NCBI RefSeq assembly: GCF_000003815.2 | Contig: NC_049981.1 | Span: 658,459 to 722,458, forward strand | DNA: 64,000 nucleotides | Origin: Branchiostoma floridae | Lineage: Eukaryota; Chordata; Leptocardii; Amphioxiformes; Branchiostomatidae | Direction: 5' to 3' | Part shown: piece by piece, positions 1-64,000 of the stretch | Layout of the letters: every line of letters begins with the position of its first letter | How positions within the stretch are numbered: the first letter of the stretch is position 1 | Notes under the pieces: model-generated | What the model saw: only the letters and a program-made list of their open reading frames with translations | What the model was told of the DNA's origin: nothing | Databases searched by the model: none | Position numbers and translations under genes: made by a program

Positions 1-205
1 GTCGTCAGGCAACCGAATTATTTTATGCTCCAATCACCAATCCAGGCAAGACGTTTCGTAGTAGAATAAGTAATGCATCATCTAATCAATTCAATCAAGC
101 GTTCTAGGCCCTCTCTATCTCTGCCACTAGCCTCTACCAGGATCCGCGGATCGGTGGTCTAATTGTAGAAATTGGACAAATAGAGTCTATAGGACACAAG
201 GGAAG

Positions 206-476
206 TCAGCCGGCCAGTGGAGTATGTGTCTTATTTTGTGACAGATGTACAGCAACGATCTCCCCATACTTGACAGTGTATTCTTTGAGAGGCTTGTTCT
301 CACTCGACTCCTTCACATACACCCCGTCGTTGTTCGGCACGTGCCATTGGAGTTTCAGGTGCTGTTTGTCCGGGTAGGAGGTGATGACCTTCACAAACCA
401 GGGTACCATCTCTTGAGCATCGTTGGAGTCTGCCGGGCGGGACGACCATGAAGTCGTTGGTCTTGTACAGGGGCTC
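206..476 (-). pseudogene. Transposon-type protein, C-terminal exon, frameshifted
   Basis: On the minus strand a good acceptor (TTTGTTCACAG) opens a frame at 476 that starts EPLYKTNDFMVV. After about 16 codons, near 430-440, the sense frame moves by one base and continues EMVPWFVKVITSYPDKQHL, then LQWHVPNNDGVYV, to a TGA at 206-208. The pattern (a 'yktnDFvvV' strand, a 'W..KV' strand, then an 'L.W..p..dg.Y' strand) resembles the small beta-barrel tails found at the C-termini of transposon and retroelement proteins; that resemblance is from memory. The single shift sits in a C/G-rich stretch (CCCGCCCGGC), so it may be an assembly indel rather than a true lesion. Upstream exons are not seen before the N run at 842. 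The family is not identified. Confidence 0.4.
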
Positions 477-3422
477 CTGTGAACAAAGTTTTAAAGGGCT
501 ATTAGGAAGGTGGGATGACATTTGTGTCATATGTTGGGCGACAGTCTAATAAAACATACATAGGAAATTCATGTAATTGAAAAGAAATGTTGGTTGTATT
601 TGGTCTCTTCAGGTGAATCAGCGTGTAGCAGATATGAATCACTATTCTCCAAGCAAAGGTTGAATCAATGAGTAGTGGCCCGAATTTTTACTTGTTGGCT
701 CCTCATTAAATCTTGGCCACTACGAATCCCTGCTATATACCCAACCTGAGAATATGTACCACCTACTTTTTCGTGGTAGCGTGTCTGTTGTGTGGAAGTT
801 GTGGTTGGTAATAATTATTTTTAATTAGCGTTTTAGGGATTNNNNNNNNNNNNNNNNNNNNNNNNNNNNNNNNNNNNNNNNNNNNNNNNNNNNNNNNNNN
901 NNNNNNNNNNNNNNNNNNNNNNNNNNNNNNNNNNNNNNNNNGTGAGTCACCTGATAGGTTGGAGAAAAAACAGCTAAGTTCTACTATATCAATACGTCCC
1001 CGAATGGTTGATGCCTTTCTCTTGACATTCCAAGTTATAAAACGTTTTAAAGCTGATTTTACATTTTAATACCTGATGCACGCAGTTAAGATGGGTGAGT
1101 CACTGAGTATGCTAAAGGTCACTACACTTAGGGTCACAAGGCCTGACTAATTAAAAACGTGTCGATCATGTCGGATCTGAGAACATGAATCAATGTCAAT
1201 CAACCAATCTCACAGCAGGGAACTCCAAGCTCAGAACATAAACGATGGGAAAACATGACACTGCCTGACCCTGCCTGACCCAGTGGGTACTTACGGTGTT
1301 GTTGTTTTTTTCCGCCCGTCGTTCGTTGCCATTAGAAACGGCCGATGCCATGTCACCGACCGGTCTAAGCATATCCGTCTAACTTCAGCGAACTTTTCGT
1401 GGGCTGACAATGCTTTTCAAAAGGCTTCAAATGTCCACTAGCATCTTGGAATCACACAGAAAAGGACATACGCCTGGGCGTGTGTAACGGCCATTAACAG
1501 CTGATTATCACCTAATTAACTTGATTTTCAAGTATGTGGATTGCCTGGGATTAACATCCAGATGGCCGGCCCTGTGCCCGTTGTGTGCAGTACTGTAAAC
1601 CCTTCAAATGGGTCTGTTGTATAGATGATATTTTTGGGGATACAAATTCACCCTACACTTTCTCGTTAACGATATTCGGGATAAGATTTACGAAGCAGTT
1701 AGTGACTATCACACACAAAAGGAGATATAAAAAGTTTGAAGACTATCCCATCTTGGGATACAAAGTATAAGACGTTGAAACTATGTCAAAGTAAAATGGT
1801 AGCGCCGAACCTGCTTGTATGGCTGACATCGGGTACAATTTCTTGCTCAACGAAAGCAGTCGAAAGGCTATCAGATATGAAGGAAGGTACACAGAAAGTT
1901 TGAAGACTAGAGAGTCTAGACTCTTGGGATACAGAGATTTGGGATACATAGACTTTTCAAGAAAACATGTGCACTCTGCTATCTAGAAAGACTATGTTAT
2001 AAATGGACGGATTACTAAAGAATGACCCACAAATAATAATGAAACGCGTTGGCTGGCAGTTTTGCTGATGTGTGTGTGCTCAAATGTCGTCTACTTAAAA
2101 AAAAGTAATCATAAAACGTCAAAGTATTATATTTATACCAGTAACAACCGGTACCTGTTCCTCTTGTCAGTACACCACCCCACCCCCCGTGCACACTGAA
2201 GTGGAATGATTATCAGGGGTATTCAAGATTCGATCGCTATAATGATCGCCCTGCGTGTTGGGTAAATTTGACAAAACAAACTTGATCCAAGCATAACTAT
2301 CTATTCTCTAAGGAATCATAAGACCCGCTTCTGGAGTGGAATGCTCTTGGAATGTATCCGCGATAGTACATGAAATAGATTAGATATGCACCTTGCACGG
2401 CAGCCATCGAGAAAAAAGATCATCATGTTGGCAAATTGGCGAGTTGGGAAACTGCAGTTCATTTATGTTTAATTAGCAGATCGGGATGGTAAGTAATTTT
2501 ATTGTACAGTTTTGTTTCCGTTTTTGTTTCAAAATATTTTCTGTCATATGTGGTTTTATATGGCAATGGCATTCTGGAACTGGAGTGGTTGCCTGTGTGG
2601 GGGGAGACAGGACCTGTATAGGCTGATATTGTGTTCAGAAACGTCGGGTGTTTTACCCCAACAGGAGCACGTGAACACGTGCTTATCATTTTCAAAGCTT
2701 ACGGTACGTTTCAACCAAAAATGTTATAGGGATTTATATAGTTTAAAAAAAAATGGATCTTAGTGGCAAGTGTGCAGATGTTGACACACTGACAGCACCA
2801 AATCCGTAGTTGTTTTTGTCACTTTGGAATGTTTATAGTTGGACACCGTTTAGCCCTTGGATAATGACTTTGCCCCCCCCCCCCCATACATCTGCTTGGA
2901 CATAACGAAAGCACTGGCGATTAGTTCCTGTGACACAGGCCTCCCACTCCCGCTGGGATGTAGATATGCATCACTGCATTTGACCCGGGTGTGAGGATAG
3001 GGTCACATTACCGCTAGCCCTAGACCTAATTTCCGTTCTTTTATATAAAAAAATCAAAGAAATGCTTCTGCCTGCAGCTGGCCGGGCAAGACTTCGCATC
3101 TTTTGTTGTTACTCAACTACGGTTGTCCCACAAAGAAAGCGAGAACAAGGAATGTGGGGAAAGCGGACAAAAACGCGGTATATGATAAGAAAGTCACATT
3201 TTTTCGCAATAGCATCTGCTTGGAGAGTGATGCATTGGCTCTTTTGAAAAACAAGGAGTTAGGGTTGACTTACATGTGACAAACGTGAATTTTGCTGCAG
3301 ACGAAAGCAAGTACTCTCCATGTAGATGTTGTTGGAGGAAACTTGTGACTGTCTTATTATATGCCGCGTTTTTCATTCGCCTTCTTTCAGTTTTCCCCGA
3401 CAACATCTGCTCGGCTGATTCA
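477..3422. other. Intergenic stretch without a supported gene
   Basis: This stretch holds a 100-base N run (842-941), an 11-base C run near 2875 and a short match near 2330-2345 to the right end of the TTAA element at 54403-54914. A fragment near 640-690 starts like the CTCCAAGCA-ended elements described below. The open frames are short, lack splice context and show no recognisable protein. Confidence 0.5.
842..941. other. Assembly gap, 100 N (nominal size)
   Basis: Exactly 100 N, the usual placeholder for a gap of unknown length. Confidence 0.95.
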
Positions 3423-3627
3423 TGAGGGTCTGCATGCTCTTTTCCGTAAGGCGTAGGCAGCCTAGTTTTATATTTCCCGTAATTAGTAGGGAAAACCGTC
3501 TTATCTACGTCATTCGTAGCGAGGCAACCAAATTTAGCGTAATTGCCTTCCTTGATTTAGCGTAATACGTAGGGGGTTCTTCTGAATTCAGCGTAAATTG
3601 TGTCGGGACCCCCCATGCAGACCCTCA
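3423..3627. mobile_element. MITE, 205 bp, TTCA target duplication
   Basis: The ends are inverted copies (TGAGGGTCTGCATG at the left, CATGCAGACCCTCA at the right). Both sides are flanked by TTCA (3419-3422 and 3628-3631). The interior repeats TTTAGCGTAAT-like words and has no open frame. A 4-bp target points to a piggyBac/Kolobok-like or similar cut-and-paste transposase; the superfamily is not assigned. Confidence 0.7.
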
Positions 3628-4161
3628 TTCATGGGTTGAGAAGATTCTATTCCAAAATTGCCATCATCATCTGTCGACAACGGGGTTATACGGTACTAGT
3701 TATACGGCCCCTTACGGGGTGACATGCCCTTCTGTTAGCTGAACACATGAAGGGGACTATCGTTCGGGTGAATGATGGTACGGTAGAGTTTAAACACGGG
3801 GCATTTAGGTCCTAAACTAAACTGCCGATTATGCCACACGATTCTATGCAAAAGATATTTATAAAATGATCAATATCACAAAGTATGTACCATTGAGACA
3901 CTGCTTTCCAAGCAGAGGTTTGTCTGCGGATTGTGTTACATGTTTAACTTTTAGCTAATTATCGGGTAGGCGTTTCTGTCGGGCTTTATGTTTTGTAGAG
4001 TTTTCATGTCCGGTGTCACGCCTAAACCACGCCGAACCTCTGCTCGGAGAGTACCTAACCAGCAACACCAACCGTTTCGACGGATCATTGATGGCGGCGG
4101 GATGCAAGCCGATAACACATACCATATGTAGATTGTTATCTACACCAGGATACAGGAGGCC

Positions 4162-4359
4162 TAGTCTCTACGAGACTCCGGATCGCTGGAAAATCGTAGA
4201 AATGGAACAAATAGAGAGGAATATAACCGGCCAGGGAACAGCTCGCGATCGCGGTCGCGTTACTGTTGCCTAGCCGGCTATATTCCTCTGGCCGGCATAC
4301 TCCTCTATTTGTACCATTTCTACAATTTTTTCCAGCGACTCGGAGTCTGGTAGAGACTA
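4162..4359. mobile_element. Foldback MITE, 198 bp, 9-bp target duplication
   Basis: Long terminal inverted repeats begin TAGTCTCTACGAGACTCC at the left and end GGAGTCTGGTAGAGACTA at the right. They extend inward for about 75 bases with few mismatches, through GCTGGAAAA and ATTTCTAC-like words. The identical 9-mer CAGGAGGCC flanks both ends (4153-4161, 4360-4368). A 9-bp duplication suits a Mutator-type transposase. Related fragments with GCGGATCGGTGGTCTA lie near 145-180 and 10375-10405. Confidence 0.75.
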
Positions 4360-4440
4360 CAGGAGGCCTAGGCTGATCACATGCTCGGCCTTGCTTTGAG
4401 TCTAACTTCTAAGATCTTCTAAGCAAGATGTAAGAATCCT

Positions 4441-4682
4441 NNNNNNNNNNNNNNNNNNNNNNNNNNNNNNNNNNNNNNNNNNNNNNNNNNNNNNNNNNNN
4501 NNNNNNNNNNNNNNNNNNNNNNNNNNNNNNNNNNNNNNNNNNNNNNNNNNNNNNNNNNNNNNNNNNNNNNNNNNNNNNNNNNNNNNNNNNNNNNNNNNNN
4601 NNNNNNNNNNNNNNNNNNNNNNNNNNNNNNNNNNNNNNNNNNNNNNNNNNNNNNNNNNNNNNNNNNNNNNNNNNNNNNNNNN
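4441..4682. other. Assembly gap, 242 N
   Basis: Sized run of N. Frames reported across it have no meaning. Confidence 0.95.
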
Positions 4683-5849
4683 CTCGTTTTTAGCATTCTA
4701 TCTATTATGTATTGTATCTTTAACTGTTAAAACTTAACTTTGGTTTTGACAACGCTTTGGAGAAGGAGAAAGCAGACAAAAAACTGATCCGAATCCTTAC
4801 ATGTAGTGTGTCTCCGAGCATATGTGGTGGTAGAGGCCTAGAGGAAACCACGTACACAGTGTGTTGAATGATATTTCCCTCCCAGGCTAGACACTCCTAC
4901 ACATACATACATCCTTGTACTTGGAGATTAAAGTTGACCGGGTAAGCCCGCCCACTGAAAGATTCTACCCCGCCGGGCTAATGGTATTTCTCATCCTCAT
5001 CTAAAGGGTCGGGGACTATGGTCGCTCAATGTTCCACAAATCCTAGCGGTGGGCCAGGGGCCAAGCTCTATTGAACTTGATGAATATTACAGGGATGACG
5101 TAACCATTAGCACAAATAAAAACAAGGCTTTAAACCATTGAAAGCCTTTCTTGGTGGGATTTTGTGTGAAATCTGGGCATTTTGGGAGTGGCTGCGGTAG
5201 GAAAGACCCTATACTTGTTGAATTAGTTGTAAAAAATGACATTTCTCCATCGAAGGGGTTTTGCCACCCCCCTGAAATAGTGGTATCGTCGTCAGATAGC
5301 TGTTTTAAGCTAAACGGGCCAATCCAAGTGCTCTAATTAGGGGGGTGTATCAAAAGATTAGCCGTATAGACATTCTTGCAAATGAATTTCACGAGACTGG
5401 ACATAGTTGGCTATCATTTGAGGGTAAGTTTGTATGGCTTGAACGTTTTATTCTTGAGATAATTGCATATTTGTTTCCTCAACTCTCCCATTGGAACGCA
5501 TGTATTAATTGGAGAAATTCTAATGGCATCGTCTCCCCGACAGCGAATGGAAAGTACAGGGACCTTGTAGAAAGTAACTTCACTGCCCAGTATACTGCAA
5601 AGCTTTATGATAGATATCCTGGACCAGTGGATGCCAGATTGTTTTCAGGGCCAACACTGACAAACTGCTGACTTCTGTGACCGACATTACACAACGGAAA
5701 TTCTACAACAGCCGCTCTGAGTGTCCTAGTTAGTTTACGCCACTGAGTTAGAACCACCTGGGGTAACCTTACAGCGATGAACAGATAACACCATACATTT
5801 TCTGGTGGGGAGTGTGGACTTCTATCCCGCCTGATAGGGTTAACGGACG
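4683..5849. other. Intergenic stretch without a supported gene
   Basis: The longest frame (5345-5671, plus, 108 codons, beginning MYQKISRIDILANEFH) has no good Kozak context, no splice partner and no recognised domain. It could be chance or a decayed transposon fragment. Nothing else stands out. Confidence 0.4.
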
Positions 5850-5922
5850 GTGTGTGTGCGTGCGTGTGTGTATGTATGTATGTATGTATGTTTGTGCGCG
5901 CGGGTGTGTGTGCGTGTATGTA

Positions 5923-6000
<78 letters not shown>

Positions 6001-6012
6001 TGTGTGTGTGTA
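5850..6012. repeat. (GT)n / (GTAT)n microsatellite
   Basis: About 160 bases of alternating GT with GTAT and GCGC interruptions; the uninterrupted core runs roughly 5928-5993. It produces artificial open frames of V/C and H/T repeats on both strands. Confidence 0.95.
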
Positions 6013-6410
6013 TGCCACCTTTGGGGCATCTTCACTATAGAAACAGCCTGGACCATCGCGGGTTAACGCAAGCATCAACAAAGATCAACAAACAGGATAG
6101 AGTTTATGAAATTCCAGACTGTTACCAGGGGCGACACAAGCAATCTCCTCGGCTCCGTGAAAGGACAAGCCACATACATGTATGTTCGGCTCCAAGTAGA
6201 ACCTATAAATATAGTGCCATACGATAATATCAAAGCTCAGCCAAGGAATATAGCCGGCCAAAGGGAGTCAAACGGGCATACATACTCCTGGGCCGGCTTC
6301 ACTCCTCTGCAAGCCTAGTTACCAAATTAAACCCCAGCCCGATCTCAAGTACACGAAATATATTTTTGAGGTTGGGGTAAGGTATACAGGCTACTCGCTC
6401 CTCTGCCAGA

Positions 6411-6450
6411 TTTTTATACTATCTTATTACACAGTAGGATCTGCTTGGAG
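6411..6450. mobile_element. Solo right end of the CTCCAAGCAGATCC MITE family
   Basis: ATACTATCTTATTACACAGT followed by AGGATCTGCTTGGAG matches the right terminal repeat of the complete element at 12283-12436. No convincing left end or target duplication is seen. The end abuts a LINE tail directly at 6451. Confidence 0.6.
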
Positions 6451-6584
6451 CTGGGGGTCTCCAGATCCGACTGGACTGTCTAGGCCCAGTGTAGAACAAC
6501 GTGGCGAGAACTGTCTGAACTGTCTGTAGCCGCCACGCATCAACTATTGATGCAAGCGAACGATTGATTGATTGATTGATTGAT
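6451..6584 (+). mobile_element. LINE 3' end (CR1/L2-like ORF2 C-terminus)
   Basis: In one frame this reads a typical reverse-transcriptase C-terminus (RTTWRELSELSVAATHQ), ending in 'AND' and a TGA stop that lies inside a terminal (ATTG)n/(TGAT)n tract. The same ending occurs at 59576-59696. A W-R-x-L motif close to the stop and a simple-repeat tail are typical of CR1/L2-group LINEs. Only the 3' end is present (5' truncated), with an internal stop. Confidence 0.7.
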
Positions 6585-7221
6585 ATTTCGAACTCTATCA
6601 ACAAGCGAGTGGACTAATCTATAGTTTAACATTCACATGTTGGGGAGACGGGTGTGGTGAGGGGTAAATATTACAGTCTTGTTCCCTGCATATCAAATGC
6701 AGGTAAATCCCCAAGCAGGAATTAGGTTCCGACGTTTTTGTGTTTATTCATGCCTTTTTGTGGTTACTGTATCTTTCTGTCCTGATTCTGCTCTGACTGC
6801 AGTGCTAATTCCAGGTTACACAAACACCAGAAACACTCGTAGTAACTCATAAACAATTGAAATACACATTGAATATAACTACTAACCTTTGATAAGAGAG
6901 CCAATAGCCTTCCCTGTGGAGACATCCAGGATCCATGATGCACGGGTTCCCACATCATGTCCGTTCTTCGCCAGCAAAACTTCCGATCGCGACGACTGGA
7001 TTCTGTACACTATCCGCGGAGTTGGAACATATATCCGGTGACGCTCACAGATCCAAAAACGAGTTGAAGAATGGCACAAGTCTATGTGAAGGAAAAAGTT
7101 TGTTGACAGCCGAATAAGTTGAAGACGCGAGCTTGGAGTGTTCTGACGAGAACGGGGTGAATGACACGGGGCGTTCTTCTGCACCAAGCCAGATTCTGTT
7201 CCCCACCCTTGTGTATCATTG

Positions 7222-7442
7222 GGCCACTGCAAGTAAATTTTATGGATGACATCGAAATCAGACTATATAAATAGTGAGATAGGGCGAAAAAACAAGATGG
7301 TGGCTACCATTTTCAAAAGATCTCAAAACAGACATTTTTGTCATGTTGACCGTCACCAAAGAAGAAAAAAAATCTGTTTTTCTGAAACAAGGTGAAAATT
7401 AATGAGCCATGATGTCATCCATAAAACTTACTTGCTGTGGCC
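7222..7442. mobile_element. MITE, 221 bp, GGCCAC...GTGGCC termini
   Basis: The left end (GGCCACTGCAAGTAAATTTT, continuing ATGGATGACATC) and the right end (GATGTCATCCATAAAACTTA, continuing CTTGCTGTGGCC) are inverted over about 32 bases. One solo end lies at 26360-26393 and a diverged one at 62577-62615. No clear target duplication can be read. Confidence 0.7.
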
Positions 7443-8740
7443 TTACCTTGTCAAAGGAGGGCTGATCCCCGTAGAGACCCACAGATTTGCATAACGGAAC
7501 TCCCAGTGGGCACAACAGAAGGGTCGTATTTTCCCGAGATGAAACCAGCTCAGACGCCACAACTGTGTCAACTGTGTTTGGAGTCTTTTAACTCCTCGGA
7601 GTCGGATGTAATACAGTATGGCACCTTTTCGAAGTCATCATGAACTTAGGGCCTAGGGTATCCAACCTGTCGATGGATTTTCAAAAATTTCCAGAACCAT
7701 AAGGTAGGCTTACATACTTCTTTGTTTTGAATATTCATATCTGACGAGGAAAATTCCCCACGTTGCCATACATGTATGATGTAGTTTTGGGTGTTATAAA
7801 TATATCCCGTACATCAGATGACTCATGGCGTAGGTAACATGGATCTGCAGCCGTGAATTGTATCAAAGACGGACAGGCCTGGCGGCATTTGTAATTTTGC
7901 ATTCTTCTGTGTGTTAGCCTGGATACCATATCCCAACCTCAAAAATATCTTTTGTGTATATAGTTGAGATCGGGCTGGGGTTTGGTAACCAGGCTATCTG
8001 TGTGTGTGACCACCCAGTATTTTTTTTCGGTCCATAGATTAACAACAAGAGCCTTGTTGGGATCCATGTACAATTTCCGGTCCTCGGACTAACGCCACCG
8101 AAACCCAGGAATTGGGTAAGTAAAGTTGTCAATCCTTTGTTGTTAGTTGTATTATGGCATTCATCTTATGTTTATAAAGTTTTTGTTTTTGTTCCTGTTT
8201 TTGGTCTGGTGTTGCTGACTGCTAACCGGGTATCAGTACTATCTCCAAGCAGATGAAAGCAATCCTGCTCCGTTTTTTTACTTGACACAAAATCTATTTT
8301 TTTCTAGTCTTGTGTCTTAATTGATCGCCCTATACACCAGAAGACGAAAAAAAAAACACATGAAAAACGCTTGAAAAACTCAAGACCAGAAAACTGGATT
8401 CTCACATCTGCTTAGACTAGAGTCGAAGCAGGGTCGGACATGTGGTTTTGTCGTCTGAGCGGCCTCCTGTTGCCCTGTCCAGTGGCTGGTGTTGATAACG
8501 ATCTATGGTATGTGTTATGGCTTGCACTCGGACCGCCATCGTTGACCCGGAAAATACGATTACGATGTTGCAGGACCCATTTCCTTGTAACCCGTGGAGA
8601 TCCGTGAAGCATCTAAATGTTATATAGGGTCCGGCTCCTTACAAAGCGGATGTTGGACTCCTTTGTGTTTTGTCATCCCTTCCATGATTTTTGTCACTTT
8701 CAAAAAACAACACGCCTTTAGAAATGACGTCTGAAGGTAC

Positions 8741-8799
8741 TCTCCAAGCAGAGGTTGAGTCGCGTAGATATAGTAGTAGTCGGAAAAATTACACCGGCG
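8741..8799. mobile_element. Left end of a CTCCAAGCAGAGGTT-type element, cut by a gap
   Basis: TACTCTCCAAGCAGAGGTTG is followed by a body containing GATATAGTAGTAGTCGG that differs from the 10.6 and 26.7 kb elements. Similar bodies with the same start occur near 645 and 26049. The rest is lost in the N run at 8800-9023. Confidence 0.5.
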
Positions 8800-9023
8800 N
8801 NNNNNNNNNNNNNNNNNNNNNNNNNNNNNNNNNNNNNNNNNNNNNNNNNNNNNNNNNNNNNNNNNNNNNNNNNNNNNNNNNNNNNNNNNNNNNNNNNNNN
8901 NNNNNNNNNNNNNNNNNNNNNNNNNNNNNNNNNNNNNNNNNNNNNNNNNNNNNNNNNNNNNNNNNNNNNNNNNNNNNNNNNNNNNNNNNNNNNNNNNNNN
9001 NNNNNNNNNNNNNNNNNNNNNNN
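8800..9023. other. Assembly gap, 224 N
   Basis: Sized run of N. Confidence 0.95.
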
Positions 9024-9844
9024 CTAGTACAGAAAAAAAAAACGTGGTGAAAGTCAAGTTCGTTTGAGATTCCATAGCGTTCTAAACTGTAGACCTCGGG
9101 GCATTCTTAGAAAAGCTTTACGCAAGTTAGATTCAAGTTACGCAAGTGGCCACCACACATTAACGGAAACCGGACGTACTCAGTGGGTTATCTCCGCAAT
9201 GGGCCTACACTTACTGTAGATTTGTTCTGACATAAACTATAAGATAGCTAGCAAAGTTAGATTTTCAATAGCGTGACCTCAGCAATAAGGATGTTACCAT
9301 GATTCTGATTATCGCAGTGCAGTAAGGCAGAGTCACAATCTCTAATTCCAAGTAGACCGTACTTATCCTTGGCCTTTTGTAACCTGCCACCCCCAGTGGA
9401 CTCTCAAGTATTTTGTGTAGTTTAATAACAACAAACTTTTTGGACACTTGCCCGACCAAGGAGAAGTTTTTGTTTTGATTTCTATATAGTGTTTATTTCA
9501 TTTCCTGTACTTCTCAAGAACTTGAGACAAAACTTGAGAATTAGGTCAGCACGAGCGATAAACGTTTTACAACTACAAGCGACTATTCTGGTTGGGTAGC
9601 GGTATTTTTATATAGTAATAGCATATATAGCTCCAGATGTTTTGTTTACCCTTGGTTTACCCGACTGTTCGCTAGCGGCTTGTATAATTACTACTTATAA
9701 TAACCATCCGAGGGCGTAATCTAATAATAATATCTAGTCTTTAGTACAGCCGAATCACTGCGTTTAGCCCATGTAGGCAAGAACGTGCATATAAACTGTA
9801 GTAAAGATCTCTCTCACCAAAAGCTAATCCCCGCTACCCAACCT

Positions 9845-10050
9845 NNNNNNNNNNNNNNNNNNNNNNNNNNNNNNNNNNNNNNNNNNNNNNNNNNNNNNNN
9901 NNNNNNNNNNNNNNNNNNNNNNNNNNNNNNNNNNNNNNNNNNNNNNNNNNNNNNNNNNNNNNNNNNNNNNNNNNNNNNNNNNNNNNNNNNNNNNNNNNNN
10001 NNNNNNNNNNNNNNNNNNNNNNNNNNNNNNNNNNNNNNNNNNNNNNNNNN
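9845..10050. other. Assembly gap, 206 N
   Basis: Sized run of N. Confidence 0.95.
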
Positions 10051-10594
10051 GCTAAACTCCTTCCCCAGCTTATGTACCGCAAGGTCTGCTTGGAGGTTAT
10101 CTTCACGGACTTCCGTGGGCGTGTTTCTAATGGCGGTAACACGATCTTTCGACATAATACCTTCCCGGCACAGGGACCTGGCCAAGATACTGTACTGTGT
10201 ATAGAAAATCAGCGCCGCCTCCCCTCAACAATAAAAGATAACGGCCTAGAAAGGCTGTGAAGTAGGTAAGAAGTCGCCAGTGATTTCACTCCTTAGAGAT
10301 AGTAACTGACCTCCTGACATTATATAGCGATTTCTTTCGCTCCCCTCCCCCTATTCATTCAGCCTCGACCAGGCTCCGCGGATCGGTGGTCTATTTGTAG
10401 AAATTGGACTCTTCAGAGTCAGCAGAACAGAATATTGGCCAAGCCGACAACACTCATATGCCACTTAACTCCTACTAGGCTTTTATTCCTATTGAACCTA
10501 TTCCTATTTATTCCTGTTGACCAAAGTCCACTAATACTACTTGGCCAGGCGAGAGTATTGAGCCAGCGGTCACTACGGAGGATGGTACTCAGGC

Positions 10595-10874
10595 TACTCT
10601 CCAAGCAGAGGTTTAGGCTCCGGCTGTTTTTTAACGTTTTTTTAGTCGTTTTTATCGGGCTTTCTATTTTGTCATTTTTTTTCGTTGTGTCCGGCCTGTG
10701 TGTTAGGCCGGACACAACGAAAAAAAAATGACAAAATAGAAGCCGGANNNNNNNNNNNNNNNNNNNNNNNNNNNNNNNNNNNNNNNNNNNNNNNNNNNNN
10801 NNNNNNNNNNNNNNNNNNNNNNNNNNNNNNNNNNNNNNNNNNNNNNNCGGAGCCTAACCTCTGCTTGGAGAGTA
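10595..10874. mobile_element. Foldback element with TACTCTCC...GGAGAGTA ends, interrupted by a gap
   Basis: The left arm (TACTCTCCAAGCAGAGGTTT, then the GGCTCCGGCTG and CGGGCTTTCTATTTTGTCA words) folds back at 10690-10720 (GTGTCCGGCCT/AGGCCGGACAC) into its complement. After 100 N the right end (AACCTCTGCTTGGAGAGTA) appears. The hairpin is nearly perfect, which probably broke the assembly. The flanks do not match, so the gap may join two copies. Confidence 0.7.
10748..10847. other. Assembly gap, 100 N, inside a foldback element
   Basis: Nominal-size gap at the arm of a long palindrome. Confidence 0.9.
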
Positions 10875-11313
10875 TAATATAAGAACATATAGCGACGTCT
10901 CATCGCCGTATTAGAATACACTGAGACTGAATTGTATCCTTGTATATGCTTCGAGATTTGGTGTCTGCGATTGTTTCAAAGCAGACGTGTCAGCTGGATG
11001 ACGAAAGAGAAGAATTTGGCCAAAAAGGGACTAATAAGTTGCCATGGGATTTCAGTCAGGACTCCAGGCTAAACTTCCCCTCCGGGCCGCTGGCCGAAAC
11101 CATATGGTGAGCAAACTCCCGGGACAACTGCCATAGATGTAGGGTTTGTTTTGTTTCGAGCAAGCTTTTGTGTCGTTTTGTGCGTCTTTGTTGAAACTTG
11201 TATCTTTCTGTACTGTCGGCTCATCGAAAAAAGCCAAGCGCTTTAGCTAGACCCTGGAACCGATTTTCAGAAAAAGAAAACGGCCTGGTGTCTATAGGGT
11301 CTCTATAGGATCG

Positions 11314-11673
11314 ATAGAAGCGACTCGTTAACAAGGGTACAAAGTAGACATGTACAAGCGTTTCCAAGGGGTTGAATATATTCTTGCATTCCATATCTAG
11401 CATAAACTGTTGATAGAATAAGGTATTGAAAAAAAAAAACCTCTGCCGATAACCACTTGGAAGATTTGTGTAAGGTCACAGTTAAATCCCTGTCATTCAT
11501 AGAAGCGACTCGTTAACAAGGGTACAAAGTAGACATGTACAAGCGTTTCCAAGGGGTTGAATATATTCTTGCATTCCATATCTAGCATAAACTGTTGATA
11601 GAATAAGGTATTGAAAAAAAAAAACCTCTGCCGATAACCACTTGGAAGATTTGTGTAAGGTCACAGTTAAATC
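11314..11673. repeat. Perfect 175-bp tandem duplication
   Basis: 11314-11488 and 11499-11673 are identical as read, including an 11-A tract in each, and are separated by 10 bases (period 185). Identity at a homopolymer implies a very recent duplication or an assembly stutter. No coding content is recognised. Confidence 0.85.
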
Positions 11674-11938
11674 TCTTGTGATAATCGGTCAGTCTAAATC
11701 AGACTCACTAAACACAATCCTGGTTCAATCCTCTTCTGGGTCTAATCCCTACGATAATGCCCTCACTGACGGAGTCCTTGTTTTAATTCCGTATTGTACT
11801 CTATCTCACCAAGGAGCTTTGATCTCACTGACTTGCGGTACTTTCGCAGTGGGGTTCAAGCGCCGCCAAACTGGTTGGGGTTGTGAGATCTTGTGAGCTG
11901 GCGGCCCGGGTTCAGGCGTTGCGGGTACGCCAACGAAC

Positions 11939-11990
11939 TAATTTCCAAGCAGATCCTACGGTGCCATAAGATATGATACTTTACGTCACA
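11939..11990. mobile_element. Solo left end of the CTCCAAGCAGATCC MITE family
   Basis: TAATTTCCAAGCAGATCCTA followed by CGGTGCCATAAGATATGATAC matches the left terminal repeat of the complete element at 12283. No partner end lies nearby. Confidence 0.55.
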
Positions 11991-12282
11991 GGTAACATAT
12001 CCTGAAATATACATAAAACCTTAACAGAAATGACCCAAATTTATCGCACGCACGAACCATATTTCACTCTATTGACATTATGTGTTTTGTATGGTCGACG
12101 ACGTTCACGGTACAGTGACGGTAGGTTGGTGGCGTCAGTCGTCAACGTTAACAACTCCCTTTAGTGTTGTAAGAATCCAAAGGTTCTTGATTCGTATCCC
12201 CAGCAGACCCCAATGTTGTGCCACAGGGAACGGCGCTTTACACACATTTTCTCACTCAAACAGGTGAGAATGAGTGACTAAC

Positions 12283-12436
12283 TAATCTCCAAGCAGATCC
12301 ACGGTGGCGTAATATGGTATCAAACCCAACGTAGGTGCCCGTTTGACTCCCTTTGACCTCCTTGCTTTGACCGGCTATACTCCTTGGCCAGCTTTGATAC
12401 TATCTTATGGCACTGTAGGATTCTGCTTGGAGATTA
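12283..12436. mobile_element. Complete MITE, 154 bp, 8-bp target duplication
   Basis: The element starts TAATCTCCAAGCAGATCC and ends GGATTCTGCTTGGAGATTA, with inverted repeats of about 40 bases. Flanking 8-mers are TGACTAAC (12275-12282) and TGACTAGC (12437-12444), 7 of 8 identical. An 8-bp duplication suits a hAT-type transposase. The outer CTCCAAGCAGA word is shared with the 9-bp-duplication family at 26666. Confidence 0.75.
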
Positions 12437-12473
12437 TGACTAGCTTCAGTTAGGGACGTCTTCTCCGATGGGA

Positions 12474-12530
12474 CATGATGTCTGTGTTTGAGGAGAGCCA
12501 CGTCTCAGGCACGACAAATAACCGTCCACA
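12474..12530 (+). repeat. Dispersed repeat with GTGTTTGAGGAGAGCCAC core
   Basis: The same core, often followed by a GAGCACxTTxAAGAA-like stretch, recurs at about 52594-52650 and 58597-58655 in the same orientation. It is probably the tail of a SINE-like family; no open frame is conserved. Confidence 0.5.
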
Positions 12531-12672
12531 TTATCAAAATGACGAGGTTCTTCTCAGTGTGATTGGATAAAACCTTACAGTCCAGTCTTATACAGCTTGT
12601 ACCTAAAGTACAAAACTGTTATACGAAGCAAACAAAACTGATTCCTAGGTTTATAAGCTTTATATACAAGTA

Positions 12673-12879
12673 CTGTAAATGTATTTAAGTTCGCGGGTAT
12701 TTAATTTCGCGGTAGCGGGAAAAGGACTTTTCGCGGTGGATTTAAGTTCGCGGTATTACCATAGACTGCTATCTAATATCATAATAGAAAAATGTTCGCG
12801 GTGGTTTTAAATTCGCGGTAAAGTGGTCATCGCGAAAACCGCGAACATTAATCCACCGCGAACATTTCTGCATTTACAG
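12673..12879. mobile_element. MITE copy 1, CTGTAAATG...CATTTACAG ends, TA target
   Basis: Perfect 9-bp inverted ends lie between TA dinucleotides (12671-12672, 12880-12881). The body repeats TTCGCGGT/ACCGCGAA words. Other copies are at 24624 and 33082. The TA target suggests a Tc1/mariner-like mover. Confidence 0.75.
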
Positions 12880-12899
12880 TATATCGACCTCCCTTGTAA

Positions 12900-15190
12900 A
12901 CCAGTCAATCATGGCCGAACTGAATCAAACAGTTGCTCTCAACAAAAGATTTTTTTCACCTGTCTGTGCTATGTCTACCTTGTCCCCCCAACGACCTGGA
13001 GGTCAAGGGACTAGGTAGGTAGGTAGATAGGTGCTATCACGATAGCCCAGTATCATTTGTAGGAGTCTATTTTTGCTATCCGACACAGTTGTTACACTGC
13101 CAAGCTTTCTCCAGAGGACGAATCGTCCTGCTACTACCGTGATCTGATGTCTTATGTTTTTGTCCACATGTATAACATGTATATCATGTATAGCTGAAAA
13201 CTGGGGCTATTGGAACATGATAAAAGACAAAAAAAAAAAAAACATCGAGGATTGTATGTCCCAAACAGACCTAGACCTACTAGCGGAGCTTGATGAGGAG
13301 AGGCTACAAAAATCGTACGACGATGAAAAACCCTACAACGGAGTAGGGCGATTTTCTCGTCTGCTATTGTTCAGTATACATTTCCACAAAATATGATATT
13401 CTGCACGAGCAGTTGATTTACTAACACAACAAAAGGTACCAAAACACGCACCGCACTTCAACGGCAATATTGTTATCTTGAGAACCATTTTATGATTACA
13501 ATTGTCACACATTTGTCGTCCACCCAACTTAGCGACAAGAATTGTGAATTATATGCATTTAAATGTTTTCTTTACACATGCGTGACTTTGAAATCATCAG
13601 GCAAATTTTGGCTGGAAATACCATATATTGGGTAACCTGCTTGCCGGTATTACCACTTCAAAACTTCAGATACATTATCGTGCAAGTATCAGAAATGTTT
13701 ACGGAAGCCAATGAGAAATGTTGTAAACGTCAAATCTGACATGTTGCAGCGAACATGAATCGTAATTATGACAAATGAAAAACTTTTGAACACCTGTAGA
13801 ATATGAGTAGCATCATATCTACTAATCATAATCAGCCGTGTAAAAATCTTTCCTATTTTGTTAATGCAATCCTCCGTCAGACTAAAATAGTCCTGTTGCG
13901 CTACTGCTGGGTACTCCACATCCCGATACACCGATATTATGTAGACAGAGCAATTGCTATTGTATCCTAATCGATTTTTGTTGATGTGTTTTTTTTTTGT
14001 TGAGACACTATCCATGCGTTATTGATCTGTAATACCACATCACGTAATCACACACGCAAAAAGAACCCAGTAAATCCTATCAACCATGTGCGACTCGAAA
14101 TACTGGTAACACGACACGTACCAGGTAGTCTGTGCGGTAGGTGTTGCTGGAGAAGACATGTTGAGAATCGTTTTAGGATTAAATTCACATCTTCAAATAT
14201 CTGTCGACCTCTCAACGTAACAATAACACTTACCCTTACTAGTGAATTGTGTTTACTTAAACGATCTAGCGATTTCTAGGGCGCTGTCCTCCTATATAAA
14301 AATACCACTAGAATCATAGCACGGCTCTAATAAGACCTCCTGTCAGATCGGACAACCTGGACTACCGCGCGCTAAAAGCGCTATTGAATAAGACCTCAAT
14401 CAAACTTTAGCAATTTGAAATTGCGTCAATTGAAATTTGGTTGCATTTTCCTCGTGGGGTTGGATGCCCATATTTGAATTTTCCAAGGAAAACTCACCAA
14501 ACGTAGAGCCTACGGTAAGAGTACTCGAATAAATGCCTAGTACTGCCTGCACAAACTTGCATGCTCATTTTAAATGATATGTTTATTGCAAATTCTTGCC
14601 CGAGGGCTAATTGCAGGTACAAACAACATGTAAAATAATAAAAATTTATTTAAATGCCAATGTGCATCTTGTACACTGATCTTATAAAGCATGAGTTAAT
14701 ATTAGTGATGTCCTGTTGTTAAGTTCAGGATTTAATACCGGGGTGACAAAAATATTGTATCCGCTCTGAACCCATCACCCCCATCCTACACCCGGTCCGC
14801 GAATATTTACTATATTAGTCGACTAAATCAGGTCGTCACAGTTACAAGTAACTTACAGATTTTGTAGTGTATTCGACCATAGTTAGACACACAGAACCTC
14901 CCGTCATTCTCACAGGCAGGGCGCACAATTCTGTTGCAGTGATATAGAAAACAGAAGCGGATTCCTAGCCTGATTAAATCTCGCTTATAACAGCCCGCCC
15001 AACATCCGCCGGCCTCCGCGGGGAGGAGCCAGTTACAGCCCGGACAGCAGAGTTTGTGTTACACAAACTAGCGGACTCCGTGTTCTTACAAATATTGCAT
15101 GGGCTCTAAAAAATAAATCTTAGGTACTACAGTCGTCTATATATTGTCGTTACGTCACAAGCATTGAAAAGCTTCTGCAGTGTATCTAAC
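12900..15190. other. Intergenic stretch without a supported gene
   Basis: It contains an (AGGT)n tract at 13010-13035, a short acidic frame (13240-13396, plus, including SQTDLDLLAELDEERLQKS) after a poly-A run, and a LINE-tail word (CCCGAGGGCTAATTG) near 14599 that recurs near 38568. The acidic frame looks protein-like, but no acceptor or second exon can be defended. Confidence 0.4.
14975..15085. repeat. Dispersed repeat, inverted copy at 19185-19310
   Basis: TAGCCTGATTAAATC, CAGCCCGCCCAACAT, GCCAGTTACAGCCC and GAGTTTGTGTTAC occur here in order. They recur in reverse complement at 19185-19310 with scattered differences. Both copies are about 110-125 bp. No inverted termini are seen, so a SINE-like or MITE fragment are both possible. 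Confidence 0.55.
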
Positions 15191-15195
15191 TAATA

Positions 15196-15439
15196 CCCCT
15201 GTCACATTATCCAAGATCTTCGGGCGTATCGATGGAAGGTCGGCCATATTTAAGATCGACAGAGGGTTGCGCGTATTTTTCACCTGAAAACCATCCCTGT
15301 CACATATAAGCCATACTTTGTACCTTGTACAATTGTTGATGATGACAATTGTTGTGCATTAAAGTTATTGTCATAAACGAGGCTCGAGCGATTGCCGCAG
15401 AATCGTCGTCCGATTGATTTTCACCAAATGTGACAGGGG
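15196..15439. mobile_element. MITE, 244 bp, CCCCTGTCACAT...ATGTGACAGGGG, TA target
   Basis: The termini are inverted over 12 or more bases and bordered by TA on both sides. The interior (ATCTTCGGGCGTA, GCGTATTTTTC) is shared with the larger element at 15649, so the two are one family. Confidence 0.7.
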
Positions 15440-15648
15440 TATCAAGCCCCGGTCACAAAGCGCGTACGATTTCTTGCGATAGCATATTCCACATATCGCA
15501 CGATGATCGCAGTAAATCGCAGCTCAGTCGTAAGCGATCGTAAGCCATATGAGAGCATCAGATGATGTTCAATTTTTTTTCCAGCGTCACACGATATTTC
15601 ACTACCTCTTCCTGAATAGTCGCCTGAACGCTTTTGCGCTTCTTTATA

Positions 15649-16546
15649 CCCCCCTCACATTATATACGGTCTTCGGACGTACTTTGCGATCGCAGGAAAG
15701 CCGGCTGATTTTAAGATCTTAAGATGGTCTTGCGTATTTTTCTCCCCAAAACTGTCCCCCTCACATCTAAGCGAGGCTCGTGCGATCGACGGTGAATAAA
15801 TCTATGATAATGAACCTCCCATGACCTCTTGCACGCGGACAAGGTAACACAAAACGTTCCTCAAAAAACGGCGGCAAGAGATCAATAAATGTTGCTTTAT
15901 TTTGTTGTCGGAATCGTTTTAACCAACGAATGGAATGCGCGGGCATAATAGAAATGACACATACTACCACAGGGACCACAATGTTAGAATTACCCTCACA
16001 TTCCCAGAAATTCAAAATTTGTAAATAAACAAAAGTCGGACGAACGTCGCCCGACTGACGGGCGTTCGCCATCCGATTTGCGCTCGATAACTATGTCTGT
16101 GCTCGCCTATCAGCCTACTCTCCAAGCAGGTTACTGTGACCGGACACAGTAAGAAAAAATGACAAAATAGAAAGCCCGATAAAAACGACTAAAAAAAACG
16201 TTAAAAAACAGCCGGAGCCTAACCTCTGCTTGGAGAGTATATCAGCCTTCAATCGTTGGATTTACGCAAGACTATTGACCGATACCCCTGCGAGGTACGC
16301 ACGATTTGCACACACGATCTGCGACTCGGTAACGAGCTCTGCGATCTAAAAGATCTCCTGCGACTTGTCGCTTATGTTAAGAACATGTTTCGCTGCACCG
16401 CGACCATCGTACGACACCTGATAAACGCCGGCGATCCCTAAAAATCGCAAGATTTTCGTGAGAACACCGGACGTCTTACTCGCGAAAATGTCATTTAGAG
16501 CTCGTAGACTAGTCTTCCGATCGATATTCGCCTAATGTGAGGGGGG
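15649..16546. mobile_element. Longer element of the same family, 898 bp, with a nested MITE
   Basis: TATACCCCCCTCACATTA at 15647 and TAATGTGAGGGGGGTATA ending at 16550 are perfect 18-bp inverted repeats. The interior shares words with 15196-15439 and carries an inserted foldback element at 16116-16239. No transposase frame is present. Flanking sequences 15441-15600 and 16553-16710 are diverged direct copies (TATCGCACGATGATCGCAGT is common to both), so this element may lie inside an older tandem repeat. Confidence 0.7.
16116..16239. mobile_element. Nested foldback MITE (TACTCTCC...GGAGAGTA), internally deleted
   Basis: It begins TACTCTCCAAGCAGG and ends CCTCTGCTTGGAGAGTA. The right arm is complete and the left arm is shortened. 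TATCAGCC flanks both ends (16108-16115, 16240-16247), a perfect 8-bp duplication. Its position inside another element dates it as the younger insertion. Confidence 0.8.
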
Positions 16547-16749
16547 TATAAAGGCCTTTTCACAAGAATCGTACGACGTCCTTGCGATTGCATATTCCGC
16601 ATATCGCACGATGATCGCAGTGATTCGCAGCTAAATCGAAATGAAAATCAGCCATCGCAGAGAATCGGATGATGTTCAAAATATTCCAACGTCGTACGAT
16701 TTTTCACTTGTGTCTCTCGTGACTGACATTGAGTAGTCAAAGCTTTTGT

Positions 16750-18264
16750 AGTACAATTAACTGAAGTATGACACACGAAACCCTACTCCAAACAAAACGT
16801 GTGTGATGATTTCAAATGTAGAGGGAGTTCAAACAACGCAAATATTCACGCATTAGCACAATTCACACAGTGTTAGGTATGCTCGTTCGTCTACGAGGGC
16901 GATTGTCCTCTATGTTTTTTGCGAACTTTTTGGGAACGAACGATTATCAACATTTCATGATGTATTGGGAGGTTGTATATGACTACAGGGTAAGGGGTAC
17001 GATATGCTATAACAGCATAACATTTGTTCTTTAGAAAGAACTTCCAGTAGTATTTCTGTTCTGAAAATTGTCTTAAATAGTTGTCCTCCTGCATGAGAAA
17101 GTTCTTGGATGAACTTCGCAGAGCGATGATAACGTGACGTCAGCGACGCGAGGTCGCAGTCCCAAAGCTGGGGCACAGGTGCGTCAGCACAATGGGCATA
17201 CGTGCTGGGGGTTGGTTTCATTTCCTCCTTGGCTTGTCGTTTGCCTCAAAGGATGGTACGTTACGAGTGTTCAAATCGTCACAATGCTCCTTTATTGTTT
17301 AAGCATACATGGGCAAGTCAGGGTTATTAGACTTGGGGCAATGCCAGCTGCTAGTAGCCTAACTGGTAGCATTAGGAAGAGTTCTCAGTAAGAAAGTTGC
17401 GAGTGTTCAAAATATTAAGTTGTCCCTATTGCTTAAACATGTACAGGTTAGGGGTATGGTTAGGGCATTGCCTAAACTGTACAAATAGCCTAATATTATT
17501 GTCATTAAACAGAGCTCTCAGTCCGTATTTCTGAGCTGAGTGTACGCGTGATATTTAAATATAAAAACAATCCTAAAATGAGTGTCAAAATTGTAATATT
17601 TCATGCTGACGAATAATATCAAGTTGGTAATGTCCTGCGCATAAAAGCTTATGTACGTACTGAACGTAAAGGGGAGTATCTTCTTTTCCCCCTTCAATGT
17701 CCTTGTGACTAATCGAGTTGGACTTATCAATAAGAACTTCATTACGCACGATTTGAGGAAATTCTTCCAATACGGTAAGTGTGGATACTGTAGTATCAGT
17801 CCATCAATTACCGGACGGATAAGATATAGGATTTTGTTACACTCGTATATTGTCAATTTAAAAAAAAATCGACTGACAATGTTGTATACTATAAAACTAC
17901 ACAAATACTGATGAAAGTTGCCTTGGACTTAAGTGCAATCTAAACATTAGCCGACAACGCTTAGCTATATTGTTTGATACGCAACATTTTTTTGGTTTCA
18001 TTTAATTATAAAGAGCCAAAAACAGCATTACCGGTAGAGCCGTATGCTATGCAGCTGAAGTACACCGCTATGTCTCAATACGTCAATATCTTTTGATATC
18101 CAACTTTTGCCTAATACCTGAAAATGTACAACGGAAAATGTACAACGGTATCACAAGTTCTTAATTTCATTTGTCTAAAGTTTAATGAAGCCACAATGCC
18201 GCACTGGAATCAATGAACGTGATACGCCGTCAAGTTGTCAGAGTGTGTCGGTTTTACAGTGCCG
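16750..18264. other. Intergenic stretch without a supported gene
   Basis: A local diverged duplication (about 17260-17390 and 17400-17521, sharing GAGTGTTCAAA and GAG/AGCTCTCAGT) is the only structure noted. A minus frame at 17518-17904 (128 codons) is AT-rich, low in complexity and without domain signal. Confidence 0.45.
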
Positions 18265-18671
18265 TGCTTTTATAATCTTTATCTTTATTGCAAATACAAA
18301 GTAAAGTAGTAGTGGTATACATAAACATAGTTAACAGAGAAGGGAAATGATATTCATAGATAAATCAAAAAGGAATAACGTCTAAACTAAATCTATTTCT
18401 ACTTAATCTATTTGATGGGTTTGACTTCTTTGCCGTGAGCAGTAGGAGATGAATTGTCCAACATTTTCATATATAAAGGGGTCGGACGACTTAAGCAAGA
18501 AGATTGATTTTTGTTGGTCGGTAAGGTGATAAAAGCTTGGGAAAGTTTTGCAGATTTTAAGGAAAAGTTTGTTTCTTTCGGAACTGTACTGTGAACATTG
18601 ACAAATGAAATGTAGTTCATCTTCCACTGCTTACCGGTACCCTGAACAGTATTTACACGTTCTCTCGTCAA
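18265..18671 (-). mobile_element. LINE 3' end with zinc-knuckle-like C-terminal ORF2
   Basis: The minus strand reads MEDELHFICQCSQYSSERNK, then a 'K.IFLL' segment and 'GQFISYCSRQRSQT' before the stop. This is the 'EDEfHF...C..Y...R..lf' C-terminal motif of CR1-like reverse-transcriptase ORFs. The downstream tail contains TTTGCAATAAAG. It is 5' truncated. Confidence 0.75.
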
Positions 18672-18679
18672 CGGTCAGT

Positions 18680-20640
18680 TTTTTTGTACCTGCCCCTCTC
18701 TATTTCTAGTGAATGAGCACTTACCCTCATTTTACATAAAGCGGATCTTAGCTCAAAATCTGAGTGGTATAGGTAACTCTCCATACTGTACTCAGATTCA
18801 AGTTTCTTATACTATCTTTACTTACCAGTATTAACAGATAATTGGTGAAGGGATTTTGAATATACATGTCTGTTAGCCTTTTTCTTAGCGATACACAAAT
18901 GCTTGCTACCAACATTTACATTGTTACTGTGCCAGATGAATGAATTACTATCTAGAATTTCTTTTACCTGGTATAATCAGTTTTTAAACAAATAGAAACC
19001 ACCCATGTCCAGCTGAAATTTGCGGGGTGTCTTCATGGGCTCGAATGCATCTAAGATACATCGAATCGTTTAAAAAAATAGGAATCCGCAAGTGTGATTG
19101 AATATTGTTGTTCAGTTGAAAGGACAACAAATGGTTAAAAATACAAAAAGGATCATCTAACCATTCTCAACATTTTCGTCTTCAATAGTCTGTGTAATCA
19201 CAAACTCCGCTGTTCGGGCTGTAACTGGCGCCTCCCAGTTGGAGGCAGGCAATGTTGGGCTGGCTGTATAGAAGCGTGCGTGATTAAATCAGGCTAGAGT
19301 TTCAAAACTTGGTAAAGGCAAAGTAAGGTTAACAATGTTTATTTTATACCACCACACAGATGGTTATGAGTGTTTTATTTTAGGTGATTGATGCATAAGC
19401 ACCCTGCAACATTTATCAGATTCGCAACAATCTTGTTTGATTTGAATATCGTATACGAAGTAAAAGCCAAATAAAAACAAAGAAGTGTTATGACGATAAA
19501 ATGTTGACAATCGTTTCAGGACTGTTGTTTTCTTTGAACACGTCTATCATCCTCAAGGCTAAATGATAAGACCTAACGTGGTTTGTGAGTGTTTTTTGTT
19601 TAGACATTTGATATGTTCTGTTGATTGTTTGAACGCTTGAAATCATCACGCAAGTTTGGTTGCAGCTGTACCACTTGGCAGCCTTATCCTCAGTACCGGG
19701 GATCTGTACGTACATAAATATTTTGCTGGATAAAACATATTCCGTTTTGTCGGGTAGGATTAGAAGCCCACAATGTATGTCTAGGAAGAAAAATCTGGTG
19801 TTTTGAAACATTTTTTCCGTTTGTACAGGGCACATCACAAGTATACAATGTTATTCCGTCATTCAATTCAGGCCATGCTGTGAATTGATACGAAACCAGA
19901 GAAACACTGTAGCAAACTGAAATCTTCATACCGTCAAAAGCAATGCACAGAGACCTTTATGATGTGATGTAAAAGGTGGTTACCTGTTCTTTTTAAAACT
20001 TAAGCCAACATTTGAAGCTCAAACGCAACTGAACGATAAGTTTTCTACCCGTGGCTATGGTACACTATACTATAGCAAATCCACATTTCCGCCATAAACA
20101 TGTTGACCATCGTTTATAGATTGTTCTGACATTTGACAACGCTTGTCGTCCTCTAAGTCAATGAATATCGTTAACCTGTATGTTTTATGACAAGTTCAAT
20201 AGCCTTTGAAACCATTACGCAAACCTGGGTCGGCAATGCAACGCGCTGTATATATCCTTGCTGTTTCTTCACCCCGACGTCAACAAATACAGGTACATGT
20301 AGCTACAAGTTGTAAGTATTTACCTGGTATCTTGACAGATAATGTTGCGATAGTGTTGCCGAGTCGGAGTGCCGACGCCAGTTGATATTTGGACGGTACT
20401 GCATCCCGTTTCTGGGTGTCAAGACAGCCACAGGCGTCTACTGTATCCATTGCTCTTGATCAATAAATTTTAACAATCATGTACATATAGAAGAACGTTT
20501 ATTGGCAATTTCATACCCGATGACATAGATTTCAAAAATGTTTTCAGTCATACTAACCATAACGTCTTCCTAATGACCGAAGGCAAAGTTAGCCCATATA
20601 CATTGAGACCACCCTCTGTCCCTACTATAAATTCGACCTC
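18680..20640. other. Intergenic stretch without a supported gene
   Basis: Apart from the dispersed repeat copy at 19185-19310, I see only AT-rich unique sequence. The minus frame at 19488-19838 (116 codons) has no recognisable motif. Confidence 0.45.
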
Positions 20641-20755
20641 TTATCTTTAAACAGTCATAACTCTAGAACGAAATACGATATTTCAAAACGGTTTTTAGTT
20701 TTGTGATGCGGATGTTAGCGCCTTTCTAACAACACCAACGTTGGCCCAATATGCA

Positions 20756-21106
20756 ATCTAGACACAGTTTTTACCGATATCTGTGGAGGTGTCGGGAGGG
20801 ATCTGGAACGTAGGAGGTGGGACACCCGTGGCACTTGCAGTCATAAACACGTCGCGCGATTTTCAAAATTGCTTCATATGCTGGTTATATGCTAATGAAC
20901 CCTCACGAAGTCGGGCGCATCTACACGCGCGCGGAAATTGTCGGGGACCCTTGCTAAGCTATCGGGGGGAATCCTGCTAAGCTATCGGGCGAACGCTCCG
21001 GACCTTTCGGGAGAAATTTTCCCGATATCTTTATGGCGATATTGCCATCTAGACGCTCGGCGAGAGGTTGTCGGTTCACCGATATCGGGAAAAACTGTGT
21101 CTAGAT
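20756..21106. mobile_element. Inverted-repeat element, 351 bp
   Basis: ATCTAGACACAGTTTTTACC (continuing GATATC) and its complement ending CTGTGTCTAGAT match at 25 of 26 positions. The interior repeats GCTAAGCTATCGGG. No frame or readable target duplication is present. Confidence 0.65.
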
Positions 21107-21112
21107 CGTGCC

Positions 21113-21822
21113 TAAGACCCCGTTCACACTCAAAACAATGAAGCGGCTTCAACGTGGAAGCCGCTTGAACGTGCAATCCGCTCCAAAAAAATTACGTTCA
21201 CACTCATCACAGACAATCAGATTAATCGCACACAATCCAAGCTGATTGTGATTCCGTACCTGGACTTCAGGTACTTTTTGTACAACATTGTTTGTACTAC
21301 GTTTTCTCAAACCCACTCTTAATAGTCTTATATCATGATCCAGAGAGAGATCTGTTCAAAGATATGCTTGTTTTTTTTTGGTGATTTTTTTAGCTTGCTG
21401 TGGTTCCTCTCTCTTCGCGTGATAAAAAAAGCTTTGTTTGCTTCCCATTCCACTTGCCTTGACCCTACAGCGTTTTTTTCTTTCTATCCAGACATTATCA
21501 TTGGGCACAAAAATTAGTAACGTGAGCAAACCTGTCAATGTGGCGTGTGTTCCTGCTCCCGCCGATACATGGATATATAACCTCCAACAGGGGGCAAATC
21601 GGAAATTTACATAGAATCTAGCCACATTGCGTTCACACTCGCGATTTCAGCCAAGCGGCTTGTTCACAGGTGTCTCAAGCTACCTCCCAGGGATGGATTG
21701 CAAACGAGCCGGATCGGTGAAAATCCAAGCCGCTTGGAGCGTTCAGACTCAAGAAAACGATCCGGATCAAGCGGCTTCCATGTTGAAGCCGCTTCATTTT
21801 TTTGAGTGTGAACGGGGTCTTA
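21113..21822. mobile_element. Inverted-repeat element, 710 bp, TAAGACCCCG...CGGGGTCTTA
   Basis: The termini are inverted over about 55 bases. They include GTTCACACTCAAAA and AAGCGGCTTC pairs, the latter doubled within each arm. The GTTCACACTC word also occurs internally (21193, 21632). No transposase is encoded. A half-copy of the neighbouring CTGTGTCTAGA end follows at 21824. Confidence 0.7.
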
Positions 21823-22699
21823 GACTGTGTCTAGAGCTGCCCTAACCCCAATTCTGAACTTCAAATTAAACAGTCATAACTCTTAAACAAAAGGCGATAT
21901 TTCAAAACAGTTTTTAGTTTTGCAACATTCTAAGACGTAGGATGTTCGCCTAACCGTTACCCGTGGGTACCGTACACAGCACTGTAGTTTTTTTCTGAAG
22001 TCCCACTTTGTCAAGGGCAATATACAACTAACCAAACCCTACAAACGTTTAGCTAATTTCACACAATCTAAACTCAATCGAATTCTCACTGCAGTCTCAC
22101 TGTTGAAGTTACCGGTAGTCAGGTCGCCCATGCAACAGGTGGTCCAAATGGTATTGTTCACACGGAAAGATCCTTGACGGCCAAAAGCATGGGCTTTGAC
22201 TCCTAAAGTCGGTGGGCTTTTTGAAAAATGAGAAACATTCAAGATATCGCACTTCGCAAATCATTGCACATCAGGACGGAACCGCCGTTTGGTACCATGA
22301 CAGTCACTGGAACGTAGCGCTACCCAATGTCGTCCTATTATCTAGGAGTTAGACATAATGCCTCAAATACAGCAGTTAGAGGTGAATTAGGGAGACAACC
22401 TCTTTATATACAGAGACAAATTAGAATTATTAAATTTTGGGTAGAAGTGTTAGAGATGAATGAGAACAGATAAAAAAGGAAATGCTACAAATTACTGTAT
22501 TAGCTTGACCAGGTAGGTGGACAGGAAGTCCTGGTTAAGCCAGGTAAAGCAGATGCTGTTTTCTCATGGTCTGCAAGAAGCATGGTATGGCCAAGGGCCG
22601 GGTAAGTAATAAGGAAGTATTTTTTGAGGTCTTTTAAAAAAAGGTCTAAACTACAGGCAACTCAAATATGGAACTATGAAATGGAAAACCCTAATAGGC

Positions 22700-23545
22700 T
22701 AGAAACATATTGCTAAATCAAAGACAGATTTGTGACAGAAAAATATCTGAGTGTTATCAATGCTGAGATGCGCATCACATGGGCTAAGTATAGAAACAGG
22801 TAGACATATGTTACACGCCTTTCAACAGTTCTCAGTCACACTCACACGGCAGACGGACGACGCAAGCACGACTCGAAGCCAGCAGAGATTAGGGACCGAT
22901 CTTGTATTCTTTCACTCCATGACGTCCGTGTCTCGTGCGCCCACATACTTATGTTAACAGACAAGATAGATTACGTCCACTGTGTGATGAAGCAAGGCAT
23001 CATTGAAAACGAATATCATTTTGTAATGGAATGCCCATTTTTACACAGCTTAAGAATATGATACATACCAAAATACTACGCCACACGACCAGACCCACAG
23101 CTGGGAAAGTTCATTTACAATGCCTTCACTTTAAGATACAACCATATCAATGACCAACAACTCTGTCTGTCGTCGTTGTCTACTTAACCTTTGTGCTGCA
23201 TATGTTATTGATGATTTATTTTGTGTCGATGTGCAATTACTTTCATCTGACGTAACTAAATGGGGGACAAATCCTTGTATGGTTTTTGTTTCTTCTGATT
23301 TATTTATTCATTTGAAATAATTTTCACTTCTGTTCGTGAAGTTGTACATTAATAGAACTATGATTTTGGTTCTGCCCTTATATTGATCGTATTTCATTTC
23401 ATTTTAACTTATGTACAATTGGTCGCTTTGTTTATTGATTTCATTTGTAACTTGTGTCTAATTATTTATAATTTTTGTTGAGTGTATGTCTATGTCTATG
23501 TTACATTGCTATGGCCCATTGGTGGCAGAGAGCGAATAAAGATTG
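22700..23545 (+). mobile_element. LINE 3' fragment, multiply disrupted
   Basis: Pieces in different frames give GLSIETGRHMLHAF and ENEYHFVMECPFLHSLR, which are the 'L.IETGRy' and 'EdEfHFl.eC' blocks of CR1-like ORF2 proteins, followed by PQLGKFIYNAF. Stops and shifts separate them. The tail ends with GAATAAAGATTGCC at about 23534. Confidence 0.7.
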
Positions 23546-23794
23546 CCTATTTGAAAAACGCCATTTTCCTTTTAAGTAGATAGATCACTACCAAAGAACA
23601 ATGGTGATCTGTAACTTTCCTCCGCCCGTTTTAACGCAGTGTGAGCGTGATCTACCGGAATCCCGAGGTGTGTGATGACGTATGTCCGGGTGACCTATAT
23701 GCATTGTCTGAAACATTTTATTTTGTCACAGAATTGTCTCATTTTTTTTTTCATTTCTTCGTTCGTAGTGAATTTTGTTTCTTTTCAGCCGACG

Positions 23795-23845
23795 CACACA
23801 CACACACACAAAGATCCAGTCACGCATGCGCGCGCGCGCGCGCGC
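23795..23845. repeat. (CA)n followed by (CG)n alternating purine-pyrimidine tract
   Basis: (CA)8 at 23795-23811 is followed by an 11-base spacer and a run of alternating C and G (23823-23845). Such a tract can adopt Z-DNA; no function is implied. Confidence 0.8.
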
Positions 23846-24104
23846 AAACAAATAAACGCCAGCTACTCAACTATCAAAGGTACAAAACGCTATAATATCC
23901 TTTTTTTTTGCTCTCTTTTATGCCGGTAGGAGGTTTAAATCCACTCCAAATCTTGTATTTTTGTTTACTAAAAATATTTACAAAGTTTAATGGTCTTCTC
24001 TAATTTTCCTTTTACATTGTACAAGCTTTCACAACTTGAGCTCGACGACACTTCGTCTCTTTTCATGTGTTAGTGCCCAACCTCTGGCAATTGAAAAAAA
24101 GAAG

Positions 24105-24220
24105 GTCATATATGAGTTCAGTTCAGTTCATCCTCAGAGAGGTGACACCATCGTCTCCATATGTTCCTGTCCAGCATGATCGTCATGGCCGTTCGTTGGC
24201 CTGCAAACCTGTTTCCCCGA
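24105..24220 (-). mobile_element. LINE C-terminal remnant
   Basis: The minus strand reads MTIMLDRNIWRRWCHLSED and a stop, followed by a (TGAAC)n tail. The 'DR..WR.....' ending is the same class as the LINE ends at 6451 and 59576, but the tail differs. It is short, so the assignment is tentative. Confidence 0.45.
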
Positions 24221-24623
24221 GCAGCAGCTTCCTGTTTGGTCATATATGATAAACCTTGCTTATAGGAAGAGCAATGCCTTACACCTAGTTTCCAATACCA
24301 ATGGGATTTGTACTTTACTTTTACATTAGTATAAAAGTAATTAGGGTAGTAGGGTCTGCTTGGAGACTACGTGTATCTTTTTATGAACACCTCTCATGGT
24401 ATATTTTCTATGTGTTCATCTGCTTGGGGATAAGGACCAGCTTGGCTTGGCTGTAAGCTTGGCTTTTGTATCCAGCCGTTTTAACTATAATAGCTCTCGA
24501 GTCTCGCCTTATCCGGAGAGGAAAGAAAAGACTCGGGAGCTATGATACGTCAGGACACGACAGGATGACTTTGATTGACAGGCTACGACTTTCCTGTAGG
24601 GGACCATGGGTGATGGGTCCATA

Positions 24624-24826
24624 CTGTACATGCATTTAAGTTCGGGGGGATTTAATTTCTCGGTAGCGAGGCAATGGAATGTTCGCGGTGGTTTTGACTT
24701 CGCGGTAGAGCCACACACTGTGGTCACATACGGTAAAGTATAATGTGCGTAGTTTTGAGTTCGCGTTGAAGCGGCCAAGAGAAAACAGGGAACATAAAAC
24801 CACCGCGCGGATTTCTGCATTTACAG
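24624..24826. mobile_element. MITE copy 2, CTGTACATG...CATTTACAG ends, TA target
   Basis: Diverged second copy of the family at 12673, flanked by TA (24622-24623, 24827-24828). The body carries TTCGCGGT words. Confidence 0.7.
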
Positions 24827-25121
24827 TATCCCGTCTGATTCCAATTAATACCACTGGCACCCGAACACCGTCTGATAAGACGGTATCTCTGGGGATACGT
24901 CGCCAAGGAAACTGAAGTATCCAACCAATAGCTTTGTAAAGAATTCGGACATGCGCTTTGCCAGCAATATTGCAAAAACCGCCAAAATTCAGACCCTCTC
25001 TGTGTCTTGTTTGTGGTAGATCGGAAGTATGTTTCTCCTGTACATTTTGGTGTCGTTGTGTCTCCGACACCCACCGCCGACTGCAAGGAATGTCACTGGC
25101 TGGCCTGGCATACCATCAGCA

Positions 25122-25490
25122 ATGGAAGGAAAGTTGCCAGGAAATGGTATGATCTTCTACGACCCGCCTGGAGATGATGGTTTTCCTCGACCAACGACCA
25201 CGATGGCGCCAATTTTGGTTAACCTGAACTTGGCACAGCTTTTGTTCGGAACAACCTTCAGCATACCGTGGCGATCACAGCTGAACTCGGGGTACAACAG
25301 TTTGGCCATGGATGGACTCTTGATAGAAGAACCACTAAAACGTTCACGAAGCCTCCTACTTCGGCTGCACACGAACAATGTGGTATCAATAACAGTTTCT
25401 ACTGATGTATCGTCTAACCTTCAAACAATTGTGGCCAAAGTGGTGGGGATGGATGAGGGAGACTTCTGGCTGAGCATCGGAGGACGTAAG
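25122..25490 (+). CDS. Ubiquitin-like N-terminal exon, possible 5' exon of the DUF7869 gene
   Basis: An open frame (also open upstream to an ATG at 25029) encodes 123 residues from MEGKLPGNGMIFYDPPGDD to FWLSIGGRK, then a consensus donor (AAG|gtatgt) in phase 0. Residues 80-123 (LLRLHTNNVVSITV, SSNLQTIVAKVVGM, DFWLSIGGRK) match the order of a ubiquitin-like fold: first beta hairpin, helix, then the 'l.f.Gk' strand around the equivalent of Lys48. The fold then stops at the donor. The next gene downstream starts with a phase-0 acceptor (31213) and reads an ubiquitin-like tail ending LRLRGG, so splicing across would complete the domain, though it would be about five residues short. The start codon is uncertain. 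A separate truncated gene is the alternative. Confidence 0.5.
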
Positions 25491-25499
25491 GTATGTCAT

Positions 25500-26485
25500 C
25501 TTCATATATGTATAATTTGCGATAAAAGCCGAACAGCCTAAAATACGATTTCAAGTTTTGGCGCAATTGTATTTTTAACTGTTTGGGGAGGGGGGCGTTT
25601 GCCCAGAGCTGCAGGTTTAGCGTGTTGTTGGATCATACGCATGTCAGTGTACTTTTGACGAAGTATCATGTGAAGGTGTACGCTAACATTATGAGAACTC
25701 TCGTAAACCTTCCCAAAGCCATTCAATCCACCACGCACAAATTGTTTTGTCGCATGTTAGGTACTGCGGTTGGCGCCAAAAAGTTACCAACCGCCCCCGT
25801 CGACGTCACGGTTGCGTAAACTCACTGCGCTTTTTGTTTCATTCTGCAAATGAAGCTACCCTGTATTGATAAATGCATCACATTGTTACATAAATAGATA
25901 AATGTCGACAGGCCCATAGCTAAGGTATAGTTTTATTTAGGATTTCATGTGCGTTGGTGATGGGGAAGGGCTGTGCTGTATGTGAAACAACGGGTCACGA
26001 TTTCCCCTCAAATTAACCTTAATAAAGTTATACTATAGCCACCACACCGTTATTCTCCAAGCAGAGATTGGGTTGCAGAGATAGTAGTGGTAGAGGTCGG
26101 GATTTTTTAACGGAGGGGCGCGAGCCGGTAAAAATCGCGATCACTACTATCTCCACGAGAATAAAAACCGTGAGCTTATCACTATCTCCACGATGCTGGG
26201 AGTGTAGACCACCCGCCCAGTTCACAAGCGCAGGACGATCAATTTAAGAAGAGCGCTATTAGACTATTAGACAGATCATGATAGTGGCCTGGACGGCGAC
26301 AAGTCGAAAGGCCGGCTAAAAAGACAGACTACCCGACAAAGGAAATTAATAAACGCGTGGATGTCATCCATAAAATTTACTTGCTGTGGCCTACATGTAT
26401 GTTACGATACCGTAGCATCTGCTTGGACGGATGTAGAGTTACGGGCCGGCCGCGGGTGGTAGTTTGCAAACATTCCGCGCACCGC
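25500..26485. other. Presumed intron or intergenic stretch with MITE remnants
   Basis: A diverged TTATTCTCCAAGCAGAGATT element with an internal hairpin (GAGATAGTAGTG / CACTACTATCTC) lies at 26047-26157, and a solo end of the 7222 family at 26360-26393. No gene is seen. Confidence 0.5.
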
Positions 26486-26486
26486 C

Positions 26487-26620
26487 AATGTCCAAGCAGA
26501 GGTTAGGCTCCGGTTGTGTTTTTAACGTTTTTAGTTTGTAAACCTTTCATCGGGCTTTCTATGTTGCACTGTTTTCTTGGCGTCTCGCGGCCTTTAATGC
26601 CAGCACACGGAACTCACAAT
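26487..26620. mobile_element. Half copy of the TACTCTCC foldback family
   Basis: GTCCAAGCAGAGGTTAGGCT is followed by diverged left-arm sequence (CGGGCTTTCTATGTTG). No right arm is present. Confidence 0.6.
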
Positions 26621-26665
26621 GCCCCACAAACCTAATCACTTCAACACATTATAGCCGTCTAGCAC

Positions 26666-26876
26666 TACTCTCCAAGCAGAGGTTAGGCTCCGGCTGTGTT
26701 TTAACGTTTTTTTTAGTCGTTTTTACCGGGCTTTCTATTTTGTCATTTTTTTTCGCTGTGTCCGGTCTAATTAGGTTTAGACACAGCAAGATATAATACA
26801 AAATAGAAAGCCCGATAAAAACGACTAAAAAAAAACGTTAAAAAACAGCCTGAGCCTAACCTCTGCTTGGAGAGTA
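26666..26876. mobile_element. Complete foldback MITE, 211 bp, 9-bp target duplication
   Basis: The element begins TACTCTCCAAGCAGAGGTTA and ends TAACCTCTGCTTGGAGAGTA, and is inverted over nearly its whole length (about 95 bases per arm). GTCTAGCAC flanks both ends exactly (26657-26665, 26877-26885). It is the best-preserved copy of the family seen at 10595, 16116 and 26487. Published amphioxus MITE families (LanceleTn) are similar in style; I cannot assign it to one. Confidence 0.85.
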
Positions 26877-27217
26877 GTCTAGCACCTACGTTCAAAGTGC
26901 GCGCCGTGCAACCAAGACACCCCCCCCACGCCCCAATTCTGTATCAAATTCTTCTGCCCAACACATCCCTTGAACCTATAATTTTTAACTTTCTCGCTGC
27001 GGAAATTTATATAAATGTTGTAGTATCGCAGATATCTAAAAAAGGAGTATATGCATAACAAACAGTACACCGTGATCATGATGTAAAAAAATCGTCACGA
27101 TTTCCATGTCCGCCAGAAAATTATTATTCTATTTTTCTTCTAAAGAATAATGAAACAGCGGATAAGAACAATGTGAACAGTCCTATTGTGCCACTTGAGA
27201 GGTCTTGAAGTTTCCAT

Positions 27218-27780
27218 TTGTCAGAACTCCATCGTACATGTCGTTGTTTTTTTCTTTTCCAAACCAAGGAGCCTGTCTTTTCCCTTGCCCCAACCAAGGA
27301 CATTATATATAAGTTGAATGTTGAAACAGGCAGATACCACAATGTAGCCCCCGACCAAAGGTTTTGTCCTTTCTGCCCAAATCATATTGAAGATGAATTT
27401 CATTTTATAATGGAATGTTCTAGATGCGCTAGTTTACGCAATGAATTATTCACGTTTCTCGAAGCAAGTACAACATATTTCAAAAGACGATGCTACAGAC
27501 AGATTTGCACATTTATTTAGATTTCAGAACTCCCATAATGCAAAAATAGGCAAATATATCAATGACTGCTTTGCTATTAGAAAGAATACTGAAGCTATTG
27601 ATTAGCCTACTTCATTATGATACTATACGAATGAATTATGCATATTAGCCCTTATTGTTATGTTAACTATGATGTTAAGCTTTATCCTATACCTCTATAT
27701 TTTGTACTTTATGTAATAGTTGTTGGCATACTTTGTACCATGTACAATTGTCGTGCAATAAAGTTCTGTATATCATATAT
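27218..27780 (+). mobile_element. LINE 3' end, CR1-like ORF2 C-terminus plus tail
   Basis: The plus frame reads YKLNVETGRYHNVAPDQRF, then CPFC, IEDEFHFIMEC and LRNELF. C-P-F-C with the following H and C forms a CCHC-type knuckle. A frameshift near 27485 moves the final 'KYINDC' segment to another frame. The tail carries TTTGTACCATGTACAATTG and GCAATAAAG. It is truncated and inactive. Confidence 0.75.
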
Positions 27781-28130
27781 AATGTCATGGCCCAAACAAA
27801 CAGCCTGTGTTGTTCAACCCTGCTCCCCAAATGAGGAGATTCCCCGGAAATCTGATATACATATTGGCTGCTCCGCTGCTCCAACCCCTCTAACCCCAAG
27901 TCACGGTGAGGCCTACTCGCTAATGTTTACGTTTTAGCGCGGATGCACACGGGATGGGTGGTCCAGGGTGGCTGTGAGACCAAAAAGATCGTCGCGGTAC
28001 GGCGGCGTGCTAATTTGCACCTCCCTTCGAATTGAAAACTTCTTGAAACAGCGGAGGCGCGTGCTTGGCGCGTGCTTTTTTTATTTTTACTACGTTTTTT
28101 TTCTTTTCTTTTTTCCCCCACATTTTTGAT

Positions 28131-28162
28131 GCCGCTACGCTGGGTGAAATTACAGCGTAGCG
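28131..28162. repeat. Perfect hairpin
   Basis: CCGCTACGCTG and CAGCGTAGCGG form an 11-bp stem around a 10-base loop. No promoter or gene context was found. Confidence 0.6.
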
Positions 28163-28270
28163 GGCTTTTTACAGTGTTGTTTTTCCAACCCATATGCTGA
28201 AAAGGCCTGGCGAGAACACTGATGACAGCGGATATTAGCGGCTTGACACTGTTGTCTGCTCGGAGATCAA

Positions 28271-28749
28271 GGTCTCATTGATGTATTACTCCGCGAGTGG
28301 GTACCCTAAAAGAGATCCGAGCCAAAAATGAACGGCTGCACGGACGCATGTTTTTAGCGGTGAGAAATTCCCTTTTAGCCAGCGGAACTGATCTCAAAAG
28401 TTAGATTGGTGAAAGATTATTTGTAACTGAAGAAATTAGCAGGTAAAGTTTTGCAGCCGCGCGCTAGGTCGGAGGTACACAGTCGTGGGTTCTGAGTGGT
28501 GCGGTTGTACAATAGCAGCGAAAAAGTGCCTTTTGTGGGGATTGACTAATCGTAGTTTGTAATTGCTATAAAAAAAGTTCCTACGTATAGTTTACATTGG
28601 CAATTTTTTCCCACGATATAGGGTAAATGTGCTCGACATAGAATGAAAAATCTGCTGAAATTTCACGTAGCTTCATTATGAACGCGCCCATTTAAACCAC
28701 GAATTAATACATAGAAGTCTATGGGAAGAAGAAACTCATCAATGAGACC
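28271..28749. mobile_element. MITE copy A, 479 bp, TCAA target
   Basis: Perfect 13-bp ends GGTCTCATTGATG / CATCAATGAGACC are bordered by TCAA on each side (28267-28270, 28750-28753). The interior is collinear with copy C at 29944. No frame is conserved. Confidence 0.85.
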
Positions 28750-28860
28750 TCAAAGGCCATTGATTGCATCCGGCTCCTTCGCGACCGAGAGAAAGTCTAC
28801 GTTCATTGGGTGCATGTGGTAGAATATTGTTTGAAACGTGTCATTCGTAGAGCGGCTTAA

Positions 28861-29064
28861 GGTCTCATTGATGTATTACTTCGCGAGTGGGTACCCTAAA
28901 AGAGATCCGAGCCAAAAACTGAACGGCTGCATGGACGCATGTTTTTAGCGGTGAGAAATGAAAAATCTGCTGACATTTCATGTAGCTTCATTATAAAGGC
29001 GACCATGTAAAACACGAATTATAACATAGAAGTCTATGGGAAGAAGAAACTCATCAATGAGACC
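28861..29064. mobile_element. MITE copy B, 204 bp, TTAA target, internal deletion
   Basis: The ends are the same as in copy A and TTAA flanks both sides (28857-28860, 29065-29068). About 275 bp are missing from the middle; the breakpoint follows GCGGTGAGAAAT. Confidence 0.85.
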
Positions 29065-29369
29065 TTAAATAAATATGAAAAATATTCATAAAAAATCAAC
29101 GATTTGCGCTGGAGCAAAAAATTGAAAAGGTTTTATAACCGGGCGCCAGCCCGCATTTTTTGGCTGCAGATTACTCCGTCTACCTATTTCCGTTAACATG
29201 GTAACGGACGAGTCTACATTTCCAAGGGGCGTTATTATTGTTATTTTTCTTGTATCGTACTCTACTAGATATATAAGCCATTTGAAAGAGGACTAAGGTT
29301 CTAAAGCTGTCTTTCTTGGTGTAAACTACTTCCAAGTTATTTTTTGCATTCTCCGCCTTGTCCCGAACG

Positions 29370-29389
29370 CCCCCCCCCCCCCCCCCCCC
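29370..29389. repeat. Poly-C tract
   Basis: Twenty consecutive C, a region where length is unreliable. Confidence 0.9.
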
Positions 29390-29943
29390 GCGCTAGGCGT
29401 CACACCTATGAAAAGGCCAATCAGAAAGGCTCAGTTTGGCTTGCCCGCCTCTGACATAAGGAACCTTGAAACGCAACTAACGTCAATTTCTAGTAATGAA
29501 GCTCTGTTTTGACTTGGTGAGCTATAGTACCTTCACCCGATCTGCCATATAACCGTTACTACTAGTATTTGTCGTAGAAGGATCCGTATGAATCTCGTCG
29601 TGCCTGTCGTGCTGAGATCCCTTTCACGACTATTCTCTGATATATATTCCAAATAAACAAAGACAAAATTCACAAAGAGAGCATTACTCAGTCAAACTCA
29701 TAGACAGACGGATCTAATGAGTCTTTCCGACACGTCAAAAGCGTCATTCTCGACGCCTTTGCACTTTGTCCTATAGATTGGCAACAAGGCCGCTAGGTGG
29801 CGCTTTTACGTCTAGAATGACCTCGCACTTAATTACCTCTCAGAGGCTAATTCATTAACGTACGACACCCAGACTTTCAGAGATGATTAAGAAAACGACA
29901 TTCTTTCCTCTGAGAGATTTTTTTATTAATACATTAAACTTAA

Positions 29944-30423
29944 GGTCTCATTGATGTATTACTCCGCGAGTGGGTACCCTAAAAGAGATCCGAGCCAAAA
30001 ACTGAACGGCTGCATGGACGCATGTTTTTAGCGGTGAGAAATTCGCTTTTGGCCAGCCGAACTGATATCAAAAGTTAGACTGGTGAAAGCTTGCTTGTAA
30101 CTGAAGAAATCAGCAGGTAAAGTTTGACAGCCGCGCGCTAGGTCGGAGGTACACAGTCCTGGGTTCTGAGTGGTGCGGTTGTACGCTAGCAAGGAAAAAG
30201 TGCCTTTTGCTGGGATTGACTAATTGTAGATTGTAATTGCTATAAACAACAAACCTATGGATTCTAGTCATTGGCAATTTTTTTCTATTATATAGAGTAA
30301 ATTTGCTCAACATAGAATGAAAAATCTGCTGACATTTCATGTAGCTTCATTATAAAGGCGACCATGTAAAACACGAATTATAACATAGAAGTCTATGGGA
30401 AGAAGAAACTCATCAATAAGACC
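29944..30423. mobile_element. MITE copy C, 480 bp, TTAA target
   Basis: Full-length relative of copy A with one mismatch in the right end (CATCAATAAGACC). TTAA lies on both sides (29940-29943, 30424-30427). Confidence 0.85.
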
Positions 30424-30429
30424 TTAAAC

Positions 30430-31212
30430 TTTAAAGAGTGACCATGCCCATGCTGTTCAGTTCAGTAATGATAAAGAGAGGGGGGAAATGGACACAATTG
30501 TTTCAGACTGATGAGACTTTTAAGATAGACGACGAACCTTACCGGTGGTGTTGTGGTGTTGGTACCACCAGTACGTTACCTTAACCCGTCTGTTCTATCC
30601 TTTTTTGTTTGTGATGGTGACGCCGCTACCCTACCCCACATATCGTGTCTGCGCTATCTGCGAGTAGACAGGAAATGGAGTTCTCTTCGGAACTTGGGGA
30701 GAAAAGAATTACCATTTCCTGCTGTCGGATCACAGAAGCATTAGAGAACCTCCCCTTACTCACCCAAGATGTTACCTCCCCTCCCCTCTCCCTGGACGGT
30801 GGATCTCAAAGCAGCTTTTTTTCTCTAACTATTTCTTGGGGAGTAGAAACTATTTTGCTTAACAAGTCCCAAAGTCTTTCAAAGATGAACATACAAACTT
30901 AAAATCAGTTACGTGATCCTCTGAATTACACAGTTAATAAACAAAGCCTGTGCAAGAACGGAGAGTTGTGGCTATAGTACAATAAACTGTAACAGAGATG
31001 GCCTTTAGACATGAAAACTAGAATATCAGCTAAAATTGCTGGTTTTCATGCATTCATGCAAGGACATTGTTTCAATAAGTGTTCAAAATGACCCGCCCTG
31101 AGTAGTATACAGTGTCATAATTCATGGTTACAATTAGTTCCTATAACCACCGAATGAATGACCGAACGTGGTCAACAGACATAGAATACAAACGCTTTGT
31201 AATGCTTTACAG
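30430..31212. other. Stretch upstream of the DUF7869 exons, no gene recognised
   Basis: Frames at 30553-30902 show no motif. If the ubiquitin-like exon at 25122 belongs to the DUF7869 gene, this is intron; a small missing exon of the ubiquitin-like fold (about 15 bases net) could lie here but was not found. Confidence 0.4.
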
Positions 31213-31221
31213 GTAACCAGC

Positions 31222-34200
31222 ATGGCAGGTGTGACATCTGAGAATGAGATTATCAATGTTCAGCTTAGACTGCGTGGAGGACAGCCCATGGAAGACGACC
31301 CAAGCAATGCTACCCAAACAGAAGCTGGAGAAGCACATACCAGCTCGTCCGCCAAGAGACAAGTTACATCTGACAGAGGTTTGTATACAACATACATGTA
31401 TGTAGATACAAAAACAAGACCATAGCATGTACATGTAGATTTACCATTCCAACAGACTTACTATACATTATGGCTCTATCAATCCAAGGAGCTTTTATCT
31501 ATCCCTATATATATATATCTATATCTATATATATCTATATATATCTATATATATCTATCTATCTCTATATATATATATATATATATATGTAGGAAGGTGT
31601 GTGTGTGTTAATACATATTATCATATAACCAGGTGCCGCGGACCAATCAGAAGGCCCAGTTCAACGTTGATTATGACGCAGTAACATAAAGATTCCGGCC
31701 AGGCCGGTGTGTTCGCTCCTTCTGATTGGTCAGAATGAATCGACACCGGCACCGTTGTCGATTTGCATCGACACCGGCACCAGTGTCGATGCAAATCTAT
31801 ACCGTGTCGATCCATTCTGACCAATTAGAATGATCAATATACACAAGAAAGTAGGGGATATGCAGGCATTGGCCAATCAAAAGGAGCGAAACATAAGCCA
31901 AAGCAGTGGGAATAAGTACGGACTGCAAGGGGGGAATGGCTCATTCTGTTAACATTGGTAATGAGTTTTGTTGTTTGGAAATTTTGGTTTTCAAAAAGGA
32001 ATCTGTAATCTCCTTACAAATGTATGTACCAAAGAACAAATGTGAATTTCAGAAATTCGACAGCGGAATTCACACGTATAGTACCAAGGGATGTATGCGT
32101 CACACAGGAGTTTGCAAGTTTGGGTAGGCTATATGATAATAATGTTAATGACCCGCCTGTTCCATGGTGTACATGGTGTCAGCCTGTCAGGCGTTAGAAA
32201 AGGACCAGGCGTTATGACACCATATACACCTCGGGGCGGGTCACTACCCCTTAAATATACCACGGCTACAAAAAAGGCAATTGCTATGATCAGTTGTTGT
32301 ACGCTAGAAATCCCTAAAGTAGACCTATGTGTATATCATTGAGTTTTTAATCTTTTCACAGATACCACTAATTTTTTTTTCGCAACATGCTATTTACAAA
32401 GGGTTGGTGGACAAGTCAGAAAAATCCCCAAAAGGCAAGTGCGACAGCATATTCTGTTGCACAAAAGCTTAATCTAACTTGTCCTGCTTTACAATGTGCA
32501 TTCTTGTTGCATTACTCACATGAATAAAACACATGCGATGTTCAGTCTCAGGTTATGATGAGTTATTTGTTTCCCTTTCTTCTAGATCCTTTGAAAAGGA
32601 TGAGAAGGGTAAAGGCCATGGACATGGACCACATCCGAATAAAGCTCATGGAAGGATGTAAATGCAAGCACAGTTGCCACATAGAAGTTGATGAGATTGC
32701 TGTCCTAGATTTTCGACAACGAGTCCATGTGTTGCCGGAGGGCCCTATACGACAAACAAGGCTCCTGGAACTCTACAGGACATGTAAAGTCCATGTGGAA
32801 GGACAAGGCGAGAAGTATCTGGTTAATGGAGCATTTGTTTGCATGTAAGTGGTTTGATTTAGTATGATCGGATTGGCAACTACAAAGTCTCACACTACAG
32901 TACACAGGTTTCCACATTAACTCACCTTTATCTGAAGGGTAACCTATACCAAATGTTTGTAAAAAGCGAACGTTCAGGGATATCATGTTGACAAATGGTT
33001 GTTTGAAATTCTGATATTAAAGCAAAAATCTAGTATATTTTCAAAATATCGAAATTTGAAACCACTGGTCTTGACCTGATACTGTAAATGCATTCAAGTT
33101 CACTGGGATTTAATTTGGCGGTAGTGGGAATAAGGACTTTTCGCGGTGGATTTAAGTTCGCGGTAACACCATAGACTGCAGTCTAATACCATAATATAAA
33201 AATGTTCGCAGTGGTTTTAAGTTCGCGATGAAGTGGTCAACCGTGAACATTAATCCACCGCGAACATTTCTGCATTTACAATATTCCTAGATGCCCAGTT
33301 TTAAAAACAAGTGATATTCCAAGCTAGGAGGCTTACCACTCAGACAAAAGGTGAACTGCCATGACAAGTTTTCAATGGCACCTGTCATAATTTGCTCCGC
33401 CACTTTACGTTTACTGGAAAAAAGCATAAAGCAATGGATTGGAATTCTATTCTAATGCAAGATGTAATATTAACTTCCAGGTACACCTGGTACGGCATTT
33501 GCCTTGGGATCTCCCGGTCCAGTCATTACCGCATAATGGGCGATCTGAACCTTGGTTACTATGCTGTTGAGAGGCAACCAGCACTTGAAGGAAACCTTGG
33601 AGCAAAAGGTAACATGTTCTGTAATGGTTGTAAATATGTGCACAGTCAAAATTGTCCTAAGCAACCACTGAAGGCCACCACTGAGCTTGATGTCTATCAC
33701 TTTTGTTTCTGAGAAGTTTGTTAAAGACCCAAGCAAAGATGTGTTTGCTGGTTGGTCAAGACAGTTGGTTGCTTGGGAAATGGTCTTAATTATGTAAAAA
33801 TGGATGGGACTGTTTCAATGTGTCCTCTGACAACAGGTGGTTGCCTGTATCTTTGCATAATCAATGCAAAACTGCCATAATTCTTTTAAGTAATAAATGA
33901 TTGGATTTTCAACATTGTGGCCTGTATAAGTTAGTTAAAGGTGTACATAACCAAGCATATACATAACCAAGCATAGACAATGCAGATGTGAAAGTAATTT
34001 GCATAATCACAATATTTCATGTAGATATGAGGCCTCTGAACTCAATGTTGGGTAGCATTTGTATGCATGCATGTTTTTGTGTAGAAGACCAGCATAATAG
34101 AGAATGCCTGAATGTATTGTATTGATACTTGGCATGTTGGTAGATCTTGACAACACCTGGAAATGATTAGATTTTTGGACCCATAATGGGCTTGTTACGG

Positions 34201-37200
34201 TACTGCAGTAGAACTTCTGGTCATGCTATGGTCTTGTTTTTGTAGTGTTAGATAGCTCTTGGGGCCGAGAGTACAGGTAAGTGGTGTAGGGTTGGCAGAT
34301 CGGCATGATTATTGGTCTGTTGATTTAATATAATGGTTTGTTAAGTGATCATCCTGCTAAAATGAAAGACAATAACATGAAAATAACATAAAAATCCTTT
34401 TGGAATTAGATGGAAGTCATATGCGTTTTCCTTTCTTTGTATTTTAGGAAGTATAGCCAAAGGCTTCCTGCAAGCATATATCACAACGATGGGAGACAGA
34501 AGCCCTGACAGCCGAAGGATTCTGTTACCTGTGGGGCTGACAAGGACTGAGATCTACTTGCAGTATAAGGACCAGCACAAAGTTGCAGCAGTCACCCTCT
34601 CGTATTTCTGTTCAATTTGGCAGAAACACTTCAAGCAGGTTTCTATCCCAAAGGTAAGAAGAAACGTGAAGGCTCAAATTTGTTTTGCGTAAAAACAAAA
34701 CGTCATAGGACTGCCTCAATTTGTATTTAAGTAACATGGCTCAAAATACCACCTGCATATGCAGGTAAAATCGCAGCTGTGCAGGTATTTCTGATGTATT
34801 GGGTTTTATACATAAATGTACTATGATGTAGATGTATACGGAATGTTACTAGCTGCATTGACTGTTACCACCTATAAAGTATAAAAGAAAAATAGCAATG
34901 GTTCCTAAACAGTTTTAGTATGATCCATAATTCCTAATATGAAAGTGGTGCAGGTAAAATTTGCCTGGTGCAGGTAATTTTCAATGTTACCTGCACCAGT
35001 GTAGGTATGCAGAAACAAGAATTTCGAGCCCTGAGTAATGATAATGAGGCTATAGTGCTTTATAGTTAGGTAAACTGAGGACACATTACCTACATTAACA
35101 AAGTTGTGCCTTGTACATGTAGCAGCTTTCTTGGATCAGGAAGACTATAGCTAGGGTTTACCCTGTTTTGAATAAATGATTTCTCCATGCAGGTGCAAGA
35201 TGAATTCTCAAGATAGACTTGTGACAGTGTTGCAATATACTTCATTTCTTCTAATACACTGTCCACTTCATTTGTGGTTTCAGGCCTGTCGCATGAAACA
35301 GTGCGATGTCTGTATGCTTGCCAAACAGACCATCGCATCAGAGGTTTCACACACTGCGAGGCAGAGTTTGATAAGCAAATGGAAGAGACATTTACAACGT
35401 CAACAGTAAGTTTTACACGTACAAAAAAGTGTAATGAAACTAACTTTGTTAATCATATTGCTTTTGAGATTTTACCTGTCATTCGTTTGTATGTGCATCA
35501 CTGCAAAGCCCACTCACATTCTCAACACTGGTGTTACATTTAAAATATATGACCTTTACTCAGGCCTATCTAAAAAGAAACACCTCAACAGTTACGTTTT
35601 ATTTCATGTTACATATTTTCCATGAGAAGAAACAAAACAAACGTCATATGTAAATCTTGCTCTGTAGGAATGAGAGAGAGACATATTATGAGAGGAGAGC
35701 AAGAGCAGAAAGCAGACGAAGGGACTACCTGAGTCTGATTTTAGATGGGATGGACCAGTCCAAATCAAATCTGCCCCACTTCAAGGGATGGACTGAACCA
35801 AAGGTAGGTTAATGCACTAGAAGTCTGTCAATGTTACACTGGGGTTATGTGGCATTGTTAATATATAGAATGTGCATGTCTTCTTAGCTATCTAGATGGA
35901 AACCTGTATGGTATGCATTTTTGACCCATGAAAACATTTCCAGAATTGTGTTAAATCTATTGTAGTTTCATGACTAACATGTGTTAAAATTACTAATTTT
36001 TCTTATATATCTATTAATTCAATTTATTCATTGTTTTCTTAGCTATGATAGCTAGTAGTTGGATTTAGCAGCACTATAAGATCATATCAACACTTGTCCA
36101 TTACAAAACTGCTACTAGTTTATTTAGATGTTTAACTTTTATCACTTTCGCGGCGGTGTACCCATAACTCTAGTAAAGCTGCCTACCTACAGGATGGCGG
36201 ACAGGGAGTAGCACCCCTGCCCTTGAGGAGCTAGTCTCTCACCCCTCCCCCACAAATAAACTTGAGTATGTTGCCCTAGATATGGGATTTGATATGATAG
36301 TGATGAAACCATCCCCGATTCAGCCAGGGAGACAGTGTGGAACAGGGCCGCTGGATTTCCAGCGAGGGAGACAGCGTAAAACAAGGCTGTTGGATTTCCA
36401 GCCAGGGAGGCAGTATTGAACAGGGCCGCTGAAAATCCAGCCAGGGAGGCAGTGTTGAACAGGGCCGCTGGAAATCCAGCCAGGGGGGCAGTGTTAAACA
36501 GGGTTGCTGGATTTCCAGCCAGGGAGGCAGTGTTAAACAGGGTTGCTGGATTTCCAGCCAGGGAGGCAGTGTTAAACAGGGCCGCTGGAAATCCAGCCAG
36601 GAGGCAGTATTGAACAGGGCCGCTAGATTTCCAGCCAGGGAGGCAGTGTTGAACAGGGCTGCTGGATTTCCAGCGAGGGTGGCAGTGTTGAACGGGGCTG
36701 CTGGATTTCCAGCCAGGGAGGCAGTGTTGAAAAGGGTCGCTGGATTTCCAGCGAGGGAGGAAGTTTTGAACAGTAGTTGGATTTAGCAGCACTATAAGAT
36801 TCATATCAACACTTATCCATTACAAAACTGCTACTAGTTTATTTAGATGTTTAACTTTTATCACTTAATTTCTTTTTTTTTACATTCAGTCTGCTGGAAA
36901 TGCAAGACTAGACACCCACATCACCGGTGCAATTGTACATGGAAGGAACACCTACGCACTACTGGACCTATCACAGTATCCACACGACTCCAACCTGGCC
37001 ATGAACTCGCTACTCCACATAATGGTCTGCGAAGCTGAGAATGGCCAGCTTCCACCCATCCTTAACATCCAAGTGGATAACTGTGGTCGAGAAAATAAGA
37101 ATCGCTTCTTCCTGGGACTCATGGGCTACCTGGTGAAGAAGAACTTTTTTGAAGAGGTAAGCCATGAATCATTGTCAAGGTGTGAGACTCAATGCTGTGT

Positions 37201-39866
37201 GTAAAAGTTACAAACCTCCAATTTTTTTGGATGTTGAGAAAATACATTGCTAAATATTTTTAATAAGTTTTAAAAAAGCAACACAGAACTTTCAAAACCC
37301 TGTCAATGTTACAGGACTGAATCAAAATTCAATTTTGAGAAATCTGATTACTACTTTTCATGACAATTAAACTGGTCTCACAAATTAGATACAAAGCTAC
37401 TTGTTATTACCTCCATGAAAAATGGAGGTATAGTTTTTGGTGTGTCTGTGTGTGCGTGTCCGCATATTTGTGGACATCATAACTTGAGAACCTCTCAATG
37501 GAGTACGATGATATTTGGTATGTGGGTAGGGGTTGGGAAGACGAAGGTCAAGGTCAATTTTGGCCCCCTTAGTGTGTGACCTTGGTACTGCAGCAGAACT
37601 TCAATTTTTTGTATCTTTTTATCTGGACATGCTATGGTCTTGATTTCTTGGTGGCAGATAGCTTTTGATGTAAGGAAGAAGTGGTGTATGTTTGGGCCCC
37701 CTAGCAGCTTGCCCTGGAACTGCAGGAGCATTTTTGTCAAAATCTTCCAAGAAGCATAACAGAACATAGGAATGATGAATTTCCATGATATTTGGTATGC
37801 AGGTACATGTGGCAGAGATGTACATAATGAAATCAAAATTATGCAAAGTTGGACTTCATTTGCATACTTAATGAGGAAAATTTATATTTACAGTGTTTTC
37901 CAATATATCGCTCAAATACATGTTACATATGTAGTTTGTGGCACGCGGAAGTTTAGCAGAAATTAATTATGCAAATAAGTCCCTAATTTGCATAATTAAT
38001 TTGAAAGTGTCCTAATTTTTCTTAGTACGTGTAGTAAATGATTGGTCTGTCAACACTGTGACCTGTCTACGTTAGTTAAAGGTGTACATAATCAAGCATG
38101 AATTATGCTAATTTGAAAGTAATTTGCATAATCAGAATATTTTCTTTCACAGATTACTGTGAATTTTCTTATGGTAGGCCACACGCATGAAGATGTCGAT
38201 GCAGTATTCAGCCAGTTCAGCCACCGGCTGGATCGAAAAGACGCAAAGACGCTGGATGAGCTGGAGACTGTGCTGAAGGACAGCTTCCATCCGGCGCCAA
38301 AGGTGGACAACTTTTTGGTGATGTGGGACATCAAAAACTGGCTGAAGCCTTATTTGGCCCCGATTGAAGGCCATTCCAAGCCTCATATGTACAGGTATGT
38401 GAACTGCCTACACTTCTGTCTGGCTTTATAAGACAGGAACATATAATGTGTACTCATTTCCTCGACTATCATTAAATATTGAATGAAGGGTTGGGCAGGG
38501 AGATGCACGTGGATATGTTGATTAGGATATTACTAAAATAATGACAAGTTTATTGCAAGTTCTCGCCCGAGGGCTAATTGGGACAAAATGACGGCAAACA
38601 ATGGTTAACAGCATTTTTAGTGAGCGGCTGCTCCAGTCTAAAAAATGATGCCAAACGTCAACTTCTTTAATGACATCATTTCCATGATGACAAACAAGTC
38701 CACAAAAAGATTACCTCTCTTTCAGGTTTACTAAAGATAGGAGCGAACGCGCCAACATGCAGTACAAGATGTGGTCAACCGACACTGTGTGGCGACCATC
38801 CGCAACGGACCCGGATCTCCAACTGTTCAAAGAAGTTGATGGCGAGCAGCAAATACCAACTGGACAGCCAGCCTTTGTGGAGCCACACTTCGAGGAAGAA
38901 GACCTTAAGAAGTTAAAGTCATCAATCGAGAAAATGAGGGACCATCTCAACTACCAGCAGTGGCAGTGGTGGCAGACATTTTTAGATAACCCAAAAGCCA
39001 TCCACCACACCTCCACCACACCTCCATCCTGGTTTCTCGACAACCTCCGTCCATTTCAACCTTTGCCACCTGTTCCACTAACATCAGATGAAGGGCAGAG
39101 GACAGCACTGCAGAGGCTGCTAAACAAGGAGCTCAACTGTCCTCCTGTGAGTCATCACATTACTGTTATATCTTTATTTATCCTCATATATTTATCTATA
39201 TATCTGTATGCACAATATTTCAAATACACTGTAGCACCCCAGTGAAGCAATCACCTCATATCACTATCCTCTACCTAAATAGCAGATGAACATGACATGA
39301 TGTTGATACTTTTTGTGAAGCAAAAATTGTTCAGAGAACCTTCTTTGCCAATAGGTCATTTAATTCTTTTTAAATCATAATTGCAAAGCAAATCCTCCTA
39401 TAATCATTTATTCATAGAAAAAGGCAAAGTTGCATCTTGGTTCTCTGTGATATGAACTTCAACGTAGCAATGCCACAGGGGTCCCATAGTTTGTCCTTAT
39501 AGTTTTTCAAATGTATCTTTTCAATAGGTATCTAACAAAGGAAAAAAGAGGCAGCAGAGTCAGCAGCCCTGCGTAGCACAGAAGAAGAGAAGAGGAGGCA
39601 ACAGTAAGCCAAAAAAGAATGACATGGCTGCATTTTTTGATGACAAGAAAAGAGTAAAAGTAGGAAAAATTGAATGGATCATTGAGGAAAAAGCAAAACT
39701 ATTAATGTACAGGGGAGCCCTAGGCAAAAAATATGTTCCATATAAGAACAGTGCAGGTAATCCAATGTGTATGTACATTAACAAAGACTCTATTGTCGCA
39801 CATTTTAAACTAACTGGGGATAAAATCCCACCCAACATTGTCGAGAAATTACAAGAGAAGATGTAA
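31222..39866 (+). CDS. DUF7869-type transposase-like protein, ten exons, intact
   Basis: Exons 31213-31378 (ATG at 31222), 32586-32844, 33481-33608, 34448-34653, 35284-35405, 35668-35803, 36890-37156, 38153-38394, 38726-39146 and 39528-39866 all have GT/AG borders and compatible phases. They sum to 2277 coding bases, 758 residues, with no stop. Residues 15-20 are LRLRGG, as at the end of ubiquitin. Residues 77-84 (CKCKHSCH) and 252-260 (CRMKQCDVC) are possible zinc ligands. Residues 358-362 (YALLD), 396-407 (IQVDNCGRENKN) and 433-444 (VGHTHEDVDAVF) form the DUF7869 core; D362, D399 and E438/D439/D441 could be an RNase-H-like metal triad. Residues 650-676 are rich in K/R (nuclear signal). DUF7869 is widespread in invertebrates and transposon-related by inference; the catalytic role is not proven. 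AATAAA at 40914 is a candidate poly(A) signal. It is either a domesticated gene or an intron-bearing element. Confidence 0.88.
31500..31590. repeat. (TA)n/(TATC)n microsatellite in intron 1
   Basis: AT-rich simple repeat between the first two DUF7869 exons. Confidence 0.9.
31643..31830. repeat. Foldback sequence in intron 1
   Basis: TTCTGATTGGTCAGAATG and its near-complement CATTCTGACCAATTAGAA enclose four copies of ATCGACACCGG/TGTCGAT-like words. An outer CCAATCAGAAGG / CCTTCTGATTGG pair also occurs. It is probably a degenerate MITE. Confidence 0.55.
32149..32243. repeat. Short foldback in intron 1
   Basis: TGACCCGCC with GGTGTACATGGTGTCA pairs with TGACACCATATACACC and GGCGGGTCA. The whole is about 95 bases; a short MITE is likely. 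Confidence 0.55.
33082..33281. mobile_element. MITE copy 3 of the CTGTAAATG family, in intron 2
   Basis: TA borders both ends (33080-33081, 33282-33283); the right end is CATTTACAA, one mismatch from the other copies. It lies between the second and third DUF7869 exons. Confidence 0.7.
33898..34330. repeat. Dispersed element in intron 3, related to intron 7
   Basis: TTAGTTAAAGGTGTACATAA, AATTTGCATAATCA and CATGCTATGGTCTTG-type blocks occur here and again at 37420-38130, but in the opposite order. This suggests a tandem or circularly permuted element. It has no frame. Confidence 0.5.
36054..36866. repeat. Minisatellite block in intron 6 between 94-bp direct repeats
   Basis: About 94 bases from AGTAGTTGGATTTAGCAGCA are present at 36054-36147 and 36772-36866 with two differences. 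Between them lie a C-rich unit also seen at 39880-40690 and an array of about 11 units of 39 bp (36318-36772). The right copy runs into the natural acceptor of exon 7, so the left copy is the duplicate. It looks like one inserted or duplicated block. Confidence 0.75.
37420..38130. repeat. Dispersed element in intron 7
   Basis: It starts near TTACCTCCATGAAAAATGGA (a short hairpin, CCTCCAT/ATGGAGG) and GTATAGTTTTTGGTGTGTC, a motif I associate with a common marine-invertebrate repeat. It continues with blocks shared with intron 3. No transposase is encoded. Confidence 0.5.
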
Positions 39867-39879
39867 ATAACATTTAGTG

Positions 39880-40690
39880 CTAGAGTTATGGGTACTCACA
39901 ACCGCCCACCTACAGGTCGGCGGACAGGGAGTGGCGCCCCTGCCCTTGAGGAGCTAGTCCCGCAGTGTTCTCCCCCCCCCCCCACACGCAAAGAGAGGTA
40001 AAGTGTAGAGTTATGGGTACTCACAACCGCCCACCTACAGGTCGGCGGACAGGGAGTGGCGCCCCTCCCCTTGAGGAGCTAGTCCCGCAGTGTTCTCCCC
40101 CCCCCCCCCCCCTCCACACGTTTTTGGAAAAGGGGGCGCCCCCCCCTCCCCAATAAGACGTTTTTCCCTATTTTTTTCCCCCCCCCCCCCACCCAAAAAA
40201 GAGGTAAAATGGAGGTTTTTGGGGTTTTTCCCCCCCCCCCCTTTATTGTTGGGGGAGGGGGAGGGGGGCCCTCTCCCTTGGGGGAAAATGTCCCACTTTT
40301 TTTCTCCCCCCCCCCCCCCCCCCCCAAAAAGGGGGTAAAGGTGGGGGGTTTTGGGTCCTCCAACCCCCCCCCAAAAAGTTTGGGGAAAAGGGGGGGGCCC
40401 CCCTCCCTTGAGGGAGTTATTCCGAAATGTTTTCCCCCCCCCCCCCCCCCACGCAAAGAGGGGTAAAGTGTAGATTTTTGGGTTTTCACAACCCCCCACC
40501 TACAGTTGGGGGGACAGGGAGTGGGCCCCCTCCCCTTGGGGAGCTAGTCCCGAAGTTTTTTCCCCCCCCCCCCCCCCCTCACGAAAAAGAGAGGTAAAGT
40601 GTAGAGTTATGGGTACTCACGCCCACCTACAGGTCGGCGGACAGGGAGTGGCGCCCCTGCCCTTGAGGAGCTAGTCTCTCACCCATTCCC
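39880..40690. repeat. C-rich tandem array with homopolymer-distorted units
   Basis: Units of about 120 bp (TAGAGTTATGGGTACTCAC, GTCGGCGGACAGGGAGTGGC, CTTGAGGAGCTAGTC, then a C run) are clear at 39886, 40009 and 40600. The 40100-40560 stretch is the same unit with most homopolymers lengthened or collapsed. This looks like poor consensus in a repeat, not biology. One unit also lies at 36156-36245. Confidence 0.75.
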
Positions 40691-40975
40691 CAAAAATGAA
40701 CTTGAGTATGTTGCCCTAGATGTGGGATTTGACATGATAGCCTTAACAAAAACTTGATGTGATGAAACCATATTTGTGCTTCTTATGGGCCACCTGGCCA
40801 GAATGTGGAAGAGTGCATTATTTCAACACCATTGTTACAGTATTTATTATCTAACATGTAAATGTGGTTATGTACTTGACCACATGTAAAGAGGTACATG
40901 CATTGCAAATTTGAATAAAGTTCTGTGTAAAGCACAAGGCCAGAAGTATGACTTTCTTTTGTAGAGTTTACAGAA

Positions 40976-41545
40976 ATTCCAGCCAGATTAACAGTGTTGA
41001 ACCAGGCCGCTGGAATTCTAGCAAAGGAGGCAGTGCTGAATATAACCGCTGGATTTCCAGCGAGGGAGGCAGTGTTGAACAGGGCCGCTGGAAATCCAGC
41101 GAGGGTGGCAGTGTTAAACAGGGCCGCTGGAAATCCAGCGAGGGTGGCAGTGTTGAACATGGCCGCTGGATTTCCAGCGAGGGAGGCAGTGTTGAACAGG
41201 GCCGCTGGATTTCCAGCCAGGGAGGCTGTGTTGAACAGGGCCGCTGGAAATCCAGCCAGGGAGGCAGTGTTGAACAGGGCTGCTGGATTTCCAGCCAGGG
41301 AGGCAGTGTTGAACAGGGTCGCTGGATTTCCAGCGAGGGAGGAGAGGGAGGAAGTTTTGAACAGGGCCGCTGGAAATCCAGCCAGGGAGGCAGTGATGAA
41401 CAGGGCCAGACTTCCAGCCAGGGAGGCAGTCTTGCTCTGGACCGCTGGAATTCCAGCCAGAGAAAACAGTCAAGTGGAAGCCGCTGGAAATCCATCCAAA
41501 CAAAAACCTAGGGTAAGGCGCTGGAATTCCAGCCAGGGAAGCAGT
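40976..41545. repeat. 39-bp minisatellite array, second copy
   Basis: About 14 units with the core GCTGGATTTCCAGC or its reverse complement, plus GGGAGGCAGTGTTGAACAGG. Because 39 is a multiple of three, several frames on both strands stay open for 170-190 codons. The preceding 150 bp also match 36156-36307, so this and the intron 6 block share an origin. Confidence 0.85.
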
Positions 41546-41559
41546 CTCAAGTAGTTTAA

Positions 41560-43903
41560 GGAGTACATGATATCATACTATGTACAAATAGTACCGAAAT
41601 CTTAAAAAAGTGTCAACTTGAGACAATAATACAGTCTCAAGTTGCATCTGAATCCGTTAAGAATAGTCAGTCTACCGAGGGGATATCTATGCACAGATTC
41701 CCCAAAGTTAAAAATGACAGAACTGCGGCTGACAAATTGAGAGTCTCAGCGAGCTAGAAAACAGTGTACAAAATTATGTATCAAGTTTGTTCAGAGGCAT
41801 GGTTCCTTCCGCGACATCTACGGCTTCGCACACTTCGAGCTCCGCACACTTCGAGCCCTCGTACTTCAACATGAACCTTGAGATTATATTGGGGAGAGCT
41901 GTGGGAGGACCAGAAGGATTATCGCAGGAAAAGTTCCAACTATTGACACCGCTGGTCTGCCGACTCCCAGTCACGGAACGCGCGCGGAGAAGGGTGAATT
42001 CGCCACTGTTTATCACAGCTGCAGGACGTTTATCTGTCACATACTAGTAGTAATTCACCCTGTAAATTTACCTTGTATTTCGCTTGTTCTGGTCATAACT
42101 GTGTTGCCATTATTGTGAAGTACTTGTACGCTTTGACTCCGACACAAAACAGCACAAATGATTCTTGGATTTTACATCTTTGTCGGCGTCCGGATAGATT
42201 TCATAACAAAGTGAACCGCTTATACCGAACTCGTAACAACAATGATGCCGACGCTGTCCCAAGATTTTCAAGCACGAAAATTTGCTGACCGTATTCAAAA
42301 TACGTTGGAAAAATAGTCACTAGATTTTGTCATGAGTATTGTAGTTTTTGGTCTCCGTAAAACCAAGTTACGAGCGAATCTGGGATTTTTCGTCGTCGAC
42401 AACAACAACTCTAAGAAAAATGGCCCCAAAAAAGATGGCGGCCGTGCGCTAAAAACCTCAGAGACTTTTCGAATTTTCTTTCACGGAAACACCAGTCTGT
42501 ATGTTTTTCCTCGAATCACTAGGAGCTTACGAAATCTGTGTGTTGTTTAGTGTCTTAGCGGTGGACATGTTGTTGATAGATGAGTTAAAATAGTTTGGTT
42601 TTGTATAAAAACTTCTAGCGTAACCTGAGCATGTAAACAAAGGAAAATATATCGAGGTTGCGGGACCACAAGCATGTACGTACTTGTTACTATGTCATCG
42701 ATAACTCGTTTTTTTTGCTCGTGTAGCTACAAACTTGGCACTTTTGTCGCTAGATTTTGTCATGAATATTGTAGCATTTATATGTAGTACTGATATGGTC
42801 TCCGTAAAACCTAGTTACGAGTGAATCTTGGATTTTTCGTCGTCAACAACAAAGAAAAATTCCTCACAAAAAAATGGCGGCCCCGTGCCATGCGCTATTA
42901 TTTAACCACACTTTTCGAATTTTCTATCACGGAAACACCAGTCTGTGTGTTTTCCTCGAATCACTGGGAGCTTACAAAATCTGTCTGTTGTGCAGACAAA
43001 TATGAGACAGAAAGAACAGTCACTCTCAAAATGTTTCACGGACTCGTCACAATCTGGAGGCGTTTAGCTAGCTATCGGCCGTGCTCACGACTAGAAATGG
43101 TCAGTCTACGACGTACTATCTATCCGATAAAAGCTTACAGGTTTGTAAACAAACACATACTTTGAGTGGGAATGTATTTTGAATCGCATTTCTTGTGGCA
43201 ATGAGGTTGCTTCTCATTTTAAATCCTGGCGAACTGTACGTAGTTAGTTGCTCAGCTGTTGTATATTTGTACGCGACCGAAGCTTTAGTCCCGGTTTCGC
43301 TAGCAGACACAAGCTGAGACCGCAAAGAGGCACAAATTTCTGCGCTTCCGCTAGAAAACATCTTCAAATTAATGTACAGCATGGCCTCCTTACTGAGGAT
43401 AATGTAAGCTAATGCTATCATTTGTGTATAGAAGAAGCGATGACTGTTTGTCCCCGCTTATTCCACACGCTACAATAATGAACTTTCTCCCCGCTTGCGT
43501 TACGCACGCTTGGTACGTGCATCAACTTCAAGTGCCTCTAAGATATATTTCAGTGGCGTGAATACGAACGAAATTCTCTTCAAGTGAAGTGAAGTATGTG
43601 TTCTTTAGTCGTGCCGAGTTTCGTCAATGAATTATGTTTCCTTTATAAGATACGGGTCTATCAAATGTATATTATTCCCCTAGTCAACCATACCAGCTAG
43701 TAGGGACTAACTAAAATGACGTCACGGCATGTTCCTAATTAGTTCCAGCAAAGAGCTCAAAGTACACATTTTTATGTCGCTGTTTGAGGGACTTCCGGAC
43801 GGACAATTGATTTGAAACTTGCATTGACTTTTTCAGAAAAGATCAAATTTTTACATTATTGGTAGAAAATGCTACAGACGATTTCATTTCAGTTACACTT
43901 GAA
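41560..43903. other. Stretch without a confirmed gene; diverged 430-bp tandem duplication
   Basis: 42316-42548 and 42746-42992 are diverged copies (TAGATTTTGTCATGA, GTCTCCGTAAAACC, ATTTTTCGTCGTC, CACGGAAACACCAGTCTGT). Both contain ATGGCGGCC: the second opens 43 codons (MAAPCHALLFNH...), the first stops after 5. Frame 41787-42047 (86 codons) has no recognised motif. The region may hold promoter or 5' exon sequence for the gene that follows. Confidence 0.4.
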
Positions 43904-44003
43904 NNNNNNNNNNNNNNNNNNNNNNNNNNNNNNNNNNNNNNNNNNNNNNNNNNNNNNNNNNNNNNNNNNNNNNNNNNNNNNNNNNNNNNNNNNNNNNNNN
44001 NNN
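43904..44003. other. Assembly gap, 100 N
   Basis: Nominal-size gap. A possible partial exon (…GSISLSVIFL, donor at 44035, phase 0) follows it and could precede the exon at 44122. Confidence 0.9.
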
Positions 44004-44121
44004 GGGCTCCATCAGCTTATCTGTAATATTTCTGGTAAGAATGAAGCATGCCAAAATCGTTAAGTTACGAATGATCTACAATGGAGAATAAACTAATATG
44101 CTGTTTTTATTCCGACGCCAG

Positions 44122-46531
44122 CCCATCAACTCACCGTCTGCCGACAAGGCCAACATCTTCACCTGGAACTACTTCAAGTTTGTGGAGGAACATCCCTACT
44201 TGTGGGTGTTCGACACCACACAGTGTTTCCCTGAGTCCAACAAAGTCAACATCATGTTCACTGTACCAGGTAATGACATATACAATTTGGAGTATAGAGA
44301 AGGATGGAGGAAGAGAGTCATGTCCATCCGTGCAACCAGCACGCCCGGATGATGATGATGATGACCGCTTGCAAATATCACAGTTATAATGCTACCTGCC
44401 ATAATTTACGAAGAAATTCATTTGACGATTTGCTTACTAAATACATCAATAATGTTTGTTACAAAATGTTGAATCCTTGACAATTTAGGTCATTACATTT
44501 TAGTGGTTTGATAAGTCCTTGCCACAGCAAATGGTGCTCTGGTGACACCCGTCTCTCTTCCTGCGTCCCTTCGTTACACAGATTTGTGCAATGACTCTAC
44601 ACAGCGAGGGTCTACTTTGCTGGTTGTGGTCTGTGGAGTGTTAGCAAGCAAGAAAGTCAAGAGCACCTGATAGCAAACCTTTACATTTCGGAATAAGGTT
44701 TTGTTACATATATATGTTTCAAAAGACTATCTGAACATGTTAATGTTTAGTGTAGATCTGCATTGTGTCGAGAAAGTCATGGTAACTCAAAGTTTCACTC
44801 TTTGTTTCTCCACAGCCGACTACAAGGCGGCGTTCCAGCTGAGTGAGACTCTGGCCCGTGACGTGTTCCTGTACGAGCTGGCTCGGGTCATGACAGTCTC
44901 TCCTCTCCGCATCCAGAACCTAGGGGTAAGTTTTTAAATTTCTTTTGCTTATAACGAAAAAATAAATAAAATTACATCAATCGGAGATGACATACTTCTC
45001 CAGGTTCTCCTCTTTTACTTAAGTTATAAACATACACAGGGGGAGAGAGGGGGCGGGAGAGATAGAAAGAGATGAACAGATGTACACATAGAGACGCGAC
45101 AAAACATGACTTCACTAACAGTAAGCTGAAGAAATAACAAGAAATTGGCCAAAGAAAGAAAAAAAAACTCGTTAATAGTAAAACTGACACCTGCTCTACC
45201 TGTTGGTTTCCACGCGGTATGGACGTCAGAGATGTCGACAGTTAGTTAGGTCAAAGGTCCAAGAAGTCTCTAGAATTAAACATGTGTGTCTTCAAGTGCG
45301 TGCTATATGCATGTACATTGCCTTATAATAGCCAACGGTAAAGTAAGTTAGACTGAGTCATTGAGAAAAATTCTGACTCTGTGAAAATATTGTTATCAGA
45401 TCTTCAATATCTCTTGTTTATTCTTGAACCCTTTCATATCGTCCCGTCCGCAGTTCACTTATACCAGTACAAGTGACGTCACCGTCAAGTTTACGTTGCT
45501 GGGCGTTCCCCCCGTCACTGGTAACGTCGCCGTCGTCAAGCCGCAGACGTCATTGGACGTCGCCAGGACTCTGCTGAAGAACGCCATCGACACCAACAGT
45601 TTCCAGGTCACCATTCAGCTGCAAAATGTGGTACGTCATCCATTTCTAACCAATGGTTGTGCTTGAAGATTACCTGGTTGGTTACTGATGACGATACACT
45701 GTCATCGATATTCACATCATTCTTTTGAGCAATGGACGCTCTTTGATGGTAACGTAATGCGGCTGCGGGGTCTTTGATCGATCGATATAGGGTCCTTGTA
45801 TTTAGAGGATTACAAAATCGTTGATACCGGATATTGAATGTCGCCACTTCCGTCTCCCAGCTGACCGTGGTTGTTCCCGCCTCCCCCGGCACCATCGTGG
45901 AAAACGCCATCTTTGATAACCAGTCATCCGAACTGATAGGATTCTCCGGCGGTAAGGATGTTCTTTTTTTAAATTTTCAATTAGAATTATAATACATACA
46001 CTAACTAACAAAAATGCTTCACTTTAGCTTTTGTGCTTAGATGAAACGTCAGGCAGTTCTCAACATTCAGTTCAGTTACTTTAACAATGAATGGCTTGAA
46101 CCATGTATCTAAGTCCTAAAACGACATACCATATTAATCAAAACAATATTTGCTGTGTACAATTTGTCATATGCTGAAGCCATGAGATTTGCCATAGCAC
46201 TGTTCAAGTTAGGGTAGATCCAAAAAGTCTTGTCCAAGAAATCACAGTTTGAGCTAAATGGGGTGTCGCTCTGACGAAAGCAGCAGTACAGTGACCAAAA
46301 AAAATATTTTTGTCCTTTATAGGGGCCATGGCTGGTGTGGCCCTAGGCCTGCTGATCGTGACCATTGCCCTGGGACTGGGCCTGATGTTCCTGCTGCAGC
46401 GCGGGTTCGGTGGGGGGTCCAAGGCTCCTGCAGTGGCGCGCAGTGGGGGAGGCAACTCCGCACCGACCGAGGAGAAGGTCCCGGGAGGCCTGGATAATAT
46501 CGACAATCCAAACTACAGCAGCACTGCATAA
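44122..46531 (+). CDS. Single-pass membrane protein, C-terminal five exons
   Basis: Exons 44122-44269, 44816-44925, 45454-45630, 45861-45951 and 46323-46531 join in phase to 244 residues plus TAA. The extracellular part has two alternating helix/strand modules (FQLSETLARDVFLYELARVM with VKFTLLGVP; then LDVARTLLKNAI with FQVTIQL), resembling SEA-like or other adhesion-type modules; no family is assigned. A strongly hydrophobic segment (AGVALGLLIVTIALGLGLMF, near residue 180) is followed by QR and a 45-residue Gly/Ser/Pro tail ending DNPNYSSTA, where NPNY could serve as a sorting or phosphotyrosine motif. The 5' part lies upstream, perhaps in or before the gap at 43904. GC-rich exons contrast with AT-rich introns. 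AATAAA at 46857-46862 is the likely poly(A) signal. The N-terminus and signal peptide are not seen. Confidence 0.75.
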
Positions 46532-46862
46532 AATCTCCTGTCGCTTTTTTATTAGGAAGAAAACACAGAAAATGTTATTTGACAAATGGCAAAGAAATGT
46601 AGGTAAATAGTGGGATCACTAATATAGATCATAAAAGCTACATGCTCTGTTGAATGTCGTCTACTCTTGTCTTTACTTAATCGAATGTAATCATGACACA
46701 TCTTAAACGGTTAACATGTATGCTAGGCCCCTTGTAAATCAACTTGTAAAGGTTGGAGGGGTCAGCGGCTATCTAAACATGAAACGAATTAATAGCTAGA
46801 TAAGAAAAATGATAGAATAATTCAAGTACGACGTCATGCTCGTTTAATACCCTCTCAATAAA

Positions 46863-48039
46863 GCATTGAGTAATGAATGCAGGTATATGTGCATGTCAAT
46901 GCATGCATGATGAAAATTTCTGATGTGAATACGAAGTTGGGAACAAATTTTTAAAAGTTCAATAACTGTTAAGTATGTCAAAGTGATTGGTAACTTTTCT
47001 TTAAACACAAACGTTATCTGCAAACTCGATTGAATTCCATAATCTGTGTAAGTGTACTAACTAAGCATTGAGTACGTTATTTACAAAATGGATTAGTCTT
47101 GATTCATCAATATTCTTTTTTTCTAGCTTGAATCAAAGAAGAATGACCTTTTTTTTCTAAAACGTTGTCCTGAAAGGGTTCACGTGAAATTATGCATGTT
47201 TTTTGTTGATTGTTTTCATTCCATCAAAAATTCAACCACCGACGTATTGGTTGATTAATTGATTGACACATAGGATGAAGGGCTCATCATATATCAGTGG
47301 ATAGACAGCCAATGTATACTATACCTTCAGGTAAGTGAAAGAGAGGTAAAAATCAAAACTACTAAAATCTCCCTGACAGAAGCCAGTGCTTGGAAAATAC
47401 AATCACTAGTGCATGTAATAGTAAGATCAAACGACAATGATTCTTGGAATATGTTTATTAATAACTGTTTTTTCTGTAATATGTTTTTTTAAGAATGTAA
47501 ATCCAGCTTAGCATTGCTCAAGTCCCATACGGAACACAGACGGAACAAACCTTAAAGGTATTTCAGAAAGGAAATAGTTGCATATAAAATTTAATGTTTT
47601 TCACTACTTGCAACAAACAATAAAGTCTCAACCTTTCGTTAGCCTGACTTATTTCTTCCTAATATCTAGTATTTGAATTTAAAATTTCATTTACTTGTAT
47701 AACAACGATTTAAAATTGGACCACAAACCTTCCGTATTAGGTGGAAAAACACATCTTGGCATATATTTGTACATGAGTAAACTAAACTTGACGATTCATA
47801 TTGTTTTTGTCATATTTTCTGCTTATGTAGGTTAAATACGATCATGACTGGATTTAAAAGAAGATATAAGGTTAGAACTGCGCATGTACGAGGTCAAAGG
47901 TCAAACAACAGATTTCATAATAAGAAACAGCCAGGTGCATAATGAAATAACATGCAGATGCACTCAAGAAAACATTAAAAACCTTCCGTAAGGCCAGCTG
48001 AAGTTAACTTAACATATGTTTGCCATTCATTGCCAATGG
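46863..48039. other. Intergenic stretch without a gene
   Basis: AT-rich unique sequence after the poly(A) signal at 46857; no frame over 60 codons and no inverted-repeat element noted. Confidence 0.6.
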
Positions 48040-49150
48040 ACCTTTACAGGTAGAGCTCTATGCATTGAGATTATGCATTAAACTCTTTCAGCTCGTCTTT
48101 GAGATCAGTCTATCACACTCACCTATTCGTGTTTTGACAGTCTTGGCAATTGAGTAATATGAATAAAGCTCTGTGCATTGAACTGTTACAAATTCACCAT
48201 GAGGTTCTAGTGCATTGGGGTTACAAGCAAATCCCTTGAATCGATCTGTGACACAAGGATACCAAATTCACCTATTTCTGTTTTGACAGTCTTGGCAATT
48301 GAGGGATATAAGTACAATTCTGTTCATTGAACTGTTACAAATTCACCATGAGATTTTAGCGCATTGATCTTATAAGCAAATCCATTGAACCGTTCTTTGA
48401 GACTAGGATACTAAATTCACCTATGCCTGTTTGGACAGTCTTGGCGTTGAGAAATATGAATATAGTTCTGCGCAATGAACTGTTCCAAACCCACCATGAT
48501 ATTTTAGTGCATTGAGCTTAAAAGCAAATGCCTTAAACCGTTCTTTGTGACAACGATATCAAATTCACCATTTCTTGTCTTGACAGTCTTGGCGTTGAGT
48601 AATATGAACACAGCTCTGCGCATTGGACTGTTTCAAATTCACCATGAGATTGTAGTGCATTGATGCTATAAAGAAATCTCTTGAACCGATCTCAAACCCA
48701 TGATATCAAATTCACCATTCTTGTTCTGACAGTATTGAGAGTGTACTAAGTTAAACGTAGAAGTAGTTACAGTTCTGCGCATTGAACTGTGTCACATTCA
48801 CCATGAGATTTTAGTGCATTGAGCCTATAAGCAAATCCCTTGAACCGTTTTTTGTGAAAACTTAGTGCATTGAACCTATATGGAAATCCTTTAAAGCCGT
48901 GTCTGAGCCCAGGATATCAAATTCAGCTATCCTTGTTTTGACAGTCTTGACAGGCAGGTAATATATATACAGTTCTGTGCATTCAACTGTTTCCAAATTC
49001 ATCATTAAAATATCCTTCTAAATCCTACGTCGCGACGAGGATATCAAAGCCATGTATTCCCACTTTGTGAAAATCTCCACAACCTAATAATTTGCACTCT
49101 ATATACAGCTTTGTCCTTTGAAGTGTCTCCAAATACATTTTAAGCAAATC
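48040..49150. repeat. Tandem array, about 148-bp units
   Basis: TTCACCATGAG and GCATTGAACTGTT blocks recur at about 48176, 48325, 48473, 48621, 48780 and 48980. The period is about 148 at first, then longer as the units degrade. The word TTTTGACAGTCTTGGC is also in phase. No coding content was seen. Confidence 0.75.
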
Positions 49151-49565
49151 CTCCAAGGCAAGCAATCACGTTTTGTATAGTACACTTGCTGCAATTTGAG
49201 CATCTGAAATGGCTGTTTCTAAATCCACTGTGAGGGTTCGTTTTCAAAGTCTTTTGGGGACTGACTAGTAGCAGATATGGTCCTACTCTGACAAATTTGA
49301 CATGAAGCAGTAGACACATCGCTGAACTCTGCATTTTGCTTTCTCAAAATCCACTTGACTGAGTATGGAAATCCTTTAAAAGCTTCTTTGACACCAGAGA
49401 ATACAATATTCATGTTCCAGCTTGGACAATCTCGGCAGCAAAGCTATAGACATGAGCTAGCTTGTACATTGACGCGTTTTCAACTTGGCTGCGAAATAAA
49501 ATGCATTACCGGCTTGTATATAAATCTTTGTGCAATAGACATAGGAAAATACCACTTTCATAATT

Positions 49566-50706
49566 GTAATAGTCGCTCACAACTCTTTTGGGTTTAAATG
49601 CCCTCTCGGATTGGCAGAAAGTTACACGTTGTCGCCCAAAGTTGACATCTCGTACATATTGAATTTTGTAAGTCTCTATAGTAGTCTGTACAGAAAATCT
49701 AGGAAAAATATCATTTCACAGTTGCGTATAGGTGGGATAAGGATATGAGAGTGCAACCAAACGTATTGTACGCTCACATATCTTTTATGCTTAAATGCCC
49801 TCCTGATTGGCAGAAAGTTTCGCTTTGTCGCCCATATTTGACATCACGTTCATATTAAACTGTTGAAGTCTCTGTACAGCAAATATTGGAAAAGTATCAT
49901 TTCACAGGTGGGATGAGAATAGGGAAGTGCAACCAAACGTACTGTACACTCACAGCTCCATAGGATCTATATGTGCGGACGACAATTTCCTCTCTGATTG
50001 ACAGAAGTTATTTTTGATGATTGGTGACTTTTCTGTGTCAGATCTTATGGAGTACGTATCTACCTCATGTACACATTAACTACTTGTTGCGACTGTGTAC
50101 AAGAAAATGAAGAAATACAGGAAAATACCATTTTCACAGTTACGTATAGATGGGAAGAGTATAGGGGATTACAACCAAACGTATTGTACGTCCACAGCTC
50201 TATATGGTCTAAATATGCTGACATAAATTTCATCTGATTGGCAAAAAAATATTCATAAAATATGTCGCCCAGATTAGACATCTTTCTACATTAACTGCTT
50301 GTGTATGTCTTCATACAGTAAAATATCGGAAAATACAATTTTCATAATTATTTCTAGATAGGGAGTGTATATGAGTGCAGCCAAACGTATTGTACGTCCA
50401 CAGCTAGCTCTTTTATCTTTTAACGTCCACAATATCGTTTCAAATTGCTAGAAAGTTACTCTTGACGATTTGTCAATTTTCCGTGTTAGAGTTTGCGGAT
50501 TCGTCCATATATGACAACCCTTACACATTACCCAATTGTATACATGTACATGCAAGTCTCTATACAAAAAATATTAAGAAAATACCACCTCACAGAATAT
50601 GGTGTTATAATAGCTGATTGCAACCGAACGTATTGTACGTCCACAGTTCTTTAAGATCCATTGTGCTGACAACAATATCCTTTCACAAGTTATTCTCAAT
50701 TACTTG
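49566..50706. repeat. Tandem array derived from the 3' end of the EF-hand gene
   Basis: CAACCAAACGTATTGTAC-type blocks recur at 49754, 49930, 50172, 50388 and 50621 with 176-242-bp spacing. The last unit runs into the EF-hand coding end: TTTTCTGTGTCAGA at 50709-50723 (codons before the stop) also occurs at about 50029-50042, and a diverged version lies near 50480. The array therefore consists of decayed copies of the terminal coding and 3' untranslated sequence. Confidence 0.7.
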
Positions 50707-51099
50707 TTACTTTTCTGTGTCAGAATTTGTCGAGTCGTCCATGTTTGACAGTCCATACATCAGCCCATTCGACGCCTGGTCGCCATCAAGACAACTCTTC
50801 TCCACTACCTCGCAGAGCGCATGCGTGCTATCAGTCTGCTCGTCGCTCATTGGTTCCTGCGCGAGACATTTATCACGACAACTGTCTGTGGAATCTTGCA
50901 CGACTTGTAGAAGACTCGGGTCCCTTCTCAGCCCCTCTATGAACTCCCTCAGAATGAGAAACCCATCCTGATCGCTGTCCAGTCGTTCGAAGATCTTCTC
51001 CGTCACCTCATGGATGTGGTGGTCTCTTTCGCGACGTTCTTGGGCCAGAAGGAACTCGTCTATGTTCGTTTCTTGAGGAATTCTTATGTCCTGGAGAAA
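50707..51099 (-). CDS. EF-hand calcium-binding protein, last exon
   Basis: A strong acceptor (TTTTATTTTATTTTGCAG) precedes 130 codons and a TAA at 50707. Exon residues 41-52 (DSDQDGFLILRE) are a canonical EF-hand loop with D, D, D, G and E at positions 1, 3, 5, 6 and 12. They are preceded by an amphipathic helix (VTEKIFERL) and followed by FIEGLRRDPSLLQVVQ, the usual exiting helix of small EF-hand sensors. The remaining 60 residues are acidic, with Cys and Ser/Asp/Asn and no domain. Earlier exons, which should hold the other EF-hands, lie at higher coordinates and were not found up to 59 kb. Calcium sensing is inferred; the subfamily is unknown. The 3' end merges into a tandem array. Confidence 0.75.
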   Translation of the reverse strand, partial: FLQDIRIPQETNIDEFLLAQERRERDHHIHEVTEKIFERLDSDQDGFLILREFIEGLRRDPSLLQVVQDSTDSCRDKCLAQEPMSDEQTDSTHALCEVVEKSCLDGDQASNGLMYGLSNMDDSTNSDTEK

Positions 51100-51109
51100 C
51101 TGCAAAATA

Positions 51110-53480
51110 AAATAAAAACGTTGGTGCTTTCATTAATTTGTTGTAATCAGAAAATGTCGTATTTTGACAGTAATCAGAAAACTTCGTATTTTCAGACTTG
51201 CTTATTTAGTCCATTTATTTAGTACAGAATTGTTTAAAAGTTACAAAACGTGTTCTTACAAAACATGGTGCTTAGTATATTTTTTATGATCTAATCCATG
51301 TTTTACCATACTTAATTACCATAGGAACCTTCTATTGGTAAATAACGGGCCCGGTTGGCCTTTTTTACAAGAAGATAATTTGTTGACCTTTAAGATCATA
51401 GTGAAACGATTGCAACTTTCGTACTAAAAGCTGTTGCCACTTTGAATGGTCCCAAAAGTTAAGTCTATTTTGATAATCGTCCGCCATACTCTAAATGGAC
51501 TCTTTATGTACGCATGCCTGTTGGCAGCTTTTAACATTTAGAGTTCGTCCAGGTTTTCTTCGAAAATGTTTCGCCTGGAGTAATGCAGTTGTAACTTATA
51601 GTGAATCTTTCTGAAGTAATGGAAGGATAATATATGCCAGCTACATTCGGGCTGCTGTATCAGTCCCATTCGACGCTTTCAGTGGGTAAAGTGCTCGCTC
51701 ACAAACTCCCCCGCTTCGTAAACTATACAACTTCTTTTCATGCTTAACATGCTTTCATGCTTATTCAGCACTTATGAGAAAGAGTATACAGTCACACATG
51801 TGGTATTGACCACGTCTGCATAAGGACTACCTGGTTATCAGTATACAGTGAAGCCTGAAGCAAAAGCTACGAATTTGTCCCAGTGAATTGGCGGTACTTC
51901 TTTGTGTTTTCATGGGTAGGTCACGGCGTCCAGTTGTCGCCGGGTCCCGGTTTAATTTTAACTGCGAGTTAAAATCCAGGAGCCTAGCCGTGCCCAAAAA
52001 TAGCCCGGTAGCCAAAGGGTATCCCACGTGGCCACCTAGGGGTAACACCCGAAAGTGCAGGAAACAAATGCAGTAAACTACCCAGACGGGCCTCTAAATT
52101 TGGCCGTAGCATAAGCAAAACTAATATCAGTAATGGAGTACAGAAAGGAGCGGTGTAGGATTCCAGAGCAGGCATGTGACGTCCTCCTTTGACAGGCTTA
52201 GCCATTTCTAACTAACAGTGTTCGACAGGAGGTTGCTGCTCACAAAGTGTAACCGACGGCAGAAACACCTTTTCGCTCATCTAATTTCCGCTGGAAGCTC
52301 ATGTCTGACGGTGAATGATGTAGCGTTTCTAAGTAACACGTGGAGGAATTTCTTTATGTATGCGTAGCTTTAAACGTGGAATGTTATCTTGGAATCATCT
52401 ATCATTGAACTGGCCGTCTACGGTCATAATTGTGGCCAAGCATCCATAAGTCATCGAGCCGAGGCCTTTCAACGTGCACCGATGTTGTATAAATGGGAAA
52501 AGTACTTGAGGCGACTTTGCTGGAGGTGAAAATGGGTACTTGCAATTGGCTTCTGATTGAGACGTCACTGTGGTAGGAATTAAATGGATGTCCCGTGTTT
52601 GAGAAGAAACACCTTTCGAGCACGTTAAAGAAAGCACCACACTTGATAAAAGGATTAACTTTAGGTCTGTGTGGGTGGTTTATAATCTTACAGTCCGATG
52701 CCCCCATCTGGAGCATTACCAGACGTAATTAGGTCACTAGAGCGCCTATTACAGACTGTAATTACAGACCCGTGCGATTCAGCCCCATGGAGCCAATTAT
52801 AAACTCCTCGCAATTCAGCCCCTGGCTTCGAAGAGAGGGAGATAGGGCAGTTGGTCCACCCGGCCCAATGACAGTAACAACACAAACATTGATTAAGAGC
52901 ATACATTACGTCTGTTAATATTTGCTATCGCATAGTTTTTGTCATCAACTTAATATCTACAATATAGTTTTATTTAAGGTTTTGAACCCTCTCTAATCAA
53001 GGAGTAAGCTTGTTATGTTATCAACTGATCTAACAGGACTTTGACGATGTTATCTGTATCTTTGTTACCCTCTTCAAATTCTCTCAAGATCGTAATGAAA
53101 AGCGACCTGCAGCTTGAGCTTCTCATGAATGAACAAAGATTTAAGCAAACAGAACAGAGTCACTACAAACGTGAGACTCTGTGCTGTAGGCTGTCTACAC
53201 GAATTGTCAAATCATTTTAAACAGCGCAGACAACGTACCATGTCCTGTTGATAAGGTTGGAGAAGACACTTATTAAAGCAATAGATAACATCGTTAGAAA
53301 GAATGATCCTGGTGCTTTCTTTCATAAAGATATGTATGGGCGTTTATTTATCAATAGCCCTGTTATTTAAGTCATTGTTTAAGGCCACCCACGGTCTCCA
53401 GACTTTCTCCAGACCATGGTTGAGAATTTGTCGCTAGCAGGTCACATGTGGTTAGGATTCGGTCGGCATGGTCACCTACA
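51110..53480. other. Presumed intron or intergenic sequence
   Basis: No exon could be defended. A copy of the GTGTTTGAG..GAGCACGTTAAAGAA repeat lies at about 52594-52650. Frames at 52395-52906 (minus) show no motif. Confidence 0.45.
52594..52650 (+). repeat. Dispersed repeat, second copy
   Basis: GTGTTTGAGAAGAAACACCT with GAGCACGTTAAAGAAAGCAC, diverged from 12474 and 58597. Confidence 0.45.
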
Positions 53481-53485
53481 ACGTC

Positions 53486-53700
53486 GGGCGTGGCGTAAAT
53501 GGTAGAGCGTTCGGCTGGGAATCTAATGGTCCTGAGTTCGACCGACGTTGTGCCCCCGACGTTGTGCCCTTGGGAAAGGCACTTTACCCTTCCTCAATTC
53601 ACCCAGGTGTAAATATGGGTACCTGACTTGGATCGGGGAGGTGAAAGACTATCTTTACCTTTTGTCTGTGCCGTGTATGTGGCACTGTTAATACAATCTA
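53486..53700 (+). mobile_element. tRNA-derived SINE
   Basis: The head has an A-box-like GTGGCGTAAATGGTAGAGCG and a B-box-like GAGTTCGACC. The first 7 bases (GGGCGTG) can pair with TGTGCCC about 65 bases later, with three wobbles. The body continues CCTTGGGAAAGGCACTTTAC and CACCCAGGTGTAAATATGGG, a conserved tail I associate with SINEs of many marine invertebrates. No clear target duplication was read. Confidence 0.75.
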
Positions 53701-54402
53701 CTAACTTGAGTGCAGTGCAATATTGTATCATTCTGTTATCATGGCTATGAGACAATACTTTACTTGGGACTGCATTGTATTATTAGCAACAACACCATTG
53801 CCTGCAGTACAAAGTGAACCAGTCTAGTCATTTTCAGCCTGAAGAAGATAAAAGATGGTCATTAAAATGACGGCTTTTTCAAATCCTTTTGACAGCGAAT
53901 TGAAAAAATGTCTAATACTAATTGTCGTTAACAAATTTGAAACGTTTAGAAAATCAAAGTCAGCTTCTGAGTGAGTTTGAGTTTGATTCTGCTTGCCAAT
54001 ATACCCCATTCCCGATAAGGTGGCCATGATTTGTTTTTTTCCGTGGTCATTGCACCAAAACGGGTGCGATTAAAGAAGAAATCTTGAGGTAGAATAGAAT
54101 AGATTCCGAGCTTCCTCTAATCCATCAACGAACTTGATTGAGAAGGGGTCAATGGCAAAGTCATAGAAGTGTGACACCTCTTTTACTAAAATTGATTGCT
54201 CTGGTGCTTAGTTTGACACTTAAAGCCGTATTCCGCAATAAGTAACGCAGTTGGCGTTATTCTGATGATGCCATTGTGTGATGAATTAGCTTGTTAGACA
54301 ACGGGGTAATGATTCATTGCCCTCGCATTCTCCCAAAAGTTTAGTAATCATTTATCATCCCAGACATGCTTAATTACGTACAAGTGTTGAAGTAACGGTT
54401 AA

Positions 54403-54914
54403 AGGGGCATTCTACTCCACAGGGGAGCGTTATTTTCCGATAGATATTAGTTTTAGGAAGTAATAAAATCATACTACTTCACATTATTCGATAAGGTAGC
54501 CTGTTGCTCCACGTGCCTCAAAAGCATTCAGTCTTCTACTAAACTCCTCAAGAACCCTCAAATTGAATGAATCCTATGGCTGAATATAATGCAAAACTTT
54601 TAGGTAAGGTTACAAGATTAATTTAGTTCGCTAAGGAATCTCGTCTTGTTATGTGTTCTTTGCTATATCATGAACAATTTGCCTTCTCGGTGTGCTTAGC
54701 GATCCTCATTTATTCCGAAAATATGCACGAAAAGCAAAGTGTCTATGCGTATAGGCAATGTATGGGTAGGCTCTGCATGGGTTAAGTGAGTGTCATTATT
54801 GTTTTACAAAACACACATCGCGCAATGTGAATTCCACAAAATTCGGCTGATTATGTATTCATTGACACATCTTTTATTGGAAAACATCACCCCCGTCTGG
54901 AGTGGAATGCTCCT
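54403..54914. mobile_element. MITE, 512 bp, AGGGGCATTC...GAATGCTCCT, TTAA target
   Basis: Inverted ends of about 22 bases are bordered by TTAA (54399-54402, 54915-54918). The AGG start and TTAA target fit Kolobok-type ends better than piggyBac (CCY). A remnant of the right end lies near 2330. Confidence 0.8.
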
Positions 54915-56635
54915 TTAAGTATTCGGCACAGAAACCTTTGGTGCCGATTCCAATTAGAAACCCCCCTGCCACCTACCACTGATGCGGTATCCTTGGAAAA
55001 TGCACCAAACACAACTTTATTCACTCCAATAAGGCGTAAATAAATTAGTTGACTTTAGTTTAGGAGGAAAAGTGTGATAAAATGACATATAAAATGACTA
55101 CAAGAAGCACTATTTTAGTTTGTATGTACCACAATTTAAATCATTTTCACTATAGTGCAACATTGTCATTGTCTCTGCCCAAAAGCTTTGTCCTTGTCTC
55201 TCTCCTTGACTGCGTTCAAAACCTGTAGGTCGCACGAAACAAGAGAATTCTGTGCCCTTTGGCATCCTCAACTCGACAGGGTTGACACCTCTCCACTTTC
55301 CCAATCCCATTAAGATCGTTTCACGGGTGTTTGACATTCAGGTGATGCAGCTTTTTATGCAGCTCTACTACATGTTGTGTTTGGAGGATGGTAAAAAGAA
55401 AGCCACAACCTAACTATGTATGTTATTGTTGTCGTGGCTACAGTCAAACCTGCCCAAGCGACCACCTCTTCTCAGCGACCACCTTGCCATTACGACCACT
55501 TTTTATTGGTCCCTTAAATTTTATCCATTGACGTAAGCATTAAGCGACCTTTTCTCAACGACCACCTGGCCAACGCGACCGCCAAGTAAGGACCGCACAG
55601 GACCAAATATCTGCCTATAACGACTGTTACACGTCATTTTCAACGTTGAGGTGTCATCGATTTTCGCGATTTTCGCGGCCAGTTTGCGTCGGATTTTGAC
55701 TGACATTACGATGTTATGTTTAGAATAAAGACGGCGGAGGTCAATTAGTGGGTCAATGGGGCAGTCTACTGTAATATAAGAAGGAAATTTCGTCGTAAGA
55801 AAGTCTGAATTTTGCTTTTACAGAAGTTTTTTTTTTAAATCTTACACATGGTTCAGCGCGTTTCTTTGCTGTTTCTCTGCAGAAGGATACATTTTTACAA
55901 ACATGAAAACTTCGGGATTATACGAAGTACACTTTATCTGCTGTAAATTAATTCGTCGCTTTCGTTGCTGTAGAAAAAGAAAAACAATATTTGTAGGTCA
56001 ATTATTGTGGTGTTTTTCCATGTTCAAGTCATGGAAAAACGTTTGATTTGGAACACTGTCCTATAGACGTACACAAGTCTATAGTAGCCAAACAGCCCTT
56101 TTTTTGTTATTTCACATCTTCTTTTACCTCGTAATTGGAATGAGCATACTATGACATAAGTATCCGTTCTTAGATACATTTTATAAAGCAATCTACGGCG
56201 TTACTTGTTTATTTTGTAGATCCTTTATACGCTTAACAGTAGGCTGTAATCTCTTTGGGAAAGGGACGAAAATTGGTTCACGTGTATAGTAGATGTATGT
56301 ATATCCACGTAACCAAATCAACATGGCCTAACTGTTACCTTTTACCTCTTTGTATCGTGTCTTGATTACTTTTTATTGGACGTAACTACATTTCCTCTCC
56401 AGAGTTTAAACAGAGCGACAATCTAAATCATTCGCACCGAATGTTGAAAGCCCCTGAGTCTGACTAGTTTTGTTTTAAGAACGTGTGGGTGTCCTTATTA
56501 CATTTGAGCGATGAAAGCGTTAGGTGAAATTAGTCTACTGGGGATTTTCTGATTGCGCGAAGTTTGCTGAGTCAGTCATCACCCGGGGTGCCAGGAAAGC
56601 TCGTTAACAGAACATCAAAACAACAAAATTCGTCA

Positions 56636-57475
56636 TATTGACGCCACTCTGTTGTAAGTGCCTTGTGATCTATAATGGTCACACGCTCATACGCTGTGGG
56701 CTAAACAAGACCACGTTGAAAGTGGTCATGTCAGCAAAATTTAGCATTTTTACTTATTACATATAGCCATGTCGGTATCATTTCATGAAGAAAGAAATAT
56801 GCACAAAATAACAGGGATAACAACAGACTAAGTCATCTTGACGCCACTCTGTTGTACGTGCCTTGTGATCTAAACTGGTCACACGCTCATGCACTGTGGG
56901 TTAAATAGAACCAAGTTAAAGTGCTTATGCCACTTAAAATTCAACATCTCCACCAGTACAATAAACCATCCCGGTATCATTTGATGAACAAAGACATCTG
57001 TACAAAATAAACAAGAAGACAATAGAATGGTGCTTGTGCTTGATAATAAAAATCTTTGCACGCTCATGATTTTTACTTATCACATTTAGTCATGACGGTA
57101 TTATTTGATGAACAATTTGATGATTGCAAATTATATAAATTTGATGATTGCAAATTATATAAACATCTTGACTCAACCTTGTTGGAATGCTCGATGATAA
57201 CTTTGTAACAGTGGTGTTCAAGTACCGCCTATCGTCCTTGCCGCAGGGCTCTAGAGCTTTTGTGGCGACAGCGATAGTGGTCATGATTTGTAATCTGCCG
57301 CCCCGGGTTCGATCCCGGGTGGGGGCATGTTTGTTTCTTTCTGTTCTACTCGCCCCTCTGGTTGTTTCAACTTCGCACGCTCATTATTTGTGGGTTACAC
57401 AAAACCACATGTGCATATGCTACCAAAATTCACCTTTTCCTGATTATATTCAGCCATAACAATATCAATCAATAA
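56636..57475. repeat. Tandem repeat, about 200-bp units, inside the 3.0-kb element
   Basis: CGCCACTCTGTTGTA recurs at about 56640 and 56840 and GGTCACACGCTCAT at about 56688 and 56876. Degenerate third and fourth units (ACGCTCAT, ATTTAGTCATGACGG) follow near 57060 and 57377. Confidence 0.65.
57253..57329 (+). other. tRNA-like sequence (SINE head or pseudogene)
   Basis: GGGTTCGATCCCGGG is a near-perfect T arm and B box, followed by an acceptor-like TGGGGGCA. A possible A box (TGGCGACAGCGATAGTGG) lies upstream, but no 5' half complementary to the acceptor exists, so it is not a working tRNA. Confidence 0.45.
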
Positions 57476-57809
57476 GCAGAAACATTTTTAGAAATTATAT
57501 GCCCTTCTGGTGATATTGAATATCGGATCTTTAAAAAACCATACTTTCAGTTCTTGTTTTCTGCCGCCAGGTATCCAAGTTAATTTCAGCCCGCGAAGTC
57601 ATAGTAAACATGGCAGCCGATTCGGAACCTGGTAGCGTGTTTCGTCAACACCAAAAAAAACACGTTCCTTTGACATGCAGAAATTACCAAACATCATGAA
57701 GACTTAATCTATCACACAACCGTACTGGCTACACAGTTGAATTGAGCTGGCGTATACAACTTATGCATTAAGAATTTCTCAATTTCTATTTGACGCTAAT
57801 TCACCTTTA

Positions 57810-58214
57810 NNNNNNNNNNNNNNNNNNNNNNNNNNNNNNNNNNNNNNNNNNNNNNNNNNNNNNNNNNNNNNNNNNNNNNNNNNNNNNNNNNNNNNNNNNN
57901 NNNNNNNNNNNNNNNNNNNNNNNNNNNNNNNNNNNNNNNNNNNNNNNNNNNNNNNNNNNNNNNNNNNNNNNNNNNNNNNNNNNNNNNNNNNNNNNNNNNN
58001 NNNNNNNNNNNNNNNNNNNNNNNNNNNNNNNNNNNNNNNNNNNNNNNNNNNNNNNNNNNNNNNNNNNNNNNNNNNNNNNNNNNNNNNNNNNNNNNNNNNN
58101 NNNNNNNNNNNNNNNNNNNNNNNNNNNNNNNNNNNNNNNNNNNNNNNNNNNNNNNNNNNNNNNNNNNNNNNNNNNNNNNNNNNNNNNNNNNNNNNNNNNN
58201 NNNNNNNNNNNNNN
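57810..58214. other. Assembly gap, 405 N
   Basis: Sized run of N beside the right arm of the 3.0-kb element. Confidence 0.95.
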
Positions 58215-58596
58215 CGCAAACTGGCCGATTTCGGCACAAAATCGCGCTAGTTATCATAAAAAAAAATGAAAACCTCAATTTTGAAAATGATGCGGTCGTT
58301 ATGGGTCCCAATTTGGGCCAGTCGCGGTCGCATTGGCCAGGTGGTCGTTGAGAAAAGGTCGCTTAATGCTTACGTCAATGGGAAAATAAATCGGGACCGA
58401 GAAAAAGCGGTCGAAATGGCCAGGTGGTCGCTGAGAAGAGGTGGTCGCTCGGGCAGGTTTGACTGTACTTAAAATTTCACCTGTTGAGAATACTTTAGGC
58501 TCTTGATCTACCATTAGACCTCACTGGACTCAGAAGTGAGTAGCTACATGTATTTTGGTTAGGTACATCCATAGAATATTATGATAAATGAAGTTC

Positions 58597-58655
58597 TGTG
58601 TTTGAGGAGAGCCACACCTTGAGCACATTTAAGAACCCACCACACTTGCAGCTTG
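58597..58655 (+). repeat. Dispersed repeat, third copy
   Basis: GTGTTTGAGGAGAGCCACAC with GAGCACATTTAAGAACCCAC; see 12474 and 52594. Confidence 0.5.
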
Positions 58656-59575
58656 TACTGTTCAGTACTAAGCTGATGTACTGTAATTCCTGATTTTTTC
58701 AATGTACTCTTATGTTCACGGTTTTCACTGTGACGACTGAAATGTGATCTTATCATTACTGATAACAAATAAATCACAGACTTTCTGAATGCGCACTTGC
58801 CACAACAGTGAACATTTAGTTCCGAGAACAAGTTAAATTTTCTCAGACCGTGAAAGTTTGGTACCGAGAAGACAAAGTGAATTACAGTATTACACCATGA
58901 GGTATGCAATCCTAAATAATAGACCCCTAAAAAGAGTGGCTAGCGTATACATGAAAACTTTCTAGTTCAGAAAAAGCTCAACTTTTACTGATTGACTAAG
59001 ATTAGGAATCATGGTTTGCCCTCTGCTTTTGAGTTATGCAGGGATATGTTACTGTATAGAACAAGAATTGAATATGTCTCTCTGACCTGTTTGTGACAAA
59101 TGAGGTCTTTGAGGCAACAACAAAGTACCTGAACCTCTGTAAATGCAGAACAGGCACAGAGGAAACACATATGGATGGGCAGAATTACACTATTGATGAC
59201 TAACGTTGGAGACCTAAGGGTGATTGACAGCTGATTAGGACAACAGTGACAGGAAAATGTTGACAGATGACCAAGTGGTCCTCAAGGAAGATCGTTTTGA
59301 GACATGAAGCATGTTCTTTATCAGAGCATCTCTCTAACAGTAAATTGAGAACTTGGAAGGGTAGTTGACAATGTCACCTTTGATCACATAACATATGGGC
59401 AGGTTTACAAAGCTGTAGTTCACCCTGTCAGTATTTTTTCTGAACTCACTCTTGGAAAGCCATGGTTGAGACAGTGCAGCACTTTATCTTTTGATTCATA
59501 GTCTTCTGCTAGAACACCGGCTTAAAAACACCCAAGAGGGAGATGGGAAGATCAGATCTTCAACACACTCAAGAG

Positions 59576-59696
59576 CTGGGGGTCTCCAGAACCAACTGGA
59601 GGTAGTATGCCCAGGACAGGCCAACCTGGCGCGAACTGTCGATATCTGTAACCGCTATGCATCAGATTATGATGCCTGCAAATGATTGATTGATTG
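59576..59696 (+). mobile_element. LINE 3' end (same family as 6451-6584)
   Basis: The frame reads AQDRPTWRELSISVTAMHQ, ending 'PAND' and a TGA inside an (ATTG)n tail. One internal stop follows the NWR triplet. The insertion lies about 55 bases upstream of an MLX exon, in its intron. Confidence 0.75.
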
Positions 59697-59751
59697 CTAG
59701 AACATATGCGTATGGTGAATTGACAACAAAGTTTTCTTGCCCATTTTATAG

Positions 59752-61181
59752 CCATTGACTACATCAGCTTCCTGGTGCAGCAGAAGAAGAAACAGGAAGA
59801 TGAGTTGGATGCACTCAGGAAGGACGTCATGGCTCTCAAAATCATGAAGGGGTAGGAATTTCACATCTTTGATGTGTCAGAAATGTTGATATCTTGCTGA
59901 TTTAGGTCATTGCAGTACTTGCATAAACTGCCAGGTGTCATGCATGCTGTGCCACAGTCAAAATCATGAAGGATTAGGAATTTCAAATCTTCAATGAGCT
60001 AGAAATGTTTGCATACCATGGTGATAAAGGTCGTTGCAGTACTTCTGTAAACTGCTAGATGTCATGCATGCTTTGTCAAACTCATAAGCAATCGCAATTG
60101 CTTTCAGGAATTATGAGGAAATAGTAGAAGCCCATCAGAACACGCCGACCCAAGGCCAGAACCAGGTGTCAGACGAGGTCAAGTTCAATGTGTTCCGCTC
60201 GGTGATGGACCACCAGTTCCAGTCCTTTAACCAGTCCATCTCCGTGGCCAGCTTTGCCGAGCTGTCGGCCTGCGTCTTCAGTTGGTTGGAAGAACACTGC
60301 AAACCTCAGGTAAGACACAAGCCTCCCTTCCTTGATGTCAGGATACTGTACATCTTGTAATGTGGTGGTGGTAATCTTGTGTGTGGTGGTTTTATTTTCA
60401 ATGGTTTTATTTTCACACCCAAATATGATTTTCCAATGTCTTACGGTACCAAGGAGGGTAAGGATGCTATCCCAGAATTCCTGAAATACACACTCCACAA
60501 TACACATCAGAGATGGATGACTGTGACCCTTAAGCATTTCGCCTTTGAAAATATGGCGACTGGTGCAATATAGCCAGTAAATTTTTGATTTCTTCAGTTG
60601 TCAATAAACTCTTGTAGCCCATAACTTCCATAAGAATTTTGTAACTTTTTGTACTACTTTATTTTTGTGTGTGATAAGCACTAGCGGACCATTGATGCAA
60701 ATGTTCACAAAATTGGAGTGTGTATTGTAGCAATTCTGAGATAATATCCTTATCCTTGTTGCTATGGTAATAATAGATAAATCTCAAACCTCTACCAACT
60801 CTGTCAAAATGTAGAAATGGAAGGTCAAAGCAATTTTTTTTAAATATTTGATGGGCATTCAGCTATTCTCTCATTGGTGGAACTGCCATTTGCCATACTA
60901 TCATTTGCAAACAGCTAATTGTGGTTGACAATCAGGTTCATTTTATTGTTTCAATTGTGAAACAAACCACTGAGAAAGCTTCCTTCCTCTTCTACAGCAA
61001 AATGTAATGCCCATGGAAATAGGTGGATTAACAGTAGCATTCTCCCCATTGAAATAGACTCCAGTCTAATGTTAAGATAATCAAAGATCCTAAATTTTAC
61101 CATTTGTTGTTTGTTCCATTACAGACATTGCGAGAACTTATGCTGGGGGTTTTGAGACAAGTCAACAACCAGCTCTTTTAG
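59752..61181 (+). CDS. MLX: MLX (Max-like protein X), C-terminal exons
   Basis: Exons 59752-59851, 60108-60309 and 61125-61181 have GT/AG borders and compatible phases (1 to 2, 2 to 0, 0 to stop). The protein reads IDYISFLVQQKKKQEDELDA, ALKIMKGNYEEIVEAH, VSDEVKFNVFRSVMDHQF, SISVASFAELSACVFSWLEE and TLRELMLGVLRQVNNQLF. This matches, block for block, the leucine zipper and the C-terminal dimerisation/cytoplasmic localisation domain of MLX. MLX is a bHLH-zipper factor that pairs with MondoA, ChREBP or MAD proteins at carbohydrate-response elements. The split first codon (.CC, expected Thr) fits the end of the basic-HLH exon, which is absent here and should lie upstream, perhaps beyond the 3.0-kb element or in its gap. 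AATAAA at 61993-61998 is a likely poly(A) signal. Confidence 0.93.
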
Positions 61182-62016
61182 CAGTTCCTGGGTCTACAAG
61201 GATATATGGGGAAAATATATGGAAAGACCAGAAGTGATTTGTTTTTCACAACATTTATTTATGTCTTGTCATATTGTGCACCAGATGCAATTTTGCTCTT
61301 TTCATAAATTAAGTTTATTATCCGTACTGCTTTACAGCTGTATGTAACAAATACTAGTCAAATTTGATACATTTCTACTTGACAAAAACTGTTTACTTGG
61401 ATTTCTCTACTTATAGCAGTTTGAATTAACAAGGATACAGCAAGTCCTTTTGGTCTGCTTGCTGTCTGCTTCCCATATACATGTAGTTCACAAGCCATAT
61501 TTGTAGTATATTTTCTATTGTACATAGTGTTTGATATTACCTACCTACCTACCTACCTAGAAGTATTGTAAATATTGCTCTACAGTGTATAAAATGTATG
61601 CATTGTCTCATTGATGACTTTATTGTCATGGCACATGGGTATTGGATAATTACTAATATGCCAGTAGTGTAGTTCTTGAGGAATTTGAAGAAAATGCATT
61701 TGTACATTTATAAGACATCACCAAAATCTTGAAAAAAGTGCAGCATCCTAGGATAATAATGAATTTCAAATTTGGACATAAGCAGCATTATTTTGTACTC
61801 TTAGTAATCTGTATTTCAATTTGACACCAGTGGATTGATATAATGAAAGCTATGGCAGTTATGTAAAGATGATGCTGACATGTGGCCTTTTGTTGTTTTG
61901 TTTTGAACAATTAATTGCAGAACAGTATATGAAACAGATTGGGTCATTATTCATACAGTTTTGTTGTATTAAATATTGTATAATGACTTGTGAATAAAAC
62001 AATAGCGATTTTTTCC

Positions 62017-64000
62017 TCAAAGTTTTGACTTGAGTTTGTCTTCTTCCTCAATGATCTTTTCCCAGTCGTATGCTGGCATCTTGTCATGTTCTGCAAATGG
62101 AAGAAACAACAGAAATTTATTAAGACGAGTTGTAAAAGTTGTAATTCTAGCAAAACATCTTTCTAAATGCACTGGAGAGTAGAACAAAGCTAGGTACAAC
62201 TACATGTTGCTTAACCTAGTAAAGCCATGTTGATTTGATTAATATATGGATGACATGCTCTGAGAATTCTAAACTGATGAGAGCGGGTGAATAAAAAAAA
62301 ATGTTACCTTCAGTATGAAATCCAAGTGGCCCGGAAGGTTGAACAAATGGCAGTATGGTATGCCAAACAATAGATTCTTCATTTTTGTTCTTTCGCATCT
62401 TCTATGACTCGGAATTTCACATCTTGCCATTCCATAACATTAGTAGACATTTTCCGATATCTTTTTTCATTCTGTAGCATATTATAGCTCACTTTGTTGT
62501 AGTTGCTTTGTGCGATTTACAGTATAGTTGAAAACTTTTATTTTTATTTTTGGAAACGGCCACAAATTGATGCATGCGTGGATGTCATCCATATAATGAA
62601 ATCAACATGGCCTGACCAATAGAAAAATGGTAGCCAGGTAACTTTAGTGTACTAAAGTAGTGCTCTCTCCAGGATCTATCCATCCACTGATAAAAATTTG
62701 CTTGTTGGGATTAAGAAATCAATGTATCTGAATTTTGTGACATCAATAAAATTGAATTAAATGTGTTTTTGTAATCTTAAATGATGAAATTGAGGAAAAT
62801 TTAAAAAATGTGGGATCTCCAACTGAATGGGGCAGAAACAACATTCGAAGCTGATAACAACCTTGTTAAACCATATAAATACCTGGTATTGGCCAAGAAA
62901 CTTGGAACAAGTCCCATCCTCCATCCACTTTGATGGTCTCCCCAGTGATGAAGGCAGCAGCAGGGGACAACAAGAAAGTGACAGCTGCAGACACCTGCAC
63001 AAACAAATTTTATCCACGTTAAGTATTCAACAATGGAACAATGCACACTAGGGGTGGGTACCGGTACAGAAGATCCAGGTCCGGTCCAGAGGATCAGGTT
63101 CAGGTCCGGTCCGGACCTGAACCTGGACCTGATTCAGTATGTGAATAGACGATACTCAAATAATGGTCCATTTGGCAACAAAGAAATCTGTTTTGTGGAG
63201 TATTGGACTCCTACTGGCGTTATAAAGTCCTACAAAAGTACAAGGCTAAGTGGCTCTGTATGATTGGTCGTAAAACTTGGTAGACATGACTATAGACTAT
63301 ACTCTTCTTCGCTCTTGTAGTTTCTTCTACCAATAAGCCCCAAAATGTGTGAATGCCTGATTATATAATCTGTTCATTTTCCAATAGGTCCAACATCCGG
63401 TCCACCAAATTTTTTCAGGTCCGGTTTTTCTGGACCGGTCCAATAAGAAAAAACGGTTTTGTACCCAGCCCTACTGCACACCATTAAAAAATACTGAACA
63501 CGTATGCATTGAATCAATACCAGGTTTCAGAGCCATACCATGTGTCCTACAAGAATTCAAAATAGGCCCCACTAGTACTGTTACAGTAGCGGAACTGGTT
63601 TTGATATCTTGTGTTCTAAACGTGTGGTTGTAATTTTTGATGGGTAGATACAAGGTAGCTTGGAGAGAGAGGTAGTGGTCTAGGCCAGGATCCCCTAGCA
63701 GCTTTTTTGATTTTGTAATAGACTTTGAAAGAGATTAACTTGGATCAGCAAAATCTTAGGAACATGTGTATTTATTTTTTTTTATACCTCACCTACTTAA
63801 ACTATGACCTATTGACAACAATGTCTATATAATTCTTTCTCCTTCCTGTCCTAAATACCATTTATCCATTTGTCTCTACTGTCACAAAGTCAGTGTCACC
63901 TTTCTAAATCTTTCATTTTTTTCAGAAAAGTCCTAGCTGATAATTTGAACCCTACCTCTTCTGTGGTGCCATTTCTTTTTGCAGGTGTCAGAGGGATGGC
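62017..64000 (-). CDS. PECR: PECR (peroxisomal trans-2-enoyl-CoA reductase), C-terminal exons
   Basis: Minus-strand exons 64000-63956 (continuing beyond the window), 62994-62883 and 62090-62017 have GT/AG borders and phases that join. They give AIPLTPAKRNGTTEE, VSAAVTFLLSPAAAFITGET, IKVDGGWDLF and EHDKMPAYDWEKIIEEEDKL with a final KSKL stop. The SDR-family C-terminal 'fLlSp.asfitG..i.vDGG' strand is clear, and length and order match vertebrate PECR. PECR reduces trans-2-enoyl-CoA with NADPH in peroxisomal chain elongation. The last three residues (SKL, with the terminal -KSKL) are a textbook PTS1 peroxisomal signal, where human PECR ends AKL. The NADPH-binding and catalytic YxxxK exons lie outside. 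AATAAA on the minus strand at about 61313 or 61256 are poly(A) candidates. The gene converges with MLX. Confidence 0.92.
63049..63473. mobile_element. hAT-type MITE, 425 bp, in a PECR intron
   Basis: TAGGGGTGGGTAC at the left and GTACCCAGCCCTA at the right are inverted ends. The flanking 8-mers are ATGCACAC (63041-63048) and CTGCACAC (63474-63481), 7 of 8 the same. The left portion repeats GGTCCGGTCCAG words. TAGGG-type ends and an 8-bp duplication are hAT hallmarks. Confidence 0.8.

Follow-up and report, generated by a model that had tools for sequence, protein, structure and literature searches.

Ubiquitin-ribosomal protein fusions and FUBI-RPS30 are made with an N-terminal ubiquitin-like part that ends in GG, and a protease cut frees the downstream protein. 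The gene considered here lies in a window of 64,000 nucleotides from Branchiostoma floridae (the whole stretch of DNA that was analysed). It resembles these fusions in that its putative N-terminal leader would end in a cleavable GG, and differs from them in that its downstream part is transposase-like and the candidate leader is unrecognised by Pfam.

Among transposons, Ginger1, Mutator and others carry Ulp1 or OTU protease domains; proteases acting on ubiquitin or ubiquitin-like proteins occur in several transposon groups, and a role in transposition is proposed for them (PMC2836005). The likeness to the present case is that of a transposase family tied to ubiquitin-like processing, with Ulp1 exons near some DUF7869 relatives. 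However, whereas Ginger1 has a C-terminal protease and a Gypsy-integrase-like core (PMC2836005), some DUF7869 relatives have C48 exons upstream. No C48 was found in the window, whose gene would supply a possible substrate, not a protease. Fish F-box proteins with the Zisupton (KDZ) CxC7 cysteine cluster similarly combine a transposon Cys-rich module with a ubiquitin-pathway domain; there, however, the domain is an F-box and not a ubiquitin-like leader, and the relevant part of that source does not name DUF7869 (PMC12062965). Literature searches for a ubiquitin-like transposase and under the name DUF7869 found nothing.

The DUF7869 gene

The 884-aa product of the window gene contains a nearly full-length DUF7869 domain (PF25273; E = 8.7e-75, residues 464-651, profile positions 4-192 of 192), and its Pfam match of 251 bits, against a curated cut-off of 26, places it within the family. 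The underlying model spans 25122-39866 on the + strand and has 11 exons with canonical splice sites and matching phases throughout, which are probably spliced as modelled:

25122..25490, + strand: candidate exon 1, MEGKL...SIGGRK; donor GTATGT, phase 0
31213..31378, + strand: exon 2, VTSMAGVTSENEIINVQLRLRGGQPME followed by an acidic/Ser linker; contains LRLRGG and, at 31222, a second possible start codon
31222..31224, + strand: alternative start ATG, with A at -3 and G at +4; exon 1 is excluded if it is used
31264..31281, + strand: LRLRGG, the same as ubiquitin's end; possible cleavage site
32586..32844, + strand: exon 3, first part of a Cys-rich (probable zinc) module; homologues in relatives
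33481..33608, + strand: exon 4, second part of the Cys-rich module; homologues in relatives
34448..34653, + strand: exon 5, with a similar stretch in two relatives
35284..35405, + strand: exon 6 of the gene model
35668..35803, + strand: exon 7, with DGMDQ, the first acidic motif
36890..37156, + strand: exon 8, first half of DUF7869; QVDNCGRENKN
38153..38394, + strand: exon 9, second half of DUF7869; GHTHEDVDAVFS
38726..39146, + strand: exon 10 of the gene model
39528..39866, + strand: exon 11, carrying the stop codon

The window gene has all three acidic motifs (DGMDQ, QxDN and GHTHEDVDxxFS). In the aligned rows of the relatives, which include the same place more than once where loci overlap, 8 of 10 retain the first D, while the second D (12 of 12) and the final D of motif three (21 of 21) are invariant. 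These residues are predicted to be catalytic, and DUF7869 is probably a transposase-type (RNase-H-like) nuclease. The characteristics of an active DNA transposon, namely terminal inverted repeats and several near-identical copies, were not found for this gene; none of the 25 inverted pairs listed, out of 29 of at least 22 nt between 20 and 45 kb, brackets it.

The LRLRGG tail and the candidate leader

The earlier note had pointed to an LRLRGG, the residues with which ubiquitin ends, in what it called the first DUF7869 exon. It is indeed there: exon 2 reads INVQLRLRGG, with the di-glycine in its LRLRGG context. The motif occurs once among the 2192 six-frame segments of at least 20 aa in the window. 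Markov simulation of the window produced it once in 40 copies, a rate of 0.025 per window, and its chance expectation in the protein, by composition, is 0.0001. It is preceded by an alternating hydrophobic strand, a rare combination.

By eye, the last ~50 residues of candidate exon 1 recall strands 1-3 and the helix of ubiquitin. The exon ends in ...LSIGGRK at a good phase-0 donor (AAG|GTATGT) compatible with the acceptor at 31213, so that both sides of the junction fit as previously claimed, and the two exons may be spliced together. Inspection of the joined exons against ubiquitin shows that they follow its core pattern with one residue fewer in the first part, that ~5 residues are absent after GGRK (the same shortfall that the earlier note had seen) with one extra near the end, and that the hydrophobic core and LRLRGG are in register across the join. 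A genome search with exon 1 returned a single match, itself, which rules it out as a repeated transposon fragment and also leaves it without a second copy to show conservation. Codon usage says little on whether it is coding: 33 of 275 open reading frames outside the exons score at least as high as exon 1, and five of the nine sure exons (3-11) themselves score higher out of frame.

Family searches did not recognise the leader. In Pfam, whose ubiquitin-like HMMs the earlier note had proposed as a check, neither exon 1 nor exon 2 nor their join matched a ubiquitin family (PF00240 and kin) at E <= 10, and phmmer against PDB likewise had no match to the leader at E <= 10. With hmmsearch --max and a small hand-typed UBL profile the join scored 4.1 bits, a value attained by 13 of 2000 shuffles and by 18 of 2000 that kept LRLRGG. 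A larger typed profile gave it 3.5 bits, beside 3.4 for yeast DDI1 and 22 and 26 for the other two of three unseen UBL controls; the join's hmmsearch scores are thus far under two of three true UBLs. The 25.1 kb open reading frame alone scored 0.6 bits and fell outside the window's 15 best stretches.

Profile comparison with hhalign was more favourable. In global mode the join scored 18.6, above all 300 shuffles (maxima 9.6 for 150 full shuffles and 12.9 for 150 with the tail kept); in local mode it scored 19.6, with one tail-keeping shuffle higher (19.9). When 426 open phase-0 donors were each joined to the same tail, exon 1 ranked first in the global comparison; a non-ubiquitin DUF7869 fragment (one place, present in L014 and L020) came to a near tie at 18.49. 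That exon 1 had been chosen for its ubiquitin resemblance counts against the leader. By hmmsearch among 166 junctions, exon 1 was first with one profile and second with the other, where the higher scorer was another donor (25439) in its own open reading frame.

Readings of the N-terminus

Our preferred reading, held tentatively and at somewhat below even probability, is that the DUF7869 protein begins with a leader of divergent ubiquitin-like sequence whose last residues are LRLRGG, and which is either cleaved or retained as a docking tag. The gene would then be a single-copy, intact, intron-rich DUF7869 member, derived from a transposase or belonging to a family that retains some mobility. 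Cleavage behind the GG of the leader, by a deubiquitinase or a Ulp1/C48-type protease of the host or of the family itself, would release the Cys-module/DUF7869 protein, as in the ribosomal ubiquitin fusions; alternatively, the uncut leader would serve for docking. On this reading the leader would have a beta-grasp fold and may be cut after the GG. The leader itself is only suggested by these data, because it is unrecognised by family searches, is nearly tied by a non-ubiquitin fragment and is followed by a strong ATG at 31222. Of the fusion originally proposed, then, the gene, the LRLRGG and the phase match are real, whereas the leader goes unrecognised in Pfam and PDB and is matched within a narrow range by the fragment at 18.49. 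If the reading is right, the cleavable ubiquitin-like leader of this transposase-like protein names a possible target of transposon proteases, which is directly testable.

It is also quite possible that the protein begins at ATG 31222 (MAGVTSENEIINVQLRLRGGQPME...), in which case the upstream exon would be a chance open reading frame or part of something else, and LRLRGG a coincidence or a basic/hydrophobic motif without a ubiquitin fold. This ATG has a strong context, and its use would fit with the silence of Pfam and PDB on any ubiquitin family, the lack of a second copy of exon 1, the repeat-rich 5.7 kb intron between 25490 and 31213, the longest of the model, and the abundance of open reading frames of at least 120 aa outside the window's exons (at least 25). 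Against it stand the rarity of LRLRGG after such a strand and the first rank of exon 1 among the 426 candidates for completing this tail, and the surroundings of ATG 25122, with G at both -3 and +4, are fair as well.

The shortfall of ~5 residues at the join and the low score of exon 1 alone could instead mean that exon 2 ends a ubiquitin-like domain whose first part lies in one or more other unrecognised exons. We consider this unlikely, given that of the 53 open phase-0 upstream donors in the window (a set made up of donors after longer open reading frames) only 25439, in the same open reading frame, scores above exon 1, and only with one of two profiles, and none does so in the global comparison. 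Finally, exon 1 might be joined to exon 2 and yet form another fold or none, with LRLRGG coincidental. The weak profile scores and the putative nature of the beta-grasp fold would be consistent with this, but the in-register hydrophobic core and LRLRGG and the global hhalign score make it improbable.

DUF7869 relatives and Ulp1/C48 protease exons

Clustering at 10 kb defines 40 DUF7869 loci genome-wide, the window gene included, and the relatives show 23-59% identity over the matched stretches. None of the 40 has a Pfam ubiquitin match within 400 kb, and an IMG/VR search for DUF7869 relatives confirmed none. The earlier note had looked to homologues for a similar leader; none of this kind was seen among the distant relatives within the same genome, in a search that was weak. 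Pairwise, exons 1 and 2 had no match at E <= 1 in relatives L012-L042, and the best in L012-L048 at E <= 10 were only 2.8 and 7.1. This negative carries little weight because the same pairwise search also missed exons 3 and 4, homologues of which were later found in relatives by eye and by profile. The motifs R[LIVM]RGG or LR.GG had two matches in L012-L048, neither of them LRLRGG. L049-L051 were covered by the Cys module, UBL profile and C48 box searches and, on the + strand only, by the RGG and C48 motifs.

Upstream DNA was examined for nine DUF7869 loci besides the window, with a reach that differs between loci. The Cys module is present in seven of these nine relatives, two of the seven having helped to build the profile. 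In four of the nine, exons of a Ulp1-type (C48) protease precede the DUF7869 locus on its own strand, in the same gene or a neighbour. Among the five C48-negative relatives, one has a run of N in its upstream DNA and another, on C4, has a PF02902 match ~48 kb upstream, beyond the stretch examined. A C48 head on the window gene itself was rejected, the window having no PF02902 match at E <= 0.001.

Ulp1-type proteases are of the kind that cuts ubiquitin-like leaders. Because such exons lie upstream of four of nine relatives, the DUF7869 family has a tie to the processing of ubiquitin-like proteins that would stand even should the leader of the window gene fail, and this link within the same genome makes such processing a sensible idea for the window gene. 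A further notion, which we regard as unlikely, is that this transposase-derived family combines protease and substrate of a ubiquitin-like processing system, with a Ulp1/C48 head or neighbour in some members and a cleavable ubiquitin-like leader here, such that one member could process another. Genome-wide, PF02902 has eight matches at E <= 0.001, the short C48 exons near DUF7869 not being among them; of 11 genome-wide matches to the C48 cysteine box, the four best are those of these four relatives. Even without the leader, a subfamily of C48 proteases associated with DUF7869 offers a concrete lead on that domain.

The window gene and its LRLRGG motif

We searched the 513 Mb assembly (431 contigs), in which the window lies at C3:658459-722458. 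From 25122 to 39866 on the plus strand we obtained a complete and convincing 11-exon model whose splice sites are all canonical and whose exons agree in phase, bearing out the phase fit of exons 1 (25122-25490) and 2 (31213-31378) proposed in the earlier note. The encoded protein has 884 residues, with DUF7869 at residues 464-651 (Pfam: 251 bits, E 8.7e-75). Exon 2 begins with VTSMAGVTSENEIINVQLRLRGG, in which LRLRGG (31264-31281) is, as had been claimed, identical to the end of ubiquitin; a six-frame translation of the window contains it nowhere else, and 40 Markov copies of that sequence yielded a single instance. A 39-base repeat forms arrays at 36243-36873, in the intron preceding exon 8, and at 40902-41416, behind the gene.

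The 5.7 kb intron between exons 1 and 2 is the longest of the model and abounds in short and inverted repeats. It holds interspersed repeat copies at 28266-30430, with ends TTAAGGTCTCATTGATG and CATCAATGAGACCTTAA, resembling a small non-autonomous element of the piggyBac type, and a near-palindromic repeat at 26490-26880 with arms CTCTCCAAGCAGAGGTTAGGCTCCGG.

Exon 1 as a candidate ubiquitin-like leader

The last 50 residues before the exon 1 donor show by eye the strand, strand, helix, strand order of ubiquitin, with hydrophobic residues at most of its core positions. The tests of the ubiquitin-likeness of exon 1 and of its join to exon 2 disagree with one another. The search of Ub-like Pfam families suggested in the earlier note left the leader unmatched (exon 1, exon 2 and the join gave no ubiquitin family match), and a PDB sequence search with the leader likewise found nothing. 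Against a small typed ubiquitin-like profile the join scored 4.1 bits, equalled or exceeded by 13 of 2000 shuffles; the exon 1 open frame by itself was unremarkable among window stretches. A larger profile gave the join 3.5 bits, as against 3.4 for yeast DDI1, 22 for elongin B and 26 for HERPUD1, all true members withheld from it; thus the join, if a member, would be very divergent. In a global comparison the join reached 18.6, versus at most 12.9 across 300 shuffles, and ranked first when 426 open phase-0 donors, taken both within the window and at other loci, were fused to the same tail (remaining donors: mean 5.1, SD 1.5), but a non-ubiquitin-like fragment of another DUF7869 gene scored 18.49 in the same test. 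In the local comparison, one of 150 tail-keeping shuffles outscored the join.

The pattern seen by eye and the global rank speak for the earlier reading of exon 1, whereas the near-tie and the missing Pfam and PDB matches speak against it. Since exon 1 had been picked for its ubiquitin-like look, we take the profile support as suggestive only. Alternatively, translation might begin at the ATG at 31222 within exon 2, which sits in a context of A at -3 and G at +4; LRLRGG would then fall at residues 15-20 of a protein lacking the leader. A ubiquitin-like leader on the window gene is plausible and unproven, and we rate its chances at somewhat under even.

An open frame at 209-490 on the minus strand gave the top whole-segment score (5.0 bits, not significant) of 15 listed against a hand-made ubiquitin-like profile; it had no Pfam match.

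DUF7869 relatives and C48 protease exons

Genome-wide there are at least 70 DUF7869 exon matches, falling into 40 loci (10 kb clustering), with 23-59% identity to the window gene within matched stretches. Many of these alignments start near residue 551, the exon 8/exon 9 junction, which suggests an old intron common to them. Counting rows of relatives, some of which represent the same place twice, the acidic motifs are largely conserved: DGMDQ in 8/10, QxDN in 12/12 and the third motif's final D in 21/21. Exon 1 matched only itself in the genome. The closest of 43 Pfam ubiquitin matches to any DUF7869 locus is 428 kb away, so the family is not marked by a detectable ubiquitin domain, the scan being blind to an exon-split domain as divergent as the candidate leader.

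Upstream DNA was sampled at nine DUF7869 loci besides the window. A Cys-rich module resembling exons 3-4 occurs in seven of these, and four (on contigs C2, C17, C8 and C16) carry same-strand Ulp1-type C48 exons whose Cys box lies about 3-6 kb ahead of the module.

Ulp1/C48 exons upstream of DUF7869 relatives (L numbers denote fetched stretches)
L040:1254-3056, same strand as DUF7869
L043:316-1056, same strand as DUF7869
L046:4752-7006, same strand as DUF7869
L049:987-1431, same strand as DUF7869

The Cys box and the conserved stretch after it are present at all four loci; two have the His box, and one has an Asp box recognised by eye. Among the three Cys boxes tested with Pfam (C17, C2 and C8), all match PF02902 above cut-off (1.6e-5, 1.1e-5 and 6.8e-5, respectively); for the C2 His box the match falls under it (0.031), and for the Asp box Pfam gives none. 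Used as a genome-wide query, the Cys box had 11 matches, of which the top four (89-100% identical) are exactly these places, the query being drawn from them and so favoring them by identity, not by location. None of the other seven (55-68% identical) lies at the listed DUF7869 loci (from the at least 70 exon matches). No C48 exon was found in the fetched stretches of the other five relatives, one of which, on C4, has a PF02902 match about 48 kb upstream, or in the window. The C48-DUF7869 association is an unexpected link; the two may or may not form one protein.

Transposon links and other open frames

PMC2836005 reports Ulp1 and OTU domains in Ginger1, Mutator (lancelet included) and other transposons, and a proposed action of the ubiquitin pathway in transposition; PMC3212892 and PMC12062965 describe, respectively, C48 peptidases encoded by some oomycete Crypton elements and fish F-box proteins with the Zisupton Cys module. 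A transposase-like protein that did carry a cleavable ubiquitin-like leader would fit this pattern of Ulp1, OTU, C48 and F-box links. Our search of the open-licence literature found no earlier description of such a protein, and no paper on DUF7869 by name.

Elsewhere in the window, an open frame at 50710-51129 on the minus strand has a weak EF-hand match (Pfam E 0.004, under the curated cut-off). Another, at 46295-46528, contains by eye a probable transmembrane stretch, AGVALGLLIVTIALGLGLMFLL, and may be where a gene for a membrane protein ends.
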